Source of the DNA: Bacteroidales bacterium SW299
GTDB taxonomy: Bacteria; Bacteroidota; Bacteroidia; Bacteroidales; Bacteroidaceae
Assembly: GCA_019550975.1 (NCBI GenBank)
Contig: SDWH01000015.1
Coordinates: 1 to 64,000 of the forward strand
DNA length: 64,000 bases
Reading direction: 5' to 3'
Shown one piece after another: positions 1 to 64,000 of the stretch (its first letter is position 1; the number at the start of each line of letters is the position of its first letter). The notes under the pieces were generated by a model. That model saw only the letters and a program-made list of their open reading frames with translations, was not told the origin of the DNA and did not search any database. The translations under genes and the position numbers were made by a program.

Positions 1-1
1 C

Positions 2-568
2 AAAGACTATGCTGACTGGGGGCGCTGGGAAAACATCGTCAACGTCCGCATCTCCGCCGGGACAGACAAAATAGCTGTTATCCACTCCTTGCAAAAGGCG
101 ATGGAGAAGTTCACCCCGGGTCACGACTTCGACTTCCGGTTCATGGACGAGGTGATTGACAATTCCTACCGCAACGAGCTTCGCTTTACGCGCCAGATTC
201 TGCTCTTCTCCCTGCTCGCCATCGTCATCAGCATGATCGGCGTGTTCGGGCTGACCATGTTCGAGAGCGAATACCGGCGCAAGGAAATCGGCATCCGCAA
301 GATCTTCGGCAGTACTACGGGCGAAGTCCTCCGCATGTTCAACAAGCGTTACCTTTATATATTGATGGGATGCTTTGTCGTAGCCGCGCCCTTCGGGTGG
401 TGGATCGGCCTCCACTGGCTTGAAGGCTTTGCCGAGAAGGCTCCCATCAGCGCATGGATATTTCTCATCTCGTTCCTGCTCGTCACCGCCATCACTCTCC
501 TTACGGTTACGGTTCAGAGCTGGCGGACGGCGAGAGAGAACCCCGCAAACTCTATCAAGACGGAGTAG
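2..568 (+). CDS. ABC transporter permease (FtsX/MacB type), C-terminal part
   Basis: The frame is open to the left edge, so the start of this gene lies outside the window and only about 188 C-terminal residues are visible. They end in the classic FtsX/MacB layout: a hydrophobic helix (LLFSLLAIVISMIGVFGLTMF), the conserved segment RRKEIGIRKIFGSTTGEVLRMF that follows it, then two more hydrophobic helices and the tail WRTARENPANSIKTE. This RKEIGIRK...P...LK/R pattern is typical of FtsX-fold permeases. The family uses an ATPase partner to drive mechanotransmission or lipoprotein/peptide export at the inner membrane. The next two genes are a matching ATPase and a second permease on the same strand, so this looks like a multi-permease exporter cluster as is common in Bacteroides. 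The substrate cannot be told from sequence. Confidence 0.9.
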   Translation, partial: KDYADWGRWENIVNVRISAGTDKIAVIHSLQKAMEKFTPGHDFDFRFMDEVIDNSYRNELRFTRQILLFSLLAIVISMIGVFGLTMFESEYRRKEIGIRKIFGSTTGEVLRMFNKRYLYILMGCFVVAAPFGWWIGLHWLEGFAEKAPISAWIFLISFLLVTAITLLTVTVQSWRTARENPANSIKTE

Positions 569-745
569 GTGTAAAGAAATCATACACCGGCTGTCAAGAT
601 TTTTGACATATCCGTGCAATACGGAATATTAAAATGTTCTGGCAATAAGGAAGTTGTATGAATGGTACGGCATTTGCTTTCCTGATCTGGGAAGATGCTG
701 CAACAAGAAAAAAGAATGAATGATTGATCAACAAAACATACAGTT

Positions 746-1423
746 ATGATAAAGATTGAAAACCTTACAAAGACCTTCCGCACGACGGAAGTGGAAACCA
801 TTGCACTGAACAAGGTGAACCTTGAAGTGAGTGAAAAAGAATTCGTAGCCATCATGGGACCCTCGGGATGCGGCAAGTCTACGCTTCTGAATATTTTGGG
901 CTTGCTTGACAACCCGACCTCAGGAAGCTATTATCTGGACGGAAAAGAGGTGGGGCACCTGAAGGAAAAAGACCGCACCAACGTGCGCAAGGGAAATATC
1001 GGCTTCGTGTTCCAGAGCTTTAACCTGATTGACGAACTGAACGTGTTTGAGAACGTGGAGCTTCCGCTCACCTACCTGCACATTCCCTCGGACGAGCATA
1101 AGCGCCGTGTGAGCGAGATACTGAAACGGATGAACATCAGTCACCGTGCGAAGCATTATCCGCAGCAGCTGTCGGGAGGTCAGCAGCAGCGTGTGGCCAT
1201 TGCCCGTGCCGTGGTGTCGGGACCGAAGATTATTCTTGCCGACGAGCCTACGGGTAACCTCGACTCAAAGAACGGACTGGAAGTGATGCAGTTGCTTACG
1301 GAACTGAACAAGGAGGGAACCACCATCGTGATGGTGACGCACAGCCAGCGCGATGCGGGGTTTGCCGGACGCATCATCAATCTGTTCGACGGGCAGGTGG
1401 TGTCGTCGATTGCGGAAATGTAA
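746..1423 (+). CDS. ABC transporter ATP-binding protein (LolD/MacB family)
   Basis: A 225-residue ATPase subunit. The Walker A motif GPSGCGKST lies near residues 38-46, the signature LSGGQQQR near 138-145, and the Walker B IILADEP followed by TGNLDS near 156-169, then the switch His in VMVTHSQRD. The TGNLDS D-loop and the length are typical of the LolD/MacB/FtsE group that works with FtsX-type permeases. It should energise the permeases encoded on either side (ending at 568 and starting at 1526). The spacing of about 100-180 bp to both neighbours suggests one transcription unit, possibly with internal regulation. Start chosen at the ATG giving the usual MIKIENLTKTF N-terminus. Confidence 0.93.
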   Translation: MIKIENLTKTFRTTEVETIALNKVNLEVSEKEFVAIMGPSGCGKSTLLNILGLLDNPTSGSYYLDGKEVGHLKEKDRTNVRKGNIGFVFQSFNLIDELNVFENVELPLTYLHIPSDEHKRRVSEILKRMNISHRAKHYPQQLSGGQQQRVAIARAVVSGPKIILADEPTGNLDSKNGLEVMQLLTELNKEGTTIVMVTHSQRDAGFAGRIINLFDGQVVSSIAEM

Positions 1424-1456
1424 GTCTTTTTTGTCAGAAGTTGTCATTTTGTTGGA

Positions 1457-1512
1457 AGTTAAAGCCTCCTTTAACTTCTCTAACTCCTTTAACTTCTTTA
1501 ACTCCTTCTTAA
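1457..1512 (+). repeat. Hairpin plus pyrimidine-rich short tandem repeat between ABC genes
   Basis: A perfect 9-bp inverted repeat (AAGTTAAAG, loop CCTC, CTTTAACTT; 1457-1478) runs into a degenerate tandem of about 10-nt units built on CTTTAACTTC / CTCCTTTAACT up to about 1512. It lies between the ATPase and the large permease. A similar tract (CTTCTTTGGCTTCTTTGACTC) is found after dnaB near 5690. It may act as an intercistronic stem-loop, but no function is established. Confidence 0.55.
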
Positions 1513-1525
1513 ACTGCTTAGAAAA

Positions 1526-3895
1526 ATGAAAAAAGCATTGAAATCATTGTTTCGGAAAGGGGAGGCCAACGTGGTGAAGATACTCTGTTTGGGAGTGGGC
1601 CTTGCCATAGGTCTTACTCTCCTTGCCGAAGTTATCTTCCAGCGATCGTACGACAACTTTATACCCCGGCTGGAAGATACCTATCGCGTGGGCGAACGCT
1701 ACATGCGTCCAAGCGACGGAGGATTGAAAGAGTATACGCAGGTTTCGGGAGCCGTGGCGCCGGGACTCAAGGCGTATTGCCCCGAGGTGGAAGCCGCGAC
1801 CCGTTTCACGGAATTCACTGCTGATGCTTTTGTGTCGGAAGACAAAAAAGAAGTGTTGTGCAACATCTATATGTGCGACAGCTCTTTCTTCGATGTCTTT
1901 CCTTTGCCGATTCTGATGGGAGAACCTCCCCGCACCGGACTGGAAAAGGCGGGATGCGGATATATCTCGCGCGAACTGTTTGAAACGCTGGGACAGGACA
2001 TCATCGGACGGACGCTCACCTGGAAAGCTTTTCCGAAATTCCGCTTCACGGTGGTCGGGGTTTTCGAAGACATGCCCGAAAATACGCATTTGCCCCGTTT
2101 CAACGTGGCGCTGGCTTTGCCTACCATCGCGTGGGTGTCGTGGGACGGACGAAACAACTGGGTGGGAAATGACCGGTATAAGGGCTATGTCCGTCTGCGT
2201 GCGGGAACCGATCCCGAACAGCTCCGCCCGAACATCAGACGCATGATTGACGACAATGTGAGTGAAGAACTGAAAGGTACGGGCAGTGAACGGGACTATG
2301 CGTTGCAGCCTGTGAAAGAGATTTTCGTATCCTCCGACTACAATCGGGTGATGAACATCGTGTTTCTCTCGTTTGCCGTAATCATGCTCCTTTCTTCCTT
2401 GCTCAACTATGTGCTGCTTTCCATCTCGTCGATGGTGAGCCGGGCTAAGAGCATCGCCACTTACCGCTGCTACGGTGCGGGCCGGAGTGACATCTGCCGG
2501 ATGATTCTGGCCGAATCGTGCCTTCATGTGGGCATCCTGAGCCTGGGACTGGCCGTGCTGGTGATTTTCGGGATGCAGGACTTCCTGCAGATGCAGCTCG
2601 GACACAGCCTGAAATCGCTTTTCACACCTTCGGCTCTCGCCATGTGTGTGCTGGTCGTTCTGGCGGTAGTTATTATTTGCGGCGTTGCGCCGGGCTGGCT
2701 TTACGCGCGCATCCCCGTCACGTATGCTTACCGCCGTTATTCGGAGAGCAAGAAAAACTGGAAACTGGGACTGCTGTTCGTGCAGTTTCTGCTCTCTTCG
2801 CTTTTTGTCAGCCTGCTGGCGGTGATTGGCTTGCAGTATCATGCACTTACCAATTATGACGCCGGGTTCGACTACAAGCACGTGCTGGCTGTCGGCCTGA
2901 GCGGAACGGAAGACAATGAGAGGGAACGCTGCATACAGGAGCTGAAGGCTCTGCCGGATGTCGCTTCCCTGTCGTGGGGCTACTGCTCTCCGGTTAGCAA
3001 GTGCAGCGGAAACAACGTGTATAACCCGGAAACGGGAGAAGTATATATGAATGTGGCCGACATGTATGATGTCGGTGACGATTATCACAAGACGTTTCAG
3101 ATTCCGGTCATTGAGGGCAGCGTCTTTACGCCGCACCTTCAGGACACGGTGACCCGTCAGGTGATGGTGAGCCGCAAGTTCGTGAAGCGGATGGAAGAAC
3201 TGGCCGGCTGGAAAGGCTCTCCCGTGGGAAAGGCTTTCTTTTTGAGCGAGCACGGCGGACCGCTCACGGTATGCGGTGTCTACGAGGAAATTCACCTCGG
3301 CTCTCAGTTGGCAGAGTCCCGCGACGAGCGTCCTACGGTGATGTTCTATCAGGGAAAGCCTTCGGGAGTGCTCTTCATACGGGTTCATCGGATGTCGCCC
3401 GAAACGGTTGGACAAGTACAGAAAGTGGTCGACCGTACGCTCACCAGTCAGGAGAAGATTCTGACAAGCCTCGATTCGCAGATGAGTTCCCTGTACGATT
3501 CGCTGCTCCGTGTGCGCAACAGCGTGTTCTTTGCCGGGCTTTGCGTGCTGGTGATAGCTCTGGTCGGTCTGTTTGCCTATATCCGCGATGAGGTGTTGCG
3601 CCGCCGTTCTGAAATCGCCATACGGATAATCCACGGAGCGAAAGTGTCCGACGTTGAGCGTCTTCTGCTTTCCGACCTCCTGAAGGTGGCAGTTCCTTCC
3701 GTGCTGTTAGGCGGACTTGTGGCATGGAGGATCAGCGAGTCGTTGCTGGAACTTTTTGCCGTGAAGATTGGACTGACGTGGTATCTCTTTGCGCTTTGTA
3801 TGGCTGCTGTGCTGCTGGCGGTGATGATGCTTGCCGCATGGCTGGTGTGGCGCACGGCACGGACCAACCCTACGGAGAACCTGCGGGCGGAATAA
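1526..3895 (+). CDS. ABC transporter permease with two FtsX domains
   Basis: A 789-residue inner-membrane permease with duplicated FtsX architecture. An N-terminal helix (residues about 15-35) is followed by a periplasmic MacB-PCD-like domain. Next come three helices around 275-400 with the embedded segment SRAKSIATYRCYGAGRSDICRM, a fourth helix near 415-435, a second periplasmic domain (about 440-665), and three C-terminal helices with RRRSEIAIRIIHGAKVSDVERLLL. The tail WRTARTNPTENLRAE matches that of the partial permease at the left edge. The family couples cytoplasmic ATP hydrolysis to periplasmic movement. Its ATPase is probably the gene at 746. The substrate is unknown; such clusters often adjoin stress or peptide-response systems. 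Confidence 0.9.
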   Translation: MKKALKSLFRKGEANVVKILCLGVGLAIGLTLLAEVIFQRSYDNFIPRLEDTYRVGERYMRPSDGGLKEYTQVSGAVAPGLKAYCPEVEAATRFTEFTADAFVSEDKKEVLCNIYMCDSSFFDVFPLPILMGEPPRTGLEKAGCGYISRELFETLGQDIIGRTLTWKAFPKFRFTVVGVFEDMPENTHLPRFNVALALPTIAWVSWDGRNNWVGNDRYKGYVRLRAGTDPEQLRPNIRRMIDDNVSEELKGTGSERDYALQPVKEIFVSSDYNRVMNIVFLSFAVIMLLSSLLNYVLLSISSMVSRAKSIATYRCYGAGRSDICRMILAESCLHVGILSLGLAVLVIFGMQDFLQMQLGHSLKSLFTPSALAMCVLVVLAVVIICGVAPGWLYARIPVTYAYRRYSESKKNWKLGLLFVQFLLSSLFVSLLAVIGLQYHALTNYDAGFDYKHVLAVGLSGTEDNERERCIQELKALPDVASLSWGYCSPVSKCSGNNVYNPETGEVYMNVADMYDVGDDYHKTFQIPVIEGSVFTPHLQDTVTRQVMVSRKFVKRMEELAGWKGSPVGKAFFLSEHGGPLTVCGVYEEIHLGSQLAESRDERPTVMFYQGKPSGVLFIRVHRMSPETVGQVQKVVDRTLTSQEKILTSLDSQMSSLYDSLLRVRNSVFFAGLCVLVIALVGLFAYIRDEVLRRRSEIAIRIIHGAKVSDVERLLLSDLLKVAVPSVLLGGLVAWRISESLLELFAVKIGLTWYLFALCMAAVLLAVMMLAAWLVWRTARTNPTENLRAE

Positions 3896-3945
3896 GCCTT
3901 CGTGTCCGAAAGCAACTTCAGCCTTATGCTGCAAATTCTTTATCT

Positions 3946-3973
3946 CCAGGCTAGAGATGCATCTCTAGCCTGG
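3946..3973. repeat. 28-bp perfect palindrome
   Basis: A perfect 28-bp palindrome centred at 3959/3960, with half-arm CCAGGCTAGAGATG. It sits between the ABC permease and dnaB, about 50 bp after the permease stop, and could serve as a terminator even though no strong T-run follows. The 13-bp word ATCTCTAGCCTGG (3961-3973) recurs exactly at 27985-27997 in another hairpin cluster, which suggests a dispersed repeat family. Confidence 0.7.
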
Positions 3974-4063
3974 TCTGTTTGTTTTGAACGGGACAAAATG
4001 AGGGGGATGATAGCAGATATTTCGTGATTTTCCCTTACCTTTGTTTTCCCAAAACAAAGAGCA

Positions 4064-5626
4064 ATGGCAGAAGTAAAAAGAAATATAAGGGTGCCGAAGG
4101 CATCCAAGACTAAACAGACAGATGAATACGGGCATCTGCAGCCCCAAGCTCCCGAATTGGAGGAGGCTGTGCTCGGTGCCCTGATGATAGAAAAGGATGC
4201 CTATTCGCTGGTCAGCGAAATACTCCGCCCCGAGTCGTTCTACGAACACCGCAACCAGCTGATTTATGCGGCTATCACCGACCTGGCCATCCGCCAGAAG
4301 CCCATCGATATCCTTACGGTGACGGAGCAGCTCCGCCAGCGGGGGGATCTGGAAGAAGTGGGAGGGCCGTTCTATATCACCCAGCTGAGCGGCAAGGTGA
4401 CCTCGTCAGCCCATATCGAATACCATGCGCGCATCATCGCGCAGAAGTTTCTGGCGCGCGAGCTGATCACTTTCACCAGCCAGATACAGACCAAGGCTTT
4501 CGACGAAACGCAGGATGTGGACGACCTGATGCAGGAAGCTGAGGGAAAGCTCTTCGAAATCTCCCAGCAGAACATGAAGAAAGACTATACGCAGATTAAT
4601 CCTGTGATTCAGGAAGCGTATGACATGCTTCAGAAGGCTGCGGCGCGCACCGACGGTCTGAGCGGTCTGGCAAGCGGATTCCACCAGCTCGACAAGATGA
4701 CTTCGGGCTGGCAGAACTCCGACCTGATCATCATCGCGGCGCGTCCGGCGATGGGAAAAACTGCCTTTGTCCTTTCGATGGCCAAAAACATGGCGGTAAA
4801 CAGCCAGGTGCCCGTTGCCTTGTTCTCGCTCGAAATGAGCAACGTGCAGTTGGTGAACCGTCTGATTGTGAACGTGTGTGAGATTCCGGGCGACAAGATA
4901 AAGAGCGGGCAGCTTGCGCCTTACGAATGGGGGCAGCTCGACTATAAGATTAAGGAACTTTACGACGCGCCTCTCTATGTGGACGACACGCCTTCGCTCT
5001 CGGTGTTCGAACTGCGTACAAAGGCCCGCCGTCTGGTGCGTGAGCATGGGGTGAGAATCATCATCATCGACTACCTTCAGCTGATGAATGCGAGCGGAAT
5101 GTCGTTCGGAAGCCGTCAGGAAGAGGTGAGCACCATCTCGCGTTCGCTCAAGGGACTGGCCAAAGAGCTGAATATCCCCATCATTGCGCTGAGCCAGTTG
5201 AACCGAGGAGTGGAAAGTCGCGAAGGAATCGAGGGCAAGCGTCCCCAGCTGAGCGACCTGCGCGAGTCGGGAGCCATCGAGCAGGATGCCGACCTTGTGT
5301 GCTTCATCCACCGCCCCGAATATTATAAGATATACAGCGACGAAAAAGGGAACGACCTCCACGGAATGGCCGAAATCATCATTGCCAAGCACCGTAACGG
5401 TGCGGTGGGCGATGTGCTGCTCCGTTTCCGCAGCGAGTATGCCCGTTTCCAGAATCCGGACGACGAAATGATTGTTCCTCCTCCGGGGGACGAAACGAGC
5501 GCTCCTGTCTTGCGCTCGCGCATGAACGGCGGGGGAGGGCAGTCTGGTGTGCCGCCCCTTTCTGCCGATATGGTTCCGCCTCCCGACAATCCATTCGGCG
5601 GACCGGTTCCCGATGTTCCGTTCTGA
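4064..5626 (+). CDS. dnaB: Replicative DNA helicase DnaB
   Basis: A 520-residue hexameric helicase that unwinds DNA ahead of the replisome. The N-terminal DnaB helical domain (about 30-135, beginning PQAPELEEAVLGALMIEKDA) is followed by the linker helix and the RecA-like ATPase. Walker A ARPAMGKTAF lies near 225-234, Walker B IIIIDYLQLM near 330-339, then the SQLNRGVESR and LSDLRESGAIEQDAD motifs. The Gly/Pro-rich tail (about 475-520) is common in Bacteroidetes DnaB. There is no intein. A -7-like box (TACCTTTG) lies at 4036-4043, 28 bp before the start, without a clear -33 TTTG. The gene appears monocistronic. Confidence 0.97.
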   Translation: MAEVKRNIRVPKASKTKQTDEYGHLQPQAPELEEAVLGALMIEKDAYSLVSEILRPESFYEHRNQLIYAAITDLAIRQKPIDILTVTEQLRQRGDLEEVGGPFYITQLSGKVTSSAHIEYHARIIAQKFLARELITFTSQIQTKAFDETQDVDDLMQEAEGKLFEISQQNMKKDYTQINPVIQEAYDMLQKAAARTDGLSGLASGFHQLDKMTSGWQNSDLIIIAARPAMGKTAFVLSMAKNMAVNSQVPVALFSLEMSNVQLVNRLIVNVCEIPGDKIKSGQLAPYEWGQLDYKIKELYDAPLYVDDTPSLSVFELRTKARRLVREHGVRIIIIDYLQLMNASGMSFGSRQEEVSTISRSLKGLAKELNIPIIALSQLNRGVESREGIEGKRPQLSDLRESGAIEQDADLVCFIHRPEYYKIYSDEKGNDLHGMAEIIIAKHRNGAVGDVLLRFRSEYARFQNPDDEMIVPPPGDETSAPVLRSRMNGGGGQSGVPPLSADMVPPPDNPFGGPVPDVPF

Positions 5627-5727
5627 TTGAAAAGCTGCTGATTTGTCAAGGGTTAAAGGAGCCTTCACTTCGCAGGAAGTTAACGTTTCCCTGCTTCTTT
5701 GGCTTCTTTGACTCCTTTCACTCCTTT

Positions 5728-6204
5728 CTAAAGGAATTCCGCCCCGAACGAAAGCGGGAGCAGATCCTTCACGCTTTCGAGAATCAGAATGTCTTTTCTT
5801 CCGTAAAGCAGGATGCGGATGGGATGTCTGAAACGCTGTTCCGTTTCCAGCAGCACCTGGCGGCACGCTCCGCATGGCGGAACAGGGATGTCTACAAACC
5901 CGGATTCGTTGCGTGCGGCGATGGCCAGCATGCGTACCGGCTGGTCGGGATATTGCGAGTTGGCGTAAAACAAGGTTGTCCGTTCGGCGCATATGCCCGA
6001 CGGATAAGCTGCATTTTCCTGATTTGTGCCTGTAACGGTCACTCCGTTTGCCAGCAACGCTGCCGCTCCGACCGCAAATCTCGAGTATGGAGCGTAGCTC
6101 CGTGCCGTAGCTTCTTTCGCCGCGTCGATAAGCAGGCGCTGTTCTTCGTCAAGCTCTTCGTAAGCGGCAGATCTGATACGGATGTCAATGTGAATCTCTT
6201 TCAT
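5728..6204 (-). CDS. cdd: Cytidine deaminase
   Basis: A 158-residue homolog of the zinc-dependent deaminase that converts cytidine/deoxycytidine to uridine/deoxyuridine in pyrimidine salvage. The catalytic signature CAE (C72, E74) and the PPCGACRQ motif (C111, C114) supply the three zinc cysteines and the proton-shuttling glutamate. The length fits the tetrameric class. It is convergent with dnaB and divergent from the glucosaminidase gene. A -7-like box TAAATTTG (minus strand, 6245-6238) lies about 34 bp upstream of the start. Confidence 0.95.
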   Translation of the reverse strand: MKEIHIDIRIRSAAYEELDEEQRLLIDAAKEATARSYAPYSRFAVGAAALLANGVTVTGTNQENAAYPSGICAERTTLFYANSQYPDQPVRMLAIAARNESGFVDIPVPPCGACRQVLLETEQRFRHPIRILLYGRKDILILESVKDLLPLSFGAEFL

Positions 6205-6351
6205 CGTCTTTTTTCTTTTTTGTTGGTCCTTCTTTTACAAATTTAGCGGAAAATCGCATTCCTTCTATCTTTATGTTCGCAATATATGGTCAAAATCTTT
6301 GTTTTTCGGTATTTTTAAGCATTCGGGTGCAGGCATTTTTCGCCAATCCGT

Positions 6352-6359
6352 TATCTTTG
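6352..6359 (+). promoter_or_regulatory. Bacteroides-type -7 box before glucosaminidase gene
   Basis: TATCTTTG matches the TAnnTTTG -7 consensus and lies 27 bp upstream of the ATG at 6386. The -33 region is T-rich (about 6335-6340) but lacks an exact TTTG. Confidence 0.55.
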
Positions 6360-6385
6360 TGGAAATTTGTTAGAAAAAGGAACTG

Positions 6386-7276
6386 ATGGGAAATATACGA
6401 TATTTTTTCTTTGTTCTGCTGGCAGCGTTGGTTGCAGGTAACCTGTCGGCGCAGAAACGTAACAAGGCATACGAAGACTACATTCACAAGTATCGCAAAA
6501 TAGCGGTGGACGAGATGAAACGCTATCATGTTCCGGCCAGCATCACGCTGGCTCAGGGACTGCTGGAGTCTGGAGCGGGAAAGAGCCAGCTCGCGCGGCG
6601 ATCGAACAATCATTTCGGAATCAAGTGCGGCAAATATTGGGAGGGACGCACCGTGCGCGCCAATGATGACGCTCCCAATGAATGTTTCCGCGCCTACCGT
6701 CATCCGAAGGATTCTTACCGCGACCACTCCAAATTTCTGCGCGGAGGCACGCGCTATGCTTTTCTGTTCAAACTGAAGATCACCGACTACAAGGGATGGG
6801 CGAAGGGACTGAAGAAGGCAGGATATGCCACCGACCCGAGATATGCCACCCGTCTGATCAATATCATCGAGCTGTATGATCTGGACAAATATGACCGGAA
6901 AGGCGGACTGAAATGGGCCGAAGAGTTTCCGAATCCCCATCAGCCTTATCTTGCCAACGACTTGCTCTACGTGATTGCCCGCGAGGGGGATACGTTCAAG
7001 TCGATCGGGCGCGAGTTTGATATAAAGAAGAAACGGATCCGCACCTACAACGAGCTTCCGAAGGGCTATGAATTTCGGGGAGGAGAAATCGTTTACCTGG
7101 AAGAAAAGCACAAGCATGCCGTAGACGGGTTTGTCAGCTACATTGTCCGCCCGGGCGATTCGATGTATTCCATTTCGCAGAAGTTCGGCGTGAAGCTGAA
7201 AAATCTTTACAGGCTTAACGGGCTGGATGAGGATGCGGGCGTTCCTCCGGTCGGTTCGATCGTTTGGCTGCAATGA
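6386..7276 (+). CDS. Secreted N-acetylglucosaminidase with two LysM domains
   Basis: A 296-residue peptidoglycan hydrolase. A signal peptide (1-22, cleavage after LSA) leads to a glucosaminidase domain (about 35-165) whose probable catalytic glutamate is E61 in QGLLESGAG, with the conserved SNNHFGIKC and YRHPKDSYRDHSKFL segments. Two LysM repeats follow, about 190-238 (YVIAREGDTFKSIGREF) and 249-295 (YIVRPGDSMYSISQKFGV), for peptidoglycan binding. The enzyme is expected to cut the GlcNAc-MurNAc backbone in the periplasm during cell-wall turnover. A lytic transglycosylase gene lies next door on the opposite strand. Confidence 0.93.
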   Translation: MGNIRYFFFVLLAALVAGNLSAQKRNKAYEDYIHKYRKIAVDEMKRYHVPASITLAQGLLESGAGKSQLARRSNNHFGIKCGKYWEGRTVRANDDAPNECFRAYRHPKDSYRDHSKFLRGGTRYAFLFKLKITDYKGWAKGLKKAGYATDPRYATRLINIIELYDLDKYDRKGGLKWAEEFPNPHQPYLANDLLYVIAREGDTFKSIGREFDIKKKRIRTYNELPKGYEFRGGEIVYLEEKHKHAVDGFVSYIVRPGDSMYSISQKFGVKLKNLYRLNGLDEDAGVPPVGSIVWLQ

Positions 7277-7309
7277 GCCGGCGCTGCGGATTCCGTCTTG
7301 CCGGACCGC

Positions 7310-8683
7310 CTACCGCCTGATTTTCTTTTTGTAGTATTCCGCCCGGTCTGTGATTTCTTTCACAAAGCGGTATGTGTCTGTTCCCCGCAGGTATCCGTTC
7401 TTGCACACCGGATCCTGATAATACGTTTTCTCGCTTTTCAGCAGGATGAAGTGGGCCACATTGTGTTCCCACAGGTATTGGTTGCGTCCGTATTTTTCGG
7501 CAAGAGCCATTGCGTCTGTCACATGGCCGATGCCGGCATTGTAGGCGGCGAGTATGAATTTGGTCTGGTCTTCTTTCTCTTCGATCCGTTCGAAGGAGCG
7601 CTGCATGGAAGCGATGTACTTGACAGCGGCCTTGATGCTTTCTTCGGGGTCTTTTTCTTTTCCCGGAGGCACTCCCAGGGCGCGTGCGGTGGCCGGCATG
7701 AGTTGCATCAGTCCTCTCGCTCCGGCCCATGAAACCACGTCGGGGTTGAAGTTCGATTCGGTATAGGCTAGCGAGGCCAGCAGCCTCCAGTCCCATCCGA
7801 TCTGTTTGGCATATTTGCGGAACAGGTCGTCGTAGTGCGATATTTTTCCTTCCCGCACGGAGAGGATCGGACCGTACGAAGGCCGCTTGTTCAGCTCGAA
7901 GTAACGCCTTGCGCTGGCCTTGAACTCTGCGGAGCCGATGTTTTCCTTGTGCCATTGGTCGGCGGCTTCAGCCAGCAGGGGCGAGGTTTTCCGCACGGCC
8001 CATGCCGAACGCTGGTCGAAGCTGATGGCCATGCTGATGTCGAGGTTCGGATAATAGGTGCGGTTGATCCGGGCGATTTCGTCCGTAGCCACCGTATAGT
8101 CTATAGTTTCTTCCGACACCCATGTGATCAGGTCTTCGGCCGTGGCCGTATCGGTAGGCACTTCATGGATGTTGATTCCTCCTCCCAGTTCGCTGTTGAG
8201 GTTCTTCAGGCGTTCGTGGAATATTCCGGGTGTGGTGTAAATCTCTTTTCCGATCAGCTGGGTCACGTCTTTCAGCGCCTGTTTTCCTTTGCGCTGCACG
8301 ATGACCTGGCGGGTGATGTTTTCTTCCCCGCAGAATATCAGGCTGTCTTTCAGCGGATTGGTGATGGGCAGGTTATAGGCAATCAGGTCGCCTTTTCCCC
8401 TGAGCAGGCTGTCTATCAGTTCCGCTTCGTCTTTTACCACTTGTATGCGCAGCTTCAGTCCCAGCGAACGGGCGAACTGCTGGGCCAGTTCATATTGAAA
8501 GCCCATCGGCTCTCCCCGATAGTTGAAGTAGGATGCCGAACCGTTGACGGTGAGAGCCACAAGCTCTCCCCGTTCCTTGATCTGCGGCAAGTCGACGGGC
8601 GGAATTTCGTTTTGCTTCGGCTTGCAGGAGAACAGGCAGAGGCAGATGAGCAGGCAGAGCTGCTGGATGGCATAACGTTTCAT
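7310..8683 (-). CDS. mltF: MltF-like lytic murein transglycosylase (lipoprotein)
   Basis: A 457-residue outer-membrane lipoprotein. The signal peptide ends at a lipobox-like LFSC with C20 as the lipidation site. An amino-acid-binding-protein-like domain (SBP_bac_3, about 35-265: ERGELVALTVNGSASYFNYRGEPMGFQYELAQQFA) precedes a C-terminal SLT domain (about 290-445) with the catalytic glutamate in LAYTESNFNPDV, near residue 308, and the GLMQLMPATA and AAYNAGIGHV motifs. This is the MltF arrangement: the first domain senses muropeptides and the second cleaves glycan to 1,6-anhydro-muropeptides. Its start codon overlaps the udk stop by 4 bp (ATGA), so the two are co-transcribed. Confidence 0.93.
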   Translation of the reverse strand: MKRYAIQQLCLLICLCLFSCKPKQNEIPPVDLPQIKERGELVALTVNGSASYFNYRGEPMGFQYELAQQFARSLGLKLRIQVVKDEAELIDSLLRGKGDLIAYNLPITNPLKDSLIFCGEENITRQVIVQRKGKQALKDVTQLIGKEIYTTPGIFHERLKNLNSELGGGINIHEVPTDTATAEDLITWVSEETIDYTVATDEIARINRTYYPNLDISMAISFDQRSAWAVRKTSPLLAEAADQWHKENIGSAEFKASARRYFELNKRPSYGPILSVREGKISHYDDLFRKYAKQIGWDWRLLASLAYTESNFNPDVVSWAGARGLMQLMPATARALGVPPGKEKDPEESIKAAVKYIASMQRSFERIEEKEDQTKFILAAYNAGIGHVTDAMALAEKYGRNQYLWEHNVAHFILLKSEKTYYQDPVCKNGYLRGTDTYRFVKEITDRAEYYKKKIRR

Positions 8684-9291
8684 CGTCCCACAATCTTTTC
8701 AATATACAGCTTCAGTATCTCTATGGCCTTTTCATTGTGTCCGCCTTGCGGAACGATGAGGTCTGCTATCCGTTTGGCCGGTTCGATGAACTCCAGATGC
8801 ATGGGCTTGAGCACGCGCATGTAGCGTTCCATCACCGCTTCGGCGGTCCGTCCCCTTTCGATTACATCGCGCTGGATTACGCGTATCAGTCGTTCGTCCG
8901 GGTCGGCGTCTACAAAGATGCGCAGGTCCATCTGCCTGTTGAGGCGTTTGTCGCTCAATGCCAGTATACCTTCTATGATGACAACCTTGCGTGGCTCGAT
9001 GTGTATGGTCTGTGCCTGGCGGGTGCAGGTCAGATAAGAATACACAGGCTGCTCGATGGCCTCGCCTTTGCGGAGCATGGAGATGTGTTTCGACAGCAGA
9101 TCCCAGTCGAAAGCGTTGGGATGGTCGAAGTTGATGTTTTGCCGTTCTTCTGCCGGCACATGGCTGCTGTCCTTATAATAAGAGTCAAGCGGAAGCACCA
9201 CCACTTCGTCGGGCGGAAGGCTTTCTACGATGCGTTTCACGACAGTTGTTTTTCCGGAACCTGTCCCTCCGGCAATTCCAATGATAATCAT
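8680..9291 (-). CDS. udk: Uridine kinase
   Basis: A 203-residue kinase phosphorylating uridine and cytidine to UMP/CMP. The P-loop GGTGSGKTT occupies residues 8-16. The segments LPLDSYYKD, NFDHPNAFDWDLL and VIIEGILALSDKRLN are all typical. The frame extends upstream to an ATG at 9360, but the ATG at 9291 is preferred because it gives the family N-terminus MIIIGIAGGTGSGKT and leaves the AT-rich promoter region free. A minus-strand TATATTTG box at 9338-9331 lies 40 bp upstream, back to back with a similar box for the Dabb gene. A 4-bp overlap links it to the downstream mltF-like gene. Confidence 0.95.
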   Translation of the reverse strand: MIIIGIAGGTGSGKTTVVKRIVESLPPDEVVVLPLDSYYKDSSHVPAEERQNINFDHPNAFDWDLLSKHISMLRKGEAIEQPVYSYLTCTRQAQTIHIEPRKVVIIEGILALSDKRLNRQMDLRIFVDADPDERLIRVIQRDVIERGRTAEAVMERYMRVLKPMHLEFIEPAKRIADLIVPQGGHNEKAIEILKLYIEKIVGR

Positions 9292-9315
9292 GATACAGTT
9301 TCGGTAATTAATTTC

Positions 9316-9338
9316 TATATTTGCAATATACAAATATA
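9316..9338. promoter_or_regulatory. Divergent -7 boxes for udk and Dabb/thioesterase genes
   Basis: TATATTTG on the plus strand (9316-9323) and the same word on the minus strand (9338-9331) face away from each other across a few bases. Each fits the TAnnTTTG consensus and sits 40 bp from the respective start codon. Confidence 0.5.
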
Positions 9339-9362
9339 CGAAATTCATAAATATACACAACT

Positions 9363-9677
9363 ATGGTCAAGCACATTGTTTTGTTCAAACTGAAAGATAC
9401 GCTGGATCCGGCGGAAAAATCGGACATCATGCATCGTTTTAAGGCCGCTATCGAGGCGCTTCCCGAAAAGATTTCCTGTATCAGAAACATCCATGTGGGA
9501 CTGAACGTGAACCCGGCGGAAGAGTGGGACATCTGTCTGGAGAGCGCATTCGATTCGCTTGATGATGTGAAGGCGTATTCCGTTCATCCCGATCATCTGG
9601 CGGCAGCCGGCATTCTGAAAGACGCGAAATGCGGACGTGCGTGTGTGGACTTTACGTATCAGGAGGAGGAAGTATGA
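9363..9677 (+). CDS. Dabb-domain (stress-responsive alpha/beta barrel) protein
   Basis: A 104-residue protein with the Dabb signature: MVKHIVLFKLKDTL at the N-terminus, a central helix, and VHPDHLAAAGILKDA near the C-terminus, with the conserved His residues in HIVLF and HPDH. Dabb proteins form small dimeric ferredoxin-like barrels. Some are heme or polyketide enzymes and others are stress proteins, so the substrate is open. The stop codon overlaps the next start by 4 bp (ATGA at 9674-9677), suggesting translational coupling with the thioesterase. Confidence 0.85.
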   Translation: MVKHIVLFKLKDTLDPAEKSDIMHRFKAAIEALPEKISCIRNIHVGLNVNPAEEWDICLESAFDSLDDVKAYSVHPDHLAAAGILKDAKCGRACVDFTYQEEEV

Positions 9678-10165
9678 AAAAGATAGTCAATCCGTGGCTT
9701 GGAATGGACGGTTACTTCTGTTTCGGCTGTGCGCCCGACAACGAAGCGGGAGTGAAAATGGAGTTTTATGAAGACGGTGATGAAGTGGTTTGTTTCTGGC
9801 ATCCGGAACCGAAATACCAGGGATGGACGCATACGCTGCACGGAGGGATACAGGCTACGCTTTTGGATGAAGTCAGCGCGTGGACTATAGCCCGCAAGCT
9901 GCAGACCACAGGGGTGACGTCGAAAATGGAGCTGCGCTATCTCAAGCCGGTGCATACCACCGACAAGTATCTGGTGGTTCGGGGCAGAATCGCCGAACAG
10001 AGGCGCAATATCGTGACAGTGGAGGCATGCCTCTGCAATAGCGCGGGAGAGCCTTGCACAAAGGCGTCGTGTACCTATTTCACTTTCTCGAAGGAGAAGG
10101 CGCTCAGCGAACTTCATTTCAGCGGATGCGAAACGGAAGACGGGGAAGTGGAGCCGGCAATCTGA
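9674..10165 (+). CDS. PaaI-family hotdog thioesterase
   Basis: A 163-residue hotdog-fold protein. The hotdog motif LHGGIQATLLDEVSAW (about 56-71) is the acyl-CoA thioesterase core of the PaaI/YigI type, followed by TSKMELRYLKPVHTTDKYLVVRGRI. The N-terminal CFGC segment is common in this family. The start at 9674 was chosen over an upstream ATG at 9629 because it follows an AGGAGG ribosome-binding site (9661-9666) and yields the family N-terminus MKKIVNPWLGMDGYFCFGC. The likely role is hydrolysis of acyl-CoA or aryl-CoA esters; the exact substrate is unknown. Confidence 0.88.
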   Translation: MKKIVNPWLGMDGYFCFGCAPDNEAGVKMEFYEDGDEVVCFWHPEPKYQGWTHTLHGGIQATLLDEVSAWTIARKLQTTGVTSKMELRYLKPVHTTDKYLVVRGRIAEQRRNIVTVEACLCNSAGEPCTKASCTYFTFSKEKALSELHFSGCETEDGEVEPAI

Positions 10166-10236
10166 ATATAGTTGATAAAACAGAAGAAAAAAGCAATATT
10201 TTCCGACAAATGCTTGCATAATTGAAACGCAAGCTA

Positions 10237-10244
10237 TATTTTTG
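10237..10244 (+). promoter_or_regulatory. Probable his operon promoter (-7 box)
   Basis: TATTTTTG fits TAnnTTTG and lies 26 bp before the leader peptide ATG. A TTGC at about 10214-10217 could be a weak -33 element. Confidence 0.5.
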
Positions 10245-10269
10245 TCACAAACAACAGAACGAAGAAAGT

Positions 10270-10329
10270 ATGATCTATACCAGAACACATCACCATCATC
10301 ATTGCCTGACGGAACAGACGGTAGGCTGA
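10270..10329 (+). CDS. hisL: his operon leader peptide
   Basis: A 19-codon open frame starting at ATG 10270 and ending at TGA 10327-10329, containing five consecutive histidine codons (CAT CAC CAT CAT CAT, 10288-10302). It lies between the promoter-like box and hisG, and an intrinsic terminator follows. The peptide begins MIYTRT, then the His run, then CLTEQTVG. The run of codons for the operon's own end product is the hallmark of ribosome-mediated attenuation: scarcity of charged tRNA-His stalls the ribosome on the run. It is too short to appear in standard gene calls. Confidence 0.9.
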   Translation: MIYTRTHHHHHCLTEQTVG

Positions 10330-10397
10330 AGGTGTGTGCCGGTACACATAAAAAGAAAAGGAAGGCTTGCCGAATAGCGAACGGCAGGCCTTTTTTT
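10304..10397 (+). promoter_or_regulatory. Histidine attenuator (terminator/antiterminator)
   Basis: Strand 1 (10304-10311, GCCTGACG) can pair with strand 2 (10319-10326, CGGTAGGC) with one mismatch and one G-U. Strand 2 can instead pair over 8 bp, using G-U wobbles, with strand 3 (10365-10372, GCTTGCCG). Strand 3 is part of the terminator stem: GGCTTGCCG (10364-10372) pairs with CGGCAGGCC (10382-10390), followed by seven Ts (10391-10397). A ribosome stalled on the His codons would cover strand 1, free strand 2 and disrupt the terminator. A ribosome reaching the stop at 10327 would mask strand 2 and allow termination. The pairings were read directly; the mechanism is inferred from known his/trp attenuators. 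Confidence 0.85.
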
Positions 10398-10428
10398 GTT
10401 TTTGCAAACATTTAAAAACAATGAATAT

Positions 10429-11280
10429 ATGTTGAGAATTGCCGTACAATCGAAAGGCCGTCTGTATGAAGACACGATGGCTCTGCTTGAAGAAGCGGAC
10501 ATAAAGCTGTCCACTTCCAAGCGCACTTTGCTTACCCAGTCGAGTAATTTCCCCGTCGAGGTGCTCTTTTTGCGCGACGACGATATCCCGCAGTGCGTAG
10601 CGGGCGGAATTGCCGATGTGGGAGTGGTTGGAGAGAATGAATTTGTAGAGCGGGCCGAAGATGCTGACATTATCCAGCGTCTGGGATTCAGCAAGTGCCG
10701 GCTTTCGCTTGCCATACATAAGGAGGTGGACTACACCGGACTGGAATGGTTCAACGGAAAGAAGATAGCCACGTCTTATCCTGCAATCCTGAAAAACTTT
10801 CTTGACAGAAACGGGATAAAGGCGGAAATCCATGTGATTACCGGCTCGGTGGAGATCGCCCCGGGAATCGGGCTGGCGGATGCCATCTTTGACATCGTGA
10901 GTTCCGGCTCGACGCTCATCAGCAACAACCTGAAGGAAGTGGAAGTGGTGATGAAGAGCGAAGCGCTGCTTATCGGAAACAAGGGACTGTCTGATGAAAA
11001 GAAGGAGATTCTGAAGGAACTGCTTTTCCGTATCGGAGCGGTAAAGGCGGCGGAAGACAAAAAGTATGTGCTGATGAACGTGCCCGCCGACAAAGTGAAG
11101 GATATTATCGAAGTGCTGCCGGGAATCAAGAGTCCTACGGTGATGCCGCTGGCCACGGAAGGCTGGAGCAGCGTGCATACCGTGCTCGACGAGAAACGTT
11201 TCTGGGAAATCATCGGAAAGCTGAAGGCGATTGGCGCGCAGGGAATCCTGGTTCTTCCCATCGAAAAGATGATACTTTAA
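10429..11280 (+). CDS. hisG: ATP phosphoribosyltransferase (long form)
   Basis: A 283-residue homolog of the first enzyme of histidine synthesis, which joins ATP and PRPP. The N-terminal catalytic region includes MLRIAVQSKGRLYEDT and the phosphate-binding segment DAIFDIVSSGSTLISNNL. About 75 C-terminal residues (KKYVLMNVPADKVKDIIEVLPGIKSPTVMPL) form the ACT-like regulatory domain that confers histidine feedback inhibition in HisG-long enzymes, so no HisZ partner is needed. An upstream in-frame ATG at 10396 was rejected because it sits in the terminator T-tract. The gene is first in a hisGDCB operon controlled by the upstream attenuator. Confidence 0.97.
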   Translation: MLRIAVQSKGRLYEDTMALLEEADIKLSTSKRTLLTQSSNFPVEVLFLRDDDIPQCVAGGIADVGVVGENEFVERAEDADIIQRLGFSKCRLSLAIHKEVDYTGLEWFNGKKIATSYPAILKNFLDRNGIKAEIHVITGSVEIAPGIGLADAIFDIVSSGSTLISNNLKEVEVVMKSEALLIGNKGLSDEKKEILKELLFRIGAVKAAEDKKYVLMNVPADKVKDIIEVLPGIKSPTVMPLATEGWSSVHTVLDEKRFWEIIGKLKAIGAQGILVLPIEKMIL

Positions 11281-11301
11281 CCTTTAAATAGACTCAAAAC
11301 G

Positions 11302-12585
11302 ATGAATGTAATCATATATCCCGACCGGGCGGATTGGAAAGAGATTCTGAAACGTCCGACTCTCGACACCGGATCGCTGAGGGAAACGGTTTGCGGAATC
11401 CTCGGCCGTGTGCGTAATGAGGGCGACAAGGCGGTAATGGAATACGAAGAAATGTTCGACAAGGTGAAGCTGCATTCGCTGGCTGTCACGGAAGACGAGT
11501 TCAGGGAGGCCGAAAAGGCTGTAAGCATCGAGCTGAAGGCGGCCATCATGTTGGCATACAAGAATATACACACCTTTCATTCTTCGCAGAAGTTCGAAGG
11601 GAAAAAGGTGTCTACCTTGCCGGGTGTGACTTGCTGGCAGAAGGCCGTAGCCATCGAAAAGGTGGGGCTTTATATTCCGGGCGGAACAGCTCCCTTGTTT
11701 TCTACCGTACTGATGCTGGCAACTCCGGCACGCATTGCCGGATGCCGGGAGATTGTGCTTTGCACTCCTCCCGACAAGAGCGGAAAGATCAGTCCGGCCA
11801 TCCTTTATGCAGCGCAGGTGGCGGGAGTCAGCAAGGTGTTCAAGGCTGGCGGAGTCCAGGCTATTGGAGCCATGGCTTACGGCACAGGCTCCATACCTAA
11901 AGTATATAAGATTTTCGGGCCGGGGAACCAGTATGTCACGGCTGCCAAGCAGCAGGTATCCTTGCGCGATGTGGCGATAGATATGCCGGCAGGTCCGTCG
12001 GAAGTGGCGGTGCTTGCAGATGAAACGGCCAACCCGGCCTTTGTGGCTTCCGACCTTCTTTCGCAGGCAGAGCATGGAGTGGACAGCCAGGTGCTGCTTG
12101 TCACTACCTCCCGCGGACTGCTGGAAAAGACGCAGGCGGAAGTGGAACGTCAGCTGGCATTGCTCCCGCGAAAACAGATAGCCATGAAGTCGCTCGAGTC
12201 AAGCCGTCTGGTTCTGGTGGAAAGTCTGGAGGAAGGAATAGCCATGGTAAACGAATACGCTCCCGAGCATCTCATCATCGAAACCCGTGACTATGCGGAG
12301 GTGGCGGAAAAGATTGTCAATGCAGGCTCGGTGTTCCTCGGATCGTATTCGCCTGAGAGTGCGGGCGACTATGCTTCGGGCACGAACCATACCTTGCCCA
12401 CCAACGGGTATGCAAAAGCCTACAGCGGAGTGAGCCTTGACAGTTTTGTCCGGAAAATCACTTTCCAGGAAGTTACTCCCGAAGGCATCGCTACCATTGG
12501 GCCGGCCATCGAAGTGCTGGCGGCCAACGAATACCTGGATGCACATAAAAACGCTGTTTCATTACGATTAAACCGGAAGATATGA
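11302..12585 (+). CDS. hisD: Histidinol dehydrogenase
   Basis: A 427-residue enzyme that catalyses the last two NAD-dependent oxidations from histidinol to histidine. Recognisable segments are [22 protein letters not shown], the NAD-binding [29 protein letters not shown], the zinc-ligand segment [14 protein letters not shown], and the EYAPEHL and [15 protein letters not shown] motifs near the C-terminus. The length is normal. It follows hisG by 21 bp and overlaps hisC by 4 bp. Confidence 0.97.
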
Positions 12586-13622
12586 AAACACTGGAAGAAC
12601 TGACGCGGCCGAACATCTGGGCCTTGAAACCTTATTCTTCGGCACGCGACGAATATAGCGGAAAGGAGGCTTCGGTCTTTCTCGATGCCAATGAAAATCC
12701 TTATAATGCGCCCAACAACCGTTATCCGGACCCGTTGCAGGGGGATCTGAAACGGAAGATCGCTGTGGTCAAGAAGGTGCTTCCCGAACAGATCTTTCTG
12801 GGAAACGGAAGCGACGAGGCCATTGATCTGCTGTTCCGCGCCTTTTGCCGTCCCGGCATCGACAATGTGGTGGCCATCGAACCGACTTACGGCATGTATA
12901 AGGTTTGTGCCGATGTGAACGATGTGGAATACCGCAATGTGCGCCTTGACGCTGAGTTCCGCTTCAAGGCCGGCGACATGCTGGCGGCCTCGGACGGGAA
13001 CACCAAGCTGATGTTCCTTTGTTCGCCCAATAATCCTACGGGTAACAATCTTGACCGGAAGGAGATTCTGGCACTGCTTGAAGGATTCGGAGGGCTGGTG
13101 GTTGTGGACGAGGCTTATGCTGACTTTTCTGATGAGCCTTCGTTTCTGGCGGAACTGGAGATGCACCCTAACCTGGTGGTTTTGCAGACGTTCTCTAAAG
13201 CGTGGGGGTGTGCGGCCATCCGTCTGGGCATGGCTTTTGCTTCGCCGGACGTAATCGGGATACTCACCAAGATAAAATATCCGTACAACATCAACCGACT
13301 GACACAGGAAGAGGCTATCCGCATGATTGGGCAGCATTATCAGGTGAAGCTGTGGGTGAAATCATTGCTTGAAGAACGTTCCCGGATGATAGGGGAGTTC
13401 CGGAAGTTGAAGTGCAGCCGGCACGTGTATCCGACTGATGCGAATTTCTTTCTGGCAGAGGTGAGCGATGCCAAGAGTATCTATGATTACCTGGTGGACA
13501 AGGGAATCATTGTGCGCAACCGTACGAACGTGACGCTGTGCCATAACTGTTTGCGCATCACCATCGGCACGCGTCCGGAAAACGATGCCTTGCTTGAGGC
13601 TTTGAAACAATATAAAGACTGA
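12582..13622 (+). CDS. hisC: Histidinol-phosphate aminotransferase
   Basis: A 346-residue class II PLP aminotransferase converting imidazole acetol-phosphate to histidinol-phosphate. The PLP lysine is K206 in [14 protein letters not shown]. Other marks are [12 protein letters not shown] at the substrate site, [25 protein letters not shown] and VVDEAYADF. The C-terminal [11 protein letters not shown] is conserved in HisC. Its ATG overlaps the hisD stop (ATGA), and hisB starts 6 bp after its stop, so the operon is tight. Confidence 0.97.
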
Positions 13623-13628
13623 AAAGGC

Positions 13629-14753
13629 ATGAAGCAGAAAGTTTTATTCATAGACCGCGACGGAACACTGGTAATCGAGCCTCCGGTGGACTACCAGCTC
13701 GATTCGTTCGAAAAACTGGAGTTTTATCCCAAGGTGTTCCGCAATCTTTATTTTATACGCCATAAGCTGGATTTCCGTTTCGTGATGGTTACCAATCAGG
13801 ACGGGTTGGGTACGGCCGCTTTTCCGGAAGACACCTTCTGGCCTGTGCATAACCTTGTGATGAACACGCTCAAGGGAGAGGGAGTGGAGTTTGATGAAGT
13901 ATGCATCGACCGCAGTTTTCCGGAAGACAATGCTCCTACACGGAAGCCGCGAACGGGTATGCTGAAGGCTTATATCGGCAACCCGGAATATGATCTGGAG
14001 GGAAGCTTTGTCATCGGAGACCGGGCTACGGATGTTGAGCTGGCTCACAACCTGGGATGCAAGGCTATCTTGCTCCAGCCGGACAAGTCACTGGTGGAAG
14101 GAACGGGGATGGAAGATACATGCGTGCTTGCCACAACCGACTGGGACCGGGTGGCGGAGTTCCTTTTCGCCGGCGAACGTGTGGCCGAGGTGCGGCGGAC
14201 AACGAAGGAAACAGATGTTTTCGTCCGGATGAATCTGGACGGGAGCGGGAAATGTGACATTGGTACAGGTCTGGGCTTTTTTGACCACATGCTGGAACAG
14301 ATAGGCAAGCATGGAGGACTGGATCTGACTGTCCGTGTAAACGGAGATTTGCAGGTGGACGAGCATCATACCATCGAAGACACGGCACTGGCTTTGGGCG
14401 AGTGTCTGCGCAAGGCGTTGGGCGACAAGCGGGGAATCGAGCGTTATGGCTATTGTCTTCCGATGGACGATTGCCTTTGCCAGGTGGCTCTTGACTTCGG
14501 AGGGCGCCCGTGGCTGGTATGGGATGCGGAGTTCAAGCGGGAAAAGGTGGGAGATATGCCTGCGGAGATGTTCTTCCATTTCTTCAAGTCATTCAGCGAT
14601 GAGGCACGGATGAATCTGAACATCAAGGCTGAAGGAACGAACGAGCACCATAAGATTGAAGGCATCTTCAAGGCCTTGGCGCGCAGTATCCGAATGGCTG
14701 CAAGGCGGGATATCTACCATTATGAAGTTCCGTCGAGCAAAGGGATTATCTGA
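13629..14753 (+). CDS. hisB: Bifunctional histidinol-phosphatase / imidazoleglycerol-phosphate dehydratase
   Basis: A 374-residue fusion of two pathway enzymes. The N-terminal HAD-family histidinol phosphatase (about 1-165) has the nucleophile pair in FIDRDGTLV (D9, D11), MVTNQDGLG and [10 protein letters not shown]. The C-terminal IGP dehydratase (about 180-374) shows the two metal-binding repeats [15 protein letters not shown] and [14 protein letters not shown], plus GLGFFDHML. This fused form is shared with enterobacteria and many Bacteroidetes. It ends the hisGDCB cluster; hisH, hisA, hisF and hisI are not in this window. A strong terminator follows at 14771-14815. Confidence 0.97.
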
Positions 14754-14770
14754 CCCGTTGTGCCGGTGCA

Positions 14771-14815
14771 GAAGAACGGCCGAAACAGACGATGTTCCTG
14801 TTCCGGCCGTTCTTC
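14771..14815. terminator. Bidirectional terminator between hisB and the DUF4923 gene
   Basis: An 18-bp stem with one mismatch (14771-14788 with 14798-14815; outer arm GAAGAACGGCCG) and a 9-nt loop. It lies between the convergent ends of hisB and the minus-strand gene at 14836. Confidence 0.85.
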
Positions 14816-14835
14816 TTGTATGTGTTCCGACAGTG

Positions 14836-15450
14836 TTATTGTTTCTTCAGCGATACGCCCAGTTGCAGTCCGTCGTATTCGTTCAGCAAGGATGTTGCTG
14901 TGCTGATGGCGCTGTTTGAGGATTTTCCGGCAATCGCTCCGGTGATGTTCTGTGCCAGTGACATCAGCTTGTCTGCCTTGAACAGCAGGCTCATCGTGTC
15001 GCCCGTCAGTCCTTTTGATACCGTCACGTTCGTCTTGATGCCCAGGCGGGTCTTCATTGTCAGCTCCTTCGTATCCGGATTGTAGCTGTAGGTGCCTTGG
15101 GTGGTGCGGCTTCCGATGGTTGCCGTATAAGTGCTGTCTTCGTTGAACGTATAGGAAGAGCCTTCCTTGAATCCCAGCAGTTCGAATACGCCGCTCATCT
15201 TTTCTTCAATCTTTTTTGAAGCCACTTCGCCTCCGGCTTTTGCCAGCAGGTTGTCGCTGGTGAACTTGCAGTCAGGGCCGGCGTAGGTCCATGTTCCCAC
15301 AATCGAATTGCTTTCGCCCGTAGCCTTGTTGATCACGGCGTTCGCCACTCCGGAGAGGATCGATTTCCAGTCCTGTGCCATGCCGTTGGCTGCGCCTGCC
15401 ATGCAGAGGACAGCCGCCAGCATTACTTTAAGCAAAATACTTTTTTTCAT
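14836..15450 (-). CDS. DUF4923 family secreted protein
   Basis: A 204-residue protein with a signal peptide (about 1-25, ending ANGMAQ). It then has the DUF4923 pattern: DWKSILSGVANAV, SIVGTWTYAGPDCKF, SYTFNEDSTYTATIGSRTTQGTYSYNPDTKEL. The GTWTY...ADGTY-like strands suggest a lipocalin-like beta-barrel fold. The family is found widely in Bacteroidales, and I know of no established function. The predicted location is periplasm or outer surface. It is 30 bp downstream of nadC on the same strand and could be co-transcribed with it. Confidence 0.8.
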   Translation of the reverse strand: MKKSILLKVMLAAVLCMAGAANGMAQDWKSILSGVANAVINKATGESNSIVGTWTYAGPDCKFTSDNLLAKAGGEVASKKIEEKMSGVFELLGFKEGSSYTFNEDSTYTATIGSRTTQGTYSYNPDTKELTMKTRLGIKTNVTVSKGLTGDTMSLLFKADKLMSLAQNITGAIAGKSSNSAISTATSLLNEYDGLQLGVSLKKQ

Positions 15451-15480
15451 CTTTATCTAGTTTTAAGTCTAAGTTTTTTC

Positions 15481-16335
15481 TCAGCAAGCCTTGAAGCTCA
15501 TGTCAAGCCCCTTTACCGAATGGGTGAGAGCGCCTACAGAAATGAAGTCCACTCCACATTCCGCATAGTCGCGGAGCGTGTCGAAGGTGATTCCTCCGGA
15601 AGACTCGATCTCATAACGCCCGCCGACCATTTCAACGGCCTTGCGCGTGTTTTCCGGCGTGAAGTTGTCGAGCATGATACGGTCCACTCCGCCCAGGTCG
15701 AGCACCTGCTGCAGCTCGTCGAAGTTGCGCACTTCGATTTCAATCTTCAGGTCCTTGCCCTTTTCCTTGCAGTATTCTTTGGCACGTGTGATGGCCTTGT
15801 CTATTCCTCCCGCAAAGTCTACGTGGTTGTCCTTCAGCAGAATCATGTCGAACAGTCCGATGCGGTGGTTCACGCCTCCGCCTATCTTCACCGCCATCTT
15901 CTCGAGGATGCGCATTCCCGGAGTCGTTTTCCGCGTGTCGAGCACGCGGGTCTTCGTGCCTTCGAGGCGTTCCACGTATTTATGGGTCATGGTAGCGATG
16001 CCGCTCATGCGCTGCATGATGTTCAGCATCAGGCGTTCTGTCTGCAGCAGCGACTGCACTTTCCCCGTCACTGTCATCGGCACGTCGCCCGGCTTTACAT
16101 GTGCTCCGTCGTTGATGAATACCTCTACCTGGAGTGTCGGGTCGAAGCGTCTGAACACTTCTTTCGCTACTTCAATGCCTGCCAGTATTCCTTCTTCCTT
16201 GATGAGCAGCTTCGATTTGCCCATTGCGTCGGCAGGGATACATGATAATGTGGTATGGTCACCGTCGCCTATGTCCTCTGCAAAAGAGAGGTCGATCAGA
16301 CGGTCTATCAGATCTTTCACAATTTTTTCGTCCAT
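15481..16335 (-). CDS. nadC: Nicotinate-nucleotide pyrophosphorylase (carboxylating)
   Basis: A 284-residue quinolinate phosphoribosyltransferase that makes nicotinate mononucleotide from quinolinate and PRPP in de novo NAD synthesis. Visible motifs are DGDHTTLSCIPAD, LLQTERLMLNIMQRMSGIAT, TRKTTPGMRILEKMAVKIGGGVNHRIGLFDMILLKDNH, IEIEVRNFDEL and ESSGGITFDTLRDYAECGVDFISVGALTHS. The length is standard. A near-consensus promoter (TTTG, 19-bp spacer, TACCTTTG) lies just upstream and overlaps the divergent rlmH promoter. Confidence 0.97.
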   Translation of the reverse strand: MDEKIVKDLIDRLIDLSFAEDIGDGDHTTLSCIPADAMGKSKLLIKEEGILAGIEVAKEVFRRFDPTLQVEVFINDGAHVKPGDVPMTVTGKVQSLLQTERLMLNIMQRMSGIATMTHKYVERLEGTKTRVLDTRKTTPGMRILEKMAVKIGGGVNHRIGLFDMILLKDNHVDFAGGIDKAITRAKEYCKEKGKDLKIEIEVRNFDELQQVLDLGGVDRIMLDNFTPENTRKAVEMVGGRYEIESSGGITFDTLRDYAECGVDFISVGALTHSVKGLDMSFKAC

Positions 16336-16360
16336 CTTGATTCGATTATAAAAGGTTTTG

Positions 16361-16398
16361 TTTGCGGCAAAGGTAAGTATTATTCGTATCTTTGCAAA
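16361..16398. promoter_or_regulatory. Overlapping divergent promoters of nadC and rlmH
   Basis: Minus strand: TTTG (16398-16395), 19-bp spacer, TACCTTTG (16375-16368), leading to nadC. Plus strand: TATCTTTG (16387-16394) with a TTTG at 16361-16364 (22-bp spacer), leading to rlmH. The -33 box of nadC lies within the complement of the rlmH -7 region, so the two polymerases could not occupy the site together. Confidence 0.75.
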
Positions 16399-16428
16399 AG
16401 TTACACGATTAAATCAGATAAAAAAAGG

Positions 16429-16902
16429 ATGAAAATAACATTGCTTGTGGTGGGTCGTACCGCCGACAGACTCTATGCAGAGGGGATACGCGACTATCTG
16501 GAGCGTGCCGGCCACTATGTGCCGTGTGAGATGGAGGTGATTCCGGAGCTGAAGAACACGAAGAGCCTGAGCCGGGAGCAGCAGAAGGAAAAAGAAGGCG
16601 AGCTGATATTGAAAGCCATTCAGCCCGGAGATTGCGCGGTGCTGCTTGATGAGCATGGTAAAGAGTTCCGCTCGGTGGAGTTTGCCGCATGGATGGAGAA
16701 GAAGATGCATGCGGTGAACCGCAGGCTGGTGTTCGTCGTTGGCGGGCCGTACGGATTTTCTCCGGCCGTGTATCAGGCGGCGCAGGACAAGATTTCACTC
16801 TCGAAGATGACTTTCTCGCATCAGATGGTCAGGCTTGTCTTTGCCGAGCAGCTCTATCGTGCCATGAACATACTGAACAACGGCCCTTATCATCATGAGT
16901 GA
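16429..16902 (+). CDS. rlmH: 23S rRNA pseudouridine-1915 N3-methyltransferase RlmH
   Basis: A 157-residue SPOUT methyltransferase that modifies pseudouridine 1915 in helix 69 of 23S rRNA. Key segments are MKITLLVVGRT at the start, LLDEHGKEFRSVEFAAWM, the SAM-binding knot VFVVGGPYGFSPAVYQ and KISLSKMTFSHQMVRLVFAEQLYRAMNILNNGPYHHE at the C-terminus. The frame is open upstream to 16255, but the start at 16429 gives the exact family N-terminus and lies just after the promoter box and an AAAAAAGG stretch. Confidence 0.97.
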   Translation: MKITLLVVGRTADRLYAEGIRDYLERAGHYVPCEMEVIPELKNTKSLSREQQKEKEGELILKAIQPGDCAVLLDEHGKEFRSVEFAAWMEKKMHAVNRRLVFVVGGPYGFSPAVYQAAQDKISLSKMTFSHQMVRLVFAEQLYRAMNILNNGPYHHE

Positions 16903-16914
16903 CAGGCGGGCCGC

Positions 16915-17814
16915 TTATTCGAACTTTTGCGACAGCTTGTCGCGGTATTCGCGGGGCGAGCATCCGAAGTATCTTTTCACGTATTTCCCGAAGAACGACA
17001 GGTTGGGGAAGTCCAGCTCGTTCGACACTTCCTTGATGCTCATGTCCGTGCGGTTCAGCAGTTGCTTGATGTCCGTCACAACATACTGGTTGATGATTTC
17101 AGAGGCCGTATGCTCGCTCGTTTCCTTGCAGATGGCCGAAAGATACTTGGGCGTGATGTGCAGCTTGTCGGCATACCATGCCACCGAACGGCTTTTGGGA
17201 TAGGACGAAGCGATCAGTTCCGTGAAGGCGAAAAACAGGTTCTCGGCCGATGTGTATCCGTGAGGCTTGATTTCGATGAAGCGTTCGAGCACGTCGTGAA
17301 ACTCGTACATGAATGCGCGGAGCAGCGCGTCGGTTACTTCGCGCCCGTGCTTGCAGGCGGCGTTCGTAAGCTTCGAGCGGAGAAGGTCGTAGTATTGGTT
17401 GAACAGCGTCACTTCTTCGGAGCGCAGAGAAAGAATCGGGTTCTTCTCGAAGAACTGCTGCGCGTTCCATGTGCTTCGGGAGATCAGCGTCATCTGCTTT
17501 ATGTATTCGGGCGACAGGCAGATGCCTCTGAACTCCACGTCCGTGTCTGGCTCGCTGTTTCCTATGATGATGTTCGGCCGGCAGATAAGCAGCTCGTTTG
17601 TTTTCAGGGCCTTTTTCTCTCCATTGATAGAGATCGATACGGAACCTCTCAGGCACAGCAATGATATGAAAACGTTGACTTTGATAACCTCCTGCCGTTT
17701 CTGCATCTTGGGATTCGATATATTGTCTATAAGTGCCAGCCGGTCGTCATAATAAATGACCCCTTCCTTTGCTTTATCGTCGTTCAGACTTCTCTCCATT
17801 ATTTTTTTCTCCAT
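16915..17814 (-). CDS. AraC-family transcriptional regulator
   Basis: A protein of about 299 residues. The N-terminal part resembles a cupin-like sensing domain (VNVFISLLCLRGSVSISINGEKKALKTNELLICRPN). The C-terminal 100 residues form the AraC double helix-turn-helix: SRSVAWYADKLHITPKYLSAICKE and MSIKEVSNELDFPNLSFFGKYVKRYFGCSPREYR. The frame extends to an ATG at 17856; the ATG at 17814 (MEKKIMERSLND) was preferred and 17799 is also possible. It is divergent from the RND efflux operon starting at 18169, so it probably controls efflux expression. The inducer is unknown. Confidence 0.85.
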   Translation of the reverse strand: MEKKIMERSLNDDKAKEGVIYYDDRLALIDNISNPKMQKRQEVIKVNVFISLLCLRGSVSISINGEKKALKTNELLICRPNIIIGNSEPDTDVEFRGICLSPEYIKQMTLISRSTWNAQQFFEKNPILSLRSEEVTLFNQYYDLLRSKLTNAACKHGREVTDALLRAFMYEFHDVLERFIEIKPHGYTSAENLFFAFTELIASSYPKSRSVAWYADKLHITPKYLSAICKETSEHTASEIINQYVVTDIKQLLNRTDMSIKEVSNELDFPNLSFFGKYVKRYFGCSPREYRDKLSQKFE

Positions 17815-18168
17815 ACATTTTTGTGTTTCGCTGCAAAATAAACGAAATAAAGACAATACTTGATGATGCTTACTTCTTAAATATTGTCCCGATTGTCTGA
17901 TTTTGGGAGAAACGAGAAAAAATGACCAGTTCTGCGGATAGAAATCAGGTACAATTTTTTTTCAAAGCATTTTTCCTTGCATCCATGAAAAAAGACGGCG
18001 GATTTTTAAAAAAATAAGCTGACAAGTCATTTGAGATGACGGCTTATTTTGACTTGAATGACCCGTTATCTTGCTTAAAGTTATTCGTCATCTTTTTGCG
18101 GGAAACCTCGTGTCGGCAAAAGGACGTACATGCGCTGTGTTTTTTTTGAAAGATAAACAATAGTAAGT
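17815..18168. other. AraC/RND efflux divergent intergenic region
   Basis: No convincing gene in these 354 bases. A nested stem-loop stands out at 18013-18048: AATAAGC pairs with GCTTATT, and inside it GTCAT (18026-18030) pairs with ATGAC (18036-18040). On the minus strand it is followed by a run of seven Ts, so it could terminate or attenuate leftward transcription toward the araC gene, or be an operator. No clear TAnnTTTG box was seen for either gene. Confidence 0.5.
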
Positions 18169-19212
18169 ATGAAAATGATTCGTTGTTTTGTGCTGGCGGT
18201 GTCTGCATCGCTGGCACTGGCCGGGTGCCAAGTGAAAGAGGAGAAGACCGGCGGACCTTCTCCCGTAAGAGTGAAAGTGATGAAGGTTGCATTGTCCGAG
18301 CAGAAGACGTCCGGGCGTTTTTCCGGAACGGTGGAGGAAGCGGCCGGCACTCCGCTCAGCTTTTCCGTTATGGGAACGGTGAATGCCGTCAGCTTTCGCC
18401 TGGGCGACCGGGTGGAGAAGGGGCAGCTTCTTGCCTCGCTCGATGCCACGTCGGTTCGAAGCTGCTATGACGCGGCAAAGGCTGCGCTTGTGCAGGCGGA
18501 AGACGCTTACCGCCGCATGAAAGAGCTTCACGGCAAAGGGAGTCTGCCCGAAATCAAGTGGGTGGAGGTGCAGAGCAAGCTCCAGCAGGCGCGTTCCATG
18601 GAAGAAATGGCCCGCAAGAACCTGAAGGATTGCAAGCTGTATGCCCCGTTCAGCGGAGTGATAGCAGACAAGTCGATCGAAGTGGGACAGAACGTGATTC
18701 CCGGGATGGCCGTCGGAAAGCTGCTGGGGGTAAGCAGGCTGAAGGTAAAGATATCCATGCCGGAGTCGGAGATCGCTTCGGTGTCCTTACATCAGAAGGC
18801 GGAAATTGTCGTTCCGGCACTGGGGAGCCGCCGTTTCTCGGGAATGGTGAGCGAGAAGGGGATTATGGCGGATCCGTTTTCCCGTTCTTACGAAGTGAAG
18901 ATTGACGTGGCGGATGCCGGAGGAGATTTGATGCCGGGCATGGTGGCCGAAGTCAGATTGGCTGGCGCCGATGGAGGAACGGCGGTTATAGTTCCTGCAC
19001 GCATTGTGCAGCTGGACGAAAAGAACAGGTCGTTTGTATGGATAGACAACAATGGCGTTGCGGAAAAACGGGTGATTTCCTGCGGCGGCTTTTCCGGCGA
19101 CGGGGTGGTGGTTGCATCCGGACTCAAGGCGGATGACCGCATCATTGTAGAAGGACAGCAGAAAGTCTGCAACGGAACTAAAATTACGGCAGACGAGGAG
19201 GCAAAGCAATAA
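18169..19212 (+). CDS. RND efflux periplasmic adaptor (membrane fusion lipoprotein)
   Basis: A 347-residue adaptor linking an RND pump to a TolC-like outer-membrane channel. A lipobox LAGC places the lipidated cysteine at C20. The barrel-sandwich halves (GTVNAVSFRLGDRVEKGQLLASLDATSVRSC and LYAPFSGVIADKSIEVGQNVIPGMAVGKLL) flank an alpha-hairpin (about 95-150), followed by beta-barrel and membrane-proximal domains. It is the first gene of a three-gene pump operon (adaptor, RND pump, TolC). Because the pump gene is broken, the adaptor may currently lack its partner. Confidence 0.93.
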   Translation: MKMIRCFVLAVSASLALAGCQVKEEKTGGPSPVRVKVMKVALSEQKTSGRFSGTVEEAAGTPLSFSVMGTVNAVSFRLGDRVEKGQLLASLDATSVRSCYDAAKAALVQAEDAYRRMKELHGKGSLPEIKWVEVQSKLQQARSMEEMARKNLKDCKLYAPFSGVIADKSIEVGQNVIPGMAVGKLLGVSRLKVKISMPESEIASVSLHQKAEIVVPALGSRRFSGMVSEKGIMADPFSRSYEVKIDVADAGGDLMPGMVAEVRLAGADGGTAVIVPARIVQLDEKNRSFVWIDNNGVAEKRVISCGGFSGDGVVVASGLKADDRIIVEGQQKVCNGTKITADEEAKQ

Positions 19213-19221
19213 TCACGCATT

Positions 19222-22207
19222 ATGGAAAAGAAAAAACGTAACTTTGTGGAATGGGCGATGCACTACCGCTTGGCAATACGGCCCGGGAAATGGTTGAACA
19301 GGTGACCAAGCCGCTCGAAGAATATATCTTCACCTATAAGGAAGTGAAGAAAGAAAAAACTTTCTCGAAAAGCCGCGACGGCATCGTATACATACAAGTG
19401 GAACTGAATGATGATCTGACTAACAAAGACGAGTTCTGGAGCAAGTTCAAGCATGGCGTATCGCAGTTCAAGAGCCAGTTGCCTGGCAATGTGCTGGCAC
19501 TCATCGTGCAGGATGATTTCGGTGACACTTCTGCTCTGCTCATCACAATGGAAAGTGAAGACAAAACCTATCGCGAGCTGGACGACTACATGGACTTGCT
19601 GCAAGGCCGTCTGCGACGCATCCCTGCCGTGGGACGCATGACCGTGAGCGGGATGCAGAACGAACAAATATCGGTCTATCTTGATCACGACCGCCTCTCG
19701 AAGTATGGACTTAGCGATCAGACCCTTGCTCTCAGTCTGATGCAGAAAGGCTTCATCACCAGTGGCGGACGGGTGAAGGACGGCACCATGGTAGAGCCTA
19801 TCTACGTCAGCCGTTCGCTCAATACTGTGCGTGACGTTCAGGAGCAGATTGTCTATACCGACCCGAAAGGCAATGTGGTCCGTCTGAAGGATGTAGCTCG
19901 TGTGGTACGTGAATATCCTGATCCCGACAGTTACATCACGAACAACGGGCGCAAGTGCCTTCTGCTCTCCATCGAGATGAAGAAGGGAAAGAACATTGTG
20001 GCGATGGGCGATGAAATCAACAAGGTGCTGGATGAGTTTCAGACGGAACTGCCCAGTGATGTTACCTTGTTCCGCATCACCGACCAGCCGAAGGTGGTGG
20101 ATGACAGCGTGTCGAACTTTCTCCACGAACTCATCATCGCTATCGTGGCGGTGGTTATCGTGGTGATGCTCTTGTTGCCCTTGCGTGTGGCATTGGTGCT
20201 GCATCTACTATTCCGATTACCATATTCATATCTTTGGGACTGTTCTATGCTTTCGGCATCGAACTGAATACCGTAACGCTAGCGGCGTTGATAGTCACGT
20301 TGGGTATGATTGTCGACAATTCGATAGTCATTATCGACAGCTACCTGGAGATGTTGGGCGAAGGCATGTCGCGGTGGCATGCTTCCATTGAGAGCACCAC
20401 GCACTTCATTAAGTCTATCTTCTCCGCCACGCTGGCGATTAGTATCACGTTCTTCCCGTTCCTGTTCACGCTGACGGGCATGTTGAACGAGTTCGTGCTG
20501 AGCTTCCCGTGGGCGATTTCTATTGTGCTGGGCACATCGCTGCTCGTGGCAACACTGCTTGTACCCTTCATGCAGTTCTGGTTCATACGTAAGCCTATGG
20601 CGGTAAAGAAGACGGAAGGCAAGAAGCCGTTTAACTTCCTCGAACTCTTGCAGAAGCAATATGACTGGTTGTTCGACAAGTGCTTTGCCCATCCGAAGAT
20701 AACGGTGACCGTTGGCGTGGTTTCTATCGTGGTGGGTGCGGTGATGTTGACAGGTTTGCCCCAGCGCATCCTGCCCGTGGCCGATCGTAACCAGTTTGCC
20801 GTGGAGATATACCTCCCTACGGGAACTGATGTGGATATCACTGCACAAGTGGCAGACAGCATGGAACACATCCTGCGCCAAGACCCGCGCGTGGTGAGTG
20901 TGGCTTCCTTCAAGGGATGCGCCTCGCCCCGCTTCCAGACCTCGTATGCGCCGCAGATTCCCGGCACCAACTATGCCCAGTTCATCGTGAACACGACGGG
21001 TGTGGAGGCTACCGAGGCACTGCTGGACGAGTACACCCCGAAATACACCGACTACTTCCCCGGTGCTCGCGTGCGCTTCAAGCAGTTGTGTTACAGCGAT
21101 GCCGCCTATCCTATCGAGGTGCGGCTGTCGGGCGAAGACTTGGAAGTGCTGAAGCATGACGCGCAAGCGGTGCTGGAAGAGCTGAAGCAGATACCGGAAC
21201 TTATCCTCGTGCAGACCGACTTCAACGAGCCGTTGCCCGCCGTGGCCGTCAACCTGAAAGAAGATGAGGCTACCCGTTTGGGCGTGACCAACCTCGGACT
21301 GGAGTCCACCCTTGCCATGCGCTATGGCGACGGGCTGGCGATAGCCAACGTGTGGGAAGGTGATTATCGGATACCGGTTGTGCTGAAAAGCACCAAAGCC
21401 GACCGTGCCTTTTCGGCTGATGTGGAAGACGAACTGATACCTGTAGCCGGCGGACTGGAGAACGTTCCCTTGCGGCAAGTGGCGGATGTGGAGCCTGCAT
21501 GGGAGGAGGGACAGATTGTCCGGCGCAACGGAATATACACCGTCAGCGTGCAGGCGGAACTGGAGCGCGGCATGAATGCCATGCAGATGACTGTCCGTGT
21601 ACAGGAAGTAATGAAAGACATGCAGCTTTCAGACGGGGTGACTCTTTCTTACGGCGGAGAGCAGGAGAAGACGGATGAAGACATGCCTCAGCTCATGAGC
21701 GGTCTGATGCTGGCTTCCGTAATCATCTTCTTCATCCTTCTGGCTCATTTCCGCAAGATCAGCATTGCCCTGCTGATATTCGGCAGCCTGACGCTTTGCC
21801 TCTTCGGTACCGCCTTCGGCATTCTCATTCAGGGGGTGGACTTCAGCATCACCAGCATATTGGGAGTGGTAAGCCTTATGGGTATCATTGTGCGCAACGG
21901 CATCATCATGATAGACTATGCCGAAGAGCTGCGGGCTGCGGAGCATTTGAGCGCTTCCGATGCCATCTACCATTCCGCACGGCGGCGTATGCGTCCCATC
22001 TTCCTGACTTCGGCCGCTGCTTCGATGAGCGTGATTCCGATGATTCTGGGACGCTCGAGCCTGTTGATGCCGATGGGAACGGTCATCTGCTACGGCACGC
22101 TCATAACGATGGTTTTCCTGCTTACCGTCCTGCCGTGCATGTATCTGCTCATTTTCCGCGGCACCTCGGAACGGCGCGAGAAGTGGGATGCTTTGGAGAA
22201 ACAATAA
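19222..22207 (+). pseudogene. RND efflux inner-membrane transporter, disrupted by two lesions
   Basis: Reading frames at 19222 (MEKKKRNFVEWAMHYR...), 19251 (...NTAREMVEQVTKPLEEYIFTYKEVKKEKTF...) and 20234 (...LFYAFGIELNTVTLAALIVTLGMIVDNSIVIIDSYLE...) together make one RND pump. Lesion 1, near 19265: HYR is followed within a few bases, in another frame, by GNTAREMVEQ, so the first transmembrane helix and start of the periplasmic domain (roughly 35-40 residues by comparison with the family) are missing. Lesion 2, near 20198: GTGGCATTGGTGCTGCA appears to have lost one G from GTGGCTGCA, shifting the frame within helix TM2. The rest is intact to the stop at 22207. A full-length pump cannot be made unless these are assembly errors. 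Confidence 0.85.
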
Positions 22208-22235
22208 CTTATGAATCTTTTAGCTGATTGAAGCA

Positions 22236-23513
22236 ATGAAACTTAGAAGTATATCCGTTCTGACGGTCGGCCTTATGCTGGCGGGAACGACTTTTGCCCA
22301 GCATGCCTATACGCTGGACGAGTGCATAGAAGCTGCCTTGCAGAACAACGTGCGCATGAAGAATGCCGAAAACGATCTGAAGGTGGCTGCGCACGAACGC
22401 AAGAACGCCTTTACGAATTATTTCCCTACTCTTTCCGCTTCGGGCGGAGGCTTCATGTCTGACAAGCCTGTCCTCGACCTTGAACTGGCGCCGGGCATGG
22501 GATTGTCGATGTTGAAGAACGGCATTGTGGGCGGAGTGTCGGCGGCAATGCCGGTATTCACGGGAGGACAGATCGTAAACGGGAACAAGCTGGCAAAGGA
22601 GAACGTCGAAAAATACCGCCTCTTGCGCCACCAGTCGGAATACGAAGTGGAGCTTACGGTGGAGAATTATTTCTGGCAGGCTGTTGTGGCGCAGGAGAAA
22701 CTGCGCACCATCGCCGCCCTGGAAAAGCAGTTGGCGCAGTTGACGAATGATGTCACCGCATCGGTCGAAGCGGGAGTCACCACACGCAATGATCTGTTGC
22801 AGGTGCAGCTCCGCAGCAACGAAACGCTCAGTGCGCGCCTTTCTGCCGAAAACGCCTGCCGTCTGGCGCGCCGTCTGCTGGCGCAATACATCGGAGCCGG
22901 AACAGACAGCATCGGAATAGACTTCGTGCTGGCTGATTCGCTTCCCCGCAATCCCGGCTTCCTTTATACCGATCCCGAAGAAGCCTTGTACCGTACCGAC
23001 GAATACAATCTGATGAATACGGACTTGAGAGCCAAACGCATCGAACACCGCATCAGTGTGGGGAAGAACCTGCCGACGGTGGCCGTCGGAGGCGGATACG
23101 GATACAACAACCTGCTGGATAAGGACTGCACTTCATGGATTGGCTTTGTCACGGTAAGCGTTCCGCTTTCCGGATGGTGGGGAGGAGCGCACGACATCAA
23201 GAAGCACAAGCTGGAGATACAGTCGGCAGAGAATACGCTTGCCGACGGAAGCGATTTGCTGAAACTGCGGATGGAAAGCACGTGGGATGACCTGACTGAT
23301 GCTTATCGGAACGTGGAGATTGCGCAGGTTTCCATCTCTCAGTCTGCGGAGAACCTGCGTCTGAACACGGACTATTACGCTGCCGGAACCTGTTCGATGA
23401 GCGATCTGCTGGAGGCGCAGACTCTTTATCGCCAGAGCCGCGACCGGTATGTGGAGGCATATGCGAAGTATCAGATAAAGAAGCGTGAATACTTGCAGGC
23501 TACAGGACGCTGA
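22236..23513 (+). CDS. TolC-family outer-membrane efflux protein
   Basis: A 425-residue outer-membrane channel. The signal peptide (about 1-21, AGTTFAQ) is followed by the duplicated TolC repeat: YTLDECIEAALQNNVRMKNAENDLKVAAHERKNAFTNYFPTLSASGG and, in the second half, EIAQVSISQSAENLRLNTDYYAAGTCSMSDLLEAQTLYRQSRDRYVEAYAKYQIKKREYL. TolC proteins trimerise into a barrel plus alpha-helical tunnel that exports substrates delivered by the RND pump. It lies 28 bp after the damaged pump gene and is itself intact, so it may still serve other pumps. Confidence 0.93.
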   Translation: MKLRSISVLTVGLMLAGTTFAQHAYTLDECIEAALQNNVRMKNAENDLKVAAHERKNAFTNYFPTLSASGGGFMSDKPVLDLELAPGMGLSMLKNGIVGGVSAAMPVFTGGQIVNGNKLAKENVEKYRLLRHQSEYEVELTVENYFWQAVVAQEKLRTIAALEKQLAQLTNDVTASVEAGVTTRNDLLQVQLRSNETLSARLSAENACRLARRLLAQYIGAGTDSIGIDFVLADSLPRNPGFLYTDPEEALYRTDEYNLMNTDLRAKRIEHRISVGKNLPTVAVGGGYGYNNLLDKDCTSWIGFVTVSVPLSGWWGGAHDIKKHKLEIQSAENTLADGSDLLKLRMESTWDDLTDAYRNVEIAQVSISQSAENLRLNTDYYAAGTCSMSDLLEAQTLYRQSRDRYVEAYAKYQIKKREYLQATGR

Positions 23514-23624
23514 GGCGGAATTGGAACGATGTTTTCAGTTGGCGGAACATGCTGCTGTAGGATGATTGCCGTATATTGCGGCTGTAAAAACAAATAAGTG
23601 ATAACTGTAAAAAAACGTGTGAGT

Positions 23625-23849
23625 ATGGATAAGGTAAGCATTGGAATGAATGCCGGCATCGTCTGGCGTGTGGTCCGCAATCATGGACCGCTTGTGGGCT
23701 ACAAGGAATTGAAGAAAGCCTCAGGGCTTTCCGACCGTGATCTGAATGCGGCTATCGGGTGGCTGGCCCGTGAGAACAAGATCGAGTTTGCCACCAATCC
23801 GGACGATGATTCCGATCTGTTCTTTGTAGAATTGAATGTATATTTCTGA
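23625..23849 (+). CDS. DUF2582 winged-helix protein
   Basis: A 74-residue protein matching the DUF2582 family: MDKVSIGMNAGIVWRVVRNHGPLVGYKELKKASGLSDRDLNAAIGWLARENKI. The segment GYKELKKASGLSDRDLNAAIGWLARENKI reads as a winged helix-turn-helix. The start at 23625 was chosen over 23598 because the family N-terminus begins near this Met. Proteins of this kind are short, common in Bacteroidetes and of unknown function, possibly DNA-binding. A bidirectional terminator follows. Confidence 0.8.
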   Translation: MDKVSIGMNAGIVWRVVRNHGPLVGYKELKKASGLSDRDLNAAIGWLARENKIEFATNPDDDSDLFFVELNVYF

Positions 23850-23858
23850 CGGTGCAAA

Positions 23859-23904
23859 AAAGTCACGAAGAACGGAAAGCGAATACCCGTATCTTCGTGA
23901 CTTT
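23859..23904. terminator. Bidirectional terminator
   Basis: A perfect 13-bp inverted repeat (AAAGTCACGAAGA at 23859-23871 with TCTTCGTGACTTT at 23892-23904) between convergent genes. A-rich and T-rich flanks fit use in both directions. Confidence 0.85.
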
Positions 23905-23935
23905 ATATCTCGAGGCTTGCCGGAACCGGCAGTCC

Positions 23936-24535
23936 TTATTTCTTGGGAGCCGGATTGTAGCGTGCGTTCAGCCCTTCCACGATTTCCTGTGTGATGTCGA
24001 GTGACTTGTCGGCAAACAGCAGGTTGTCGAGCTGTGTGTTGCTGATGATCAGGCTGTATCCTTTTGACTGGTTGTACACTTTCAGGAACGAGTTGATTGA
24101 GTCGCGCAGCTGGAGGCTGTTCTTCTGGTTTTCAGCTTGCAGTTCTGCATAGAGCTTTTCCTGCAGCTGCTGGAGGTCGCGCTGCTTCTGGAGCAGACGT
24201 GCGTTTTCCTGTTCGGCACGTTCGCGGCTTGCGAATCCGTTGTTTTCAATCTTGCGCTGGAATTCTCTCATCTCGCCGTCCAGTTCCTTGGCCTTTTCGT
24301 TCAGTGTGGTGCGGATGTTTTCTTCCTTCTTGATCATCTCTTCGTTCAGATCGTTCCAGTAGCGGTATTTGGTAAGAAGCGAATCCACCTCTACGTAGGC
24401 GATTTTCATATTTGTTCCTGCAACGGCCGGAGCTGTTGTCGTGGCAGATGAATCATTCTTCTGGTTACATTGAGTAAACAAAAGAGCGAATGCGAATGCG
24501 ACGAAGGCATTCAGGATGTACTTTGTCTTTTTCAT
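23936..24535 (-). CDS. OmpH/Skp-family periplasmic chaperone-like protein
   Basis: A 199-residue protein. The N-terminal hydrophobic signal (about 5-22) ends FTQC, so it may be a lipoprotein with C23. After a short linker the Skp-like pattern appears: MKIAYVEVDSLLTKYRYWNDL, then a long, highly charged coiled-coil region (about 65-150, rich in K/E/Q) and a C-terminal strand GYSLIISNTQLDNLLFADKSLDITQEIVEGLNARY. Skp/OmpH proteins hold outer-membrane proteins in the periplasm. A divergent role in Bacteroidetes is possible. A small membrane protein gene lies just upstream. Confidence 0.88.
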   Translation of the reverse strand: MKKTKYILNAFVAFAFALLFTQCNQKNDSSATTTAPAVAGTNMKIAYVEVDSLLTKYRYWNDLNEEMIKKEENIRTTLNEKAKELDGEMREFQRKIENNGFASRERAEQENARLLQKQRDLQQLQEKLYAELQAENQKNSLQLRDSINSFLKVYNQSKGYSLIISNTQLDNLLFADKSLDITQEIVEGLNARYNPAPKK

Positions 24536-24590
24536 ACGGTTAAAGTATCATTGTTAGTTAATATTTCGTTTTCTGTCGCTTCATTCTGCA

Positions 24591-24809
24591 TTACCGGATG
24601 TCTTTCCGTTCGGCTATCGCATGCGGATTGGCACGCTGCGCTTCCCTGTCTTGCGACTGTACGCAGCCGATGCCCTTTGCTTTCATGGCTTTGTTCCCGC
24701 TTACGTGGGTGTTCGGGAAACGCCCGTTTTTCTTGAACAGGATTTTTACCGACAGCAAAACCACGCTGATAGCAACTATTAACAGTGTAATCAGAATTGT
24801 CTGAAGCAT
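24591..24809 (-). CDS. Small conserved Bacteroidetes membrane protein
   Basis: A 72-residue protein: an N-terminal transmembrane helix (about 3-24, ILITLLIVAISVVLLSVKI), then a basic, hydrophilic tail with the motif NTHVSGNKAMKAKGIGCVQSQDREAQ. I recognise the tail as characteristic of a short membrane protein recurrent in Bacteroidetes, but no function is known to me. A Bacteroides -7 box on the minus strand (TATCTTTG, 24835-24828) lies 19 bp before its start, supporting expression. The following gene (OmpH-like) is 55 bp downstream. Confidence 0.75.
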   Translation of the reverse strand: MLQTILITLLIVAISVVLLSVKILFKKNGRFPNTHVSGNKAMKAKGIGCVQSQDREAQRANPHAIAERKDIR

Positions 24810-24827
24810 TTCTATTAATTTTGTGGT

Positions 24828-24919
24828 GCAAAGATATATTTTTTGTCATGATAACTTTGGATTTTGTCCTGAAAAAAGTCGTTTTGGAGGAGTAAATCAT
24901 GGTATTTAACTTATTTTTG
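24828..24919. promoter_or_regulatory. Divergent -7 boxes upstream of the small membrane protein and pepD
   Basis: TATCTTTG on the minus strand (24835-24828) serves the gene at 24809. TATTTTTG on the plus strand (24912-24919) lies 43 bp before pepD, with a TTTG at 24883-24886 (25-bp spacer). Confidence 0.5.
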
Positions 24920-24961
24920 CGGATTGAATAATATGCAACATTTAATTTAGACGATTATTTT

Positions 24962-26419
24962 ATGGAAAAAAAAGATTTGCAGCCGGCATCGGTTTTTCAT
25001 TATTTTGAGGAAATCTGTCACGTACCCCGTCCCTCGAAGAAAGAGGAGAGAATCAGACAATATTTGACAGACTTTGCGGAATCGCACGGACTGGAGTATA
25101 AAGTGGATGAGGCAGGAAATGTGCTGATCAGAAAAAACGCTTCTGCCGGAAAAGAACACCTGAAGACAGTGGTGCTTCAGTCGCACATGGATATGGTCTG
25201 TGAAAAGAACGGCGGCGTGGAGCATAATTTCGATACCGATCCAATCGAAACTTACATCGACGGCGATTGGCTGCGGGCAAAGGGTACGACGCTGGGTGCC
25301 GACAACGGAATCGGCGTGGCTACGGAGCTGGCCGTGCTGGCAGACCGGAATATAGAGCACGGTCCGATAGAATGCTTGTTTACCGTAGACGAAGAAACCG
25401 GACTGACGGGAGCCTTTGCGCTGAAAGAGGGTTTCATGAACGGAGATATTCTGCTGAACCTTGACTCGGAGGATGAAGGCGAACTGTTTATCGGATGTGC
25501 AGGCGGTGCGGGCACTACGGCCGAGTTTCCCTGTCCGATGGTGCAGGCTCCCGAAGGATATTTCTTCTTCCGTGTGGTAGTCAAGGGACTGACGGGAGGT
25601 CATTCGGGCGATGACATCAACAAGAACCGGGCGAATGCCAACAAGATTCTGAACCGTTACCTGACTGCCCTGATGCAGCGTTACGGCATGTGCCTCTGCG
25701 AGATAGACGGAGGCAATCTGCACAATGCCATACCCCGCGAGGCGTCGGCAGTATGTGCGGTGCCGATGGCTCATAAGGAAGATGTGCGTGTGGACCTGAA
25801 TGTTTTCCTTGCGGAAATTGAAGATGAATATGCGGTGACGGAACCCAACCTGATTATGGAACTTGAATCAGAATCTCCCCGCCGGGAGGTGATGGAGGCA
25901 GAAGCCATGAAGCGTTTCCTGCTTGCAGTATACGCAGTGCATAACGGGGTTTACGCCATGAGCCAGGACATCCCGGGACTGGTGGAAACGTCTTCCAATC
26001 TGGCTTCTGTCAAGCAGAAAGACGGGAAGATCATTGTTGTCACCAGCCAGCGCAGCTCCATCCTGTCTTCGCGCAAAGACATGTCGCAGGCGGTGCGCGC
26101 CGCTTTCGAACTGGGCGGAGCATCCTGTGTCACAGCCGACGGTTATCCGGGATGGAAGCCGAATCCTTCTTCCGAAATCTTGGGCATAGCCGTGGAAAGC
26201 TACAAGCGGCTGTTCGGGGCAGAGCCGAAGGTGAAGGCCATTCACGCCGGACTGGAGTGCGGCCTGTTCCTCGAAAAATATCCTTCGCTCGATATGGTGT
26301 CTTTCGGTCCGACGTTGCGGGGCGTTCATTCGCCCGACGAGCGCATGCTGATCCCTACGGTTGAGAAATTCTGGAACCATCTGCTCGATGTGCTGAAACA
26401 CATTCCTGCCAAGGCATGA
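24962..26419 (+). CDS. pepD: Aminoacyl-histidine dipeptidase (M20C)
   Basis: A 485-residue zinc dipeptidase that hydrolyses dipeptides, classically X-His such as carnosine. The metal-binding motif QSHMDMVCE (H75, D77), the bridging aspartate in LGADNGIGVA, the catalytic DEETGLTGAFAL and GGHSGDDINKNRANANK are all present. The C-terminal VSFGPTLRGVHSPDERMLIPTVEKFW carries the last metal histidine. No signal peptide, so cytoplasmic. Its stop overlaps the next gene by 4 bp, giving a small operon with an EEP hydrolase and a nuclease. Confidence 0.95.
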   Translation: MEKKDLQPASVFHYFEEICHVPRPSKKEERIRQYLTDFAESHGLEYKVDEAGNVLIRKNASAGKEHLKTVVLQSHMDMVCEKNGGVEHNFDTDPIETYIDGDWLRAKGTTLGADNGIGVATELAVLADRNIEHGPIECLFTVDEETGLTGAFALKEGFMNGDILLNLDSEDEGELFIGCAGGAGTTAEFPCPMVQAPEGYFFFRVVVKGLTGGHSGDDINKNRANANKILNRYLTALMQRYGMCLCEIDGGNLHNAIPREASAVCAVPMAHKEDVRVDLNVFLAEIEDEYAVTEPNLIMELESESPRREVMEAEAMKRFLLAVYAVHNGVYAMSQDIPGLVETSSNLASVKQKDGKIIVVTSQRSSILSSRKDMSQAVRAAFELGGASCVTADGYPGWKPNPSSEILGIAVESYKRLFGAEPKVKAIHAGLECGLFLEKYPSLDMVSFGPTLRGVHSPDERMLIPTVEKFWNHLLDVLKHIPAKA

Positions 26420-27447
26420 CCGGCGGGCTGAAGAGGCTGGGGGCGTTGCTGGCATTGGGGGGAGCGTTTTTCTTTCAGCTGGCGGCGCAACAGCCTTTCC
26501 GGATAATGGAATACAATGTAGAGAATCTCTTCGACTGCCGTCACGATTCGCTGAAGCAGGACGGAGAGTTTCTCCCTTCGGGCGTAAGGGGATGGAACCG
26601 TTTCCGCTTTGCCGAGAAGGTGAACAAGGTGGCTAAGGTGATACTGGCGGCAAGCGGCCGGCAGGTTCCTGATCTGGTGGCTCTGTGTGAGGTGGAAAAT
26701 GATTATTGCCTGCGCACGCTGGTCCGTTATTCTCCGCTTCGGGATGCGGCATATGAATATGTGATGACCGATTCGCCCGACGAACGGGGGATAGACGTGG
26801 CTTTGCTGTACCAGCCTGCGACGTTCAGGATGCTGGAGTTCCGTCCGATACGGATTCCGCTTGAACAACTGGGACACCGTCCTACGCGCGACATCCTGCA
26901 TGTGTCGGGGCGTGTGATTTCCGGTGATACGCTGGATGTCTTTGTCTGTCATTTTCCTTCCCGTTCCGGAGGACAGAAGCGGTCGGAGCCTTATCGCCTG
27001 CAGGCTGCTTCGTGCCTGAAACAGGCGGCCGATTCCGTGCGTTCCGTCCGTCAGCGTCCGAATATTGTCATTACGGGTGACTTCAACGATTATCCCTCCG
27101 ACCGTTCGCTTCGGGAGGTGCTGGGTGCGTCACGGCCCGGGGAAGATGAAGTCAGCTGCGGGCGGTTTTACAACCTGATGGACGGCAAGCCGGGCGGAAC
27201 CTACCGGTACAAGGGCGAGTGGAATATCCTCGACCAGATGATTGTGGGAGGCGAACTGTTGCAGGACAGTTCTTCCGTACGGACGGACTACGGGAAAGCC
27301 CGCATCCTTTCGTTCCCGTTCTTGCTGGAAGAGGACGAAACCTATGGCGGCGAAACGCCTTTCCGGATGTATCGCGGAATGCGCTATCATGGAGGCTACA
27401 GCGATCACCTGCCGCTGTTGCTCGAACTTGAAATAGATGATGAATGA
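26416..27447 (+). CDS. Secreted endonuclease/exonuclease/phosphatase-family protein
   Basis: A 343-residue metal-dependent hydrolase. The N-terminus is hydrophobic (LKRLGALLALGGAFFFQLAAQQ) and looks like a signal peptide. The EEP fold is marked by MEYNVENLFDCRHD, DLVALCEVEND, ITGDFNDYPSD and the C-terminal YSDHLPLLLELE, carrying the catalytic Asn, Glu, Asp and His residues. The family includes DNases and phospho-ester hydrolases; periplasmic location suggests a nuclease or phosphatase acting on extracellular substrates. Start overlaps pepD stop (ATGA) and its end overlaps the exonuclease start. Confidence 0.88.
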   Translation: MTGGLKRLGALLALGGAFFFQLAAQQPFRIMEYNVENLFDCRHDSLKQDGEFLPSGVRGWNRFRFAEKVNKVAKVILAASGRQVPDLVALCEVENDYCLRTLVRYSPLRDAAYEYVMTDSPDERGIDVALLYQPATFRMLEFRPIRIPLEQLGHRPTRDILHVSGRVISGDTLDVFVCHFPSRSGGQKRSEPYRLQAASCLKQAADSVRSVRQRPNIVITGDFNDYPSDRSLREVLGASRPGEDEVSCGRFYNLMDGKPGGTYRYKGEWNILDQMIVGGELLQDSSSVRTDYGKARILSFPFLLEEDETYGGETPFRMYRGMRYHGGYSDHLPLLLELEIDDE

Positions 27448-27946
27448 GCATATGAGAGATTTTGCAGCGATAGACTTTGAAACGGCAAACCGCGAGCTTT
27501 CCAGCGTCTGCAGCGTGGGAATCGTGGTTGTGCGGGGAGGGGAGATCACCGGCGAGATTTATCGCTTGATACATCCCTCGCCCAACTATTACAGCTATTG
27601 GAACACGCGTGTGCACGGCCTTACGAGGGAAGACACGGAAAAGGCGGATGTATTTCCCAAGGTGTGGGAGGAGATTGCTCCGCTGATAGAAGGGCTTCCT
27701 CTGGTTGCGCACAACAGTCCGTTCGACGAAGGCTGCCTGAAGGCGGTTTTCCGCACTTATGGAATGGATTATCCCGATTATGTTTTCCATTGCACCTGCC
27801 GGGCTTCCCGGCGCGTGTTCGGCAAAGAGCTGCCCGACCACCGCCTGCCCACCGTGGCTGCGCGTTGCGGGTATGATCTGTCCTGCCACCACCATGCGCT
27901 TGCCGATGCTGAGGCTTGTGCCCGCATCGCCATGAAAATACTCTGA
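27437..27946 (+). CDS. DnaQ-like 3'-5' exonuclease
   Basis: A DEDDh exonuclease of up to 169 residues. Exo I: FAAIDFETAN (Asp and Glu ligands). Exo II: VAHNSPFDEGCLKAVF. Exo III: CHHHALADAEACARI with the catalytic His and last Asp. A RVHGLT segment is typical of the polymerase III epsilon-like group. Three candidate starts exist (27437, 27440, 27452); the third, MRDFAAIDFETAN, best fits close relatives, while the first two overlap the preceding gene. Its physiological role (DNA repair, RNA trimming) is not determined. Confidence 0.88.
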   Translation: MMNEHMRDFAAIDFETANRELSSVCSVGIVVVRGGEITGEIYRLIHPSPNYYSYWNTRVHGLTREDTEKADVFPKVWEEIAPLIEGLPLVAHNSPFDEGCLKAVFRTYGMDYPDYVFHCTCRASRRVFGKELPDHRLPTVAARCGYDLSCHHHALADAEACARIAMKIL

Positions 27947-27984
27947 AGCGGCAGCATTCGGCAGATTTTTGCGTAAAATTCTGT

Positions 27985-28070
27985 ATCTCTAGCCTGGAGA
28001 TATAAATCTCCAGCTTAAAGATACATATCTCCAACTTGAAGACATATGTCTTCAGGCTGGAGATTCTTTT
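27985..28070 (+). repeat. Modular palindrome cluster ending in a terminator
   Basis: Three elements in a row: ATCTCTAGCCTGG (27985-27997, identical to a half of the palindrome at 3946-3973); an 8-bp hairpin CTGGAGAT/ATCTCCAG with loop ATAA (27994-28013); and a 15-bp stem with two imperfect pairs (28028-28042 with 28049-28063, apex CATATG) followed by TTCTTTTTTT. The last should terminate the pepD operon. Recurring words (CTCCAG, CTGGAGAT) suggest duplication within the cluster. Confidence 0.75.
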
Positions 28071-28114
28071 TTTCCGGCGGTGCGTCACCGGAGCTTCTCA
28101 GGTGTTGTATAAAA

Positions 28115-28152
28115 AGACAGAGAGCATCTCAAAATCCCTTCGAGATGCTCTC
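28115..28152 (-). terminator. Terminator of the leftward fimbrial operon
   Basis: A perfect 11-bp stem (GAGAGCATCTC 28120-28130, GAGATGCTCTC 28142-28152). Read on the minus strand it is followed by GTCTTTTT, and it lies about 110 bp past the fimbrillin stop. Confidence 0.85.
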
Positions 28153-28263
28153 CTGGCCATAAAAAACAGATGAAATGATTCGACCTTTATTGGCAGACCG
28201 AAGTCATTTTTTCAGGCCAATGAAACAATTAAAATGATTGACAAAAAAATCGCTTGCAGCGTA

Positions 28264-29424
28264 TTACATGTTTATGTCTGTAGGAACTTCTTCCCAGTCA
28301 TCCACGCTGACGGTGAAGGTGATGGGACCTCCCAGAATATCCTGTCCGCCGGTGCCCGGAGTTTCATCCGTCTTGTCATCCGTGCCGCCGGGGTTTTCCG
28401 GATTCGGGTCTATTTTGCCAGCACCGCCGCCGTCCCCGCAGAAAGTCAGGTTGTAGACATACTTTTTGCCCGGCTGCCAGTTTGTGTTGATGGCTACAGC
28501 AGAGTAAGCATACTTTCCTGCCTTGTTGTCACTTTCTGTCGGTTGCGGATAAATCAAGGTTTCTCCTGCGTCGCTGATATTGGAGATACGGCAGAGAACG
28601 GCGAGATAAGCGCCTTGCTTGTTTATTTCCGCCTCGGGGTTGTTCTTCGTTCCGTTCCATGGAGTGAGCTGCTGCGGAATGACCATGAAGTTCTTTTCTC
28701 CGAACATGACGGACTTCAGAGTACCGTCCAGAGTGACAGCTTCTGTTCCGTTGCTGTAATAAGCTTTTGCCGGCATATTCTGGTCTGCATGGCTGCCCCA
28801 TGCGTTGTCTGCCAGCTTAACGTTTGCTCCCAGTTCTGTTTCCGGGAAAGTCAGACTGGCTTTTGTTGCCATGTTGACCATCTTCACTCCGATGATTTCA
28901 ACTTTGATGGAGCTGCTTTTCGCGTTCTTGGCTTTTACCTCGATTTGAGATAGAGCATGCTTGAAGTTCAAGGGAACCGGAGCTGCGTTGTAAGTTTCTT
29001 TAGTCCCGGCTTTGTATGCAATCAGCAAATCCTTGTGGTTAGTCACGTTGCCGTCAGGAGTGAAATCGGAGATTGTTTTGCTGTCCTTGTTGATGGTTAC
29101 AGTTCCTTTTCCTGAGGCAGGACCGTTTGCGTAGGCATAGAATTTCAGCTCATACTCGGGCCAATAATATGTACCCGCAGTATTCCATGCGTCGCCAGAC
29201 TTCGTTACATCTGTTTCAAACTCTGTGCCGGTACTTCTGATGGCAGTAACCTTGAAAGCATTCAGAGAGGCGGATGTTTCTTGGTTGCCTTCTCGTGTAG
29301 AAGCGTCTACCAATGTGCGGAAAGCGATTCCTTTTCCACTGTTCACATCCACTACTTCGTCGTTGGAGCAGGCTGCAAATGATGCAGACACAATCGCTAA
29401 ACTCAAAATAATGTTACTCTTCAT
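28264..29424 (-). CDS. Fimbrillin-family lipoprotein (Mfa1/FimA-like)
   Basis: A 386-residue lipoprotein with a lipobox-like FAAC (C19) followed by SNDEVVDVNSGKGIAFRTLVDASTR. The sequence then follows the fimbrillin pattern of beta-strand-rich repeats: ALSQIEVKAKNAKSSSIKVEIIGVKMVNMATKASLTFPE, NFMVIPQQLTPW, and a C-terminal YNLTFCGDGGGAGKIDPNPE...ITFTVSVDDWEEV. The LSQIEVKAKN / VMIPQ / VDDW marks are shared with Bacteroidales fimbrillins that polymerise into surface fimbriae after lipid processing and proteolysis. It is the last gene of a leftward operon with an OmpA-DUF3575 protein and a DUF5119 lipoprotein. Confidence 0.88.
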   Translation of the reverse strand: MKSNIILSLAIVSASFAACSNDEVVDVNSGKGIAFRTLVDASTREGNQETSASLNAFKVTAIRSTGTEFETDVTKSGDAWNTAGTYYWPEYELKFYAYANGPASGKGTVTINKDSKTISDFTPDGNVTNHKDLLIAYKAGTKETYNAAPVPLNFKHALSQIEVKAKNAKSSSIKVEIIGVKMVNMATKASLTFPETELGANVKLADNAWGSHADQNMPAKAYYSNGTEAVTLDGTLKSVMFGEKNFMVIPQQLTPWNGTKNNPEAEINKQGAYLAVLCRISNISDAGETLIYPQPTESDNKAGKYAYSAVAINTNWQPGKKYVYNLTFCGDGGGAGKIDPNPENPGGTDDKTDETPGTGGQDILGGPITFTVSVDDWEEVPTDINM

Positions 29425-29466
29425 AAAACAATTTTTAATGGTTAAGAAAAAAAGTTCGTTTTATAT

Positions 29467-30378
29467 CTACATGGAGATTTCAATCTCCTCTGTATTCCAT
29501 TCGTCTACATTCGGGTTAAAGCCGCTGTCGTCGTCGATGGGCTTGGGCAGGGGAAGCCCGTCGAGCACGATGTGTACGTTCATCGGATCCGGCGCCTCGT
29601 GTATTTTTGCCGTGACATCATAGACAAAGCTGTATTTTTTCCCGTCGTTCAGCACGGCATATACAACCAGGCTTTGGGGAGTTTCCGATGCCGGTGGATA
29701 GCCGAAAGTGTAGAAATCGGCCTTTACAGTTGTCTTTCCGTCGGATGTCATGTCAAAGGGCAGCGTTGCCAGTTCGTCTGTCGGTGTGTCCTCACCGAGC
29801 ATAAAGCCGCCGGACATGCCTGTGAGCGAACCGAATATTTCTCCCGAGGAGATGTACTCCAGGTTTCCTGCATTTATTATTTCCACGGTATAGTGCCGCA
29901 CAACAATCTTCGGGTAGAGCGTAAGCGTCTGTCCTTCGCGTGAAGCCACCACCTCCACTTCTTCCGCGCGGTCGTCCCACAGCATGTCCGGGACCGCTCT
30001 GATGCTTTGGCCGTTTCGCGGTACGGGACGCGGGAACGCTCCCTCGGTCAGATAAGCCTCAAAGCTTTCATAATGCTCAGCGTTCCGGTAGAGGATGAAC
30101 TCTGTGTTGCTGTTCAGGCACAATGCGCGATAATGTCCGGCCGGAACCGTGACAGTTCCTCCCGTCCGGTCGGTGAACTCGTAGACCAGCGGTTCTTTTT
30201 CTGTTTTCGGAAAGAGATAAAGCCGCATGCTCGAGGGCCGGGCATCGGGAGCATATCTCCAGTCGAAGATTACCCGCAGATCAGCCGTGTGGGGATGGTC
30301 GAAGCAAAGCTCCTTGTGCTCGCATGCTGTCAGTATGCCTATCAGCACGAGCAGGGACAGTAGACCGTATCTTTTCAT
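29467..30378 (-). CDS. DUF5119 / FimB-Mfa2-like anchor lipoprotein
   Basis: A 303-residue lipoprotein; the signal ends ILTAC with C19 lipidated. The start CEHKELCFDHPHTADLRVIFDWRYAPDARPSSMRLYLFPK, then VYEFTDRTGGTVTVPAGHYRALCLNSNTE, is typical of DUF5119 proteins, which resemble FimB/Mfa2 anchors and sit beside fimbrillin genes. The likely role is surface anchoring or length control of the fimbria. Its ATG overlaps the stop of the upstream OmpA-DUF3575 gene by 4 bp, and the fimbrillin gene starts 42 bp downstream. Confidence 0.85.
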   Translation of the reverse strand: MKRYGLLSLLVLIGILTACEHKELCFDHPHTADLRVIFDWRYAPDARPSSMRLYLFPKTEKEPLVYEFTDRTGGTVTVPAGHYRALCLNSNTEFILYRNAEHYESFEAYLTEGAFPRPVPRNGQSIRAVPDMLWDDRAEEVEVVASREGQTLTLYPKIVVRHYTVEIINAGNLEYISSGEIFGSLTGMSGGFMLGEDTPTDELATLPFDMTSDGKTTVKADFYTFGYPPASETPQSLVVYAVLNDGKKYSFVYDVTAKIHEAPDPMNVHIVLDGLPLPKPIDDDSGFNPNVDEWNTEEIEISM

Positions 30379-31691
30379 TTTTTGCCTCCTTTCTTCAGGT
30401 TGTGGTTTCCGCGGCCAAGCAGCCAGACAAGAGATATCTCAGCCTTGGTCGGACCAAACCAGTGCCGCTGTTTCGTTGCCTGCCATACATAGTGGTTGTC
30501 CATGGGCAGGTATTCGTAATAGGTTCCTCCCCAGTAGCCCAGGCCGATGACAAAGTCGATGTTCAATCTCCTTGCAATGGGCAGCGAATAGCCATATTCC
30601 AGTCCTGCGGTGTAGTTCATCTTTTCCCACAGCGTGCCGCCCGGTTTGCCGCCCATGTATCCCCGCCCTCCGGTTTCGAAGTCGTAGGTAAGTATCTGTC
30701 CGTACACTCCCAGATGGTGTCCGCTGAGCGGGCTTCCTCCTTCCGGGCGGCAGAAGTATTTCCGTATGGCCAGTTCGCCTCCGTAGATTCGCCAGTAGCG
30801 GTGGCGTCTGTTCTTCTTCCACCATGCGTACATCCAGCTTCCTCTTGCCGAGAAGCCTTTGCCCAGATAAAACTCTACGCCGGCGTTGGGGACGAGCAGG
30901 GCGTCATAAAGCAGATTGGTTTTGACTGCCATGTAGAAGGGCGGCTGCTGTTGCGGTTCTGATATCATCCGGCTGTCTTCCGCTTCCATTTTGGATGCGG
31001 GTACAGGAGTGAGAGGCTGCGGCATCTCCACTGTATCTGTCTGTTCGGCATCAGGCTCTGACACTTGTTCCGTCCCGGCAGCCGGCAGCAAGGATACGTA
31101 TTGCACTTCAACGAGCGAACGGCGCAGCAGGGGAAAGAAATGCTTTTCCATATAGCGCCAGCTATTTCCCCGGTGAAGGTCCATCAGTTGCTTTTTGCGG
31201 CTGTCTACCACGATGCCGTTTTTTATGACCCACTCAGGGGTATTGTCCAGAATAGACAGCACTTCTTCTTTTTCTTTGCAGGGCATGTCAGACAGCGCGA
31301 CTTTCGTGCGGAGATTGTCCCAATCGATGCCGGCATGAGTTTCTGTTATAATGGAAGCCTGGGAAGGAATGCGGCGGCGAAGATAGTTGCCGATGCTCTG
31401 CGACCGGCGCTTCGACAAGTTTCTGTTCAGTGACGTGCTTCCTTCCGGCGATGCTCCCGACATTATGCTGAAACGGTCCAGGCGAAGCGTGCTGTCGGAT
31501 GAGAGTTTGTGGAGGACTCCCAATAGACTGTCCAGTTTGTTGCGGTTATCCTGATAGGCGGAGTCGATCCGCGCACTTCCCTGCCGGTAATAGACCTCGA
31601 CAGTGAAAGTGTCAACCGGCATAATGCCATCGGCCCATGCGGCAAGATTTGTTAGGGATAACATGCAAAAGCAATAAATTTTTTTTATCAT
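30375..31691 (-). CDS. OmpA-like / DUF3575 fusion protein (fimbrial operon)
   Basis: A 438-residue envelope protein. A signal peptide (about 1-20, LAAWADG) precedes an OmpA-like region (about 25-205; VEVYYRQGSARIDSAYQDNRNKLDSLLG, FSIMSGASPEGSTSLNRNLSKRRSQSIGNYLRRRIP), a Pro-rich linker (about 210-250) and a DUF3575 domain (about 250-438; PFYMAVKTNLLYDALLVPNAGVEFYLGKG ... GPTKAEISLVWLL). In the rightward operon the same two modules are separate genes (35561 and 36174). The domain pair probably forms an outer-membrane beta-barrel with peptidoglycan contact, supporting fimbria assembly. First gene of its operon; promoter at 31717-31724. Confidence 0.87.
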   Translation of the reverse strand: MIKKIYCFCMLSLTNLAAWADGIMPVDTFTVEVYYRQGSARIDSAYQDNRNKLDSLLGVLHKLSSDSTLRLDRFSIMSGASPEGSTSLNRNLSKRRSQSIGNYLRRRIPSQASIITETHAGIDWDNLRTKVALSDMPCKEKEEVLSILDNTPEWVIKNGIVVDSRKKQLMDLHRGNSWRYMEKHFFPLLRRSLVEVQYVSLLPAAGTEQVSEPDAEQTDTVEMPQPLTPVPASKMEAEDSRMISEPQQQPPFYMAVKTNLLYDALLVPNAGVEFYLGKGFSARGSWMYAWWKKNRRHRYWRIYGGELAIRKYFCRPEGGSPLSGHHLGVYGQILTYDFETGGRGYMGGKPGGTLWEKMNYTAGLEYGYSLPIARRLNIDFVIGLGYWGGTYYEYLPMDNHYVWQATKQRHWFGPTKAEISLVWLLGRGNHNLKKGGKK

Positions 31692-31716
31692 ATTACAAGT
31701 CTTGTATTTCTGATTG

Positions 31717-31821
31717 CAAATTTAGAGATAAGATTTCACAGAAAGCAGATTCTGCAATGTACATGTCTTTATGCGTAGTGTGCTGATATACAGGGTGTAA
31801 TATTCTTTTGTACATGTACAA
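31717..31821 (-). promoter_or_regulatory. Promoter and two palindromic operator sites of the leftward fimbrial operon
   Basis: On the minus strand a -7 box TAAATTTG (31724-31717) lies 33 bp before the ATG; no good -33 TTTG is visible. Two palindromic sites lie upstream. Site 1, centred at 31763.5 (TGTACA at 31758-31763, then TGTC), is 39.5 bp from the -7 box. Site 2, centred at 31814.5 (TTGTACATGTACAA, 31808-31821, a perfect palindrome), is 90.5 bp from it. The rightward fimbrial promoter has the same two distances. The weak -33 region suggests activation by a bound regulator. Confidence 0.75.
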
Positions 31822-31890
31822 TTTGCATTCGGATGATGTCCGTCCTGCTTTGTCTGCCTTTGCCGCCCGGCAATGAGCCTGTGCCAGATC

Positions 31891-33540
31891 TTAAAACTGT
31901 TTGATAAAGTCGTCCAAAGTCATGTTTTCGATCTGCATCTTTTCTTTCAGACGCATTTTCTTTCTCGAAATGCTTCCTTTGGCTATGTGGTATATTTCTG
32001 AAAGCAGGGAAAGCGAGAATTCCATCTTCAGCAGACAGGCAAAGCGCACCTCCTCCAGAGTGAGTTGCGGATAAGCCTCTTTCAGCCGGAACGTGAAGTC
32101 GTTGAAACATACATCCGTATTCTGTATGATTATATCCCACTCCTCCTTTTTCAGATGCATGGCTCCTTGCGAGTTCTGGCTTTTCATCAGAATCGGGACG
32201 GTTAGAGCATTCAGCCGCTTGTAGTATTCTACATTCTGGTTCAGCGATTCTATTTGAATGGCTTCACGGTTGTGTTTCTCCTGCAAATATTTCACCTCTG
32301 TTTCCCATTGGTTGTTCTGGAGCCGAACCATGTCCTGTTCCTTTTCCTTCAGTGACACCTCAACCTTTTTCTTGGCTTGCTTTATGCGGAGGACGATTGA
32401 GATGCCTAAACACAGCATCAGTGACAAGAGGATGGCCAGGCGGTAATAAGAAATTTCCTGTTCTGAAATCTTCGTGTTCATATTGGCTATTCTCTGCTGC
32501 TGGCGTTCGTGCTCCTGGAAAGCGTTCAGGTTGCTGATATATCCGGCCTTATTGTTTGCTTCCAGTGAATCCCTGCAGCGGATGCTTCTTTCAGCATACT
32601 CAGAGGCTGCCTGAAAGTCCTTTTCCTCCTTCTTCAGCAGTGCCATCTTGTAGTAAACGTCTTGCTTTTCTTTCAGGGGGAGTTTCTCGATGTTCTTCAG
32701 GAAAAGACGCTCCGCGTCCTTTAAGCGGTTCATTTTCAGGCAGATATTTCCTTTCAATACATTGCAAGTCAATTCGAACTCATCGGAATGGTCGTTTTGC
32801 AGGGCGATATCTATATAGAATAAAGCCGAATCAGGCCTGTTCATGGCCAGGCAGACTCTGCTCAGGTCCTTGTTGTATTCCGCCCGGGCAGAAAATTCCT
32901 TCTGCGGCAAGATGCTGAGAGCCTTGCACAGACGCTGTCCGGCTTCAGTGTAATTCTTTTCAGAAATGCGGAGTTCTGCAAGTTCATGCAGCGCTTCTGC
33001 CATCAGCGTAGAGTCTTTCATCTCGCTGGCGATGTCGAGGGCATGTTCCAGGCATTTTTCTTCCATGTCATGCATCATCTTGAAACGGTAAATATAGGCT
33101 TCTCCCACCTTGATGGCAAACATCATTCCGCTGTCCTTTTCTGCAAATCTCTCAGCCTGGCTGTAAGAGGCATTGGCTCTGAGAAAGGCGTATCTGCCGG
33201 AATATATTTTCCCAAGGAAGAAGTGCAATTGGCACAAGCGCGCGGAGTCTTTCTGTTTTGTAAAATGCGACAGAGCCACATCCGACTTGTCCAGAAGCAA
33301 TTCAGGAGCATCGGAAGTAAGCTGCGCCTTGACCAGCAGAAAATAATAGAATGCCTTGTCGGCTCCTCTCAGAGAGGATGTATCAATTTCAAGTATTTGC
33401 CTTACAGACTTTTCCGGGATAACGTCCAGGGAGTCTTCCAGCATCAGCAGCGACGGACTGTAAATGCTGTGTTGCTTACGGCTGCACGAAAATGAGCTCA
33501 TGATCAGCATTGCTACGATAAAACCTGTTTCCAACCGCAT
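31891..33540 (-). CDS. Membrane TPR regulator with C-terminal DNA-binding domain
   Basis: A 549-residue protein. The N-terminal signal/lipobox SSFSC (C19) begins an extracytoplasmic TPR region (about 25-340; EKCLEHALDIASEMKDSTLMAEALHELAELRISEKNYTEAGQRL and similar helical repeats). Then come a transmembrane helix (about 365-385, YRLAILLSLMLCLGISIVL), a coiled coil (about 390-440) and a cytoplasmic helical domain (about 470-549; YPQLTLEEVRFACLLKMEFSLSLLSEIYHIAKGSISRKKMRLKEKM) that reads as a LuxR-like helix-turn-helix. Such one-component membrane regulators are common in Bacteroidales. Start at 33540 preferred over 33621 because it gives a clean signal. Its position between two fimbrial operons makes it the candidate fimbria regulator. 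Confidence 0.8.
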   Translation of the reverse strand: MRLETGFIVAMLIMSSFSCSRKQHSIYSPSLLMLEDSLDVIPEKSVRQILEIDTSSLRGADKAFYYFLLVKAQLTSDAPELLLDKSDVALSHFTKQKDSARLCQLHFFLGKIYSGRYAFLRANASYSQAERFAEKDSGMMFAIKVGEAYIYRFKMMHDMEEKCLEHALDIASEMKDSTLMAEALHELAELRISEKNYTEAGQRLCKALSILPQKEFSARAEYNKDLSRVCLAMNRPDSALFYIDIALQNDHSDEFELTCNVLKGNICLKMNRLKDAERLFLKNIEKLPLKEKQDVYYKMALLKKEEKDFQAASEYAERSIRCRDSLEANNKAGYISNLNAFQEHERQQQRIANMNTKISEQEISYYRLAILLSLMLCLGISIVLRIKQAKKKVEVSLKEKEQDMVRLQNNQWETEVKYLQEKHNREAIQIESLNQNVEYYKRLNALTVPILMKSQNSQGAMHLKKEEWDIIIQNTDVCFNDFTFRLKEAYPQLTLEEVRFACLLKMEFSLSLLSEIYHIAKGSISRKKMRLKEKMQIENMTLDDFIKQF

Positions 33541-34020
33541 ATCTTTAACCTTATTAATATACACTTTTATCTTTTGGCATAGAATCTTTAGAAAAGAACG
33601 GGGGGTGTTATGCTTTGCCAAACATCCAGACGTTCATAAAGAACAATAATAAGTGAGGAATGTTTAGAAAATTAATATGATTACAATTTTTTGTAGAAAT
33701 CATTCTGCTTCACATAACATCAGACCGCTTGTTCCGGGACGAGTCATTTCTCGATCGGTCTGTTTTCTTTTCTGGTGCAAAGGAAGCGGTATTTGTATAG
33801 AAAAGCAATTTTTTACATGTACATGCTATGTCGCATAAAGGTCTGTATATCTGATTTTTCATGCTTTTAATGGATGTACATATGGGATGTACACGCAAGA
33901 TATGGAGGTGCATATGCAGAAAAAGCCCCGCAGCTTTCCTTATTCGCTTCGGGGCTGATGTTCCGGATCTCCGGTGCGGTTTTCAGCAGTTGTTCTGGCA
34001 GCTGCTTTGCTGGCGGGAAT
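33541..34020. other. Intergenic region with operator-like sites
   Basis: No convincing gene. It holds further TGTACA-type sites: TTTTACATGTACATGC (33811-33826), ATGTACATAT (33874-33883) and ATGTACAC (33887-33894). A minus-strand TTCCTTTG (33785-33778) could be a degenerate -7 box for the TPR regulator gene, placing one site centred about 38.5 bp upstream. CAGACCG (33721-33727) and CGGTCTG (33756-33762) form an inverted repeat in what would be the 5' leader. TGCATATGCA (33909-33918) is a further palindrome. Confidence 0.5.
33920..33956 (-). terminator. Terminator of the GH109-like gene
   Basis: AGCCCCG (33924-33930) pairs with CGGGGCT (33950-33956), with partial extension of the stem. On the minus strand it is followed by TTTTT, and it lies about 65 bp past the stop at 34021. 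Confidence 0.7.
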
Positions 34021-35160
34021 CTATCCGAGCTTTATTATGCGCTTTTCTTTAATCGATGATTTTGATAGCGGAGTTACGGATGTCCATGAGGCCAGATCGT
34101 TGAGATTGACTGGGTATACGCCTGTCCCCTTCATGTCTTCTGCCAGCATTTTCAGCATTATATAATCCATGCCTCTGTGGTGTTCATCTATTTTAATTGC
34201 TTCTTTTCCCCATTTCTTCCATGAAACGTGCTCGAACTCGTCAATATATCTGCCGTCATCCTCCCATGTTTCATAAGGAGAAACATTCTCTATGTATATT
34301 TTTCGGAACTCGCCTCTCCATATGCCTTTGCTTCCTTGCACTTCGATGTCCAGGCTTCTGGGGCGGGGGAGTGTCGTATCGTGAGTCAGCGTAACGAGGG
34401 TACCTTTCTCTGTAAGCATTTGCGTTATAATGATATCTCCCATGGTTATTGCCGGATGCTCACTCCCTCCATGGCAGCTGATGTATTCGGCTATGCCATG
34501 CGAGCTGGAAGCAAACGATGCCAGTTCAACAATTCTGTCTGTTCTGCCTATTCCGGAGAACAGACATATCGGAGCCAATCCGTGCGTGGGGTATATATCT
34601 CCGTTCTCTTTCTGATAGAATTTGCTTCTCCAGACTCCTTCCGCATTGGAGCCTTTGCCTATTTCTCCCTTTTCACTGATAAGTATTTTCCTGAGGTCGT
34701 GCCTGTAGCCGCCTTTTACGGCTACAATCTTTCCCAGCAAACCGGCGTTTATCAAATTGAGCATCGACATGTGCTCTCTCATGAATATGGTGTTCTCCAG
34801 GGGATAAACCGTTCTTTTCTTTTCGAGGGCGGCGCTGAGCAGTGACTTGTATTCGTCTATATACAGTCCTCCCTTTATCTCTAAAGCCACGTGGCAGCCA
34901 TTCAACACGGCAAACAGAGCCTGTTCGACGTGATGCTCCCATGGAGAAGCGATGATGACAAGTTCCGGAGCGCACTGCAATATCATATTTTTGTAATCGT
35001 CTTTGCCGTTTGAGAAAGAAGGGTATTTCCTCCTTGTTTCCTCGTCAATGCAAGGATCGGAAACCGATACTATATTAAAATCATCTATAGATGACAAAAG
35101 AGTCAGCAATCTTTTTCCTCTATAACCCAAACCTATTATGCTGGTTCTAATGGCTGCCAT
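34021..35160 (-). CDS. Gfo/Idh/MocA-family protein, GH109-like
   Basis: A 379-residue NAD-dependent oxidoreductase fold. The Rossmann start TSIIGLGYRGKRLLTLLSSIDDFNIVSVSDP carries the dinucleotide-binding GLGYRG; ELVIIASPWEHH and the later GDIYPTHGLAPICLFSGIGRTDRIVELASFAS resemble GH109 enzymes, which use bound NAD+ to cleave alpha-N-acetylgalactosamine and similar glycosides. The C-terminal HRGMDYIMLKMLAEDMK...VNLNDLASWTSVTPLSKSSI also fits GH109. No signal peptide is seen, so it is probably cytoplasmic, unlike many GH109 lipoproteins. It could instead be an ordinary sugar dehydrogenase. Location inside the fimbria locus is unexplained. Confidence 0.75.
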   Translation of the reverse strand: MAAIRTSIIGLGYRGKRLLTLLSSIDDFNIVSVSDPCIDEETRRKYPSFSNGKDDYKNMILQCAPELVIIASPWEHHVEQALFAVLNGCHVALEIKGGLYIDEYKSLLSAALEKKRTVYPLENTIFMREHMSMLNLINAGLLGKIVAVKGGYRHDLRKILISEKGEIGKGSNAEGVWRSKFYQKENGDIYPTHGLAPICLFSGIGRTDRIVELASFASSSHGIAEYISCHGGSEHPAITMGDIIITQMLTEKGTLVTLTHDTTLPRPRSLDIEVQGSKGIWRGEFRKIYIENVSPYETWEDDGRYIDEFEHVSWKKWGKEAIKIDEHHRGMDYIMLKMLAEDMKGTGVYPVNLNDLASWTSVTPLSKSSIKEKRIIKLG

Positions 35161-35430
35161 ATGAATTTAAATTAAGAGCCTGTTTTTAAAGATTAAAGTA
35201 TGAAACAAAAAGGGCGTTTTTCCTTTCCGCGAACTGATCATCTTTGGCTGCATTATGCATCCGTCGGGTCTGGAAGAAACACAGCGGCAAGTTATCAAGA
35301 AATTCTTTAACGTGCAAGCGGGAGCACGATTTTATAAGTTGTAAATCCATGCGCGGCATTGCGCCGTGGAAAGGCCTGATTGGGGGAAAAATCCGGGATT
35401 TGTGCCGTTTTGCGTGGTGTATTTGAGTAT

Positions 35431-35535
35431 TTGTACATTTGAGTAAAAAGGCTTTATTCTGAATATCAATAAGTTGTCTGATAGATCATGTACATCACGA
35501 GAAAGTGGGCGGATTCATCCCTGGTGTTAATTTTG
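35431..35535 (+). promoter_or_regulatory. Promoter and two operator sites of the rightward fimbrial operon
   Basis: A -7 box TAATTTTG (35528-35535) lies 33 bp before the ATG at 35561, with no good -33 TTTG. Site 1 is centred at 35488.5 (CATGTACATC, 35487-35496; full half-site TGTACA on the promoter side), 39.5 bp from the -7 box. Site 2 is centred at 35437.5 (TTGTACA, 35431-35437), 90.5 bp from it. Both distances equal those at the leftward fimbrial promoter. The rest of the gap from 35161 shows no gene. Confidence 0.75.
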
Positions 35536-35560
35536 CGCCAAAATAATTATGTTGTGATAT

Positions 35561-36148
35561 ATGATAAAAAAGTATTTCTTAAGATTTACGTTGTCGGGAG
35601 TTATTTTGATGCTGGCACCTTCCTTGTCGGCTCAGAACCTGGCCGTGAAGACCAACTTGCTTTACGATGCTACGGCTACCATTAATGCCGGATTTGAAAC
35701 GGGGCTCAGTCCCAAATGGACGCTTGACGTTTCGGGCAATTATAATGGATGGAACATGAGCAGTTGCGGGTGTCGTAAATGGAAGCACTGGATGGTGCAG
35801 CCTGAGGCCCGGTATTGGTTCTGCGAACGTTTCAACGGTCATTTCCTGGCTATGCATGCGTTGGGAGGGCAATACAATCTCGCTAAAGTACATTTGCCTT
35901 TCGGGCTTTATCCGGGACTCCGCAACAACCGTTACGAAGGCTGGTATGCCGGAGCGGGCGTGGGCTATGGTTATCAGTGGGTGCTTAACAAACGCTGGAA
36001 CCTGGAAGCGGAAATCGGAGTAGGGTACGTTTATACGGACTATAAAACCTATCGTTGCTCTCAATGTCCCAAGCGGACGGATAAAGGGCACAAAAACTAT
36101 CTGGGCCCTACAAAAGCAGCCCTGACACTCGTATATGTCATTAATTGA
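35561..36148 (+). CDS. DUF3575 outer-membrane protein (fimbrial operon)
   Basis: A 195-residue protein with a signal peptide (about 1-25, APSLSAQ) followed by a single DUF3575 domain: LAVKTNLLYDATATINAGFETGLSPKWTLDVSGNYNGWN, PEARYWFCERFNGHFLAMHALGGQYN, GAGVGYGYQWVLNKRWNLEAEIGVGYVYTDY and GPTKAALTLVYVIN. The alternating strands suggest a small outer-membrane beta-barrel. DUF3575 genes regularly head Bacteroidales fimbrial operons, as here. The same domain is fused to an OmpA-like module in the leftward operon. It is 25 bp before the DUF3868 gene. Confidence 0.88.
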   Translation: MIKKYFLRFTLSGVILMLAPSLSAQNLAVKTNLLYDATATINAGFETGLSPKWTLDVSGNYNGWNMSSCGCRKWKHWMVQPEARYWFCERFNGHFLAMHALGGQYNLAKVHLPFGLYPGLRNNRYEGWYAGAGVGYGYQWVLNKRWNLEAEIGVGYVYTDYKTYRCSQCPKRTDKGHKNYLGPTKAALTLVYVIN

Positions 36149-36173
36149 TTTATCTAAAGAATAAGAAATACCT

Positions 36174-37640
36174 ATGACAAATAGAATTATATTATCCGGA
36201 ATCTTATGGATAACGGCACTGGTCGCTGCCGCGCAGGTTTCTTATCTTGACCGCATAACGGTGGAAACAAAGGCGGTCAGGAAGGTTGATGATAACGTAA
36301 CGGTAGATTTGCTCTGGCAGTTTGCCGGACTGAAGGTGAACACCCAGAATCAGGCAAAGTTTACGCCCGTATTGGTTGCTGCCGACGGAACGGCAGAAGC
36401 CGAACTGCCTCCCGTGTTTGTCGAAGGCCGTGTGCGCAGGTGGGTGAACGAACGCCGTGAACTGTCTGCCGACTGGCTGCCGCGCAACGGAGAAGTGGTC
36501 CGTCGGCATAAAGGAAAATACATGCCGTTGGAATACCATGCCGAAATTCCATGGGAGCGTTGGATGTATGGCGCGCGCATCGAAATACGTGAATACGTGA
36601 CGGGCTGTGCTAACTGTCTGAACGGATATGCCGCGACTACCGTGGTGCCTTCTGTATTGCCCTATCGCATTCCTGATGCATCCGCATTCCGCTTCGCCTC
36701 TTTGGTTACACCGGAGGAAGAGGATGTGAAAATGCGCTCCATCACTTTCCGCGGACGTTTCCAGTTCCGTCTTGACAAGTATGATATAGATCCTGCTTAT
36801 AAAGACAATTACAAGAAACTTGAAGAGGCGCGCGAGAAGATTGATGAAGTGGCTTCCAATCCCGACCTGAGTATCGTGAGCATTGAAGTGGCGGGATATA
36901 CCTCGCCTGAAGCTACTGTCGCTTATAATGAACGTTTGGCACGCAATCGTTCGACGAGTCTTGTCAACTACATGAAGAAGCGTTTCCCGCAAGTGCCTGC
37001 CCAGAAGTGGTTTGCTTCTTGGCCTAATGAAGACTGGGGCGGATTGCGCGAGGCTGTAGAGAAAGACACTTTGCTTCCCGGGCGCGAACAGATACTGGAT
37101 GTCATCGGCAAATATCCGGACAATCTTGACCTGCGCGAACAGAAGTTGAAGGAGCTGCGTCCTGCCACCATTTATGAAACGCTCTACCGCAAGCATTACC
37201 CGTATTTGCGCCACAACGATTACATCATCCGTTTTGCTGTGCGTTCTTTTACGGTTGAGGAAGCGAGAGCACAGCTCTTGAAGCAGCCGGAACATTTGAG
37301 TGCGGCCGAGATCTATCGCGTGGCAATGAGCTATCCGGAAAACTCTCCGGAAAGGATTGAGGCATTCCAGACTGCTGTGCGCCTTTATCCTTCTGACGAC
37401 AAGGCTTTGCAGAACCTTGCTGTAGCATATCTGCAAGCGGGAGATCCGCTTAAGGCGCTTGCTCTGCTCGACGGAAAGGCACATACGGCTCCCTTGCAGA
37501 ATATCGTAGGCGTTGCCTTTATCCATGCAAAGCGGTACGAAGAAGCGCGCCTGTGGTTTGAAAAGGCTGCTGGTGCAGGTGCGTCTGATGCACGTGCGAA
37601 CTTGCAGCTGCTGAACGAATGGTTATCACATACCCGATGA
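36174..37640 (+). CDS. DUF3868 / OmpA-like / TPR protein (fimbrial operon)
   Basis: A 488-residue envelope protein. Signal peptide (about 1-21, VAAAQ); a DUF3868 N-terminal domain (about 22-185; VSYLDRITVETKAVRKVDDNVTVDLLW ... EYVTGCANCLNGYAATTV); an OmpA-like domain (about 200-370; FRLDKYDIDPAYKDNYKKLEEAREKIDEVASNPDLSIVSIEVAGYTSPEATVAYNERLARNRS); and a C-terminal TPR-like segment (about 375-488; LYPSDDKALQNLAVAYLQAGDPLKALALLDG). The OmpA-like part is homologous to the N-terminal half of the protein at 30375-31691. It probably organises fimbria export or anchoring at the outer membrane. Confidence 0.86.
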   Translation: MTNRIILSGILWITALVAAAQVSYLDRITVETKAVRKVDDNVTVDLLWQFAGLKVNTQNQAKFTPVLVAADGTAEAELPPVFVEGRVRRWVNERRELSADWLPRNGEVVRRHKGKYMPLEYHAEIPWERWMYGARIEIREYVTGCANCLNGYAATTVVPSVLPYRIPDASAFRFASLVTPEEEDVKMRSITFRGRFQFRLDKYDIDPAYKDNYKKLEEAREKIDEVASNPDLSIVSIEVAGYTSPEATVAYNERLARNRSTSLVNYMKKRFPQVPAQKWFASWPNEDWGGLREAVEKDTLLPGREQILDVIGKYPDNLDLREQKLKELRPATIYETLYRKHYPYLRHNDYIIRFAVRSFTVEEARAQLLKQPEHLSAAEIYRVAMSYPENSPERIEAFQTAVRLYPSDDKALQNLAVAYLQAGDPLKALALLDGKAHTAPLQNIVGVAFIHAKRYEEARLWFEKAAGAGASDARANLQLLNEWLSHTR

Positions 37641-37641
37641 A

Positions 37642-38742
37642 ATGAGATACCGCAGTCTACAATATAGTATACGCATGGTCGTGGCGGCATGGGCAGCTCT
37701 GTCTGTTGTGGCTTGCAGCAGCAAGGATGCCCTTGAATCCGCTGGCGCAGGGACGGACTTGATCGTCTGCTTTACAGGCGCTGAACGTCTGGACCGGATG
37801 TCTGGCGCTTTTACACGGGAGTCTGATGGAGGAGGTATTCCTTTAGAATACCGTCAGGTGAGCATTGAGTTGACTGACGCACACGGGGTGCGGACCTTCT
37901 CTACCATAGACGGTACGCTTCCGTCATCGGATATTCTGACATTGCCGGACAATCTCTCGCCGGAAGAAATGCTCGATGAGGGGTTTCGGATTACAGGTGT
38001 AGACAATCCTCAGAAACTGACAGTATCCATTAATGGAGGGATAGAAGCTCCTATGAGCCTCACTTCCACACTGGTGAACGCAGGACTTGCCGTTCCGCTT
38101 TATGCTGAGGTCACCCGTTTCGACTATACCGAAGACAACGACGGGCATCCCGTATGTGTGCTGATGGTGACGCCGAAGCATCGCATGGCACGGCTTGAAT
38201 TTGCCGGAGTGAGCATTGAGGGCACAAATCCTTCTTATACCGGCCTGGTATTGCAGGGAGCGTTTCTGAACAATGTGTTGCCGGCCGAACAGCCTGCCGT
38301 TCCCTTGCATTTCGACGGGTGGAACGAAGGGATGCTTACCGGTCTGCCTATGTCTGGCGGTGCGGCGGACCATTCAACAGGTTTTGCGTTTAATATCTTT
38401 CCGACTTATACGCAGACTCCCGAAGGATGGGCTGCGGATGTTGTGGAACGGTGGAGGCAGAAAGAGGGTGCTGTAAGCCGTTGGGTACCTTCTTTGACGC
38501 TTGTGTTCAAGGCCAAGCGAACGGATACCGGCAAAGAGCAGGTGCTTTATGCAGTGGTAACTAGTTATACCGAGCGTAACGGAGAGCTGATTGACATGTT
38601 TGAGCCGGGATGCATTTACCGTTTCGGAACAGTCACGGTGGATGTTGCAAAGAATCTGCTGGTGCGGGTCGAACCGGTTTTGTCCGGGGGGTCGCGCGGT
38701 GTTGCGTTATCCGGAACTGACTTATGGATATGCAGGCGGTAA
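37642..38742 (+). CDS. Fimbrillin-like lipoprotein, paralog 1
   Basis: A 366-residue lipoprotein; the signal ends SVVAC with the lipidated Cys near residue 25. Its body is paralogous to the next gene: NPQKLTVSINGGIEAPMSLTSTLVNAGLAVPLYAE and KHRMARLEFAGVSIEG ... LQGAFLNNVLPAEQPAVPLHFDGWNEG align with matching segments there, and both continue RWVPSLTLVFKAKR...YIYRFGTVTVD. The C-terminus (LVRVEPVLSGGSRGVALSGTDLWICRR) lacks the LKWSIxDG tail found in the next two genes, so it may be a tip or minor subunit, or have lost its end. The start is 2 bp after the previous stop. Confidence 0.82.
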   Translation: MRYRSLQYSIRMVVAAWAALSVVACSSKDALESAGAGTDLIVCFTGAERLDRMSGAFTRESDGGGIPLEYRQVSIELTDAHGVRTFSTIDGTLPSSDILTLPDNLSPEEMLDEGFRITGVDNPQKLTVSINGGIEAPMSLTSTLVNAGLAVPLYAEVTRFDYTEDNDGHPVCVLMVTPKHRMARLEFAGVSIEGTNPSYTGLVLQGAFLNNVLPAEQPAVPLHFDGWNEGMLTGLPMSGGAADHSTGFAFNIFPTYTQTPEGWAADVVERWRQKEGAVSRWVPSLTLVFKAKRTDTGKEQVLYAVVTSYTERNGELIDMFEPGCIYRFGTVTVDVAKNLLVRVEPVLSGGSRGVALSGTDLWICRR

Positions 38743-38794
38743 CGGCGCATATTGATTATATAAACCAACCAAATATTAACTTAAAAGAACATTT

Positions 38795-40345
38795 ATGAAC
38801 TTGAAATCGAACAAATTTCTTACATTAGGAGTAGTTGCGCTTCTGTTGGGAGCGTGTCAGAAAAATGAAATGCAGCTTCAGGGCGGTGATGTACTGTCGG
38901 GTGCCGGAACCCGGATGATGGTATATTTCGGAAATCCGGTGGGCGGCGCTTCACGCGGCGATGTCTTGGCGGATAAAACGCCCGGAAAAGTCGGTGAGAA
39001 TGTTATGGAGGTGACATACAATAAGGTAGAGTTTACATTGATTGACCAGGACGGGGGACGTGAACGCACGATAACGTTGCAAAACGGTGAGGCGGACAAG
39101 GCGAAATTACCCTTAGGCTCTACAGTTGCTGATGCAGATGCGTTAACTGGCCAGATTAACGGAAAAGAGGGGGTCGTATTCGAGGATGTTATTGATCCCA
39201 AGAAACTCACCGTGTCTATCAATGACGGAAAAGCTGCACCTATGGTGTTGACCGCTGAGCGTGTTACTTCCGGCTATGCTGAACCCCTTTACGCCGAAAC
39301 TACTGATTTCTCTAAAATAAGTACTGACGGTTCAAAGATAACTGTGGTGCTAAGTCCGGAACACCGCATGGCGCGTTTGGAATTTAGTGATATAAGTTTT
39401 AAAAACTATGATTGCGGATCTGACTACGAAGCAGCGGAAGCCAGAGTAATGTCAAGAAAGGAAGAGGGAGGCGATGATTATACCGGATTGGCAAGTTATT
39501 GCGATGGTGATTTCTATTTAACTTATACCAACCTTACTCTGAAAGGAATATTTCTGAATAACTTGTTGCTTGAAGAGGGACGGGAAGTGCCGGTGCATTA
39601 CGATGGATGGACAGAGGAGAGCGGAAACAACTCGGTTGATCCCGGAAAGGTGAAAGCCTCAGCGCCGATATATGTGAATAAATCCTATGAGTATAAATAC
39701 GAAACAGGAGAAAATGGAACGAAAGGTTCGTCTTACAACTTGAAGAACAATGCGCAATACACATTCAGCAATGCTGAAACGTATGGTGCTGACGGATTGA
39801 AAATATCCTTCAATGAACCGAACCTGCCGGGTTATATTCCGTATTGGGACGAGAGCAACACTGAATGGGCAAGTACTCAGCAAGATAAGGGCAAAGCATA
39901 TACCTTTAACATTTTCCCCAGTTATAAGGAAACGGATGAAAGCTATAAGAAATGGGATGCCGACGTACAGGCACGCTATTCGAAGAATGCGGATAACGTC
40001 AGCCGATGGGTCCCCAATCTGACTTTCGTGTTCTACGATGCTTCCTATGCCAAGAATTATGACGAAGCTTCGTCCAATGAGGACGAAGACGACCACATTC
40101 TTCCTGAGGGTAAGGAAGTAGGACATCAGGTCTTTGCCGTGGTAACAAAATATATCGACAATGCTACCGGAAGCAAGATTGACAGCTTCAAACCCGGCTA
40201 TATTTATCGCTTTACCGGAATGACGATTGATACAAAGAAACATATCGGTACGGATGTAGACGGTCCTCAGAAAGTTGGACTGATCGCCTATGTGAAAGTA
40301 TTGAAGTGGTCGATCGTGGATGGAACGGTATCTTTTGCCGAATAA
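38795..40345 (+). CDS. Fimbrillin-like lipoprotein, paralog 2 (probable major subunit)
   Basis: A 516-residue lipoprotein with the lipobox LGAC (C21) and then QKNEMQLQGGDVLSGAGTRMMVYF. It shares KKLTVSINDGKAAPMVLTAERVTSGYAEPLYAE and PEHRMARLEFSDISF...LKGIFLNNLLLEEGREVPVHYDGWTEE with the preceding paralog but carries an insertion of about 150 residues in the middle. It ends YIYRFTGMTIDTKKHIG...LIAYVKVLKWSIVDGTVSFAE; the terminal LKWSIVDG strand is what the fimbrial donor-strand mechanism would use. The longer length and complete tail make it the better major-fimbrillin candidate. Separate 52-bp gap from the upstream gene. Confidence 0.84.
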   Translation: MNLKSNKFLTLGVVALLLGACQKNEMQLQGGDVLSGAGTRMMVYFGNPVGGASRGDVLADKTPGKVGENVMEVTYNKVEFTLIDQDGGRERTITLQNGEADKAKLPLGSTVADADALTGQINGKEGVVFEDVIDPKKLTVSINDGKAAPMVLTAERVTSGYAEPLYAETTDFSKISTDGSKITVVLSPEHRMARLEFSDISFKNYDCGSDYEAAEARVMSRKEEGGDDYTGLASYCDGDFYLTYTNLTLKGIFLNNLLLEEGREVPVHYDGWTEESGNNSVDPGKVKASAPIYVNKSYEYKYETGENGTKGSSYNLKNNAQYTFSNAETYGADGLKISFNEPNLPGYIPYWDESNTEWASTQQDKGKAYTFNIFPSYKETDESYKKWDADVQARYSKNADNVSRWVPNLTFVFYDASYAKNYDEASSNEDEDDHILPEGKEVGHQVFAVVTKYIDNATGSKIDSFKPGYIYRFTGMTIDTKKHIGTDVDGPQKVGLIAYVKVLKWSIVDGTVSFAE

Positions 40346-40408
40346 GCCTTGCCAGGTCTGTTAAGTGATTTTTCATACAGCTGATAAAAAACAAACCGAA
40401 ACCGCACA

Positions 40409-41425
40409 ATGAACAAATCTTTCTTTGCGCTATGGACAAAATTCCTTCCGGTCGTTATTGGACTTCTTCTGACGGGGGCTGTTGCAAGCTGCGTATATGA
40501 CGATAAAGCGGCAGACTGCGACAATGTGATACTTCGGTTTATATATTATGCCGACGGAGAAGAAAATGTCATTCAGGACTACCTGCATGGCATAGATGTC
40601 TATATTTTCGACGGGAAGGGCAAACTGGCAGCCAAAGCTCACCTGACGGAACAGGAGATACGAGCCGGTATGCCTCTGGAGTTGGACTTGCCCGACGGGA
40701 TTTACCATGCAGTGGCTTTCGGAAATGACTTTGACAATACTTCGCTTGAGAATGTACTCACTCCCGTCGATCTTGAACGTATCTCGATGTATAATCCGAA
40801 CAGTGAGAAGCAGACAAACGACCGCAATTATTTTGGAAAGCACACTTTTGAAGTGACTTCGAGTGAGGAATATTTCCGTCCGGTAGTGGAGGAGACTGTG
40901 GAAATGAAAAGCGCGCACACCGAGTTGCGTATAGGAGTGAAGGGGCTGCCCGGGCCGGAGAATCCGGAGCGGATGCCTTACTATATAGAACTCTCCGGAG
41001 CTGTTCCTGCCATGGATATCAATGGGAATCCCACAGGCAGCGGAACAAACGACTATCGGCCAGTGCTGCGATGGGACCCGAATACGGGCACTTACATTTC
41101 CGAACTCTCTTTCTTCCGCCGAAACGGACATGGTGAAGACGGGCGGAATCCCGAAGCCGAGCTTGAGCAGACTACGCGGAATATATATGTCCGTGTATAT
41201 GCTGCGGACGGCACACCGATGACTGAACCCATTTCGTTGTGGGAGTTTTTGAAGAGGAATCTGTCCGGAAAGGAAATCCGTGAAGTGGGTACGCTGCAAG
41301 AGCAGCAGCTCGATATGCGAATAGAGTTTTCCTCGCCTGATGAAAAGAACCCGGAAATGCTCACCTATGTGGTGCTTCTTAAATGGAGCATTACGGACGG
41401 AAGCATCGGGTTCGGTGATGATTGA
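40409..41425 (+). CDS. FimB/Mfa2-family anchor lipoprotein
   Basis: A 338-residue lipoprotein, lipobox VASC (about C28) followed by VYDDKAADCDNVILRFIYYADGEENVIQDYLHGIDVYIFDGKGKLAAKAHLTEQEI, a Mfa2/FimB signature. LDLPDGIYHAVAFGNDFDN and the C-terminal TYVVLLKWSITDGSIGFGDD are also typical. Mfa2/FimB proteins anchor the fimbrial shaft to the outer membrane and limit its length. It is the last gene of the rightward operon, followed by a strong terminator. The LKWSIxDG tail is shared with the fimbrillin upstream. Confidence 0.87.
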   Translation: MNKSFFALWTKFLPVVIGLLLTGAVASCVYDDKAADCDNVILRFIYYADGEENVIQDYLHGIDVYIFDGKGKLAAKAHLTEQEIRAGMPLELDLPDGIYHAVAFGNDFDNTSLENVLTPVDLERISMYNPNSEKQTNDRNYFGKHTFEVTSSEEYFRPVVEETVEMKSAHTELRIGVKGLPGPENPERMPYYIELSGAVPAMDINGNPTGSGTNDYRPVLRWDPNTGTYISELSFFRRNGHGEDGRNPEAELEQTTRNIYVRVYAADGTPMTEPISLWEFLKRNLSGKEIREVGTLQEQQLDMRIEFSSPDEKNPEMLTYVVLLKWSITDGSIGFGDD

Positions 41426-41451
41426 GAAAGTAAACAAGGAAAGCTCGCGGG

Positions 41452-41484
41452 GGTCGGCAATCTGTTGCCGGCCTTCGTTTTTTC
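41452..41484 (+). terminator. Terminator of the rightward fimbrial operon
   Basis: GGTCGGCAA (41452-41460), loop TCTG, TTGCCGGCC (41465-41473): a 9-bp stem with one G-U pair, followed by TTCGTTTTTTC. The rest of the gap to 41867 shows no credible gene. Confidence 0.85.
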
Positions 41485-41867
41485 TATTCATCCGGCATTA
41501 AGTGTGCAGCCTTCCAACGCGCAGGCCTACAGGCAGAACAAGCGAATGAATGTTTCTGTCGGGCTGTCAGACAACTGCAAACGGGGAAGTGTTCTGTTCG
41601 GACAGAAGAGTGGCGTGGAAGAACTTAAACGTACAGATCATGACGGGCTTTGGGGCAGGACTTGAGGAATAGCGTAAAAATATTATCAGCCTCTTTTTTG
41701 TATCCGTTTCCGGTCTGCTTTCCTGTTTCTCTTTGTCAGACATTTGCTGTCCTTTTCATAAAAACAGGAAAGCATACTCGAAAGCAATGCCTAAACTAAA
41801 GCCGAGCAAAATTTAAACGACGGCTCTTAGCGGATGAAGATAAATAGTCTGGTATTTTAAGCCTTCG

Positions 41868-42720
41868 CTAATCTAAAAGAGATTCATCCTCTAAGATAAA
41901 AGATACTTTTGTTTTAATGTCAGTTGCCGAAGCAGCGATGATAGCTTCAAACTTACCAGGTTCGGCTATCCATGCGTGACGTTTGTCATCGAAGAAACTT
42001 AGTGCTTTTTCATCGATAGTGAAAGTCACTTCCTGAGTTTCGCCAGGTGTCAGTTTTACTTTGTAGAATCCTTTCAATTCTTTTACAGGGCGGGGGAGAG
42101 AAGACTTCTCATCTCGTATGTACAACTGTACAACTTCCGCACCTTCGCGCTTGCCGGTGTTGGTTATCGGTACAGTGACAGTCAATGTTTCTCCGGCCTG
42201 CATCTCTTTTTTGTTTATTTTTGCCTTTCCGTACTTAAAGGTGGTATAGCTCATTCCGTGTCCGAAAGGGAAAAGCGGTTTGGCTTTTTCTTTGTCTGTC
42301 CAACGGTAGCCTACGAAGATGCTTTCATTGTATTTTTCGTCCCAGATGCCGCTTTCGTCCATACGTTTCACACCCGGATATTCTCCTAACTTGTGTGCGC
42401 CTACGTCTTCCAGTGATGCCGGGAAAGTAAAAGGCAGCTTGCCTGACGGATTTATTTCACCTGTCAATATAGAGGCGAGGGAATTGCCGGCTTCCGAGCC
42501 TAAGAACCACGCCTGAATGATGGCAGGAACTTCATCTTTCCACGGCATGGCGACAGCATTGCCCGAAATATTGACTACAATAAGGTTCGGGTTGACTTTC
42601 GCCAGTGCCATAATTACTTCGTCTTGTCCGTAGGAAAGGTTCAGCGCTTTGCGGTCGGCATCTTCGCAATCTTGTCCAGCGCTTTTGTTTAATCCTCCGA
42701 TAAAAATGACGTAATTGTTA
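41868..42720 (-). pseudogene. Glycoside hydrolase family 3 beta-glucosidase, C-terminal remnant
   Basis: The open frame to 42611 gives 247 residues of a GH3 C-terminal half: ALAKVNPNLIVVNISGNAVAMPWKDEVPAIIQAWFLGSEAGNSLASILTGEINPSGKLPFTFP, GHGMSYTTFKYG and a fibronectin-III-like end (PVKELKGFYKVKLTPGETQEVTFTIDEKALSFFDDKRHAWIAEPGKFEAI). The frame continues without a start to about 42720 with recognisable GH3 sequence (NNYVIFIGGLNKSAGQDCEDADRKALNLSYGQDEV). Before that the homology stops; the N-terminal (beta/alpha)8 domain with the nucleophile aspartate and the signal peptide are absent, so no active enzyme can be made. This is a gene relic. Confidence 0.8.
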
Positions 42721-43161
42721 CACTGTCCCGGCGAATGCCGTTGCTTCGTTCAAATGGTAAAGCCCTTTCAAGATATCATTCGCTAATGGGCTTTTAGTTG
42801 GAGCCAAATCAACTTTGCGTTTGCAGTTACAGTAAATCTGACAGGGTATCTGTTGAAAATTGAGTGATGTTCAGGTGTAGACGGATACCCTGTTTCAATA
42901 TGCACATGCCAATGGCGAGAATCTATATGTCAGTATCTTGAAGGATGATGCTAACAAATGCGGCTGAAATCTTTTGTTCATATAAAGTTTTCAGTAATTT
43001 TGGCAATGGTATGCAATATGTCCTGAAATTACGGGTTTGATTACAGCAATCACCTCTATTGGATGGGGCTGCTTTTGATATGATTTCCCGGCATGCTATT
43101 GTTATGGGCATTGACTGTTGTTTTATCAGTTTCAGTATCGGAATGAGTAAATAGTAAATAA
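42721..43161. other. Degenerate intergenic region
   Basis: No intact gene. On the minus strand a stretch of about 35 codons (reading LAPTKSPLANDILKGLYHLN) stays open before a stop at about 42721 and may be further debris of the GH3 gene or another lost gene; I could not identify it. CAGGGTATC (42842-42850) and GATACCCTG (42884-42892) form a 9-bp inverted repeat around a 33-base centre. Confidence 0.45.
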
Positions 43162-43983
43162 ATGAAAAAGGTAATATTGATTATGATGGCAATGCTGGTA
43201 TGCGGCATCGCCTTTGCTGAAGAGTTAAAGTATGCTGCTGTGTATGATATTCCTTATAGAAAAATGGAAAACGCATATGCGTCTGAACGTTGTAAGTTGG
43301 ATATTTACTATCCGGAAGATACGACGGGGTGTCCGGTTGTTGTATGGTTTCACGGTGGCGGACTGACACAAGGAAGCAAGTCATTTCCTTGGAAACTGAA
43401 AGAGAAGCAGATGGTGCTGGTGGCGGTCAACTACCGTTTGTTGCCTGAAGTAGAGATTGGAGAGTGCATTGATGATGCAGCAGCTGCCGTGGCATGGGTA
43501 TTCCGCGAGATTGGGAAATATGGAGGAGATAAGAAGAAGATTTTCATATCGGGACATTCGGCCGGAGGTTATCTTACAGCTATGATAGGACTGGACAAGA
43601 GATGGCTCGCCGAATACGGGACTGACGCTGATAGCATTGCGGGGCTGATACCTTTCAGCGGGCAAATGATCAGTCATTTTGCGTATCGTGAAATGAAAGG
43701 TATCGGAAACTTGCAGCCGTTAATTGACGAGTATGCCCCGCTTTTCCATGTCCGTAAAGATGCGCCTCCCTTAATACTGATTACTGGTGACCGCAACATC
43801 GAACTTTTCGGACGCTATGAAGAAAATGCCTACATGTGGAGGATGATGAAGCTGACCGGACATGCAGAAACTTGCCTGTACGAGATTGACGGACATGGAC
43901 ATGGCTCAATGGTTGAGCCGGCTTATCACATACTGGAATATCATATAAAGAAAATTTTAGGTATGCCTGTAAGTGACAATTGA
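43162..43983 (+). CDS. Secreted alpha/beta hydrolase (carboxylesterase-like)
   Basis: A 273-residue hydrolase. Signal peptide about 1-19 (MLVCGIAFAE). The oxyanion-hole motif VVWFHGGGLTQGS (HGG near 63-65), the nucleophile elbow ISGHSAGGYLTAM (Ser near 134), and the C-terminal ILITGDRNIELFGR (Asp) and DGHGHGSMVEP (His) complete a Ser-Asp-His triad of the alpha/beta-hydrolase-3 type. Such enzymes hydrolyse acyl or aryl esters, sometimes removing acetyl groups from polysaccharides. It lies near a dead GH3 gene, so it may be the remnant of a glycan-use locus. Length is normal. Confidence 0.88.
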   Translation: MKKVILIMMAMLVCGIAFAEELKYAAVYDIPYRKMENAYASERCKLDIYYPEDTTGCPVVVWFHGGGLTQGSKSFPWKLKEKQMVLVAVNYRLLPEVEIGECIDDAAAAVAWVFREIGKYGGDKKKIFISGHSAGGYLTAMIGLDKRWLAEYGTDADSIAGLIPFSGQMISHFAYREMKGIGNLQPLIDEYAPLFHVRKDAPPLILITGDRNIELFGRYEENAYMWRMMKLTGHAETCLYEIDGHGHGSMVEPAYHILEYHIKKILGMPVSDN

Positions 43984-44157
43984 TTTTATTTACGCTTGCT
44001 TGCCCAGTCGGCCTGACCTTTCTTTGCGGATATGGGGAGTTTATAAATCATTTGTCACGAAAATGAGGCAAAAAATGGGGTTGCAGAAGAGAACGTTGTT
44101 TATGCTGACTGCCTCCGCGAAGTGCCATGCAAGATAATATCCCTAGAAATAGGTATT

Positions 44158-44186
44158 GCCTGACAATTTCAGGCCCTGTATCTTTG
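44158..44186 (+). promoter_or_regulatory. Promoter and probable operator of the tetR-like gene
   Basis: TATCTTTG (44179-44186) fits the -7 consensus. Just upstream a 17-bp palindrome, GCCTGA-CAATT-TCAGGC (44158-44174), covers the -33/-7 spacer. That position is ideal for repression by the TetR protein encoded 33 bp downstream. Confidence 0.7.
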
Positions 44187-44218
44187 CAAAACCTAAAAAC
44201 AGATATTGTTTTTTATAA

Positions 44219-44830
44219 ATGCAGGTGCTCAAGGAAGACATACGGGATCGTGTATTGGCTGTCGCCAAACAGCAGTTCGGGCAGAAAGGGTATTCTAAAA
44301 CCTCTATGCGCGAAATAGCCGGACTGGCAGGGATCGGCGTAGGGAATATCTACAACTATTTCGCGAACAAAGACGAACTCTTCTGTGAAGTAGTCCGCCC
44401 GGTCTTGTATGCTTTGGAGGCCATGTTGCAGGAACATCACGGCATACGGGGTGAGGATGTCATGATGATGCGGTCGGAAAAATATCTGAAATCCTGCATC
44501 GACGAATATGTTTCACTTATGGAGAAGCATCGTCCGCTAATGGAAATTCTGCTGTTTCGTGCGCAAGGCTCTTCACTGGAACATTTCCGCGAAAACTATA
44601 CCGACCGTTCTACTGAACTGGTCAAGGCATGGTTTACGTCCATGCAGCGGAAGCACCCCGAAATCAATACGGATGTATCTGATTTTATCATCCATTTGCA
44701 TACGGTATGGATGTTCACCCTATTTGAGGAATTGTTGATGCATTCAGTGCCCCGACCGGAAATGGAAGCCATCTTGCACGACTATATTCTTTTTGAAATT
44801 CAAGGATGGAGGGCAATCATCAGGATATGA
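44219..44830 (+). CDS. TetR/AcrR-family transcriptional repressor
   Basis: A 203-residue regulator. The N-terminal helix-turn-helix is clear: DRVLAVAKQQFGQKGYSKTSMREIAGLAGIGVGNIYNYFANKDELFCEVV (about 10-58). The C-terminal ligand-binding part is less conserved and helical. It is the first gene of a cassette with a methyltransferase and two ABC exporter half-molecules, and a palindrome overlaps its own promoter, suggesting autorepression that is relieved by the exporter's substrate. A T-rich terminator follows its stop, so the downstream genes may rely on read-through or another promoter. Confidence 0.9.
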   Translation: MQVLKEDIRDRVLAVAKQQFGQKGYSKTSMREIAGLAGIGVGNIYNYFANKDELFCEVVRPVLYALEAMLQEHHGIRGEDVMMMRSEKYLKSCIDEYVSLMEKHRPLMEILLFRAQGSSLEHFRENYTDRSTELVKAWFTSMQRKHPEINTDVSDFIIHLHTVWMFTLFEELLMHSVPRPEMEAILHDYILFEIQGWRAIIRI

Positions 44831-44879
44831 GAAACAGACAAAGGACATACAGGCAAACAGTCGCCGCAGGACGGCTGGC

Positions 44880-44917
44880 AAGGAGGAGATCTTCACGGAG
44901 GTTTCCTCCTTTTTTTA
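44880..44917 (+). terminator. Terminator after the tetR-like gene
   Basis: AAGGAGGA (44880-44887) pairs with TCCTCCTT (44904-44911), followed by a T run to about 44917. It separates the regulator from the methyltransferase gene. Confidence 0.75.
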
Positions 44918-44986
44918 TGAACATTTCTGAATATCGTTCACTATTGCGCGCCTTCTCACGTTCACCATTAAATAACAATATATACA

Positions 44987-45808
44987 ATGAAACAGAAGCA
45001 TGAATTTAAGAACGTTGTGGCAGAAACACTGCTCATCCCTCTTTATATGAGGGCGAAAGAAAGCCGTCGTGAGCATCCCATTCTGGACGACAAGGTTGCG
45101 GAACGGCTGGCGGACAGTCTGGAATACGATTACTCCCAATTCGACGGAGCAAAGCTGAGCGAAGTGGGCTGTGTGGTGCGAGGCTGGTACTTTGACTGTG
45201 CCGTGAAACGCTTCATTGACACGCATCCCCATCCGGTAGTCGTGAATGTGGGATGCGGGCTGGACACCCGTTTCCAGCGTATCGGCAACCGGAAAGCGGT
45301 TTTTTATGACATGGACTTGCCGGAAGTCATTGCGCTGCGCCGCGAACTGATACCCGAGGAGCCGGGTAATGTCTGTATCGAGGCTTCCTTGCTGGAAACC
45401 GATTGGATGGACGATTTGCGTAGGAAACATCCCGATGCGGATTTTGTATTTATAGTGGAAGGCGTGCTGATGTATTTTTACGAGAAGCAGGTAAAAGCCT
45501 TTCTGCATCACGTGGCAGACCGTTTCGGGGGAGGTGAACTGTGGTTCGATGTGTGCGGCACGATGATGAGCCGGCACGGTGTGAAGCCCGATTCACTCCG
45601 AAAGCACGAGGCCCAAATCCGGTCCGGGTTGAGTGACGGACATCTGGTAGAACGATGGGAGCCGAAGTTGCAACTCATCGAGCAAGCCAATTACATGAAG
45701 TTCTTCCGTCCGCGCTGGGGATTCTTCTTCGGGCAGATATTGGGGCGTATGCCCTGGCTGTGCTATAAATTCAGCTCGCTTCTCGGATATAAAGTCTTGT
45801 CAAAATAG
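44987..45808 (+). CDS. Class I SAM methyltransferase, LCMT/PPM family
   Basis: A 273-residue methyltransferase of the leucine carboxyl methyltransferase (PPM1) family. Motif I VVVNVGCGLDTRFQRI (about 85-100), motif II FYDMDLPEVIALR (about 105-118) and FVFIVEGVLMYFYEKQVKAFLHHVADRF (about 150-175) form the SAM site. Bacterial members O-methylate small molecules; this one also starts with the EFKNVVAETLLIPLYMRAKESRREHPILDD pattern of that group. It lies between the TetR gene and ABC exporter genes, with only 6 bp to the exporter gene, so it may modify the exported substrate. The substrate is unknown. Confidence 0.87.
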   Translation: MKQKHEFKNVVAETLLIPLYMRAKESRREHPILDDKVAERLADSLEYDYSQFDGAKLSEVGCVVRGWYFDCAVKRFIDTHPHPVVVNVGCGLDTRFQRIGNRKAVFYDMDLPEVIALRRELIPEEPGNVCIEASLLETDWMDDLRRKHPDADFVFIVEGVLMYFYEKQVKAFLHHVADRFGGGELWFDVCGTMMSRHGVKPDSLRKHEAQIRSGLSDGHLVERWEPKLQLIEQANYMKFFRPRWGFFFGQILGRMPWLCYKFSSLLGYKVLSK

Positions 45809-45814
45809 CGTAAT

Positions 45815-47641
45815 ATGATGAAGAAGTCAAAAAAGAAAGAAGGCTTGTCCCGTCTGTTCGAGATAGCGGGACAGAAGAAAGGGCTGCTTGTATTGGCAGG
45901 CTTGTTGTCTGCCGGCAGTGCGGTATGCATGCTTGTGCCCTATTGGGCGGTTTATGAGATTCTGAAAGAACTGCTGACACATGGAGGGAATCCTGCAGCT
46001 TCGGACGGAGCGGGCATGATTCGCTGGGGATGGATCGCATTTGGAGGGCTTGTCGGCGGATTGGTATTGTTATATGCCGCTCTGATGTCCTCGCATGTGG
46101 CCGCATTCCGCATTTTGTACGGGCTGCGTGTCCGTCTGTCCGAACACATCGGCAGACTTCCGTTAGGGTATCTGAACAGCACTTCCACCGGAGCCATCAA
46201 GAAAACGATGGACCAGAACATCGAAAAGATAGAAGGTTTCATTGCCCATGCCATTCCGGATTTGGTGAATGTGGTGGCTACGGTTGTGGTAATGCTTGTC
46301 ATCTTTTTCTCTTTGGATGTGTGGCTGACGGTTATATGTCTGGCTGTCGTGGCGATTAGCTTATTTCTTCAGTTCTCCAATTTTATGGGGAAAAGGGCGA
46401 GAGCGTTCATGGCCATTTATTATGATGCACAGGAAAAGATGAGCGCATCTGCCGTGCAGTATGTGCGGGGAATGCCTGTAGTTAAAATTTTCGGTCAGAG
46501 CGTCCGTTCGTTCCGTCAGTTCAATGCCGAAATTCAGGCATACAAGACATTCGCCTTGAAGTGCTGTGACACCTATCAGAACGGCATGATAGCGTTTACT
46601 GTCCTGCTCAATTCGCTGGTGACATTTATACTCCCGATGGGCATCCTGCTGTTGCAAGCCAATCCGCAATCGCTCTCATTGGCGGTGGTATGGCTGTTTT
46701 TTATCATTATGGGGCCGGGTATGGCTTCGCCCGTTTACAAGCTGACCTTTTTAGGAGGGAATACGCGCGACATCAACGAAGGCGTAAGCCGCATCGACCG
46801 CATATTGGAAAAGAAACCCGTGCCGGAGCCGGAATATCCACAAGTGCCTGCCGCTTACGATGTGGAATTCTGTCATGTGTCGTTCTCCTATGAAAATACG
46901 GAGCAGGGCACACGGACAGAAGCCCTGCGTGATGTCAGCTTCGTGGCGCCCCAGGGAGAGATAACGGCGCTTGTGGGCCCGTCGGGAAGCGGAAAGTCCA
47001 CAGCGGCCAATCTGATACCCCGCTTTTGGGATGTGGAACAGGGAGAAATACTTATTGGCGGCGTGAATATCCGTCAGATAGCTACGGCAAAGCTGATGGG
47101 CATGGTGTCTTTCGTATTCCAGGATACTTTTCTTTTCTATGATACGCTGTATGAGAATATAGCCGTCGGCTCTCCTGATGCAACCAAAGAAGAGGTGGTA
47201 GCCGCCGCTAAAGCCGCCCAATGCCACGGTTTCATAGAACGTTTGCCGCAGGGCTACGAAACACGGATAGGTGACAAAGGCGTGTTCCTGTCGGGTGGCG
47301 AAGCCCAACGGATATGTGTGGCGCGGGCCATACTGAAAAATGCACCGATACTGGTACTGGACGAAGCTACTGCCTTTGCTGATCCGGAAAACGAGTATAA
47401 GATGCAGATCGCTTTGCAGTCACTGATAAAGGGAAAGACGGTTATCGTGATAGCGCACCGCCTCTCTTCCGTTGTTTCCGCAAGTCAGATTGTCGTCATG
47501 AAAGAAGGAAGGATTGTGCAATGCGGAAGGCATGAAGTCTTGTCTGTGGCAGACGGCACATATAAGAAGATGTGGGATGCTTATACGAGTGCTTGCCACT
47601 GGACGTTGAATAAAAAAATAAAAGAAAAAAACAGGATATGA
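45815..47641 (+). CDS. ABC exporter half-transporter, subunit A
   Basis: A 608-residue fused membrane/ATPase half-transporter. Six helices lie within about 20-325. The nucleotide-binding domain follows: Walker A GPSGSGKST (near 389-397), signature LSGGEAQR (near 495-502), Walker B ILVLDE and the D-loop region ATAFADPEN. The ATAFADPEN variant is known from YbtQ/IrtB-like exporter-fold transporters. It pairs with the next gene, with which it overlaps by 4 bp, to form a heterodimer. Position after TetR and a methyltransferase suggests drug or siderophore-like metabolite transport. Confidence 0.92.
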   Translation: MMKKSKKKEGLSRLFEIAGQKKGLLVLAGLLSAGSAVCMLVPYWAVYEILKELLTHGGNPAASDGAGMIRWGWIAFGGLVGGLVLLYAALMSSHVAAFRILYGLRVRLSEHIGRLPLGYLNSTSTGAIKKTMDQNIEKIEGFIAHAIPDLVNVVATVVVMLVIFFSLDVWLTVICLAVVAISLFLQFSNFMGKRARAFMAIYYDAQEKMSASAVQYVRGMPVVKIFGQSVRSFRQFNAEIQAYKTFALKCCDTYQNGMIAFTVLLNSLVTFILPMGILLLQANPQSLSLAVVWLFFIIMGPGMASPVYKLTFLGGNTRDINEGVSRIDRILEKKPVPEPEYPQVPAAYDVEFCHVSFSYENTEQGTRTEALRDVSFVAPQGEITALVGPSGSGKSTAANLIPRFWDVEQGEILIGGVNIRQIATAKLMGMVSFVFQDTFLFYDTLYENIAVGSPDATKEEVVAAAKAAQCHGFIERLPQGYETRIGDKGVFLSGGEAQRICVARAILKNAPILVLDEATAFADPENEYKMQIALQSLIKGKTVIVIAHRLSSVVSASQIVVMKEGRIVQCGRHEVLSVADGTYKKMWDAYTSACHWTLNKKIKEKNRI

Positions 47642-49347
47642 ATGCAATCAAGAACATTACAATAGGACATGTCGAACGGCTTTACAAGCCTGTGGGCTGT
47701 ACCATGCTTGCCAACTTGGTCAACATCGTGCCGTTTTGCCTCTCCATCGAGGCGATACGCATCATTTTCAATGCTTTTGACGGAAGCGGACAACCGCTCG
47801 ACGCGACACGTATATGGTGGATATTCGGCATTATGGTTGTTTATATGCTGGTGATGGCTTTGGCGGAACGGGCATCTTATCGCGCCAATTTCAGGGGAGC
47901 ATACGAAATGAGTGCTTCGGGACGCCTGTCGCTGGCAGAACATCTGCGGAAACTGTCGTTGGGATTCTTGTCAAGGCGCGATCCCGGCGATTTGTCTTCC
48001 ATGCTTATTACGGATTTCATGATGGCGGAAACCGGTATTTCGCACCACTTGCCCCAATTGATGGGTGCGGTGGTCATGCCCGTACTGGCTTTTGCCTCAT
48101 TAGTCTGGACAGACTGGAGGATGGCGGTCAGCATGTTTGCCTCGCTTCCGCTTGCCATGCTTGTTCTGTGGGCAAGTACTGGCGTGCAGAGGAAGTTGAG
48201 CGGCAGGCAGATACAGGCGAAAATAAATGCAGGGAACAGACTGGAAGAATACCTGCAGGGCATCCGGGTGATGAAAGCCTACAATCTGTTGGGTGACCGT
48301 TTTGTCCGGTTGCGCGATGCGTTTGCCCAGCTTCGCCGCGCCTGCATCCGTCAGGAGACTCTGTTGGGGCCGTTCGTCTTGTTGAGCATTACCCTGGTAC
48401 GTGCCGGGCTGACAATCATGGTCTTGTGCGGTACCTACCTTCTGCTGGGAGGAGAGCTTTCGCTGCTTGTATTCGTACTGTTCCTTGTGGTCGGCTCCCG
48501 TGTGTTCGATCCGCTGACTTCCGCTCTGACCAATTTTACTGAGTTCCGGTATTTTTCCATTGCCGGAGGGCGCATCCTTTCATTGATGAATGAGCCGGAG
48601 ATGAAAGGAGAACGGAAATCCCCGGCGGCGGGCGACATTCGGTTTGAACACGTATCGTTTGCCTATCAGGACAAGGAAGTGTTGCACGATATGACCGTTA
48701 CTTTTCCGAAAAATTCATTAACGGCTCTTGTAGGCCCTTCGGGAAGCGGGAAAAGCACGGTGATGAAGCTTTGCGCCCGTTTTTATGATCCGCAGAAAGG
48801 GCGCATCTGCTTCAACGGCGTTCCGATGGATGAAATAGCACCCGAAAGTCTGATGAGTCATATCTCCATGGTGTTTCAAGATGTCTATCTGTTTCAGGGC
48901 ACGATACGCAACAACATCCGTTTCGGCAAGACAGACGCGACGGACGAGGAAATCATTTCCGCCGCCAAGAAAGCCTGTTGCCACGATTTTATCATGCGTT
49001 TGCCGCAAGGGTATGACACGATGGTGGGCGAAGGGGGCTGTACTTTGTCCGGAGGCGAAAAACAGCGCATATCCATTGCGCGTGCCATGCTGAAAGATGC
49101 GCAAATTATTCTGCTGGACGAAGCTACAGCCTCGCTTGACCCTGAAAATGAAGTGGAGGTGCAGAAAGCCATTGACATGCTTGTCAAGGGACGTACCGTC
49201 ATTGTTATTGCCCATAGGCTCAAGACCATCAAGGATGCCGACCGTATAATCGTCTTGAGTAACGGAGAGATACAGGAAGAAGGAACACACGATGAACTCA
49301 TCCGGAGGCAAGGGCTCTCGAACCTATACATTCAAGAAATATCATAA
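47638..49347 (+). CDS. ABC exporter half-transporter, subunit B
   Basis: A 569-residue half-transporter with a six-helix membrane domain (about 15-310) and an ATPase domain carrying Walker A GPSGSGKST (near 365-373), signature LSGGEKQR (near 470-477), Walker B ILLDEATASLDPEN and switch His IVIAHRLKTIKD. It starts at ATGA overlapping the previous stop, so expression is coupled and a heterodimer is likely. It is the last chromosomal gene before the integrated element, whose first bases lie within a few nucleotides of this stop; the insertion therefore leaves the gene intact. Confidence 0.92.
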   Translation: MNAIKNITIGHVERLYKPVGCTMLANLVNIVPFCLSIEAIRIIFNAFDGSGQPLDATRIWWIFGIMVVYMLVMALAERASYRANFRGAYEMSASGRLSLAEHLRKLSLGFLSRRDPGDLSSMLITDFMMAETGISHHLPQLMGAVVMPVLAFASLVWTDWRMAVSMFASLPLAMLVLWASTGVQRKLSGRQIQAKINAGNRLEEYLQGIRVMKAYNLLGDRFVRLRDAFAQLRRACIRQETLLGPFVLLSITLVRAGLTIMVLCGTYLLLGGELSLLVFVLFLVVGSRVFDPLTSALTNFTEFRYFSIAGGRILSLMNEPEMKGERKSPAAGDIRFEHVSFAYQDKEVLHDMTVTFPKNSLTALVGPSGSGKSTVMKLCARFYDPQKGRICFNGVPMDEIAPESLMSHISMVFQDVYLFQGTIRNNIRFGKTDATDEEIISAAKKACCHDFIMRLPQGYDTMVGEGGCTLSGGEKQRISIARAMLKDAQIILLDEATASLDPENEVEVQKAIDMLVKGRTVIVIAHRLKTIKDADRIIVLSNGEIQEEGTHDELIRRQGLSNLYIQEIS

Positions 49348-49349
49348 AA

Positions 49350-49452
49350 TTGCAAATTACTGATAATCACACACAATTTGGAATACATAGTAAATCTAAA
49401 TCTTTCTGAATATCTTTTGCTATTCCAAATATTGGGTGTATATTTGGGTGTA
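49350..49452 (+). repeat. Left-end attachment/arm-site region
   Basis: TTGCAAATTACTGATAATCA (49350-49369) matches 15 of 20 bases with TTGCAATCTGCTGATTTTCA at the right end (60489-60508). TTGGGTGTA occurs at 49432-49440 and 49444-49452, 12 bp apart, as likely integrase arm sites; the right end repeats the pair with the same spacing. Confidence 0.6.
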
Positions 49453-49473
49453 GAATTTCAAACGCACCCAATT

Positions 49474-50757
49474 ATGAATATCAAACGAAACATCATTTTT
49501 GCATTGGAAAGCCGGAAAAAGAACGGTGTGCCAATTGTGGAGAATGTCCCCATCCGTATGCGCGTCATATACGCAAGCCAGCGCATTGAGTTTACAACGG
49601 GTTACCGCATCGATGTAGCCAAATGGGATTCCGACAAGCAGCGAGTAAAGAACGGGTGTACCAACAAATTAAAGCAAAGTGCATCTGAAATCAATGCCGA
49701 TCTGCTGAAATACTATGCCGAAATTCAAAATGTGTTCAAGGAGTTTGAGGTACAGGAAACCATGCCAACTACCCAACAACTAAAGGATGCATTCAACCTG
49801 CGGATGAAGAATGCCAACGAAGAACAGCAGGAAGAAGCACAGATAAGTTTTTGGGAGGTGTTCGATGAATTTGTAAAAGAATGCGGCAATCAGAATAACT
49901 GGACTGAATCCACATACGAAAAGTTTGCAGCCGTTAAAAATCACCTCAAGGAGTTCAAGGAAGATGTGACCTTTGAATATTTCGATGAGTTCGGATTGAA
50001 CGAGTATATCAATTTCCTGCGTGACAAAAAAGACATGAGAAACAGTACCATCGGTAAACAAATGGGATTCCTCAAATGGTTCCTGCGATGGAGCTTCAAG
50101 AAAGACTATCACCAGAATATAGCATACGATACGTTCAAACCGAAATTGAAAACCACCCCCAAGAAGGTAATCTTCCTGACATGGGAAGAGTTGAACAGAC
50201 TAAAAGACTATCAGATACCCAAAGACAAACAGTATCTGGAACGTGTCCGGGATGTTTTCCTGTTCTGTTGCTTTACCAGTCTGCGTTATTCAGATGTTCG
50301 TAACCTAAAGAGAAGTGATGTCAAGTCCGACCATATAGAAGTCACCACCGTTAAAACGGCAGATAGTCTGAGTATTGAACTGAACAAGTACAGTAAAGCC
50401 ATACTTGAAAAATACAAGGACATCCATTTTGAAAACCACATGGCATTGCCTGTTATCAGCAATCAGAAAATGAATGATTATCTGAAAGAACTGGGAGAAC
50501 TGGCAGAAATTAACGAACCTATACGTGAAACCTACTACAAAGGAAATGAACGTATAGATGAAGTTACACCGAAATACGCATTACTCAGCACACATGCAGG
50601 AAGAAGGACATTCATCTGTAATGCACTGGCTCTCGGTATTCCTGCACAGGTTGTAATGAAATGGACAGGGCACAGTGATTATAAAGCCATGAAGCCTTAC
50701 ATTGACATAGCAGACGATATTAAGGCCAATGCAATGAACAAGTTTAACCAACTCTAA
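49474..50757 (+). CDS. Tyrosine-type site-specific integrase
   Basis: A 427-residue recombinase. The N-terminal arm-binding and SAM-like core-binding regions (about 1-210) lead to the catalytic domain with the expected residues: R271 in TSLRYSDVRNL, H374 and R377 in STHAGRRTF, H400 in WTGHSDYKAM and the nucleophile Y409 in MKPYIDI. It should integrate and excise the element together with host factors. The frame is open to 49378, but the start at 49474 gives the usual MNIKRNIIFALESRKKNG N-terminus and leaves the arm repeats noncoding. Confidence 0.94.
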   Translation: MNIKRNIIFALESRKKNGVPIVENVPIRMRVIYASQRIEFTTGYRIDVAKWDSDKQRVKNGCTNKLKQSASEINADLLKYYAEIQNVFKEFEVQETMPTTQQLKDAFNLRMKNANEEQQEEAQISFWEVFDEFVKECGNQNNWTESTYEKFAAVKNHLKEFKEDVTFEYFDEFGLNEYINFLRDKKDMRNSTIGKQMGFLKWFLRWSFKKDYHQNIAYDTFKPKLKTTPKKVIFLTWEELNRLKDYQIPKDKQYLERVRDVFLFCCFTSLRYSDVRNLKRSDVKSDHIEVTTVKTADSLSIELNKYSKAILEKYKDIHFENHMALPVISNQKMNDYLKELGELAEINEPIRETYYKGNERIDEVTPKYALLSTHAGRRTFICNALALGIPAQVVMKWTGHSDYKAMKPYIDIADDIKANAMNKFNQL

Positions 50758-50823
50758 AAGTATCAGTCAGTTTCACAGATTATCCATTATTAGAGTTATC
50801 TTTGTTAAGTAATAGTTAGTGAT

Positions 50824-52116
50824 ATGGAAAATAACAACGAACATAATATAAAGAAAGGTCATTTTGATGCCTTTGTCCATGCTGTCGGTTCGGAAATAGA
50901 ACAGGCACAAGTCCGACTCATTACCGCAGCCAATGCCCAGATGTTGTTCCATTACTGGAAAATGGGGAATTATATACTGTACCACCAACACCTACATGGG
51001 TGGGGTGGTAAAATTATCAAAAAATTGGCACAGGCAATCAGATTCAATTATCCTGAAAAGAAGGGATATTCGGAACGTAATCTTACTTATATGTGCCAGT
51101 TTGCCCGTTTATATCCGTTAAATGTACTTCGTAGTTTTATTGAAGCAGATTCAATACTGTCGGTCCCAAATATTCAAAACATTACTAATGAAGTCCTTAA
51201 GCTCAATAGCGGACAATTTACGCAGGAGCTTACTGCGCAAATACAATCAGCTGATAATCAATCTTTAGAAATTACGCAGGAGGTTCCTGCGCAATTTCAG
51301 AATGTAGCAAAAACAGTAGCAACCATCTATAAAATAAAAATAGAGGATATAGAAGATTTATTCTTGGCGTCACCGATTGCAAGAATAAATTGGGCAAGCC
51401 ATATGGTCATACTCAATAATCCGCTACCATTGGGCGTAAGGTATTGGTATATGAAACAATCTGTAGAAATGGGTTGGAGCAGTAATGTGCTGAAAATGCA
51501 GATTGAAAGTAATCTGTATGACAGACAAATCAAGAGTAACAAGGTAAACAACTTCACTGCCACACTTCCGGCACCTCAAAGCGATCTTGCCAATTATCTG
51601 TTAAAAGACCCGTATATCTTTGACTTGGCAGGAGCAAAGGAAAAGGCTGACGAAAGGGATATAGAAGAACAGTTGGTAAAGCATGTAACCCGTTACTTGC
51701 TGGAAATGGGTAACGGCTTTGCTTTTGTTGCCAGACAAAAACATTTCCAGATTGGGGACAGTGACTTTTTCGCCGACCTGATCCTATATAATATCAAGCT
51801 CCATGCCTATGTTGTCGTGGAATTGAAAGCAACGCCATTCAAACCGGAATATGCAGGGCAGTTAAATTTCTATATCAATGTTGTAGATGATAAACTGAGG
51901 GGAGAAAATGATAACAAGACCATCGGTCTTTTGCTGTGCAGGGGTAAGGATGAGGTCGTGGCACAATATGCCTTGGCTGGATATGACCAGCCGATAGGTA
52001 TCAGCGACTATCAATTGAGCAAGGCAGTACCCGAAAATCTGAAATCTGCCCTACCGAGTATAGAAGAAGTGGAAGAAGAACTGACCTTATTCCTTGACAA
52101 GGACAAGAACCCATAA
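50824..52116 (+). CDS. DUF1016 / YhcG-like PD-(D/E)XK nuclease
   Basis: A 430-residue protein. The N-terminal helical DUF1016 part includes ITAANAQMLFHYWKMGNYIL and GYSERNLTYMCQFARLYP. The C-terminal nuclease domain has FAFVARQKHFQIGDSDFFADLILYNIKLHAYVVVELKATPFKPEYAGQLNFYINVVDD, where the D and ELK residues fit the PD-(D/E)XK active site. Members are often near restriction or mobile-element genes; the role here may be defence or element maintenance. A linker (about 125-170) holds two related units, FTQELTAQIQ and ITQEVPAQFQ. It starts about 66 bp after the integrase. Confidence 0.85.
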   Translation: MENNNEHNIKKGHFDAFVHAVGSEIEQAQVRLITAANAQMLFHYWKMGNYILYHQHLHGWGGKIIKKLAQAIRFNYPEKKGYSERNLTYMCQFARLYPLNVLRSFIEADSILSVPNIQNITNEVLKLNSGQFTQELTAQIQSADNQSLEITQEVPAQFQNVAKTVATIYKIKIEDIEDLFLASPIARINWASHMVILNNPLPLGVRYWYMKQSVEMGWSSNVLKMQIESNLYDRQIKSNKVNNFTATLPAPQSDLANYLLKDPYIFDLAGAKEKADERDIEEQLVKHVTRYLLEMGNGFAFVARQKHFQIGDSDFFADLILYNIKLHAYVVVELKATPFKPEYAGQLNFYINVVDDKLRGENDNKTIGLLLCRGKDEVVAQYALAGYDQPIGISDYQLSKAVPENLKSALPSIEEVEEELTLFLDKDKNP

Positions 52117-52126
52117 TATAAAGTAT

Positions 52127-53146
52127 ATGGCAGGAAAGATACAGACGATGATTCCCCAATATGGAGAACTCAACAGAATATACAGAGACTATATAGATAA
52201 TTACGCTTTTTCTTTTGACAGGCAGAAATTCATATCGGATTTCTATCAGGAGTATAATGACATGAAATCCTTTGAAGCCGCTATCCTTGAACTGGTGCTT
52301 GACAAGCAAAAAGAGCAATACACCTTGATACTCAACAGCCTGAAAACTGAAATAGAAAAGAGCATACAGGCTTATGAGATACGCCCGTTAAGTGACAGAG
52401 CCATAGAACGTGCTTGCTATCAGCACATGGAAAGGTATTCTCAGGAAATTGAAGCCCAGCTGGATGTTACAAGAAGTCTGAGCAAGCCGCTGAATGAAGC
52501 CAACAACAGGTATGATTCCATTGGTTACAGGGAGCATACAGCCGAAGAGGAAAAACAGGCAGAGAAAGAATATGAACGCTGCAAGGCTGAATATGACAGG
52601 GAAAAAGCCAAACTGAACAAACTCTATGATCAGCAAAAGGCTGCAAGAACAGAGGCATTCCAATACATGAAGAACTGTTGTGCGGACATATACCGTCAAA
52701 GCTGCCTTTTTCTGGATATATTGAAGAAATACATTCCTGACGGAAAGCAAGAGAATAAATCAAGCGAGCCAATCAGTCAGCAGGAAACGACAGAAGAACA
52801 ACAGGAATATTTCAGCATGAAATTACTTTCGCTCATTCATGAGGTGTGCATAGGAGAACAGTTCGAAGAAATTTCCGCACTGGATTTCTATGCCAATATG
52901 AATCTTCACCCCTGCAACTGTAAGCTGAAAATAAAACCGAGAGAGAAAATACGTGTATGCTATCTGATATTCCTGATGAGCGAGAAACTCTCCAAACAGG
53001 ACAGGGACAAATGGAAAGACAGAATACTGAAACTGCTGGATATTGACGACAGCTACTACAAATCCAAGTACAAGGAGCCTGTTTCAGATTTCCCCAGTGA
53101 CAGCAACCAAAATTTCGCCAAGGAAATGGAACATATATTCAGATAA
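52127..53146 (+). CDS. Hypothetical mobile-element protein
   Basis: A 339-residue protein I cannot assign. It is highly charged and helical, with a likely coiled coil at about 140-190 (HTAEEEKQAEKEYERCKAEYDREKAKLNKLYDQQKAARTEAF). The C-terminal third contains FYANMNLHPCNCKLKIKPREKIRVCYLIFLMSEKL and ends SKYKEPVSDFPSDSNQNFAKEMEHIF, a pattern I associate with uncharacterised proteins on Bacteroides elements. The start at 52127 is 10 bp after the DUF1016 stop; an earlier in-frame ATG (52094) would overlap it. The tight spacing suggests that it works with the nuclease. Confidence 0.75.
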   Translation: MAGKIQTMIPQYGELNRIYRDYIDNYAFSFDRQKFISDFYQEYNDMKSFEAAILELVLDKQKEQYTLILNSLKTEIEKSIQAYEIRPLSDRAIERACYQHMERYSQEIEAQLDVTRSLSKPLNEANNRYDSIGYREHTAEEEKQAEKEYERCKAEYDREKAKLNKLYDQQKAARTEAFQYMKNCCADIYRQSCLFLDILKKYIPDGKQENKSSEPISQQETTEEQQEYFSMKLLSLIHEVCIGEQFEEISALDFYANMNLHPCNCKLKIKPREKIRVCYLIFLMSEKLSKQDRDKWKDRILKLLDIDDSYYKSKYKEPVSDFPSDSNQNFAKEMEHIFR

Positions 53147-53186
53147 TCCGTAATATATCCTGATACTTTACGAAAGTTCCACTTTT

Positions 53187-53217
53187 ACCACTCAAAATAA
53201 TTTTTGAGTGGTATTTT
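53187..53217 (+). terminator. Intrinsic terminator
   Basis: A perfect 11-bp stem ACCACTCAAAA / TTTTGAGTGGT (53187-53197, 53202-53212) with loop TAAT, followed by ATTTTTA. It ends the DUF1016 transcription unit. A TAATTTTG box at 53293-53300 may start the next one. Confidence 0.85.
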
Positions 53218-53369
53218 TATTTTCTGATATTCAATAAGATACAATGATATTCAGTTTGTACCGTCCCCATCCTTACCACTCATAACCCTACCTAATTTTG
53301 CATCGTTCGAGAACAGAAATAACAGCCAGTGCGCAGGGCTGATTGTTTAACGACTAAATAGATTGGACG

Positions 53370-53678
53370 ATGACAAATATCCAAGAATTATTATCAAAAC
53401 CCGTCTGGCAGATGACAGGCGAAGAATTCATATTCCTGAGTAAGCACGCTTCAGGTCAGGCCGAAGCATTGCCGCAACCCGTTACAGACACGGAAAAGAA
53501 GTATGTGTACGGAATACTCGGTATAGCCAAACTGTTCGGGTGCAGTCTGCCCACTGCCAACCGCATAAAGAAAAGCGGTAAGATAGACAAGGCGATTACC
53601 CAGATAGGGCGCAAGATTATCGTAGATGCGGAATTGGCTCTTGAGCTTGCCGGGAAGAAAACAGGAGGACGGAAATAA
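53370..53678 (+). CDS. DUF3853 helix-turn-helix protein
   Basis: A 102-residue protein of the DUF3853 family. The segment YVYGILGIAKLFGCSLPTANRIKKSGKIDKAITQIGRKIIVDAELALELA (about 48-95) reads as a helix-turn-helix of the excisionase/MerR-like type. Proteins like this commonly precede a RepA-like gene in Bacteroides mobilizable elements and may regulate excision or replication. Its stop shares one base with the start of the next gene. A -7 box TAATTTTG (53293-53300) lies upstream. Confidence 0.82.
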   Translation: MTNIQELLSKPVWQMTGEEFIFLSKHASGQAEALPQPVTDTEKKYVYGILGIAKLFGCSLPTANRIKKSGKIDKAITQIGRKIIVDAELALELAGKKTGGRK

Positions 53679-54769
53679 TGGGAGGTATGCTTATGGACTA
53701 TATGAAAGAAATAAAGGAGATTTCGGCAGAACAGGCAATAATCCTTTGGCAAGCTTCACGCCTGAGTCTGTCGAAAATCTACGAAAAAGCACCTGAGATT
53801 CTAAAAGTGCAAGGTTCGGTCATTGGTACACTGGGCAATTTCAGTGCATCCATCGGCAAAGCCAAGAGTAAAAAGACTTTCAATGTATCGGCTATCGTAG
53901 CCGCCGCATTGAAAAACGGTACGGTACTGCGGTATGTTGCGGAACTACCGGAAGAAAAAAGGAAGATTCTTTATGTGGACACGGAACAAAGCCATTATCA
54001 CTGTCTGAAAGTCATGAAACGTATTTTACGGCTTGCTGGTCTTCCTGATGACAGGGACAATGAACATCTGGAGTTTCTCGCTTTGAGGAAATACACGCCC
54101 GAACAGCGTATCAGGATTGTCGAACAGGCTATCTATAATACACCGGACATAGGGCTTGTAATCATAGACGGCATCCGTGATATGGTATATGACATCAACA
54201 GTCCGGGAGAATCGACACGCATTATATCCAAACTGATGCAGTGGACGGATGACAGGCAGATACACATCCATACGATACTCCACCAGAACAAAGGCGATGA
54301 AAACGCAAGAGGGCATATCGGTACGGAGCTGAACAACAAGGCGGAAACCGTTCTGCTGGTGGAAAAGGACAAGAGCAACGGGGATATAAGCAATGTTTCA
54401 GCCATGCACATCCGTGCAATGGATTTCGAGCCTTTCGCTTTCCGTATCAACGACAATGCATTGCCTGAACTCATAGAGGGGTACAGACCCGAAGCGAAGA
54501 AACCCGGAAGACCGGAAGAGGAAAAGTTTGACCCTTACAGACATATTAGCGAACAGCAGCACCGCATAGCACTGGAAGCGGCTTTCGGACTGAAAGAGGA
54601 ATACGGCTACAAGGATCTGGAAACCTCCTTAATCAAGTCATATATGTCGGTAGGTGTAAAACTGAACCATCAAAAAGCGGTATCACTTATCACCATGCTC
54701 CGGAACAAACGGATGATAGTACAGGAGAACGGCAGGAAATACACGTTCAAGCCGGACTTTCACTATTAG
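53678..54769 (+). CDS. RepA-like AAA/RecA-fold ATPase of mobile element
   Basis: A 363-residue ATPase. The P-loop variant GKAKSKKTF lies in GTLGNFSASIGKAKSKKTFNVSAI (about 48-71), and the Walker B-like KILYVDTEQSHYHCLK (about 90-105) and VIIDGIRDMVYDINSP follow; HTILHQNKGDENARGHIGTELNNKAETVLLVEKD resembles RecA/DnaB-type and phage RepA helicases. The C-terminal 90 residues are helical, perhaps a DNA-binding domain. With the downstream primase and the iteron-like repeats between them it probably forms the replication module that acts on the excised circle. Confidence 0.85.
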   Translation: MGGMLMDYMKEIKEISAEQAIILWQASRLSLSKIYEKAPEILKVQGSVIGTLGNFSASIGKAKSKKTFNVSAIVAAALKNGTVLRYVAELPEEKRKILYVDTEQSHYHCLKVMKRILRLAGLPDDRDNEHLEFLALRKYTPEQRIRIVEQAIYNTPDIGLVIIDGIRDMVYDINSPGESTRIISKLMQWTDDRQIHIHTILHQNKGDENARGHIGTELNNKAETVLLVEKDKSNGDISNVSAMHIRAMDFEPFAFRINDNALPELIEGYRPEAKKPGRPEEEKFDPYRHISEQQHRIALEAAFGLKEEYGYKDLETSLIKSYMSVGVKLNHQKAVSLITMLRNKRMIVQENGRKYTFKPDFHY

Positions 54770-54783
54770 ACCGTATAACCTGT

Positions 54784-54905
54784 AATCACTTCACTTTATT
54801 CGGCAGGTCTATATATTAAGAATAAAGCGAAGCGGTTGTAGGGAATAGAAAAGCGCTTCACTTTATTACCGTATCCTATATATACGAAGATAAAGTGAAG
54901 TGATT
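54784..54905. repeat. Four inverted/direct iteron-like repeats, candidate origin
   Basis: Four copies of a 15-17-bp word alternate in orientation: AATCACTTCACTTTATT (54784-54800, plus), AATAAAGCGAAGCGG (54821-54835, minus), GCGCTTCACTTTATT (54853-54867, plus), GATAAAGTGAAGTGATT (54889-54905, minus). They lie between the RepA-like gene and the primase gene, where a replication origin would be expected. A CCGTACTT/AAGTACGG hairpin follows at about 54913-54935. Confidence 0.7.
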
Positions 54906-54985
54906 ATACAGACCGTACTTCATAAAAAAGTACGGGCGAAAAGAGAAATAAATATTCCAACCATTATTCAAACACTCATCTTATT

Positions 54986-55945
54986 ATGGATATACAGACA
55001 GCAAAACAAATCAGGATAGCGGATTTTCTGTACAGTTTGGGATATTCTCCCGTCAAGCAGCAAGGTATTAACCTATGGTACAAATCCCCGTTACGGGAAG
55101 AGACAGAACCCTCGTTCAAAGTAAATACCGAGCGCAACCAATGGTATGATTTCGCAATCGGCAAAGGTGGAAATATCATCGCACTGGCACAGGAACTCTA
55201 CTGTTCCGACTATGTGCCTTATCTTCTACAGAAAATCGAAGAACAGATACCACACATACGTCCCGTGTCTTTCTCTTTTGGCAAGCAATCATTTTCCGAA
55301 CCGAGTTTTCAGCAATTGGACATTGTGCTGCTGGCTTCTCCTGCCCTGCTTGCCTACCTACAGGAAAGAGGGATAAACACGGCACTGGCGAAAAGAGAAT
55401 GTAAGGAAGCCCGTTTCACCCACAACGGCAAACGGTATTTCGCCATTGCCTTTCCGAACATATCAGGCGGATATGAAATTCGCAACCGATATTTCAAGGG
55501 ATGTATCGCACCAAAAGAAATATCCCATATCAGACAGTCAGGAAAACCAAGGAGTACATGTTACGTTTTTGAGGGATTTATGGATTACCTTTCCTTTCTT
55601 ACTTTAAGGCTGGAAAGCTGTCCGCAATCACCCGACTTCGACAGACAGGATTACATAGTTCTTAATTCCGTAGCCAATGTTCCCAAGGCACTCTATCCGT
55701 TGGGAAGCTATGAGCGCATCCACTGTTTCTTTGACAATGACCGTGCAGGAATGGAAGCAATACAGCAAATCCGAAAGGAGTATGATGCTACCCGGTATAT
55801 ACGTGACGCCTCGCAAATCTACAGTGGATGTAAAGATCTGAACGAATATTTACAGAAACGAATAGCCGATAGGAAAGAGCAAGCGCAATCTGTCGAAAAG
55901 AGGAATGATACGCTATCCAAGAAACCGAAAGGCTTCCGGTTATAG
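54986..55945 (+). CDS. Toprim-domain DNA primase of mobile element
   Basis: A 319-residue primase. The N-terminal part resembles a DnaG zinc-binding domain in pattern (IADFLYSLGYSPVKQQGINLWYKSPLREETEPSFKVNTERNQWYDFAIGKGGNIIALAQ), although the CHC2 cysteines are missing. The Toprim core follows: CYVFEGFMDYLSFL (Glu, about 191-204) and IHCFFDNDRAGMEA (DxD, about 245-258). It likely primes synthesis of the transferred or excised strand. The gene follows the iteron-like repeats, and its end touches the hairpin cluster before the relaxase gene. Confidence 0.87.
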   Translation: MDIQTAKQIRIADFLYSLGYSPVKQQGINLWYKSPLREETEPSFKVNTERNQWYDFAIGKGGNIIALAQELYCSDYVPYLLQKIEEQIPHIRPVSFSFGKQSFSEPSFQQLDIVLLASPALLAYLQERGINTALAKRECKEARFTHNGKRYFAIAFPNISGGYEIRNRYFKGCIAPKEISHIRQSGKPRSTCYVFEGFMDYLSFLTLRLESCPQSPDFDRQDYIVLNSVANVPKALYPLGSYERIHCFFDNDRAGMEAIQQIRKEYDATRYIRDASQIYSGCKDLNEYLQKRIADRKEQAQSVEKRNDTLSKKPKGFRL

Positions 55946-56050
55946 CCCACTATAACTACACGCTTCGCTTTCGTAGTTGTGGGCTCTCCCGAGGGGATTA
56001 GGGCTTTGCCCTAATGACCCACTCAGGGCGTTTCACCCCTGAGAACCCCG
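55945..56050. other. Hairpin cluster before the relaxase gene, candidate oriT
   Basis: Three stem-loops in about 100 bp: GCCCAC..AACTAC (55945-55959, 3-nt bulge) with GTAGTTGTGGGC (55973-55984); ATTAGGGC/GCCCTAAT with loop TTT (55997-56015); CTCAGGG/CCCTGAG (56022-56043). The stretch is much richer in GC than the surrounding element and lies 110-210 bp upstream of mob. Relaxases of this class nick near inverted repeats at such positions. The exact nic site is not identified; the first hairpin could instead be a terminator of the primase gene. Confidence 0.6.
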
Positions 56051-56156
56051 AGCAAAGAGTGACCCTCTCTTTGCAATCTCCGCTTATGGGTTACCCCTAA
56101 GAACCCCTCTGCGAAAGCGAGCAAAGTAAATCAATTGTAAACAAAGGAAAGAAGCT

Positions 56157-57560
56157 ATGGCAACAAAATCAAGCATACATATCAAGCCTTGCAACATCGC
56201 ATCGAGCGAGGCACACAACCGAAGGACTGCCGAGTATATGCGTAATATCGGGGAGTCCAGAATCTATGTCGTTCCCGAACTTTCCACCGATAACGAACAG
56301 TGGATAAATCCCGACTTCGGCACTCCCGAACTGCGAACTCATTATGACAATATCAAGCAAATGGTCAAGGAAAAGACCGGACGTGCCATGCAGGAAAAGG
56401 AAAGGGAACGCAAGGGAAAGAATGGAAAGATTATCAAGGTGGCGGGATGCTCACCCATCCGTGAAGGAGTATTGCTTATCAGACCGGACACCACACTGGC
56501 TGATGTACGCAAATTCGGTGAAGAGTGCCAAAGACGCTGGGGCATCACTCCGCTACAGATTTTCCTGCATAAAGACGAAGGGCATTGGCTGAACGGTCAG
56601 CCGGAAGCAGAAGACAAGGAGAGCTTCCAAGTCGGTAACAGATGGTTCAAACCAAATTATCATGCTCATGTCGTATTCGACTGGATGAACCATGAAACTG
56701 GAAAGAGCCGAAAGCTCAATGACGAGGATATGGCAACCATGCAGACCCTTGCTTCCGATATTCTCCTGATGGAACGTGGACAGGCAAAAGCTGTCACAGG
56801 TAAAGAGCATCTGGAACGAAATGATTTCATCATTGAGAAGCAGAAAGCCGAACTGCAACGTATAGAGGAAACCAAGCGACACAAGGAACAACAAGTAAGC
56901 CTTGCCGAACAGGAACTCAAACAGGTAAAAGCAGAGATACGCACGGACAAACTAAAGAAAACAGCCACCAATGCTGCTACCGCCATAGCAAGCGGTGTAG
57001 GTTCTCTTTTCGGAAGCGGTAAGCTGAAAGAACTGGAACATCACATCGAGCAGCTACATCAGGAAATTACCAAACGGGACAAAGCTACTGATGAATTAAA
57101 AATTCAGATACAACAAATACAGGAACAGCATAGCAGACAAATTCGTAATCTTCAAAGAATACATAATCAAGAACTTGAAGCCAAAGACAAGGAAATATCA
57201 CGATTGAGCACCTTGCTTGAAAAAGCCCACAAATGGTTTCCCATGTTCAAAGAGATGTTGAGAATGGAAAAATTATGCGCTGTTATCGGGTTTACCAAAG
57301 ACATGATAGAAAACCTCTTGACAAAGAAAGAATCCATACAATGTAGTGGCAAAATTTATTCCGAAGAACACAGGTGGAAATTTGACATCAAGAATGATAT
57401 TTTTAGGGTTGAGAAACATCCGATGGATAGTGGTAAGCTTATGCTGACCATAAACCGACAACCCATAGTACAATGGTTTAAGGAACAATGGGAAAAGTTA
57501 CAGCAGAATCTACGTAACTCGGTGCAGAGAGAGCAAAAATCCAGAGGATTTAGAATATAG
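56157..57560 (+). CDS. MobV/Pre-family mobilization relaxase
   Basis: A 467-residue relaxase. The MobV signature is present: LQIFLHKDEGHW (H138 to W144) and the HxH metal site YHAHVVFDWMNHETGKSRKLNDEDM (H169, H171). The N-terminus, SSIHIKPCNIASSEAHNRR, also fits. The C-terminal half (about 230-370) is a long coiled coil (EKQKAELQRIEETKRHKEQQVSLAEQELKQ), probably for dimerisation or coupling-protein contact. It should nick oriT and pilot the DNA strand during conjugation driven by a helper element. A ribosome-binding AAGGAAAG precedes the start. Confidence 0.9.
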   Translation: MATKSSIHIKPCNIASSEAHNRRTAEYMRNIGESRIYVVPELSTDNEQWINPDFGTPELRTHYDNIKQMVKEKTGRAMQEKERERKGKNGKIIKVAGCSPIREGVLLIRPDTTLADVRKFGEECQRRWGITPLQIFLHKDEGHWLNGQPEAEDKESFQVGNRWFKPNYHAHVVFDWMNHETGKSRKLNDEDMATMQTLASDILLMERGQAKAVTGKEHLERNDFIIEKQKAELQRIEETKRHKEQQVSLAEQELKQVKAEIRTDKLKKTATNAATAIASGVGSLFGSGKLKELEHHIEQLHQEITKRDKATDELKIQIQQIQEQHSRQIRNLQRIHNQELEAKDKEISRLSTLLEKAHKWFPMFKEMLRMEKLCAVIGFTKDMIENLLTKKESIQCSGKIYSEEHRWKFDIKNDIFRVEKHPMDSGKLMLTINRQPIVQWFKEQWEKLQQNLRNSVQREQKSRGFRI

Positions 57561-57648
57561 AATAGCCTATTATTAATAAAATCAAGTATCTATGCATCCA
57601 AACAGATTGTTTTTATTACAGAATCAAAATCCTAAGAATTTATAAAAA

Positions 57649-58002
57649 ATGAAGCCTAAAGAAGTTTTGGAAAAATGGATAGATTGCTTTAACAAAGCAG
57701 ATGCTTATCATATAGCAGAGCTGTATGCTACTAATGCAGTAAATCATCAAGTCGCAAACGAACCAATAATAGGTAAAGAATCAATCTACAAAATGTTTGT
57801 GAATGAATTTGCCACTGCTAAAATGGTTTGTATGGTGGAAAATATTTTTGAAGATGGCGAATGGGCTATCATGGAATGGAAAGACTCTCTTGGACTTCGT
57901 GGATGCGGATTTTTTCATGTAAAAGATAACAAAATCGTCTTTCAAAGAGGGTATTGGGATAAACTTTCATTCTTGAAGCAACACAATCTTCCAATTGAAT
58001 AA
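57649..58002 (+). CDS. SnoaL-like (NTF2-fold) protein
   Basis: A 117-residue protein of the SnoaL/NTF2 fold: PKEVLEKWIDCFNKADAYHIAELYATNAVNHQVANEPIIGKESIYKMF, followed by beta-strands EWAIMEWKDSLGLRGCGFFHVKDNKIVFQRGYWDKLSF. Family members catalyse varied small-molecule reactions or bind ligands. It is cargo of the element, lying before the resistance genes on the opposite strand. The function here is unknown. Confidence 0.85.
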   Translation: MKPKEVLEKWIDCFNKADAYHIAELYATNAVNHQVANEPIIGKESIYKMFVNEFATAKMVCMVENIFEDGEWAIMEWKDSLGLRGCGFFHVKDNKIVFQRGYWDKLSFLKQHNLPIE

Positions 58003-58016
58003 GTACTATCAGAATA

Positions 58017-58045
58017 CGGACTGGGAAATTGAAATACCCAGTCCG
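58017..58045. terminator. Bidirectional terminator
   Basis: A perfect 9-bp stem CGGACTGGG / CCCAGTCCG (58017-58025, 58037-58045) between the convergent SnoaL and GNAT genes, with T-rich sequence nearby. Confidence 0.8.
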
Positions 58046-58073
58046 AGTTATATAATGAATTTTACTTGTTAAA

Positions 58074-58439
58074 CTATTTAAAGTCAGTTGGATAACAAAC
58101 CATACCTTTCACATTCTCAGTAGCTCCAGGTATTAATTCAGCCACCATGCAATATTCATGAGAGACTTCGAAAGGAAATTCAATTCCTAAATCGATAGCC
58201 TTGCGATAGCCAAATCGAGGATAATACTCTTTATGCCCCAATACGACTGCTGTGCCGTAACCCAAAAGTGCTGCCCTCTGATGGGCTTACTGAATCAACA
58301 TCCCCCCCCCAATTCCCTTACGCTGGAATTCCGGCAAGACTGCCAATGGAGCTACACTCAGGGATGTGACAGACTGGGTGTCACTGTCTATCTTTACTTC
58401 TGTAAGTAAGATATACCAGACAATTTGTTTTTCTGTCAT
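58074..58439 (-). pseudogene. GNAT N-acetyltransferase, broken by a stop codon and N-terminal loss
   Basis: From ATG 58439 the minus strand encodes MTEKQIVWYILLTEVKIDS...SLSVAPLAVLPEFQRKGIGGGMLIQ, then a TAA stop, then in the same frame AHQRAALLGYGTAVVLGHKEYYPRFGYRKA to the end at 58074. PLAVLPEFQRKGIG is the acetyl-CoA-binding motif of GNAT enzymes. The stop at about 58290 replaces what is probably a glutamate codon, and the usual N-terminal 40 or so residues are absent. A run of nine Gs (C9 at 58302-58310) encodes the GGG just before the break. Confidence 0.85.
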
Positions 58440-58449
58440 TTTCTTGTTC

Positions 58450-58962
58450 TTATCTAATTGTTAGGCTCATTGTTGTTATACATTGTTTAATTATAGATAA
58501 ATCGTGAATATCCTTCTCTCTTAAATCGTAGCCCGAATGGAATACTTGTTGCCCTTTTGCAGAAATGCAAGGGATGCTTCTGCCTTCAAAGACTGCTGTT
58601 CCAAAATAGTCCGGTTGAAATTCATACCAGCCTCCATCCAAGTCGGCTTGTTTGGAAGTGCCGTCCGCATTCAAGACAAAAGGATGGATATCAATATAGC
58701 CTAATTCTTTGCTATACAGTTCCACACGGGTGGGCAACCAATTTGTTTCAATTTGATATCCTCTCTCCTGCAAAAGATCAAGGAGTTGGTCTGTATAATT
58801 GGCATCAAAATCAATGTCAATATCTCTATGCAAGCGGGTTTGCTGTCCGTACAAGACATCCACTCCCCAGCCTCCATCCAACCAAAACTGCATGTCCAGG
58901 CTTTCCAACAAGTCCAAAACTTGAAATAACTCTGTAATCGTAGTGTGTTCTTTCTTTGTCAT
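58450..58962 (-). CDS. lnu(AN2): Lincosamide nucleotidyltransferase, Lnu(AN2)-like
   Basis: A 170-residue enzyme of the LinA/Lnu class that inactivates lincosamides (clindamycin, lincomycin) by adenylylation. The nucleotidyltransferase signature is clear: FWLDGGWGVDVLYGQQTRLHRDIDIDFD (about 27-54), with GG and DxD residues for metal and nucleotide, then VFEGRSIPCISAKGQQVFHSGYDLREKDIHDLSII. Length and sequence fit the Bacteroides NBU2 linA gene as I remember it. It lies 24 bp downstream of the mef-like gene on the same strand, so both may be co-expressed. It looks intact. Confidence 0.88.
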   Translation of the reverse strand: MTKKEHTTITELFQVLDLLESLDMQFWLDGGWGVDVLYGQQTRLHRDIDIDFDANYTDQLLDLLQERGYQIETNWLPTRVELYSKELGYIDIHPFVLNADGTSKQADLDGGWYEFQPDYFGTAVFEGRSIPCISAKGQQVFHSGYDLREKDIHDLSIIKQCITTMSLTIR

Positions 58963-58986
58963 ATAATAATTCTTTAATAAATAATA

Positions 58987-60192
58987 CTATGCGTAATTAT
59001 CCAACTGCTTGATTGAAGAAATAAAATTTGCACCCACTCCAATCAGAAAGATAACCCATCCGCTGATCATAAAGACGGATGTGATACCCCATGCTTCCAC
59101 CCAATATCCTGAAGCTACGATACCCAGCATTGATGGAAAGGTACTCAAACTAAAGATGAGAGAAAAAGTCCGTCCAAGCATGTCCGAAGCCAAGTTCTGC
59201 TGAATAATAGCGATGAAAAGCGCATGGTAAATGGAATAGGCTATGCCTCCTGTAAATGTTAGGCAAACAAAACCTATAAATGCGCTTGATGGTAAATAAC
59301 TGGCGCTAATCAGATACAATCCCAATATCACATAAGCCGTATGCATCACTAATGTTTGCTTGCTTTTCAAAGCCTTACAGGCAAGTACTAAACCGCCCAA
59401 CAATGCCCCTGAGCCCCAACCCATTTCCACAACTCCCATTTGCAAAATGTTTCCGTTGAAATGCAGAAGCGTCATAAAAGGAAATAACGTAAAAACAGGC
59501 ATAAGGACAAAAGTCACCAGCGTAAAGCATACGAATAAAGGCAAAATGCCCATTGTACGCCGCAAGGTATGCCAACATTCCGTCAGTTCTTTTTTGAAAT
59601 CTGGAAGAACTTTCGTTTTTTGAAGAGAAGGAATCTGGACACAAAGTAAGGTCAGACAAGCAGCAACAGCTCCGATCACATCTATGAGCAGAATATACTG
59701 TATGGGAAGCCAAACAACGAGGCTTGCCCCTACAACGGGAGCTATCACCTCACTGAAGGATTGAATGGAATGGTACAAACCTGATACCCTGACAAGATGG
59801 TGCTTGGGAACCAGTAGAGGGATGCTTGCCTGTAAAGCAGGTGCATGAAACGTACTGCCTATTGAACGACAAGCAGTCAATAGATAAAAAAAAGAAAGGT
59901 CTTTATAACCCTTGGTTATCACAATAAAAAGACATAGGGTACAGAACGCGATGAACAAGTCCGAATAAAACATCGTTTTCTTTCGATTCCATCTGTCAAC
60001 ATAGACCCCGGCAAACAAGCCTAATACAAATTGTGGTAAAAATCCAGCTAAAATAGCCAGAGATAAAGCTGTCGGGGATTTAAATTCGTTGCTAATCCAA
60101 AAAATAATGGAGAAGCCAACAATCGTACTTGTTAAAATAGATATGAGTTGGCCTATTCCTATCACGGCCAAAGTTGATTTCCAATGATTCAT
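58987..60192 (-). CDS. mef(En2): Macrolide efflux MFS transporter, Mef(En2)-like
   Basis: A 401-residue major-facilitator exporter with about 12 hydrophobic segments. The N-terminus MNHWKSTLAVIGIGQLISILTSTIVGFSIIFWISNEFKSPTALSLAILAGFLPQFVLGLFAGVYVDRWNRKKTMFYSDL carries the MFS motif A-like GVYVDRWNRKKT typical of Mef proteins. Members expel 14- and 15-membered macrolides. The length equals that I recall for Mef(En2) from NBU2. A 234-bp A/T-rich region lies upstream with a hairpin but no clear leader peptide. It appears intact. Confidence 0.9.
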   Translation of the reverse strand: MNHWKSTLAVIGIGQLISILTSTIVGFSIIFWISNEFKSPTALSLAILAGFLPQFVLGLFAGVYVDRWNRKKTMFYSDLFIAFCTLCLFIVITKGYKDLSFFYLLTACRSIGSTFHAPALQASIPLLVPKHHLVRVSGLYHSIQSFSEVIAPVVGASLVVWLPIQYILLIDVIGAVAACLTLLCVQIPSLQKTKVLPDFKKELTECWHTLRRTMGILPLFVCFTLVTFVLMPVFTLFPFMTLLHFNGNILQMGVVEMGWGSGALLGGLVLACKALKSKQTLVMHTAYVILGLYLISASYLPSSAFIGFVCLTFTGGIAYSIYHALFIAIIQQNLASDMLGRTFSLIFSLSTFPSMLGIVASGYWVEAWGITSVFMISGWVIFLIGVGANFISSIKQLDNYA

Positions 60193-60463
60193 TGTGCTAA
60201 TATTTCATGCGTTTATAGATAAGTACTTTCGTACATTAAGCAAAACGAAATTCTATCCACACAAAAAACTTGTATTATAATCCACTCCTGACGTTGGAAT
60301 ACAATAACAAATACTTTCAGGACGATGTAAAGTCCTGAAAAATCAAACTGAATGGATAGATAAATATTAGTCTTTTCTCATCGGATTCTTTTAATATCGC
60401 TACTCTTTTATTATGTAGTGGTTGTATTATCTTAAATAAAACAAAAACACCGACTTTACATTC
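60193..60463. other. Upstream region of the mef-like gene with hairpin
   Basis: No gene seen. TTTCAGGAC (60315-60323), loop of 8, GTCCTGAAA (60332-60340) is a perfect 9-bp hairpin, 120 bp before the mef start; it may be part of an attenuation leader or a terminator for rightward transcription. A short GTACTTTCGTAC inverted repeat (60221-60232 area) is also present. Confidence 0.5.
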
Positions 60464-60508
60464 TTGGGTGTAAAACTGGGTGTTTGTTTTGCAATCTGCT
60501 GATTTTCA
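60464..60508 (+). repeat. Right-end attachment/arm-site region
   Basis: TTGGGTGTA (60464-60472) and TGGGTGT (60477-60483) reproduce the left-end pair with the same 12-bp register. TTGCAATCTGCTGATTTTCA (60489-60508) is the imperfect partner of the left-end 49350-49369 word. tRNA-Ser begins 10 bp further right. Confidence 0.6.
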
Positions 60509-60518
60509 GCGTTTGTTG

Positions 60519-60603
60519 CGGAGAGACAGGGATTCGAACCCCGGGTACCTCGCGGTACAACGGTTTTCAAGACCGCCGCAATCGACCACTCTGCCACCTC
60601 TCC
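60519..60603 (-). tRNA. tRNA-Ser (UGA)
   Basis: An 85-nt tRNA on the minus strand. The acceptor stem is GGAGAGG with TCTCTCC, with discriminator G. The anticodon loop is CTTGAAA (anticodon TGA), and a long variable arm (GTACC/GGTAC) marks serine. The T-loop is TTCGAAT. Its 3' end, CCTGTCTCTCCGC (60530-60518), matches what I recall as the NBU2 attachment core; a matching copy was not found at the left end. The -7/-33 promoter is at 60642-60672. Confidence 0.95.
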
Positions 60604-60641
60604 AAAACTCTTTTCAGGAGTGCTTCCTTTCAAAAGCGATG

Positions 60642-60672
60642 CAAAGGTACGCATCTTTTTTGAATATGCAAA
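60642..60672 (-). promoter_or_regulatory. Near-consensus Bacteroides promoter for tRNA-Ser
   Basis: On the minus strand TTTG (60672-60669), a 19-bp spacer and TACCTTTG (60649-60642), about 40 bp upstream of the tRNA 5' end. Confidence 0.8.
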
Positions 60673-60699
60673 ATGTTTTGGCAAAAAAATGATCGTTTT

Positions 60700-61167
60700 T
60701 TATCTCTTTTCCTTGTTTCCAGGCCTTCCTTTTTCACCGTGGTGTGCGCTTTTGAGCAGTTCGCGGTGGAAGCGCATCTCAGCTTTCTGGATATCATAGA
60801 TCTTTTTTGCGGAAAGAAACTTTTTATATTTCCTCACGTATTCCAGATCCAGCTTGTCGTTGGTGATGCGCGCCTGGATCATGTCTTCCACAATCCGGGC
60901 ATATTCCGCTTCCGTTGTATTGGGGTCTTTGCCCTGCCGCATATTCTGCCATGCCTCCCGATTGAGTTTTCCTTTCTTGTCCTGAAGCTCAAAGTAGAGC
61001 GGAAAGAATTTCTGGGCCTCCTCTTGAGTCAGTCCGGCACGGCGGGTAATGAATTCCTGTTGGCGGCTGCGGAATTCCTCCTTGCTCATTGGCGGCTGCT
61101 GCGCCCGCAGGTCTGGAAGAAAAAACACCGGAAACAGAATCAGAAATATAGAAAGTACTTTTTTCAT
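60700..61167 (-). CDS. Spy/CpxP-like periplasmic protein
   Basis: A 155-residue protein with a signal peptide (about 1-22, PDLRAQ). The mature part is helical and strongly charged: [47 protein letters not shown], then [43 protein letters not shown]. The [15 protein letters not shown] segment recalls the LTxxQ motif of Spy/CpxP periplasmic stress chaperones. It is the last gene after an ECF sigma gene and a membrane protein, consistent with an envelope-stress output or sensor. The start at 61167 was chosen over 61236 to give a proper signal. Confidence 0.75.
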
Positions 61168-61180
61168 TGATGTAGTTTGT

Positions 61181-61555
61181 TTATTTATAGATTTCAGAAT
61201 CAGCATCCGTAAGATACTGGTAAAGCGTATAGTCATCCATCATGGTCTGGTTCACTATCGGGTCGATCACTTCGTCTGGAAGTTCCGAAAGATTTATGCT
61301 GGGCACATCAGCCGCCTGCGCGTTTTTTTCTCCTACGAACGTCCGCACCATCAGCATGATTCCGCAGAACATGGCTGCCATATACACCCATGGCCTTATG
61401 CGCATCCACAAGGTGATGTCTGGAGCTTCAACGGGAGCCTTTTCCGGAAGTTTGTCCATCAACTGCTCGGCAAAGTTCTCGAAGTATCCTTCGGGTACCT
61501 TGAACGGATTTTCCTTGCCGCACCGGTTAAGTAAGTTGGTTTCTTCCTTTTTCAT
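61181..61555 (-). CDS. Probable membrane anti-sigma-like protein
   Basis: A 124-residue protein: cytoplasmic N-terminus (about 1-48, NLLNRCGKENPFKVPEGYFENFAEQLMDKLPEK), one transmembrane helix (about 55-72, PWVYMAAMFCGIMLMVRTF) and a short periplasmic tail. The FKVPEGYFENFAEQLMDKLP pattern is common in Bacteroidetes single-pass proteins adjoining ECF sigma factors, though without a recognisable zinc-binding anti-sigma motif. It lies 45 bp after the sigma gene and 13 bp before the Spy-like gene, so it is the likely regulator of the sigma factor. Not proven. Confidence 0.75.
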   Translation of the reverse strand: MKKEETNLLNRCGKENPFKVPEGYFENFAEQLMDKLPEKAPVEAPDITLWMRIRPWVYMAAMFCGIMLMVRTFVGEKNAQAADVPSINLSELPDEVIDPIVNQTMMDDYTLYQYLTDADSEIYK

Positions 61556-61600
61556 GTTACATCTCTTTTATTTCTTTAGACAATTTTGTGGCGGGAAGGT

Positions 61601-62152
61601 TTAATCGTTCGCTTTAAAAAATTCTTCAATTTTCTTCACCGCATGGAAATAGGAGGCCTTGAGTGCCCCTATGCTGGTTCCAGCTATTTCGGCTATCTGC
61701 TCGTACTTCATTTCCTGAAAGTACTTTAGGTTGAATACGATCCGCTGCTTTTCGGGCAGAGTCATGATGGCTTTCTGGAGCATGAGCTGGGTTTTGTCCC
61801 CGTCGAAGTAGGGGTCGCTTTCCAGCTTGTTGACGAGTGCCGCCTCTTCGTCGTCTATCGAGAGCTGCCTTTCCGCCCGTTGCCTGTTCAGGAAGTTGAT
61901 GCATTCGTTGATGGCGATGCGGTAGAGCCAGGTTGAGAGTTTGGCTTCGCCTCTGAAGTAGTCCAGATTGTCCCAGGCCTTCATGAACGTGTTCTGGAGC
62001 AGGTCGTTTGCGTCCTCGTGCGAAAAGACCATGCGCCTTATCTGCCAGTATAGCTGTTCGCTGTAGGCGCGTACAACCTCGCCGAATGCGTCACGCCGTG
62101 TTTCGGGATCCTGCAGGCGGTATATGGTTTCTTTTTCGTTGTACTTGTTCAT
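61601..62152 (-). CDS. ECF-type RNA polymerase sigma factor
   Basis: A 183-residue sigma-70 family factor with only regions 2 and 4. Region 2: EDANDLLQNTFMKAWDNLDYFRGEAKLSTWLYRIAINECINFLNRQ (about 47-92). Region 4: LPEKQRIVFNLKYFQEMKYEQIAEIAGTSIGALKASYFHAVKKIEEFF (about 132-180). It starts a three-gene operon with a membrane protein and a Spy-like periplasmic protein. It probably directs transcription of its own operon and of stress genes. Confidence 0.93.
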   Translation of the reverse strand: MNKYNEKETIYRLQDPETRRDAFGEVVRAYSEQLYWQIRRMVFSHEDANDLLQNTFMKAWDNLDYFRGEAKLSTWLYRIAINECINFLNRQRAERQLSIDDEEAALVNKLESDPYFDGDKTQLMLQKAIMTLPEKQRIVFNLKYFQEMKYEQIAEIAGTSIGALKASYFHAVKKIEEFFKAND

Positions 62153-62227
62153 GCTTTGGAGTTCATACTGTCTGGTATGACATTGTTCGGGATGTCGGGT
62201 TTAAACGGGTTAGTTTTCTTTAACTGT

Positions 62228-63142
62228 TCAGATGGAGATGGTCAGGTTTTCGTTGGCCAGCATCGTATGGGGGAAAATGGCTTTTGCTTCTTCAAGCAGC
62301 ACCTTTTCGTCTTCATACCTTGCCGAGAAATGGCCGATGACCAGCCGCTTCACCTTTGCTTCGAGGGCTATCCGTGCCGCCTGCGCCGCCGTTGAGTGCT
62401 GGGTTTTCCGTGCCCGCGCGGCATTGTCTTCTCCGAAGGTCGCCTCATGGAAAAGCAGGTCGACTCCCTCTATCTGTTCCGTGATCCGGGGGAGGTAGAC
62501 CGTGTCGGAGCAGTAGGCGTATGAGCGCGGAGGGTCGGCCGGAAAGGTGAGCTTTTCGTTGGGAATCACCTTGCCGTCTGCCGTAACGTAGTCTTCCCCG
62601 TTCTTTATGCGGTTGATCATATATAGAGGGATTTCGTAGCAGTCGATCATGTCCCGCCGGATGTGGTTGGCGGTCGGCTTTTCGCGGAAGAGGAACCCGC
62701 AGGTAGGCATGCGGTGCTTCAGCGGGATGGTTTCCACGCTTGCCGACCGGTCGTCGTAGATGATTTCGCGCTTTGCCGGGTCGATGGGGTGGAAGACGAC
62801 ATCGAAGGGCAGTCCGTTGCAGAAGAAGGCGAGCTGCGGCTTGAGAATCCGCTCCAGCTCCGGATGCGCGTGGATGTGAAGCTGTGCCGTGCGTTCCAGC
62901 ATTCCGAATGTTGAGATAAGGCCCATCAGTCCGAAGCAGTGGTCCCCGTGCAGGTGGGAGATGAAGATGTGGTTCAGCCGGTTGAACCGGAGCCGCGAGC
63001 GGCGGAGGTGTACCTGCGTTCCTTCTCCGCAGTCAATCATGAAGAGCTTTTCGCGCACGTTGACTATTTGCGAGCTGGCGTTGTGCCTGAGTGTGGGCAG
63101 GGCCGAACCGCATCCCAATATGTGTATGTCGAATTTTTCCAT
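62228..63142 (-). CDS. rnz: Ribonuclease Z
   Basis: A 304-residue metallo-beta-lactamase-fold endonuclease that cuts tRNA 3' trailers. The zinc motif is HLHGDH (H63, H65, D67, H68) in IFISHLHGDHCFGLMGLI. The N-terminal FDIHILGCGSALPTLRHNASSQIV and C-terminal LLFHEATFGEDNAARA and RLVIGHFSARYED supply the remaining metal ligands. Start at 63142 rather than 63151 because it gives the conserved MEKFDIHILG N-terminus. It is downstream of, and oriented with, the CoA-transferase gene, with about 40 bp between. Confidence 0.96.
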   Translation of the reverse strand: MEKFDIHILGCGSALPTLRHNASSQIVNVREKLFMIDCGEGTQVHLRRSRLRFNRLNHIFISHLHGDHCFGLMGLISTFGMLERTAQLHIHAHPELERILKPQLAFFCNGLPFDVVFHPIDPAKREIIYDDRSASVETIPLKHRMPTCGFLFREKPTANHIRRDMIDCYEIPLYMINRIKNGEDYVTADGKVIPNEKLTFPADPPRSYAYCSDTVYLPRITEQIEGVDLLFHEATFGEDNAARARKTQHSTAAQAARIALEAKVKRLVIGHFSARYEDEKVLLEEAKAIFPHTMLANENLTISI

Positions 63143-63182
63143 GGGGGACAAAGATAGGCGTTTTTTTTGATGTAGCGGGAAA

Positions 63183-64000
63183 TCACTCGAACTTTGTGTT
63201 CCTCATGTCGCCTGTTTCCGCAAAGGCGATGTGCATCTTGAACGCGTTTTTCAGCGACATCGGCGTATGGCACGAGTGTCCTTCCGAAAGTTTCAGGTAA
63301 TCCCACAGCAGTTGTCTGTAGTCGGGATGAGCGCAGTTCTCGATGATGCAGCGCGCGCGTTGCGAAGGCGATTTCCCGCGCAGGTCGGCCACGCCCTGTT
63401 CGGTTACGAGGATGCGCACGTCGTGTTCCGTACTGTCCACATGCGACACTTGGGGCACGATTGAAGAAATCAGTCCGCCTTTTGCCGTAGACGGTGTGGT
63501 GAAGATGGAAAGAAAAGCGTTGCGTGCGAAGTCGCCTGAACCTCCGATTCCGTTCATCATCTTGCATCCCGAAACATGGGTGCTGTTTACATTGCCGAAG
63601 ATGTCTGCCTCGAGTGCGGTGTTTACGGCGATGATGCCCATCCGCCGGATCAGTTCCGGGTGGTTGGTGATTTCCTGCGGGCGGAGCAGCACGCGGCTGC
63701 GGAAGGTGTCGATGTCGTCGTACATCATGTCCAGGTGGTCGTCCGAAAGTGTCAGCGAGCTTCCTGCCACAAAGCGGATGCGTCCTTTTGCCATAAGGTC
63801 GATGACCGAGTTCTGGATGACTTCGGTGAACATCGAGAAGGCCGGAAGCGCGGGGTTGTCGCCCAGTGCGCCCAATACGGCGTTGGCGATGTTGCCCACA
63901 CCCGACTGCAGGGGCAGGAACTCCTGCGGGATGGCTCCGCGTTTCCATTCGCTGCATAGGAATTCGGCCACGTTATGCCCGATCTGCACGGTCGTTTCGT
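63183..64000 (-). CDS. Acetyl-CoA hydrolase/transferase family protein, C-terminal part
   Basis: The frame is open to the right edge, so the N-terminal half lies outside. About 272 residues are visible: EFLPLQSGVGNIANAVLGALGD, FTEVIQNSVIDLMAKGRIRFVAGSSLTLSDDHLDMMYDDIDTFRSRVLLRPQEITNHPELIRRMGIIAVNTALEADIFGNVNSTHVSGCKMMNGIGGSGDFARNAFLSIFTTPSTAKGGLISSIVPQVSHVDSTEHDVRILVTEQGVADLRGKSPSQRA. This is the C-terminal domain of acetyl-CoA hydrolases, succinate or 4-hydroxybutyrate CoA-transferases; GIGGSGDF and TEQGVADLRG are conserved. The exact CoA acceptor cannot be told. It likely functions in fermentative acid exchange. Confidence 0.92.
   Translation of the reverse strand, partial: ETTVQIGHNVAEFLCSEWKRGAIPQEFLPLQSGVGNIANAVLGALGDNPALPAFSMFTEVIQNSVIDLMAKGRIRFVAGSSLTLSDDHLDMMYDDIDTFRSRVLLRPQEITNHPELIRRMGIIAVNTALEADIFGNVNSTHVSGCKMMNGIGGSGDFARNAFLSIFTTPSTAKGGLISSIVPQVSHVDSTEHDVRILVTEQGVADLRGKSPSQRARCIIENCAHPDYRQLLWDYLKLSEGHSCHTPMSLKNAFKMHIAFAETGDMRNTKFE

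Follow-up and report, generated by a model that had tools for sequence, protein, structure and literature searches.

A paired TGTACA operator at two type V pilus operons and the TPR regulator gene between them in Bacteroidales bacterium SW299, the likely site of a membrane-spanning activator

The window analyzed here, the whole 64,000-nucleotide stretch of contig SDWH01000015.1 from Bacteroidales bacterium SW299, contains a leftward and a rightward fimbrial operon with the gene of a TPR regulator between them. It raises the question of whether the two operons are switched on together and by what protein. The leftward operon (minus strand) encodes a DUF3575 protein (30375..31691, Pfam E 1e-36), a DUF5119 protein (29467..30378, E 7e-58) and an Mfa_like_1 fimbrillin (28264..29424, E 5e-18). 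The rightward operon (plus strand) encodes a DUF3575 protein (35561..36148, E 1e-76), a DUF3868/OmpA-like/TPR protein assigned by Pfam (36174..37640), two proteins without a Pfam match (37642-38742 and 38795-40345) and an Mfa2 anchor (40409..41425, E 2e-20). The two unmatched genes probably encode fimbrillin-like lipoproteins, as inferred from their position and lipoprotein-like N-termini. Mfa_like_1, Mfa2, DUF3575 and DUF3868 genes are shared with the type V pilus (FimA/Mfa1-like) operons of Bacteroidales. The fimbrillin and anchor-type genes expected of a type V pilus operon are present: the leftward operon has Mfa_like_1, the rightward one Mfa2, and DUF3575 occurs in both.

The two fimbrial promoters and the promoter of the regulator gene show the same paired TGTACA layout, 57 bp from start to start. 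In promoter A (leftward operon, minus strand) the outer TGTACA is at 31815..31820, the middle element CTGTATATCAG at 31783..31793, the inner TGTACA at 31758..31763 and the -7 box TAAATTTG at 31717..31724, 33 bp past the inner element. An extra TGTACA (31809-31814) abuts the outer element and gives a perfect palindrome (31808-31821). Promoter B (regulator gene, minus strand) has its outer TGTACA at 33875..33880, the middle element CAGATATACAG at 33843..33853, the inner TGTACA at 33818..33823 and a -7-like box TTCCTTTG at 33778..33785, 32 bp past the inner element; a further TGTACA is found at 33888-33893. In promoter C (rightward operon, plus strand) the outer TGTACA is at 35432..35437, the middle element CTGAATATCAA at 35459..35469, the inner TGTACA at 35489..35494 and the -7 box TAATTTTG at 35528..35535, again 33 bp past the inner element. 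The end of the inner TGTACA is thus 32-33 bp from the -7 box at all three promoters, and the offset of the middle element from the outer TGTACA (27) is identical. The -7-like box of promoter B is not a perfect match, a caveat for the model proposed below; TTCCTTTG is found at the equivalent place of the regulator promoter in P. coprophilus.

The original prediction, made from sequence alone, described two promoters built alike. Its placement of the -7 boxes 33 bp before the ATGs at 31691 and 35561 held, as did sites centered at 31763.5/31814.5 and 35488.5/35437.5, that is 39.5 and 90.5 bp upstream of the -7 boxes. It called these sites palindromes or half-palindromes; one is a complete 14-bp palindrome (31808-31821) and the other three are half-sites. 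A palindromic operator with centers 51 bp apart failed, the conserved unit being a direct repeat of TGTACATC at 55-57 bp. The claim of two matched promoters held but was incomplete, since the third copy upstream of the regulator gene (33818/33875) had been overlooked. The absence of a good -33 TTTG was confirmed: TTTG is no commoner than chance in the -33 region of 42 promoters (4 versus 3.2 expected).

The TGTACA pattern is not a chance occurrence, because a 4.2-kb stretch contains eight copies against 0.44 expected and none of 5000 dinucleotide shuffles reached that number, or so much as two pairs sharing a spacing. The 3.87-Mb genome contains exactly three instances of TGTACA-N51-TGTACA, at promoters A, B and C, and other genomes of the order have zero to two scattered copies each. 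The pattern that includes the -7 box gave 43 listed matches in 26 of 399 genomes, and the reversed control gave 0. An alignment of 41 promoters shows that the operator consists of two TGTACATC copies in direct orientation, spaced 55-57 bp and both facing the promoter, with a CTGwwwATCAG-like element between them. In the three intergenic regions the -7 box has the form TAnnTTTG(C), 32-33 bp beyond the inner element, without a -33 element. Conservation extends to columns outside the search pattern: T after TGTACA (98% and 93% in the two copies), C (86% and 60%), the middle element and the C after the -7 box (88%). The 14-bp palindrome TTGTACATGTACAA was also considered as the operator and was rejected in favor of the direct repeat. 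It is not conserved in the 41 promoters and not enriched genome-wide (14 sites with no more than one mismatch versus 11 for the reversed control).

Orthologous loci retrieved by protein homology alone carry the same layout. In P. coprophilus (regulator 80% identical) TGTACA pairs are 56, 56 and 57 bp apart, and in Coprobacter secundus (73% identical) 57 and 55 bp apart; in both, the pairs precede the regulator and neighboring fimbrillin genes or operons. Pairs of 55 bp adjoin the regulator gene of homologues within the genus at 31-38% identity. Of the 18 TGTACA pairs within 200 bp in the homology-fetched loci, 13 have a spacing of 55-57, and 12 of those also have TnnnTTTG at 32 or 33. The layout is found beside regulator homologues in many Bacteroidaceae and Coprobacter. 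Regulator and operator are both present in 14 of 61 genus genomes (Fisher P = 1.9e-9, uncorrected for phylogeny). The one genome with the regulator that departs from this pattern (G402) has a degenerate operator at the expected position (L141, 28 bits).

A genome scan with profile R1 found six sites of at least 35 bits; the next site, unrelated, scored 16 bits. One of the six is the regulator promoter and the other five are promoters of fimbrial or fimbrillin genes, with three located on other contigs; each lies ahead of the regulator gene, a fimbrial operon or a gene of the fimbrillin family. The training set of R1 consisted partly of sites chosen by TGTACA and the -7 box; the C8 and C12 sites were not part of it. 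The genome has ten Mfa_like_1 genes, three of which fall within the regulon. Either absence of the motif at orthologous operons or its frequent occurrence away from fimbriae would have refuted the original prediction. Neither was found: the motif is present at the orthologous loci, and in its paired form it is not spread through the genome. The idea of one shared regulator acting on matched promoters without a -33 is strongly supported. The regulator gene has the same layout, as do three more fimbrillin genes of the genome and loci beside regulator homologues in other species. Binding and activation by the TPR regulator are inferred only.

The regulator (31891..33540, minus strand, 549 aa) was analyzed by Pfam TPR matches, AlphaFold and hydropathy. 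From the N-terminus it contains a signal or lipobox-like segment (MSSFSC), a TPR domain, a TM helix, a coiled coil and a helix-turn-helix (HTH). The AlphaFold model (pLDDT 84; 89.5 for the C-terminal domain) has a separate C-terminal HTH. Hydropathy shows one strong TM segment at about 366-386 followed by KQAKKK; a TM helix and a DNA-binding domain are thereby predicted in one polypeptide. With the TPR domain between the MSSFSC segment and the TM helix, and positive residues after the helix, the TPR domain is predicted to be periplasmic and the HTH cytoplasmic; periplasmic sensing is inferred from this topology. Conservation within the protein is highest in the HTH: the C-terminal 110 residues are 55-95% identical in homologues with 25-80% whole-protein identity. 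The predicted HTH superposes on NarL/FixJ/LuxR-type domains to within about 2 A across some 60 residues. The top Foldseek matches are mostly of the NarL/LuxR-type fold (DosR, VraR, NarL; TMt 0.64-0.73), but they are weak (best E 0.8, others about 1-3) and this fold resemblance is not accompanied by a sequence-profile match. Pfam GerE did not match any of 18 family members at E up to 1, Pfam searches of the C-terminal HTH gave only weak, inconsistent matches, and a PDB sequence search with the regulator gave no match.

The protein encoded between the operators (31891-33540) is the most likely binder and would be a one-component membrane-spanning regulator. Its periplasmic TPR domain may sense an unknown ligand or assembly state, and the single TM helix and coiled coil would relay the signal to the cytoplasmic NarL/LuxR-like HTH. 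The inner element lies at about -47 from the expected start and the outer one at about -103; from these two positions the regulator would recruit or stabilize RNA polymerase at promoters without a -33. Its targets would be activated together: the regulator gene itself, the type V pilus operons on either side and three unlinked fimbrillin genes. An autoregulated activator whose type V pilus regulon is dispersed is likely the correct reading; binding and the direction of regulation are inferred without experiment.

The best surviving alternative is a real operator bound by another, unlinked transcription factor, with the TPR-HTH protein a mere neighbor and target. Four genus genomes (G420, G421, G425 and G429) have operators and no close regulator, and several loci lack a regulator homologue near the site. 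This explanation appears unlikely: regulator and operator co-occur across the genus and are adjacent in many loci, the HTH is so well conserved, and at least one operator-only genome (G420) has a distant regulator homologue (L140). Alternatively, the regulator could be a repressor that binds two sites, loops the DNA and closes the promoter until a signal relieves it. A distance of about 5.4 helical turns between the sites, autoregulation and the variable 55-57 bp spacing would fit. However, both elements sit farther upstream than the -33 position and do not cover the -7 box, the distance from inner element to -7 box is nearly fixed, and the promoters lack a -33, like activator-dependent promoters. 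Repression also appears unlikely; activation remains an inference. It is most improbable that the repeats are recombination sites of an invertible promoter. Such promoters are known for some Bacteroides fimbriae, and phase variation of fimbriae has been described in gut Bacteroidales (PMC12632263), but the repeats are direct and always face the promoter; the reading was rejected after no inverted repeats of at least 12 bp were found in the three promoter regions. Chance clustering of short AT-rich words near fimbrial promoters, suggested by single TGTACATGTACA-like words being about as common genome-wide as the reversed control, is practically ruled out by the shuffles, the reversed control in 399 genomes and the conservation in orthologous loci.

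The preferred reading, a membrane-spanning activator, has known relatives in design. One-component transmembrane transcription regulators (TTRs) such as ToxR and CadC (PMC10269533) also combine a DNA-binding domain, a TM helix and an extracytoplasmic domain (predicted here) in one protein, and a Yersinia fimbria is under the control of a membrane-bound system, PsaE/PsaF (PMC6657601, PMC8407435). The SW299 regulator differs from TTRs in its C-terminal NarL/LuxR-like DNA-binding domain, its N-terminal TPR superhelix as the predicted sensor and the 55-57 bp direct-repeat operator; TPR is not mentioned in the text of the TTR survey. SusR-like regulators of Bacteroides polysaccharide loci are of similar size, span the membrane, have a C-terminal HTH and control an adjacent outer-surface operon. 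The targets here are fimbriae, and the resemblance rests on architecture and not on sequence comparison. The BT3442 family (NCBIfam NF053779) consists of TPR proteins of similar length and layout and aligns over nearly the full length (E 1e-10), but the regulator scores 40.7 bits against a cut-off of 940 and falls well short of membership. BT3442 itself is uncharacterized and sits with MACPF genes (PMC2954219); in the literature searched it appeared only in a MACPF structure paper.

The original prediction knew of no such operator in Bacteroidales, and no comparable one was found in the literature searched. In a search for TGTACA operators in Bacteroides, the Bacteroidales match was a primer sequence and the others were unrelated by title. 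The switching-on of gut Bacteroidales type V pili is poorly known beyond phase variation, the control described for gut species in the literature searched. The operator is probably a previously undescribed way of jointly switching on surface fibers. The analysis provides a named candidate regulator, a precise operator of fixed geometry and a six-promoter regulon tying unlinked fimbrillin genes to two pilus operons. By a narrow margin we also favor a bolder reading, in which membrane-spanning TPR-HTH proteins of Bacteroidaceae form a widespread and so far undescribed family of one-component activators, strongly conserved in the DNA-binding domain and diverged in the sensor. They would act through one composite operator (a TGTACATC direct repeat at 55-57 bp with a central element, at a fixed 33 bp from the -7 box) and turn on, in trans, pilus genes and other surface-protein genes at dispersed loci, their own gene included. 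Pilus assembly or a peptide from outside the cell is a conceivable stimulus for the periplasmic TPR domain. In many Bacteroidaceae, co-expressed surface genes can be predicted from the operator; in other genomes the operator is also found ahead of non-fimbrial genes (PAP2, BspA-like LRR, OMP).

Three intergenic regions of the window carry TGTACA pairs whose starts lie 57 bp apart: 31758/31815 at promoter A (leftward fimbrial operon), 33818/33875 at promoter B (regulator gene, 31891-33540, minus strand, encoding a 549-aa TPR-HTH protein) and 35432/35489 at promoter C (rightward fimbrial operon). In all three, an 11-bp element (CTGTATATCAG, CAGATATACAG, CTGAATATCAA) is found at a constant offset of 27 from the outer, promoter-distal TGTACA. 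The inner TGTACA ends 33 bp before TAAATTTG, 32 bp before TTCCTTTG and 33 bp before TAATTTTG, the respective -7 boxes (-7-like in promoter B). The original prediction described promoters A and C only, and its coordinates there were all correct: the -7 boxes TAAATTTG (31724..31717, minus) and TAATTTTG (35528-35535) each begin 33 bp ahead of their ATG, with the four proposed element centers 39.5 and 90.5 bp farther up from the boxes. It overlooked the region upstream of the regulator gene, which has the same layout. The complete palindrome TTGTACATGTACAA occurs once only (31808-31821). An additional TGTACA (33888-33893) is located just upstream of the promoter B outer element. The predicted leader of the regulator transcript is long, about 238 nt from -7 box to ATG (33541-33777, minus), and is 230-260 nt in Phocaeicola coprophilus and Coprobacter as well; there is also a longer reading frame, from a TTG start at 33621. 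The Gfo/Idh/MocA-type gene with a Glyco_hydro_109_C domain (34021-35160), which separates the regulator promoter from the rightward operon, has no operator of the TGTACA-pair type.

Chance can be dismissed as the source of the clustering: the 4.2-kb stretch holds eight TGTACA against a mean of 0.44 in dinucleotide shuffles, and not one of the 5000 shuffles reached eight, nor did any contain two pairs with a common spacing. TGTACA-N51-TGTACA is present in exactly three copies in the 3.87-Mb genome, all at these promoters; elsewhere in the order it is scattered at 0-2 copies per genome.

In a named genome collection, regulator relatives were found in P. coprophilus (80% identity) and Coprobacter secundus (73%). 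A TGTACA pair precedes the regulator gene in both (56 and 57 bp), and further pairs precede adjacent fimbrillin genes or operons (56 and 57 bp in P. coprophilus, 55 bp in C. secundus). At the P. coprophilus locus (L131), three operators accompany a row made up of the regulator gene, two large genes of the fimbrillin family and an operon that matches the window's leftward one. The window's genus also has regulators that share only 31-38% identity; they adjoin 55-bp pairs, located just past the regulator gene 3' end and before the next gene. Loci retrieved solely through protein homology contained 18 TGTACA pairs within 200 bp, of which 13 had a spacing of 55-57 bp; 12 of these 13 had TnnnTTTG at 32 or 33. 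In some species two operator-like sites lie between the regulator and a divergent neighbor gene (L130:7706-8091, L128:8038-8454).

We searched 399 family genomes with TGTACA-N(49-51)-TGTACA-N(32-33)-TAnnTTTG. There were 43 listed matches in 26 genomes, and the reversed control pattern gave none in the 399. One match, in genome G518, has a repeated TGTACACATT motif and is likely unrelated. An alignment of 41 promoters also showed conservation in columns that the pattern left free. The two TGTACA words are followed by T (98% and 93%) and C (86% and 60%), the outer one also by an A-rich stretch; a CTGwwwATCAG-like element lies in the middle, TTTA precedes the inner TGTACA, and the -7 box is followed by C. 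The unit is therefore a TGTACATC direct repeat whose two copies both face the promoter. The palindromic operator originally proposed is not supported; its palindromic partner shows no conservation. In the -33 region, TTTG was at chance level (4 of 42 promoters, 3.2 expected).

Scanning the window's genome with R1, a profile built from the operator alignment, yielded six sites of at least 35 bits; the next scored 19.6 (promoter A, reverse strand) and then 16. Three lie outside the window, at C55:129093, C8:80087 and C12:254310 (contig:position), the latter two absent from the training set. At C8 the inner element is a degenerate TGTCTA, with the spacing of 55 and -7 distance of 33 retained. The C8 and C12 sites lie upstream of genes for proteins of 867 and 885 aa, both of which carry Mfa_like_1 domains (E about 1e-25). 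The 578-aa protein downstream of the C55 site resembles large fimbrillins adjoining the regulator in Coprobacter and had no Mfa_like_1 match in a Pfam domain scan; its gene (L106:9220-10956) appears internally deleted compared with 830-910-aa homologs. Three of the ten Mfa_like_1 genes in this genome belong to the regulon, so control extends to a subset. Elsewhere this operator also precedes PAP2, BspA-like LRR and outer-membrane-protein genes. Four genomes of other species (L107, L122, L133, L144) have it ahead of related genes about 520 aa long (PAP2 family in the two that were scanned), and in others it stands before related unknown 230-aa proteins, so outside this genome it is not limited to fimbriae.

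Across 61 genomes of the genus, 14 have both regulator and operator, four the operator only, one the regulator only and 42 neither (Fisher P = 1.9e-9, not corrected for phylogeny). In the regulator-only genome a degenerate 28-bit site occupies the conserved place (L141:7689-7786); a distant homolog of the regulator is present in one of the operator-only genomes (L140). The layout, rarity, conservation and targets of the operator and its link with the regulator are shown by sequence.

Activation and autoregulation are inferred. Using the Bacteroides -7 consensus TANNTTTGY (PMC12632263) and assuming a start a few bases downstream, the inner element falls at about -47 and the outer at about -103, both upstream of a promoter that has no -33. 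Such an arrangement would be expected of a class II-like activator site accompanied by another one 55-57 bp farther upstream. The main rival to activation is repression by looping.

Pfam detects only TPRs in the regulator. In its AlphaFold model, residues about 29-305 form a TPR superhelix and residues 309-453 a long helix; the only TM segment (366-386) lies within this helix, with KQAKKK after it, and a compact C-terminal HTH domain is predicted. The TPR part structurally resembles many TPR proteins, including peptide-binding Rap and NprR; the HTH ranks with DosR, VraR and NarL domains, with weak structural matches and no GerE profile match. In most homologs identity is 55-95% over the C-terminal 110 residues and 25-80% over the whole protein (36-38% versus 20-23% in the three most distant), and the YHIAKGSISRRKMRLKEKM segment is almost invariant. 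Operator binding by this HTH and periplasmic sensing are inferences. No description of the operator or regulator was found in the literature text searched, whose coverage excludes most subscription journals and preprints. The regulator would work similarly to one-component transmembrane transcription regulators (PMC10269533), with TPR as its sensor. ToxR has the opposite domain order. The regulator falls short of the BT3442 family cut-off. A second TPR-HTH protein in this genome (608 aa, L166:1510-3336, contig C39) has 35% identity to the regulator, in the HTH only, and is closer to the BT3442 family (E 4e-32). No good operator is found near its gene (best 8.7 bits), which lies near a transposase-like gene and outer-membrane genes.
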